A stretch of 11,953 nucleotides of DNA from Phycisphaera sp. (GTDB taxonomy: Bacteria > Planctomycetota > Phycisphaerae > Phycisphaerales > Phycisphaeraceae): positions 1-11,953 of the forward strand of contig JARFRI010000237.1 in assembly GCA_029287335.1 (NCBI GenBank), in the 5' to 3' direction. This document shows positions 1-11,953 of this stretch, one piece after another (positions within the stretch are counted from its first letter, which is position 1; each line of letters begins with the position of its first letter). A program made the position numbers and the translations under genes. The notes below the pieces were generated by a model, which was given only the letters and a program-made list of their open reading frames with translations, searched no databases and had not been told where the DNA came from.

Positions 1-1296
1 AACCTTTTGTCCATCGAGGATCGTCATCGAGGCACTGAGCACGACCAGCGTCCCCGGCTCTAACGGCGCTTTGAGCACAACCCACTGGGTGTCTTCAACA
101 CCAAACTGTGGGAATGTGCCTTCCAGATCAAAGGCGACCTCGACGGTCTGGCCCACAATTTGCCCATCGACGACGGTGCGGATCCGGCCTTCCTGGATCG
201 ATCGCGCGGGGAGGATGGTCTGCTGCTCTGGCTCGGCGGTATCGAGTTTGGCGAGGGTGAACGCCCCGGCCGAGAGCTTATAGGGTCCGGTGCCCTCGGC
301 GAAGTTGCGTAGCGGGATTCGAGACTGATCGACCTCGGCGAAGACGGTGAAGGTGCGTGTCGGATTGTTGGCCACGCCAAGGCGGGTGATCGTCGCGTTC
401 CATGGCGGGCAGTCGTCGGGGTGGCTGCGCGTGGTGAGGGAGACGTCGTCGCCGGTGGCGACGTAGCTTCGTGCGGAGGCGGGCAGTTGCATAGGCAACT
501 CGATAATGCGCGGGTCGATGATGCGCGCGACGCGTTGGCCTGGCGCGAGGTTCTCGCCGACTTCGATGTCGAGTGCTTCGATAATGCCATCGATCGGGCT
601 GGTGATGGTGGCGCGGGCGAGGTTGGCCTTGGCGGTGTCGCGGTCGGCCTGTGCTGCGGCCTGCTGGGCTTGGATACCGAGCAGCCGAGGGGGGATCGCG
701 TCGAGTTGCTGCTGGATACCGATCACCGCGCGCTCGGCATTGAGCAGCGTCCGCTGGGCGCGATCGACATCGGTCGGCGTGGCGGCACCATTGTTATTAC
801 GTTCGAGTTGGCGTTGATAGTCCGCTCTTGCCAGTTCGATGTCCTGTTCTTCGACCGCGAGTTGCTTCTTCAGGCTGGCTAAGTCGGTCTCGAGCAGTTT
901 GATCGTCGCATCGGTTTCTGCGATACGTTTTTCTGCAGCATTGAGCGTGTTGAGGAAATCGGTCGGGTCCAACTCGGCGAGGGTCTGGCCCTTGCTGACA
1001 ATTCGGCCGACCTCGATGTCGTTGGGCAGGCTGATGACCGTCGCACCGATCCGAGCGGGGACGTCTGCGGTTTCCTTGGCTTGCGTCGTGCCGTAGCCGC
1101 GCCATTGGCGGGCGACTTGGACGGGTTCGACGCGCATCACCTGTACCGCAACAGACAACTCATCTAGATCACTTTTACTGACCGTCGGTTTGGTCGCGAT
1201 GAGGTAAGCCATGACGCTGCACGCGATAATGAGGATCGCGAGGCCGACAAGCGTTCGGACCAGCATGGCGATGGTGTTGGGGCTGGGTTTATTCAT
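1..1296 (-). CDS. Periplasmic adaptor subunit of an efflux pump (HlyD/MFP family), 3' end cut by the window
   Basis: The frame stays open from an ATG at 1296 to base 1, giving 432 residues without a stop, so the C-terminus is missing. A short charged start is followed by one hydrophobic segment at about residues 12-35, which would be an inner-membrane anchor; no lipobox cysteine is seen. Residues about 77-112 (VPARIGATVISL, then GQTLAELDP) and 228-260 (RATITSPIDGII, then GENLAPGQ) are the two halves of a biotinyl-lipoyl-like domain. Between them, residues about 118-225 are rich in Ala, Gln, Glu and Leu and should form the alpha-helical hairpin. A beta-barrel region follows. Proteins of this family link an inner-membrane transporter, usually RND or ABC, to an outer-membrane channel. 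The transporter gene is presumably beyond the left edge. It is separated from ppc by 136 bases, so it may have its own promoter. Substrate is unknown. Confidence 0.9.
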   Translation of the reverse strand, partial: MNKPSPNTIAMLVRTLVGLAILIIACSVMAYLIATKPTVSKSDLDELSVAVQVMRVEPVQVARQWRGYGTTQAKETADVPARIGATVISLPNDIEVGRIVSKGQTLAELDPTDFLNTLNAAEKRIAETDATIKLLETDLASLKKQLAVEEQDIELARADYQRQLERNNNGAATPTDVDRAQRTLLNAERAVIGIQQQLDAIPPRLLGIQAQQAAAQADRDTAKANLARATITSPIDGIIEALDIEVGENLAPGQRVARIIDPRIIELPMQLPASARSYVATGDDVSLTTRSHPDDCPPWNATITRLGVANNPTRTFTVFAEVDQSRIPLRNFAEGTGPYKLSAGAFTLAKLDTAEPEQQTILPARSIQEGRIRTVVDGQIVGQTVEVAFDLEGTFPQFGVEDTQWVVLKAPLEPGTLVVLSASMTILDGQKV

Positions 1297-1432
1297 GCGT
1301 CAGGCCTGCCTGTCGTGAGTTCGTACAGTGTACCAATCTAGATTCAGGTGGTTGCAGGTTCACACGATCGCGCCGACGCTGAGCGGCGAAGTATCGGCTT
1401 GGAAACGATTGATGAATTAACAACTGTTGCGT
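1297..1432. other. Intergenic gap between ppc and the efflux adaptor gene
   Basis: This stretch should hold the end of the ppc transcript and the start signals of the adaptor gene. A perfect 11-base palindrome (GTACAGTGTAC, 1323-1333) lies about 27 bases upstream of the adaptor ATG and includes a TACACT that could serve as a -10 box; no good -35 box accompanies it. A weak stem (CGCCG ... CGGCG) lies near 1370-1388 but has no T-run, so I do not call it a terminator. Confidence 0.3.
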
Positions 1433-4156
1433 TCAGCCTGTGTTGCGCAGGCCTGCGGCAATAGCTTGGACGCTTTGTCGCAAGAGGTCGCCCTGCGGGT
1501 CAACCCCTCGGCGGATTAGCTCGACCTGGATCAGGTTGAGCGGGTCGATGTACGGGTTGCGGACACGGACCGAACGCTGCAACCAATCGATACCCGAGAG
1601 CAAGTCGTCGCGCTGGGCGGTGTCGAGTACGAGCGCGCGAGTGCGGTCGTACTCGGTACAGATCGTTTCGAACAGCCGCATGCTCTGGCCGTCGTTGACG
1701 AGTTCTGCGTAGTGCCTGGCGATCTGCATGTCGCACTTGGCCAGCGCCAACTCGGCGTTATGAATCATCCCGCGGAACATCGGCCAACCGGCGTACATCG
1801 CCCGGCGGGTCTTGAGGTCGATGCCGCTGAGGCCCGTCCCCAGGCCGTACCAGCCGGTGAGCAGATGGCGGTTTTGGGTCCAGGCAAACGTGTACGGGAT
1901 CGCGCGGAGGTCTTTGAGTTCGCGGGCGCCGCGTCGTCGGCTGGGGCGTGACCCGATGGGCATCGTCTCGATCGTATTGATCGGCGTGGCCTTGTCGAAG
2001 TAGGCAAGGAACGCAGGGTCGTCGCGCAGCGTGCGGTAACAAGCGGTGGATACTTGCGAGGCGTTGGCCAGTTGGTCCTTCCACGTCGGCTCAATCTTGT
2101 CCGCCGACTCGGCGCTGACCAGCAGCGTCGCCCAGGCGACCTGTTCGACGTGGCGGAAGGCGACTTCAGGATCGTCGTAACGTTCGGAGAGGACCTCGCC
2201 TTGTTCGGTGATACGGACTTTGTATCCGACGGCTTCGGGTGGCAGTGATAGCACGCCCCGCGCGGCCGGCCCACCGCCTCGGCCTAGTGCGCCGCCTCGG
2301 CCGTGGAACAGGACCAAGCCGATGCCGTGTTGTTTGGCGGTGGTGGCCAGTCGGGTTTGTGCGTCGAATAGGCCGTAGTTCGAGGCGAGATATCCGCCGT
2401 CCTTGCACGAGTCCGAGTAGCCGACCATGCACATCTGTCGGCCGCCCGTCGCTTGGACGTGGGCCATGTAGGGCTTACTGGAAAGCAGCGCATCAAGCGT
2501 CTGGTCAGCGTTGGCCAGGTCGTCGATGGTCTCGAACAGCGGCGCGATGGGCAGCATTGCTCGCGGCTGTTCGTAGCCGCGCAGTTTGGCGGCGAGTCGA
2601 CCCAACCAACCCATCGCCAGTACGTCGCTTGGGTCGTGCGTCATCGAGATGATCAGCGCCCCGAGTGCTTCGGTGCCCAAGTGCTCGGCTGCTTGCTCCA
2701 GCAAGACGAACAACTCGACGGTGTTGCGCGTCGGCTCGGTGAGATCGTCAAGCTTGAGCTGTTCTGTCTCAAGTGTGACGGCGCTGCTGAGTAGTGCTTG
2801 GCGCGCCATCTCGTCCATCGCGTTGTAGTCGGTCTTGGGGTCAAGCTTGCTGAGTACTTCCGCGATCGTGCTGTGCAGTTGTCGGGAGTCTTCGCGGATG
2901 TCCAGCCGGGCAAAGTGCAGGCCGAAGACAGCGATGCGGTCCTGCCAGCCCTGTACATCCCCGTCGGCCAACTCTTCGTGCCCGTTTTCACGCAAGGAGT
3001 CAGCGATGACTTGGAGGTCCGCAGACAACGCGGCCGAGTCGCGATAGGCCAAGTCATTGGCGCCTTGGACCGGGTCGGTTTCTGCGGCGGCGAGTAATCG
3101 GTGACGAATCACGCGCAGGGCTCGGCGGTACGTTTCATGCGGGCTGATCTGGTCGATCGACTCGTTGAGCTGGGGCCACTTCTCGCGGGCCTGCTTGATG
3201 ATCTCGCGGACCTCATCGTTCACGGGGTGGTGCTTGTCGGAGATGCTCAGCACGCGGGCCAGGTGCCGACAAAAGACCGCGTGTTTCTCGACGATGGCAC
3301 GGCGGAGGTGGACCAGTGTTTTACGCGTCACCTCGGGCGTGACGAACGGGTTGCCGTCACGGTCGCCTCCAATCCATGAGCCGAAGCGGACCACGACCGG
3401 CAGTATCGGCGTGTTGTCGGGGTAGGCTTGGCTGAGCGCTCGGCGGGTCGAGCGGCAGAGCTGGGGCACGACCTCCCAGAGCGACTCGACGACGAACAAG
3501 CTGCGGTCGACTTCTTCAAGGACGCTGGGCTTGTTGGGCCGAAGCGTGTCGGTCTCCCACAGGCAGTCCAGGTTGGCACGGATGCGTCGGACTAATTCGT
3601 CGCGCTCACGGTGGAGCATGTCCGGCCGATCAAGCTGGATCAAGTCGTCGCGCAGCCGACGCAGCGTCAAGCGGATGGTCTTGCGCTTGGCCTCGGTGGG
3701 GTGGGCGGTAAAGACCAGGTCGACATCAAGCTCATTGAGCATCTGCTGCATCTGCTCGGCACTGACGCCTTGATCTGCGAGTTTGGTAATCGCTTGGCCC
3801 AGAGATTGGTTGCGTGGGCCTGGCCAGGTGTCCTGCTCGCGCTCGCGCAGCACGCGGATGCGGTGGCGGTCCTCGGCAAGGTTGGCGAGGTCAAAGAAGC
3901 ACGCTAGCGCGCGCATCAGTTCACCCATCTCGTCCTCGGCCATCGCGGCGATGCGGTCGCGCAGCGTCTGATCGGCCAGGGCATCGCCATCACGTCGGCT
4001 TTTGGCCAACGCGCGGACCTCTTCGACCAGGTCGTATAGCCCATCGCTGCCGTGGGATTTAAGGACCTTGCCCAGTTCGTAGCCAAGCATGCGCACGTCG
4101 CGACGCAGTGGGAAGTCCGGCGGGGTGTCCGTCGTTTGTGTTTGGGTGTTATTCAT
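1433..4156 (-). CDS. ppc: Phosphoenolpyruvate carboxylase
   Basis: This cytoplasmic enzyme carboxylates PEP with bicarbonate to give oxaloacetate and phosphate, an anaplerotic entry to the TCA cycle. The 907-residue length is normal for bacterial PEPC. Catalytic landmarks are FTAHPTEA with His152 (E. coli His138), GGDRDGNP at 263-270, GYSDSCKDGG at 579-588, and FHGRGG with His618 and Arg620 (E. coli His579 and Arg581). LRAIPYTFAWTQNR lies at 750-763, and the chain ends in the typical RNTG. Residues matching the E. coli aspartate inhibitor site are present (Arg626, Lys807, Arg866, Asn905), so feedback inhibition by aspartate or malate is likely. The ATG at 4156 lies 12 bases after the carbonic anhydrase stop, with only a weak ribosome site, which suggests translation coupled to that gene. 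It is the last gene of the proposed bicarbonate operon. Confidence 0.98.
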   Translation of the reverse strand: MNNTQTQTTDTPPDFPLRRDVRMLGYELGKVLKSHGSDGLYDLVEEVRALAKSRRDGDALADQTLRDRIAAMAEDEMGELMRALACFFDLANLAEDRHRIRVLREREQDTWPGPRNQSLGQAITKLADQGVSAEQMQQMLNELDVDLVFTAHPTEAKRKTIRLTLRRLRDDLIQLDRPDMLHRERDELVRRIRANLDCLWETDTLRPNKPSVLEEVDRSLFVVESLWEVVPQLCRSTRRALSQAYPDNTPILPVVVRFGSWIGGDRDGNPFVTPEVTRKTLVHLRRAIVEKHAVFCRHLARVLSISDKHHPVNDEVREIIKQAREKWPQLNESIDQISPHETYRRALRVIRHRLLAAAETDPVQGANDLAYRDSAALSADLQVIADSLRENGHEELADGDVQGWQDRIAVFGLHFARLDIREDSRQLHSTIAEVLSKLDPKTDYNAMDEMARQALLSSAVTLETEQLKLDDLTEPTRNTVELFVLLEQAAEHLGTEALGALIISMTHDPSDVLAMGWLGRLAAKLRGYEQPRAMLPIAPLFETIDDLANADQTLDALLSSKPYMAHVQATGGRQMCMVGYSDSCKDGGYLASNYGLFDAQTRLATTAKQHGIGLVLFHGRGGALGRGGGPAARGVLSLPPEAVGYKVRITEQGEVLSERYDDPEVAFRHVEQVAWATLLVSAESADKIEPTWKDQLANASQVSTACYRTLRDDPAFLAYFDKATPINTIETMPIGSRPSRRRGARELKDLRAIPYTFAWTQNRHLLTGWYGLGTGLSGIDLKTRRAMYAGWPMFRGMIHNAELALAKCDMQIARHYAELVNDGQSMRLFETICTEYDRTRALVLDTAQRDDLLSGIDWLQRSVRVRNPYIDPLNLIQVELIRRGVDPQGDLLRQSVQAIAAGLRNTG

Positions 4157-4168
4157 GGTCTTTGCCGA

Positions 4169-4681
4169 TCAGCCGCATTCCACTTCGTGCAGTTGGCCGG
4201 TCGTGACATCATAAGTAAAGCCGCGGATCGTCGTGTCTTGAGGGATCCAAGGGTGTGATCGCAATCGGGCGACTTGATCCATGACATGACGATTCAGTTC
4301 GGTAAAAGCGTAAAAGTCCAGTGGCGTATGGTTGGTCGGCCCATACTTTTCGTTAAGTTGTTCGTGCAGGCCGTGGTCGGTGCAGGCCATCATGCCGCAG
4401 CCGGTATGGTTGATGACCATGATCTCTCGTGTGCTCAAGGCGTTGGTTGACACGATGGCTGATCGGAGAACATCGTCTGTCACGGTGCCACCCGCATTCC
4501 GGAGGATGTGGGCGTCGCCATAGTTCAGGCCTAGCGCGGTTTGGATATTGATCCGCGCGTCCATACATGCGATGACCAGCAGCTTGCGAAGCGGCGGGGC
4601 GCTAAGATCGGCACCGGTAAACGTTCGTGAATAGCCAACGTTGTGTTCGAGAACATGATCGATAGCAGAAGTCTGGTTCAT
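4169..4681 (-). CDS. Beta-class carbonic anhydrase
   Basis: The product interconverts CO2 and bicarbonate. At 170 residues it is a short beta-class enzyme. Zinc ligands are visible as Cys39 in CMDAR, His92 and Cys95 in HTGCG, and the Asp41-Arg43 pair of the CMDAR motif completes the classical active site. RNAGG at 61-65 is also typical of the family. I chose the ATG at 4681, 27 bases after the sbtB stop. A GGAG lies 14 bases before it, a long spacing. An in-frame TTG at 4705 would add eight residues but has no ribosome site. The gene sits between sbtB and ppc, 12 bases from ppc. Its likely job is to balance the bicarbonate pool, either by hydrating respiratory CO2 or by equilibrating imported bicarbonate for PEPC. 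No signal peptide is seen, so it should be cytoplasmic. Confidence 0.95.
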   Translation of the reverse strand: MNQTSAIDHVLEHNVGYSRTFTGADLSAPPLRKLLVIACMDARINIQTALGLNYGDAHILRNAGGTVTDDVLRSAIVSTNALSTREIMVINHTGCGMMACTDHGLHEQLNEKYGPTNHTPLDFYAFTELNRHVMDQVARLRSHPWIPQDTTIRGFTYDVTTGQLHEVECG

Positions 4682-4708
4682 GCATTTGGATTGTACTCCA
4701 AGCAAGAA

Positions 4709-5002
4709 TCAGTGCTTAAGCCACTGGGCATCACTGATCAAGCACATCCCGCCATAGCGTTCAAGCAGGGGTCTTGCGGCGTCGAGCAGCTTCTGTTCGA
4801 TCTCGGCGCCCGCCGCAACGATGATGTAGCAGTTGCGGTAGACGTTGGATAGCTCGTCGCCTGTCCGGTCGCCTCGATCGCCCGATCCCTGGACATCCCG
4901 GATCAGTGTGTAGCCGGTCGCTCCGACGGACTTGATCATCCGCACCAGTTCCGGGGTGTGGGCCGCGTCGATAACGAATTCAATTCGTTTGATTTGTTCC
5001 AT
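4709..5002 (-). CDS. sbtB: SbtB-like PII-family regulator of the bicarbonate transporter
   Basis: This 97-residue protein has the PII-like ferredoxin fold pattern: a first beta strand (IKRIEFVID), helix (TPELVRMIKSVG), the GATGYTLI segment at 27-34 that resembles GAKGYTVM of cyanobacterial SbtB, a Gly/Asp/Arg-rich T-loop at about 36-55, then strand, helix and strand. In cyanobacteria SbtB trimers bind adenine nucleotides including cAMP and gate SbtA. This copy ends at residue 97 and has no C-terminal extension with the cysteine pair (CGPxGC, the R-loop) found in many cyanobacterial SbtBs, so redox control of that type should be absent. Its ATG is 2 bases past the sbtA stop, and a GGAG at 5009-5012 lies within the end of sbtA, pointing to coupled translation. 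The pairing with sbtA is the strongest evidence for the name. Confidence 0.85.
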   Translation of the reverse strand: MEQIKRIEFVIDAAHTPELVRMIKSVGATGYTLIRDVQGSGDRGDRTGDELSNVYRNCYIIVAAGAEIEQKLLDAARPLLERYGGMCLISDAQWLKH

Positions 5003-5004
5003 GG

Positions 5005-5976
5005 CTAGCTCCAGAGCGACTGAATGATGCTGTAGTAAAGCGGGATGCCGATGATGACATTAAACGGGAAGGTGAGGCCCAGCGACATCGGCACGTAGAG
5101 GCTGGGATTGGCCTTGGGGATCGCCAGGCGGACTGCGGCGGGTACCGCAATGTAGCTCGCTCCACCGACCAGCACCGCTAACAGCAGTGCGTCTCCCTGT
5201 GAGGCACCTAGCAGCTTGGCGATCAGGATGCCCAGCATGGCATGTACCACCGCTGCGATGATCGAGAAGGCGATGAGGAAGACGCCCGAGGATTTGAGGT
5301 CTTTAATACGCCTCGCCGCGACCAGACCCATGTCCAGAAGGAACAGGCAGAGCACGCCCTTAAACGGGTCGTAGGCCAGAGGCTTGACGCTCTCCCATCC
5401 TTTTTCGCCGGTCGAGAAGCCGATGATCAGGCTGCCCATGAGCACCAGGACCGAGCCATTGAGAAAGGCCTCACGTCCAAGCGACCCCCAGTTCATCGGC
5501 TTACCCGTTTCACGATCACCCAACCAGCGGGCCAGCAGGACGCCGACAACAATTGCGGGCGACTCCATGAGTGCCATGGCCGCGATCATGTGTCCGCTGT
5601 ATTCGACGCCCTCGGATTTAAGGAAACTCACTGCGGTGATGAAGGTGACCGCCGAGACCGAGCCGTAGGTCGCGGCGATCGCCGCGGCGTCGTGTGCGGG
5701 CAGTTTCCACCGCAAGATCGCAAAGCACCAGAACGGGACGATGAAGGATGTCGCCGACGCCGCGCCAAGCATCCATAACACATCGATCGATAGATCACTC
5801 TCGGCGAGTTTGTGTCCCCCCTGAAAGCCGATTGCAAACAGCAGGTACAGCGAGAGGAAACGCGCGACCTGGGTCGGCATCTCTAGGTCCGATTTGACCA
5901 GCGTGGCAAACACCCCGAGCAGGAAAAACAGGATCGGTGGGCTCAGGAGGTTATCCAGAACAAGATCAAGATTCAT
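5005..5976 (-). CDS. sbtA: Sodium-dependent bicarbonate transporter, SbtA family permease
   Basis: This 323-residue protein is strongly hydrophobic, with about ten membrane segments in two similar halves. The Gly/Ser-rich stretch YGSVSAVTFITA at 104-115 matches the GAVSGSTMAAA region of cyanobacterial SbtA, and GGASYIAVPAAVRLAIPKANPS at about 271-292 matches the second half's SSSDISGPPTLRAGIPSANPS region; these two sites form the substrate pocket in the known family. SbtA imports bicarbonate with sodium across the inner membrane. Compared with the roughly 370-residue cyanobacterial protein, the central cytoplasmic loop is much shorter (about residues 150-170). Immediate pairing with sbtB supports the assignment. 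The ATG at 5976 follows hpf by 49 bases with only a weak ribosome site. Transport of another small anion cannot be ruled out from sequence alone. Confidence 0.92.
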   Translation of the reverse strand: MNLDLVLDNLLSPPILFFLLGVFATLVKSDLEMPTQVARFLSLYLLFAIGFQGGHKLAESDLSIDVLWMLGAASATSFIVPFWCFAILRWKLPAHDAAAIAATYGSVSAVTFITAVSFLKSEGVEYSGHMIAAMALMESPAIVVGVLLARWLGDRETGKPMNWGSLGREAFLNGSVLVLMGSLIIGFSTGEKGWESVKPLAYDPFKGVLCLFLLDMGLVAARRIKDLKSSGVFLIAFSIIAAVVHAMLGILIAKLLGASQGDALLLAVLVGGASYIAVPAAVRLAIPKANPSLYVPMSLGLTFPFNVIIGIPLYYSIIQSLWS

Positions 5977-6025
5977 GTGCGGCTCAAGTGTTGCCTAATG
6001 TCCAGCCCGCATGATACGGATCAAT

Positions 6026-6346
6026 TCAAGCCTTGTTGCGTCGGTCATGAAGTTTTGCGAGTTGTCGGCCAACGCGACGCTTGACCTTGTCCGCAATCAG
6101 ACTCACGTTAGCGTAAAGGTCCAGTCCCCGTCGTTGGTGACGGAACTTCATACCGTTGGTCAGGCTTACGACGACGCGACAGACCTGATCGACTCCGCCA
6201 CGCGGGCCGTTCTCGTCCTCAATGACAACTTCAACGCGCGAAACGCGTGAAGCATGTTGATCAAGGGCGGCATTGAGGCGTGCACGGATGTGGCTGCGGA
6301 TTGGTTCTGTCAGGTCGGCACCACGGCTGGCAATAATCATCTGCAT
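6026..6346 (-). CDS. hpf: Short HPF/RaiA-family ribosome hibernation factor
   Basis: The 106-residue product has the beta-alpha-beta-beta-beta-alpha layout of HPF/RaiA proteins: strand (MQMIIAS), helix (LTEPIRSHIRARLNAALDQH), strand (VSRVEVVIED), NGPRGGVDQVCRVVVSL, and a basic C-terminal helix (ADKVKRRVGRQLAKLHDRR). The family binds the 30S decoding region and inactivates or dimerises ribosomes in stationary phase or stress. This is the short form without the dimerising C-terminal domain. An AGGAG at 6353-6357, six bases before the ATG, is a strong ribosome site, and a near-consensus promoter lies about 40 bases upstream. It is probably the first gene of the transcript that continues into sbtA, sbtB, the carbonic anhydrase and ppc. 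That link is inferred from spacing alone. Confidence 0.88.
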   Translation of the reverse strand: MQMIIASRGADLTEPIRSHIRARLNAALDQHASRVSRVEVVIEDENGPRGGVDQVCRVVVSLTNGMKFRHQRRGLDLYANVSLIADKVKRRVGRQLAKLHDRRNKA

Positions 6347-6383
6347 GACGGACTCCTGATTTGGGATGAATTACATTACGCGA

Positions 6384-6400
6384 AATATACTTCATATATT
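6384..6400. promoter_or_regulatory. Inverted repeat overlapping the -10 box, candidate operator
   Basis: Perfect 6-base arms AATATA (6384-6389) and TATATT (6395-6400) flank a 5-base centre. One arm is the -10 box itself, so a dimer bound here would block RNA polymerase. The winged-helix gene whose stop is only 50 bases away is a natural candidate to bind it. AT-rich palindromes can arise by chance, so the operator role is an inference. Confidence 0.4.
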
Positions 6401-6412
6401 AAACGATGTCAA
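6384..6412 (-). promoter_or_regulatory. Sigma-70 type promoter for hpf and the bicarbonate operon
   Basis: Read on the minus strand there is a perfect TTGACA (6412-6407), a 17-base spacer, and TATATT (6389-6384). The hpf ATG lies 37 bases after the -10 box, so the leader would be about 30 bases and contains the AGGAG site. The surrounding 100-base gap is markedly AT-rich compared with the rest of the window. It is the best promoter match I can find here. Confidence 0.8.
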
Positions 6413-6449
6413 TCAAACGAACACTTTCTTTGTTGTCATTCTTTGTGGC

Positions 6450-6764
6450 TCAGACGCCTTTGCGCACCATATCAAGGAGATCTTTCACCTGGCGGTGGCC
6501 CTCAACAGGGTGGCGCAGAGATCGGCCTTCTTTGATCGTGTAGTGGTTGCATCGGCCGACACGCTTTCGAATCAAGACGCCGCCCTCTTCGAGTTCGAGC
6601 ACGATCTTTTGCACGGCCCGCTCGGTAATCCCAACCTTATTGGCGACCTCTCGCAGCAACATGTCAGGCTGCATCGCCAGACAGATCAGCACGTGCGAGT
6701 GGTTGGTCAGGAACGTCCAGTTCGAGGTCTTGGTCGTCGGCTTGTCGATGTTTGGCTCGGCCAT
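6450..6764 (-). CDS. Small winged helix-turn-helix transcriptional regulator (MarR/ArsR-like)
   Basis: This is a 104-residue single-domain DNA-binding protein. After a short disordered start, WTFLTNHSHVLICLAMQ is the first helix. LLREVANKVGITERAVQKIVLELEEGGVLIRKRVGR at about residues 36-71 contains the helix-turn-helix (VANKVGITERAVQKIV) and the recognition helix and wing, followed by CNHYTIK. A basic C-terminal helix contains HRQVKDLLDMV. No ligand-binding domain or metal-binding cysteine cluster is visible. It is 24 bases downstream of purK on the same strand and may be transcribed with it. It precedes the promoter of the hpf-sbtA-sbtB-CA-ppc genes, so it may control that operon. Its effector and target are unknown. 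The start has only a weak ribosome site (GAGA). Confidence 0.8.
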   Translation of the reverse strand: MAEPNIDKPTTKTSNWTFLTNHSHVLICLAMQPDMLLREVANKVGITERAVQKIVLELEEGGVLIRKRVGRCNHYTIKEGRSLRHPVEGHRQVKDLLDMVRKGV

Positions 6765-6788
6765 AAGTGGTCTCGTTGTTAATTCATC

Positions 6789-7982
6789 TTACCCGCGTTC
6801 GAGCGGTGGACGAGGGGTCACCTTCGATCGGGCTTCGACCGCGTCGCGGATTGCTTCATGGGGCGTCCGCGCTAAAGCGGTGAGGTGGCCCATCTTTCGG
6901 CCCGGCCGAGCCTGAGCTTTGCCATACAAATGCAGGTGCAAGGTATCGCCCGCCTCAAGCAGTCCCCACAAAGGAGCATCCGCCACTTCCCTCGCTGGCC
7001 AAAGATCACCCAGCAGGTTCACCATCGCGGCGGGCTGTTTGAGTTCAATGGGCAACGGCGGTTGACCCAGGACGCAGGCCACCTGCTGGTCGAACTGGCT
7101 GTAGGTGTACGCGTCGATTGTGAGGTGGCCGGAGTTGTGCGGGCGCGGGGCAAGCTCGTTGACGAGCATTTTGCCGTCTCGTGTTTGAAAGAACTCGACG
7201 CAGAGCACGCCGACAACATCGAGTTTCTCCATCACTCTTTTAGCGATGGCGACAGCCTCCGCTTCGACGTTTTTGGGGGCACCGCTGGGGACGACGGAGA
7301 TATCCAGGATGTGGTTGCGGTGGGTATTGGCGATCGGACCATAAGTGACGACCTCGCCGTTGACACCTCGTGCCGCGACAATGGAGACCTCTTGCTCAAA
7401 GTCGATGAAGCCCTCGTAGACGCAGGGCTGCTTGCCCAGGTCTTCCCATGCATAAATCAGCCCGGCCTCATCAGCCGAGTGCAGCACGCGCTGGCCCTTG
7501 CCGTCGTACCCGCCGCTGGCTGTCTTTAGCACGGCAGGCGAGCCGATGGTCTTTGCTGCCTCGCGCAACCCTTCCAACGACTCAACCTTCGCAAACGGCC
7601 CGACGGGAATGCCGTGAGACTGTAGCGTTGTCTTCTCTACAATTCGGTCCTGTGCCACGGCGAGGACTTGCTGTCCAGGTCGAACCGGGCAGTGCTTGGC
7701 ACACGCCGCAGCCGTCGCCGCAGGGACGTTCTCAAACTCATACGTCACCGCATCGACGGACTGTGCAAATTTTTCCACCGCATCAAGATCGTTGTATGCC
7801 GCGATGGTCTTGTGATCGCACACTTGGGTCGCGGGCTCGCCATCGCCGGGGCAAAACACGTGCGTCTTGATACCCGCGCGTTTAGCCGCATGGCAAAACA
7901 TCTGCCCGAGCTGGCCGCCGCCGAGCATGCCGATCACATTTGGTGATTGGGTGATTTGGCGATGTGGTGAAGTATCAGTCAT
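6789..7982 (-). CDS. purK: N5-carboxyaminoimidazole ribonucleotide synthase
   Basis: PurK uses ATP and bicarbonate to carboxylate AIR to N5-CAIR in purine synthesis; PurE then isomerises it, but no purE is in this window. The 397-residue ATP-grasp protein has the N-terminal GMLGGGQLGQM at 18-28, YEFENVP at 81-87, the ATP-binding KTASGGYDGKGQ at 153-164, and the catalytic NELAPRPHNSGH at 275-286. The C-terminal domain is complete. The start is uncertain. From the ATG at 7982, residues 5-15 (SPHRQITQSPN) are encoded by a tandem repeat and are atypical; a GTG at 7937 (residue 16) would give a chain beginning near the usual GGGQLG. A TACAAT at 7998-7993 is a possible -10 box only 10 bases before the ATG, which also favours an internal start or a leaderless message. 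Confidence 0.95.
   Translation of the reverse strand: MTDTSPHRQITQSPNVIGMLGGGQLGQMFCHAAKRAGIKTHVFCPGDGEPATQVCDHKTIAAYNDLDAVEKFAQSVDAVTYEFENVPAATAAACAKHCPVRPGQQVLAVAQDRIVEKTTLQSHGIPVGPFAKVESLEGLREAAKTIGSPAVLKTASGGYDGKGQRVLHSADEAGLIYAWEDLGKQPCVYEGFIDFEQEVSIVAARGVNGEVVTYGPIANTHRNHILDISVVPSGAPKNVEAEAVAIAKRVMEKLDVVGVLCVEFFQTRDGKMLVNELAPRPHNSGHLTIDAYTYSQFDQQVACVLGQPPLPIELKQPAAMVNLLGDLWPAREVADAPLWGLLEAGDTLHLHLYGKAQARPGRKMGHLTALARTPHEAIRDAVEARSKVTPRPPLERG
7939..7970 (+). repeat. Four tandem 8-base units TTTGGTGA inside the purK start
   Basis: Units are TTTGGTGA, TTGGGTGA, TTTGGCGA and TGTGGTGA, end to end, covering codons 5-15 of purK as annotated. The same unit recurs in the opposite orientation at 8072-8102, so the two blocks form a widely spaced inverted pair around the purK-panD gap. 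Confidence 0.75.
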
Positions 7983-8071
7983 TGGAAGCTGGATTGTACC
8001 GGGAGCGTGCGAGGCGTTGGCACTCGATCACAGCACGCGCAAACCGACAGCAATCGTTGCGGGATGAAACG

Positions 8072-8102
8072 TCACCAAATCGAAATTCACCAAATCACAG
8101 AA
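8072..8102 (-). repeat. Inverted counterpart of the TTTGGTGA repeat at the panD stop
   Basis: On the plus strand TCACCAAA occurs at 8072-8079 and 8087-8094, followed by TCACAGAA; these are the complement of the units at 7939-7970. The panD stop codon (8095-8097) falls inside this block, so the repeat may supply the stop. Confidence 0.65.
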
Positions 8103-8487
8103 TGGCAGGCTGGTCCACATCGCTGTGATACTTCAGGAGTTGATCGACGCGGTTGTGTTCGTCGCAGAGGACGACGTTGGCCTCATGGCCTTGCACTTCT
8201 TGCTCGTTGAGCAGGCCGTAGGTCAGGATGATGACCTTGTGGCCGACCTCGGTAAGCTTGGCCGCGGCACCGTTGATTTCGATCTTCCCGCTACCGGGGG
8301 CACCACGAATGATGTAGGTCTCAAACCGCTGGGCGTTGTCGATGTCCAGGATCCAGACCGCTTCGTTGGGGCGCATGCCAGCAGCGACCAGCAGGTCCGC
8401 ATCGATCGTGATCGAGCCGACGTAGTCGGGGTCGCACCGCGTGACGGTCGCGCGGTGGATTTTGCTGGTCATCATCTTTCTAAGCAT
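8095..8487 (-). CDS. panD: Aspartate 1-decarboxylase
   Basis: PanD decarboxylates L-aspartate to beta-alanine for pantothenate and coenzyme A. It is made as a proenzyme that cleaves itself to create a pyruvoyl group. The 130-residue product aligns with the E. coli enzyme without shift at the key sites: Lys9, His11, Tyr22, the Gly24-Ser25 cleavage pair, Arg54, Thr57-Tyr58, and the INGAAA segment with Asn72. I chose the ATG at 8487 because GGGAGG (8496-8501) sits eight bases before it and the chain then starts like other PanDs. The same frame is open to 8640, but the added 51 residues do not resemble the family. It is divergent from the photolyase gene. Aspartate comes from oxaloacetate, the PEPC product, which gives a metabolic link to the downstream operon. 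Transcription with purK across a 112-base gap is uncertain. Confidence 0.96.
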   Translation of the reverse strand: MLRKMMTSKIHRATVTRCDPDYVGSITIDADLLVAAGMRPNEAVWILDIDNAQRFETYIIRGAPGSGKIEINGAAAKLTEVGHKVIILTYGLLNEQEVQGHEANVVLCDEHNRVDQLLKYHSDVDQPAIL

Positions 8488-8495
8488 GGTCTTGG

Positions 8496-8501
8496 CCTCC
8501 C
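8496..8501 (-). promoter_or_regulatory. Strong ribosome binding site that fixes the panD start
   Basis: GGGAGG on the minus strand, eight bases before the ATG at 8487. It decides between this start and in-frame upstream ATGs near 8526 and 8640. Confidence 0.8.
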
Positions 8502-8527
8502 TCAAACGAGGGGATTTCCCAAACATT

Positions 8528-8556
8528 ATTGTAGGGCCGGTAAACCTTAACGTCGA
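8528..8556 (-). promoter_or_regulatory. Possible panD promoter
   Basis: On the minus strand TCGACG (8556-8551, four of six bases match TTGACA) is followed after 17 bases by TACAAT (8533-8528). The leader would be about 35 bases and include the GGGAGG site. It lies in the divergent gap between panD and the photolyase gene. Confidence 0.45.
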
Positions 8557-8615
8557 GCCTGAAATGTCCTGCCTACGATGTCCCATGCCTATTCTATACA
8601 ACGACTCAACCCGCC

Positions 8616-10162
<1,547 letters not shown>

Positions 10163-10163
<1 letters not shown>

Positions 10164-11674
10164 TGCGCAAGGTTCTTGTTACCGGTGCAACGGGTTACAT
10201 CGGCGGTCGGCTGGTGCCTCGGCTGATCGATCGCGGCGACGCGGTGCGCGTGCTGGTGCGCGACCGCGAGCGAGTTGCGGGACGGGCATGGGAAGGCATG
10301 GTCGATGTGGCGGTCGGCGATGTGCTTGAGCCCGAGACAATACGCGAGGCGCTCGAAGATATCGACACGGCCTACTACCTGATTCACGCGATGGGGGCGG
10401 ATGGCGACTTTGCCGAGCGCGATCGACGCGGGGCGGAAAATTTTGGCTCGGCTGCAAAAGCCGCCGGTGTGAAGCACGTGATTTATTTGGGAGGTCTACA
10501 GCCGGATGATGATCAGCGGGCTTCGCCGCACCTGGCGAGCCGGGCGGAAACGGGGCGGGTGTTGGCCGAGCATGTGCCGGTGACGGAGCTTCGGGCTGGG
10601 CCGATCATCGGGTCGGGCTCGGCGAGCTTTGAGATGGTCCGCTACCTGACCGAGCGATTGCCGGCGATGGTCGCGCCCAAGTGGATTAAAAATATGGTGC
10701 AGCCAATTGCGGTGCGCGACATCCTCGCATACCTGCTGGCGGCCAGCGAACACGAGCCAGCGGGCGTGATCGATGTGGGCGGGGAGCAGCTCACCTTCCG
10801 CGACATGATGCATGGCTACGCTGGTGTGCGTGGCCTCAATCGCATTATCATCCCCGTGCCGGTGCTTGCGCCAAAGTTGGCTGCGCGCTGGGTCGGGTTT
10901 GTCACGCCGATCCCCAATCGCTTGGCGGTACCGCTCGTTGAGGGCGTCGTACAGCCGTTGGTCGTGAGTGATGACAAGGCCAAGCGTTTGTTTCCGCAGA
11001 TCAAGCCGATCGATTACCGCACGTCTGTCGAGTTGGCCTTAGGCAAAATCGAACTGGGCGACATTGAGACGCGATGGTCCGGCTCGCTCGGGCAGGGCGA
11101 GACGCTGCAACTCGAAGACTCCAAGGGTATCGTCCGCGAACTGCGCCGCGTCCGTGCCGACTGCTCGGCCCAGGCGCTGTACCGCTCGTTCACGTCGTTG
11201 GGTGGTGAGCGTGGCTACCTCACCTTCAACTGGGCCTGGCGCTTGCGCGGCGCGATGGATGCGCTCGTCGGCGGCCCGGGCCTTCGCCGAGGAAGACGCC
11301 ACCCCGACGAACTGCTGCCGGGCGAAGCGATGGACTTTTGGCGTGTCGAAGAGGTTGAGCCCAATGAGCGATTGACCCTTCGTGCCGAGATGAAACTCCC
11401 CGGCGAGGCCTGGCTGCGATGGGAAGTCTGCAACGAAAAAGACGGGTCGGTCTACCTCGATCAGACCGCCGCGTTCCGCCCAAGGGGTTTGCCCGGCCTG
11501 CTGTACTGGTGGTCGCTGTACCCGGTCCACTTGGTGATGTTTACCCGCATGGCAAGAGCCATCGCGGCGCGGGGCAAGCAACTGGAGGAATCGAGTCAGA
11601 AAGACTTTCACAGAGATCACGGAGGCACTGAGGGCACAGAGCAAGACAAAAAATCCACCGGCTTTTCTCCGTGA
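10163..11674 (+). CDS. SDR-type NAD(P)-binding protein with C-terminal DUF2867 domain
   Basis: Residues 1 to about 300 form an atypical short-chain dehydrogenase/NmrA-like Rossmann domain: GATGYIG at 8-14, an RVLVRDR segment after the second strand, YYLIHAMG at about 71-78, and YLGGL at about 108-112. A classical YxxxK catalytic pair is not obvious, so it may act on or sense NAD(P)H in an unusual way. Residues about 310-475 match the DUF2867 style (SLGGERGYLTFNWAWRLRG, then DFWRVEEVEPNERLTLRAEMKLPGEAWL). A hydrophobic YWWSLYPVHLVMF follows. The ATG overlaps the photolyase stop (TAATG), with GGAGG at 10151-10155, so translation is coupled. The last 27 residues (477-503) are encoded by an inverted repeat element, which also supplies the stop; the native end was probably near residue 476. 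Substrate is unknown. Confidence 0.88.
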
Positions 11675-11704
11675 CCTCCGTGACTCCGTGGCATCAGTGA
11701 AAAA
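11605..11704. repeat. Inverted repeat element with CACGGAG-like tandem units
   Basis: The left arm (11605-11642) is CTTTCACAGAG followed by ATCACGGAGG, CACTGAGGG and CACAGAG. The right arm (11663-11704) read in reverse is TTTTCACTGATG, CCACGGAG, TCACGGAGG, TCACGGAG. The arms match imperfectly and surround about 20 bases. The element covers the last codons and stop of the SDR gene and ends just before the DUF2256 start, so it fills almost the whole junction. Confidence 0.8.
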
Positions 11705-11719
11705 TTGCCGAGGTTTTCA

Positions 11720-11893
11720 ATGCCCAATAGACAACAAGAGAATCAGCCCACCAAGACATGCCCGGTCTGCAATCGCGACTTCACCTGGCGCAAGAAGTGG
11801 GAACGCGACTGGGAGCAAGTGAAATACTGCTCCAAGGCTTGTGGAAAGAAGGGCGATGTTTTAGCCGCCAAGGACGCCAAGAGCGCCAAGTAA
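11720..11893 (+). CDS. DUF2256-type small zinc-binding protein
   Basis: This 57-residue protein has CPVC (Cys14, Cys17) and YCSKAC (Cys37, Cys41), a four-cysteine arrangement suited to one zinc ion. [18 protein letters not shown] between them is characteristic of DUF2256 proteins. I recall that genes of this family often lie beside photolyase/cryptochrome genes of the PF04244 type, and the same pairing occurs here with the SDR gene between. Its molecular role is not known to me. The ATG at 11720 is chosen because GAGG (11710-11713) lies six bases before it; an in-frame TTG at 11705 has no such site. The last nine or so residues (AAKDAKSAK) come from a repeat element, so the ancestral protein was probably shorter. 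Confidence 0.85.
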
Positions 11894-11927
11894 AGCCATT
11901 GCCTTAAACCTTGGCGTTCTTGGCGGC
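11864..11927. repeat. Long hairpin of GCCAAGGAC-type units across the DUF2256 stop
   Basis: The left arm (11864-11881, made of GCCAAG-containing 9-base units) pairs with 11910-11927 over 18 positions, with a single G-T mismatch that would be a G-U pair in RNA. The 28-base loop holds a further half unit and the stop codon. It could act as a transcript end or stability structure, but no T-run follows, so I class it as a repeat and do not call it a terminator. Confidence 0.8.
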
Positions 11928-11953
11928 AATTGCTGGTTGTTTCACGGTGCCAA

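Follow-up and report, generated by a model that had tools for sequence, protein, structure and literature searches.

Closest described systems

SbtA is known mainly as a feeder of RuBisCO. The window, the whole stretch of 11,953 nucleotides of Phycisphaera sp. DNA analysed here, encodes an SbtA/SbtB pair that we compared with the cyanobacterial pair, Slr1512 and its PII-like partner. The two were found to share the SbtA fold, a PII-like gene directly after sbtA and the residues Ser114 and Ser324. In contrast, the window SbtA showed 26% identity with Tyr140 and Ser327 replaced, its SbtB had no CGPxGC loop, and its partner genes were ppc and purK, with RuBisCO not found in the genomes described below.

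Published reports are cited here for the portions consulted. The cyanobacterial SbtA2/SbtB2 system, which the window pair resembles if its probable clade identity holds, is a second type of SbtA, again paired with a PII-like protein of its own, and chloride dependence is a feature of SbtA2 (PMC13249358). The dissolved inorganic carbon toolkits of autotrophs also place a transporter and a carbonic anhydrase (CA) beside a carboxylase, but theirs adjoin autotrophic fixation genes, whereas the carboxylases here are biosynthetic (PMC10880623). MpsABC of Staphylococcus aureus likewise supplies bicarbonate for carboxylation in a non-autotroph, although its transporter is of another type (PMC11394868). 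The DAB system is also relevant, as dabB-dabA adjoins a gene of the window's winged-helix family in six planctomycete genomes. MpsAB and DAB are kin. Within the portions of the literature consulted, we found no description of a linkage of sbtA with purK, ppc or CA.

Organization of the locus

The gene order sbtA-sbtB-CA-ppc, proposed earlier from the sequence alone, was confirmed by open reading frames and Pfam profiles, which also bore out the four family assignments (Table 1). The four genes (1433-5976) are all on the minus strand, arranged head to tail, and the recomputed gaps were 2, 27 and 12 bases. The interval chosen in that sequence-only reading was too short, omitting the upstream purK, the winged-helix gene and hpf. 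Besides ppc, purK is the second gene of the neighbourhood for a bicarbonate-consuming enzyme; use of bicarbonate by PurK has been described (PMC10880623). A single transcript across the gene string is plausible. Searches of the window for Rfam families and tRNAs returned none.

Table 1. Features of the locus
Feature	Positions	Strand	Basis
purK, N5-carboxyaminoimidazole ribonucleotide synthase	6789..7982	-	ATP-grasp and PurK_C; TIGR01161 363 bits, above cut-off; recurrent sbtA neighbour
Winged-helix protein (HTH_24/MarR-like), 104 aa, candidate local regulator	6450..6764	-	HTH_24 under cut-off; alignment; neighbours
Promoter-like TTGACA-17-TATATT (11/12) ahead of hpf-sbtA-sbtB-CA-ppc	6384..6412	-	Consensus match only
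Candidate operator, core TGAA-N6-TTCG at 6381-6394	6378..6397	-	One mismatch to CGAA-N6-TTCG
hpf-like gene (Ribosomal_S30AE), first gene past the promoter-like site	6026..6346	-	Pfam; same place in two congeners
sbtA, Na+/bicarbonate symporter family	5005..5976	-	Sbt_1 405 bits (cut-off 27); predicted fold
sbtB-like PII-family gene, 97 aa	4709..5002	-	P-II 46 bits; no C-terminal CGPxGC loop
Short beta-carbonic anhydrase (Rv1284-like)	4169..4681, from ATG	-	Pro_CA 61 bits; motifs CMDAR, HTGCG
ppc, PEP carboxylase (PEPC), 907 aa	1433..4156	-	PEPcase 889 bits (whole profile); NF000584 above cut-off

No RuBisCO match was detected in the source genome, a 70% complete metagenome-assembled genome, or in four congeners with completeness of 89-100%, which agreed with the absence expected in the sequence-only reading. 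The RuBisCO that belongs to a carboxysomal CO2-concentrating mechanism was therefore missing from all five genomes as searched, and this is the single ground on which we regard the host as probably heterotrophic.

SbtA and its clade

The structure model of the window SbtA had a mean pLDDT of 87, and its five best fold matches were all chains of Synechocystis SbtA, with TM-scores of 0.77-0.86 and E-values of 7e-15 to 2e-11. The protein groups in a clade separate from that of Synechocystis Slr1512. Four residues of Synechocystis SbtA, Ser114, Tyr140, Ser324 and Ser327, contact HCO3- (PMC8352866), and two of the four (Ser114 and Ser324) were kept in the window SbtA. The two pocket changes were clade-wide: across the 58 rows of the clade, cyanobacterial rows included, the Tyr140 position was occupied by Met, Leu, Val or Ile in every row, and the Ser327 position by Ala in 57 and Val in one.

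Copies from Synechococcus and Nostoc fell in the same clade, with 52-57% identity to the window SbtA, and the clade is probably SbtA2, whose members from marine Synechococcus are reported to take up HCO3- (PMC13249358). We infer that HCO3- is also the substrate of the window SbtA. Zero HCO3- uptake was reported for an SbtA-like protein of the non-cyanobacterial Labrenzia expressed in E. coli and for an oceanic alpha-cyanobacterial SbtA expressed in a cyanobacterium (PMC4275256, portions consulted); these inactive proteins and the replacement of Tyr140 and Ser327 weaken a role in bicarbonate provisioning.

SbtB-like protein, carbonic anhydrase and PEPC

In the window and its relatives, the PII-like gene directly adjoins sbtA, as is characteristic of SbtB. 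The nearest solved chains to the 97-residue protein were 5d4n and 5d4l, followed by the far weaker Cyanobium SbtB. We take 5d4n to be CPII of Thiomonas, a carboxysome-associated protein. The alignment revealed that the window protein ends in DAQWLKH and lacks the C-terminal CGPxGC redox loop, which is present in some SbtB only; we therefore call it SbtB-like and not a canonical redox SbtB.

Beta-carbonic anhydrases are marked by Cys/His/Cys zinc ligands and an Asp-Arg dyad, and both were present in the window CA, in which CMDAR and HTGCG aligned with Rv1284. The best structural matches were 3las and 1ylk. COS hydrolase 3vqj and CS2 hydrolase 3ten matched too, so the substrate of this enzyme is less than certain. 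The best structural match of PEPC was the E. coli enzyme (1fiy). The window protein carries the catalytic His/Arg motifs, TAHPTE and FHGRGG.LGRGG, as well as the C-terminal RNTG, and it keeps Lys773, Arg832 and Asn881, residues of the aspartate site in the E. coli enzyme. This is the pattern expected of an anaplerotic-type PEPC.

Conservation in the genus and across the phylum

The order sbtA-sbtB-CA-ppc was kept in the congeners G002, which has a second sbtA-sbtB pair inside, and G004, in which a contig break within sbtA separates purK from CA-ppc. Chance or a binning artefact as the source of the gene order was rejected on the basis of these two genomes. CA adjoined ppc in all five genus members searched, purK shared the cluster with CA-ppc in four and sbtAB did so in three; sbtA was missing from the other two, each 98% complete, which counts against the provisioning reading. 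Outside the genus, 11 of 56 members of the order carried sbtA, with ppc within 5 kb in two of the 11, one of these being a remnant. A member of another genus, G026, had the order sbtA-sbtB-HTH-ppc. The expected conservation of gene order in relatives was thus seen within the genus and in a few scattered lineages, but not in the two sbtA-lacking congeners or in most sbtA carriers of the phylum sample.

Linkage, defined as placement within 5 kb, was then counted in a phylum sample of 392 genomes. We found sbtA linked to purK in 13 of the 46 genomes carrying both, always on the same strand, whereas random placement would give about 0.13 cases, a rough figure that takes a 12-kb target and the genome sizes of the 13 linked cases. 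The odds ratio for co-occurrence of the two genes was 11.9, with kinship ignored. Linkage of sbtA to ppc was rarer (3/30 genomes carrying both, plus the later fourth case G334); one of these four genomes has only a ppc remnant, and most sbtA carriers had no nearby ppc. The linkage counts used 64 of 67 Sbt genomes (G145, G181, G417 and secondary weak places omitted), 104 of 113 PurK genomes (at least 280 bits) and all 96 PEPC genomes (secondary fragments omitted). Linkage changes numbered 13 for purK and 5 for ppc, the same from a 75-row set and from a 60-row set made by removing 15 rows. CA adjoined sbtAB in four genomes from two further families.

The idea that sbtA-ppc is a widespread pair was rejected, as ppc occurred at one of the best 80 named loci of the SbtA alignment, that of congener G002 (L093), in stretches of up to 10 kb a side with many short contigs. 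At 13 of these 80 loci, all 13 cyanobacterial and of the same SbtA clade, a CA gene follows sbtB.

Proposed function and alternatives

We propose, with a probability of about 0.68, that the locus is a locally regulated operon by which a member of the Phycisphaeraceae, probably a heterotroph, provisions its biosynthesis with bicarbonate. In this scheme, SbtA would import HCO3- together with Na+ and would be gated by the PII-like SbtB, while the beta-CA would catalyse CO2/HCO3- interconversion in the cytoplasm and thereby also retain respiratory CO2 as HCO3-. The pool would supply PEPC for oxaloacetate, PurK for purines and presumably other HCO3--using enzymes encoded elsewhere. This suggests that bicarbonate supply may be arranged around biosynthesis and not photosynthesis alone. 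SbtA-like genes occur in many non-autotrophs, and the recurrent pairing of sbtA with purK, ppc and CA gives a testable explanation of why they do. The pairing is also evidence that this SbtA clade, little tested so far, transports bicarbonate.

In the sequence-only reading, the locus was a C4-like feed that concentrates bicarbonate for PEPC in particular. Its families, its absence of RuBisCO and its bicarbonate-using sink stood, but PEPC as the sink and the C4-like label were not supported. The CA/ppc adjacency throughout the genus, the gaps of 2-27 bases and the gene order of G026 agree with such a feed; it is nevertheless unlikely, since sbtA is linked to purK more often than to ppc, sbtA-ppc is rare both among the 80 named loci and in the phylum sample, and the PEPC aspartate-site residues are of the bacterial type. 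Moreover, the Pfam matches within the window included no C4-acid decarboxylase, with neither malic enzyme nor PEP carboxykinase among them, and no compartment gene. The evidence supports the description "bicarbonate provisioning for biosynthetic carboxylation" and not "C4-like".

The SbtA homologue might instead carry another small anion, such as formate or a monocarboxylate, and be sited here by regulation shared with carbon metabolism. The pocket changes, the inactive Labrenzia protein (PMC4275256) and the formate tolerance that follows mutation of the Shewanella homologue SO_3758 (PMC12093963) point in this direction. We consider it improbable, as bicarbonate links the genes that recur beside sbtA (purK, CA and ppc), CA follows sbtB at the 13 cyanobacterial loci, and the SbtA2 of marine Synechococcus, probably of the same clade, is reported to take up HCO3- (PMC13249358). 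A third possibility, that the genes are functionally uncoupled neighbours or were brought together by faulty binning, would fit the two congeners without sbtA and the unlinked ppc of most sbtA genomes, but this is very improbable given the same order in two other assemblies and a linkage in several unrelated families far over random placement.

Winged-helix protein and candidate operator

The winged-helix family showed invariant TF..NH.HV and LRHP.E in its alignment, and the three matches returned by a PDB search with the window protein were weak (E 0.012 to 0.11). Of the 64 Sbt genomes, 56 were searched for its gene, G000, G007 and G033 were covered separately, and G397, G208, G360, G378 and G306 were left out. 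The gene was present in 22 of the 56 and lay within 5 kb of sbtA in 9 of these. In 23 of the 37 copies examined, the gene stood beside sbtA, purK-sbtA, ppc, CA-ppc or dabBA. The six genomes with adjoining dabB-dabA are additional to these nine, and DabA and DabB were matched in all six, in some of them by Pfam as well. Beside the other 14 copies, Dab, Sbt, PurK, PEPC and CA were not found at an E-value of 1e-5, some stretches ending near the gene (L193, L194); these copies weaken the provisioning and regulator readings.

In the 300 bp upstream, 13 of the 37 copies and 12 of 1345 controls had an exact CGAA-N6-TTCG palindrome, with other spacers giving 0-1. The contrast was weaker with one mismatch allowed (20/37 against 17% of controls), and the window's site is such a copy. 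A 20-base score of at least 12 of 14 was reached in 14 of 37 flanks and 3 of 914 controls, with a consensus derived from the same loci. Counted over every fetched locus, exact matches with spacer 6 (91) did not exceed those with spacer 3 (91), and G026 and G033 had no good match even though the gene sits beside sbtA and ppc. In fetched loci with the winged-helix gene elsewhere, inspection by eye showed no exact palindrome in the few hundred bases preceding sbtA or ppc, and only local control is therefore proposed.

On these sequence patterns, the winged-helix protein may be a regulator and the palindrome its operator, a pairing that gives the locus a candidate regulator and a defined site on the DNA. 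The protein would probably repress the hpf-sbtA-sbtB-CA-ppc promoter by binding the palindrome over the -10 box, and repression would be lifted when inorganic carbon is scarce. More broadly, we tentatively suggest, at somewhat below even odds, an undescribed inorganic-carbon control unit of Planctomycetota, in which a small autoregulated winged-helix repressor with the operator CGAA-N6-TTCG would switch the adjacent sbtAB, purK-sbtA, CA-ppc or dabBA and so tune bicarbonate import to biosynthetic and not photosynthetic demand. In the window, the candidate operator covers the -10 hexamer (6384-6389) of the promoter-like site. When the 103-base gap was shuffled 2000 times, the one-mismatch level of this site was reached in 69 shuffles and its 20-base score of 11 in 13.

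Organization and conservation of the gene cluster

A 2.33-Mb MAG (419 contigs, 70% complete) contains the window as its contig C4, and the best match among named records was a Phycisphaeraceae MAG (locus L093). From purK through ppc, the genes were separated in order by 24, 103, 49, 2, 27 and 12 bases, and the next gene after ppc, 136 bases away, encoded an HlyD-type adaptor. Because a promoter-like site lies ahead of hpf, hpf-sbtA-sbtB-CA-ppc is likely to form one predicted transcript. We also observed that panD (8095-8640) adjoined purK, as it did in the three congeners G001, G003 and G004.

Features of the purK-to-ppc region (window positions)
Feature	Positions	Strand	Remark
purK	6789-7982	minus	profile matches
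Winged-helix gene, 104 aa	6450-6764	minus	
Promoter-like site TTGACA-17-TATATT	6412-6384	minus	upstream of hpf
hpf (Ribosomal_S30AE, ribosome-hibernation-factor-like)	6026-6346	minus	
sbtA	5005-5976	minus	
sbtB	4709-5002	minus	
beta-CA	4169-4681	minus	
ppc	1433-4156	minus	

The sbtA-sbtB-CA-ppc string described in the sequence-only reading was real and conserved. In G026, a genome outside the genus, purK was divergent from sbtA-sbtB-HTH-ppc. Within the genus, CA adjoined ppc in all five members, purK belonged to the same cluster in four of the five, and sbtA was present in three; in G004, a break inside sbtA placed purK on a different contig. The order survey of 61 genomes revealed window-type SbtA in 14 and PEPC in 28. 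In six further order members outside the genus (G007, G013, G024, G037, G042 and G050), sbtA and ppc were at least 49 kb apart or on different contigs, and ppc was not found in three sbtA-carrying order members (G021, G031 and G038). In G033, also outside the genus, only a C-terminal remnant of ppc (L027 7103-7621) followed sbtA-sbtB-HTH.

Linkage of sbtA to purK and ppc across the phylum

From a phylum sample of 392 genomes, we kept 64 with Sbt, 104 with PurK and 96 with PEPC; the p-values for their co-occurrence ignore kinship. Sbt and PurK co-occurred in 46 genomes and lay within 5 kb of each other in 13, always on the same strand, compared with roughly 0.13 of 46 expected under random placement. 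In nine of these 13 genomes the distance, measured by profile ends, was 71-175 bases. Sbt and PEPC co-occurred in 30 genomes and were within 5 kb in three, one being a remnant, and a fourth case was found in G334, where ppc is truncated by the contig end; for PEPC and PurK, the corresponding number was 5 of 52. Mapped onto a rapidly built tree with 60 SbtA rows, purK linkage (18 rows) took 13 changes and ppc linkage (7 rows) took 5, indicating that the linkage is recurrent, via gain or loss. Among the best 80 named loci, purK was located within about 2 kb of sbtA in three non-Planctomycetota loci (L122, L159 and L172), and ppc was present in L093 only. The order CA-sbtA-sbtB occurred in two genomes of family f30, and sbtA-sbtB-CA in two of family f32. 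CA directly followed sbtB in 13 of the same 80 loci, all cyanobacterial; these strings (L104 9995-12014 and 12 other loci) belong to the SbtA clade of the window.

According to PMC10880623, HCO3- is a substrate of PurK. Bicarbonate provisioning for biosynthesis, with PurK and PEPC as putative sinks, describes the gene string better than the proposed C4-like feed to PEPC. No RuBisCO match was found in the 70% complete genome of the window or in its four congeners; weak matches (32-90 bits) were present in 4 of 61 relatives, one of which, G024, carries sbtA. The component parts are already known; in the literature searched, we found no description of recurrent sbtA-purK coupling, of the candidate regulator or of its site.

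Comparison with characterized proteins

The SbtA structure model (mean pLDDT of 87) showed Synechocystis SbtA as its best fold match, and the sequence was distant from that of Slr1512 (81 bits). The clade of the window SbtA also holds cyanobacterial, Bacteroidota, Aquificota and Brocadia copies. Of the four HCO3- contact residues described for Synechocystis SbtA in PMC8352866 (Ser114, Tyr140, Ser324 and Ser327), Ser114 and Ser324 were retained in the window protein. All 58 clade rows carried Met, Leu, Val or Ile in place of Tyr140, and Ser327 was replaced by Ala in 57 of them and by Val in one. PMC13249358 reports bicarbonate uptake by the marine Synechococcus SbtA2 family, which has its own SbtB2, and we infer that the window clade corresponds to SbtA2. 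The PII-like protein was closest to structure 5d4n and was without the CGPxGC loop. G002 had an additional sbtA, of the Slr1512-like type and accompanied by a separate PII-like gene, between sbtB and CA (L020 3006-4436), placing both SbtA types in tandem within one cluster.

The window PEPC could be aligned with E. coli PEPC over almost its whole length, and it retained the catalytic motifs and the aspartate-site residues Lys773, Arg832 and Asn881. In the one-contig genome of G001, ppc was split across two overlapping frames (L073 7969-10769) by a frameshift, real or sequencing-derived. The window CA was of the short type, with 3las and Rv1284 as the closest structures; since COS hydrolase and CS2 hydrolase were also matched, the substrate of this putative CA is not certain.

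Candidate regulator and operator

The winged-helix family was large (3521 proteins at E <= 0.001). Of the 37 copies examined, 23, from 14 genera, had sbtA, purK-sbtA, ppc, CA-ppc or dabBA no more than 5 kb away, in a set that was biased to Sbt genomes because 56 genomes had been picked for having Sbt, and in which genera were unevenly sampled. No such inorganic-carbon gene was detected near the other 14 copies in the fetched loci; two of these adjoined isocitrate dehydrogenase, in different families (L197 7028-9016 of G013, and L180 of G413). The dabBA neighborhood was not among the genes sought beforehand, and five of its six cases belonged to one genus. DabB and DabA were matched beside the winged-helix gene in all six genomes, with Pfam support for DabA in G377, G391 and G425 and for DabB-like domains in G377, G235 and G344. 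An hpf-like gene, the first of the predicted sbtA operon in the window, also recurred close to inorganic-carbon genes (L183 13447-13785, L185 1927-2274, L186 13513-13860 and L204 8804-9232), including behind dabBA in one genus and, in G383, at a distance of about 1 kb from purK-sbtA.

For 13 of the 37 copies, the 300 bp upstream contained an exact CGAA-N6-TTCG palindrome, compared with 12 of 1345 control stretches from the same loci, and spacers of 3-5 and 7-9 gave zero or one upstream match each. With one mismatch allowed, the numbers were 20 of 37 and 17% of controls. Across the whole fetched set, spacers 6 and 3 each gave 91 exact matches (40-63 for other spacers); therefore, the signal comes from the position next to the gene rather than from the overall count. 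The window palindrome, in the gap between the winged-helix gene and hpf, had a single mismatch and scored 11/14 over 20 bases, and 13 of 2000 shuffled versions of this gap reached that score. Its center coincided with the -10 hexamer, similarly by eye in G002 and G003, and we read it as a candidate repressor site. In G002 and G003, the exact palindrome was downstream of the winged-helix gene, ahead of hpf and CA, and this gene and its putative targets were co-directional. G004 contained a one-mismatch match at another place in the gap, and the palindrome was missing beside the winged-helix gene in G026 and G033. Additionally, CGAC-N6-GTCG was present upstream of the winged-helix gene in L193 and L181; this palindrome is as symmetric as the proposed operator and has the same spacer, but differs from it on both sides.
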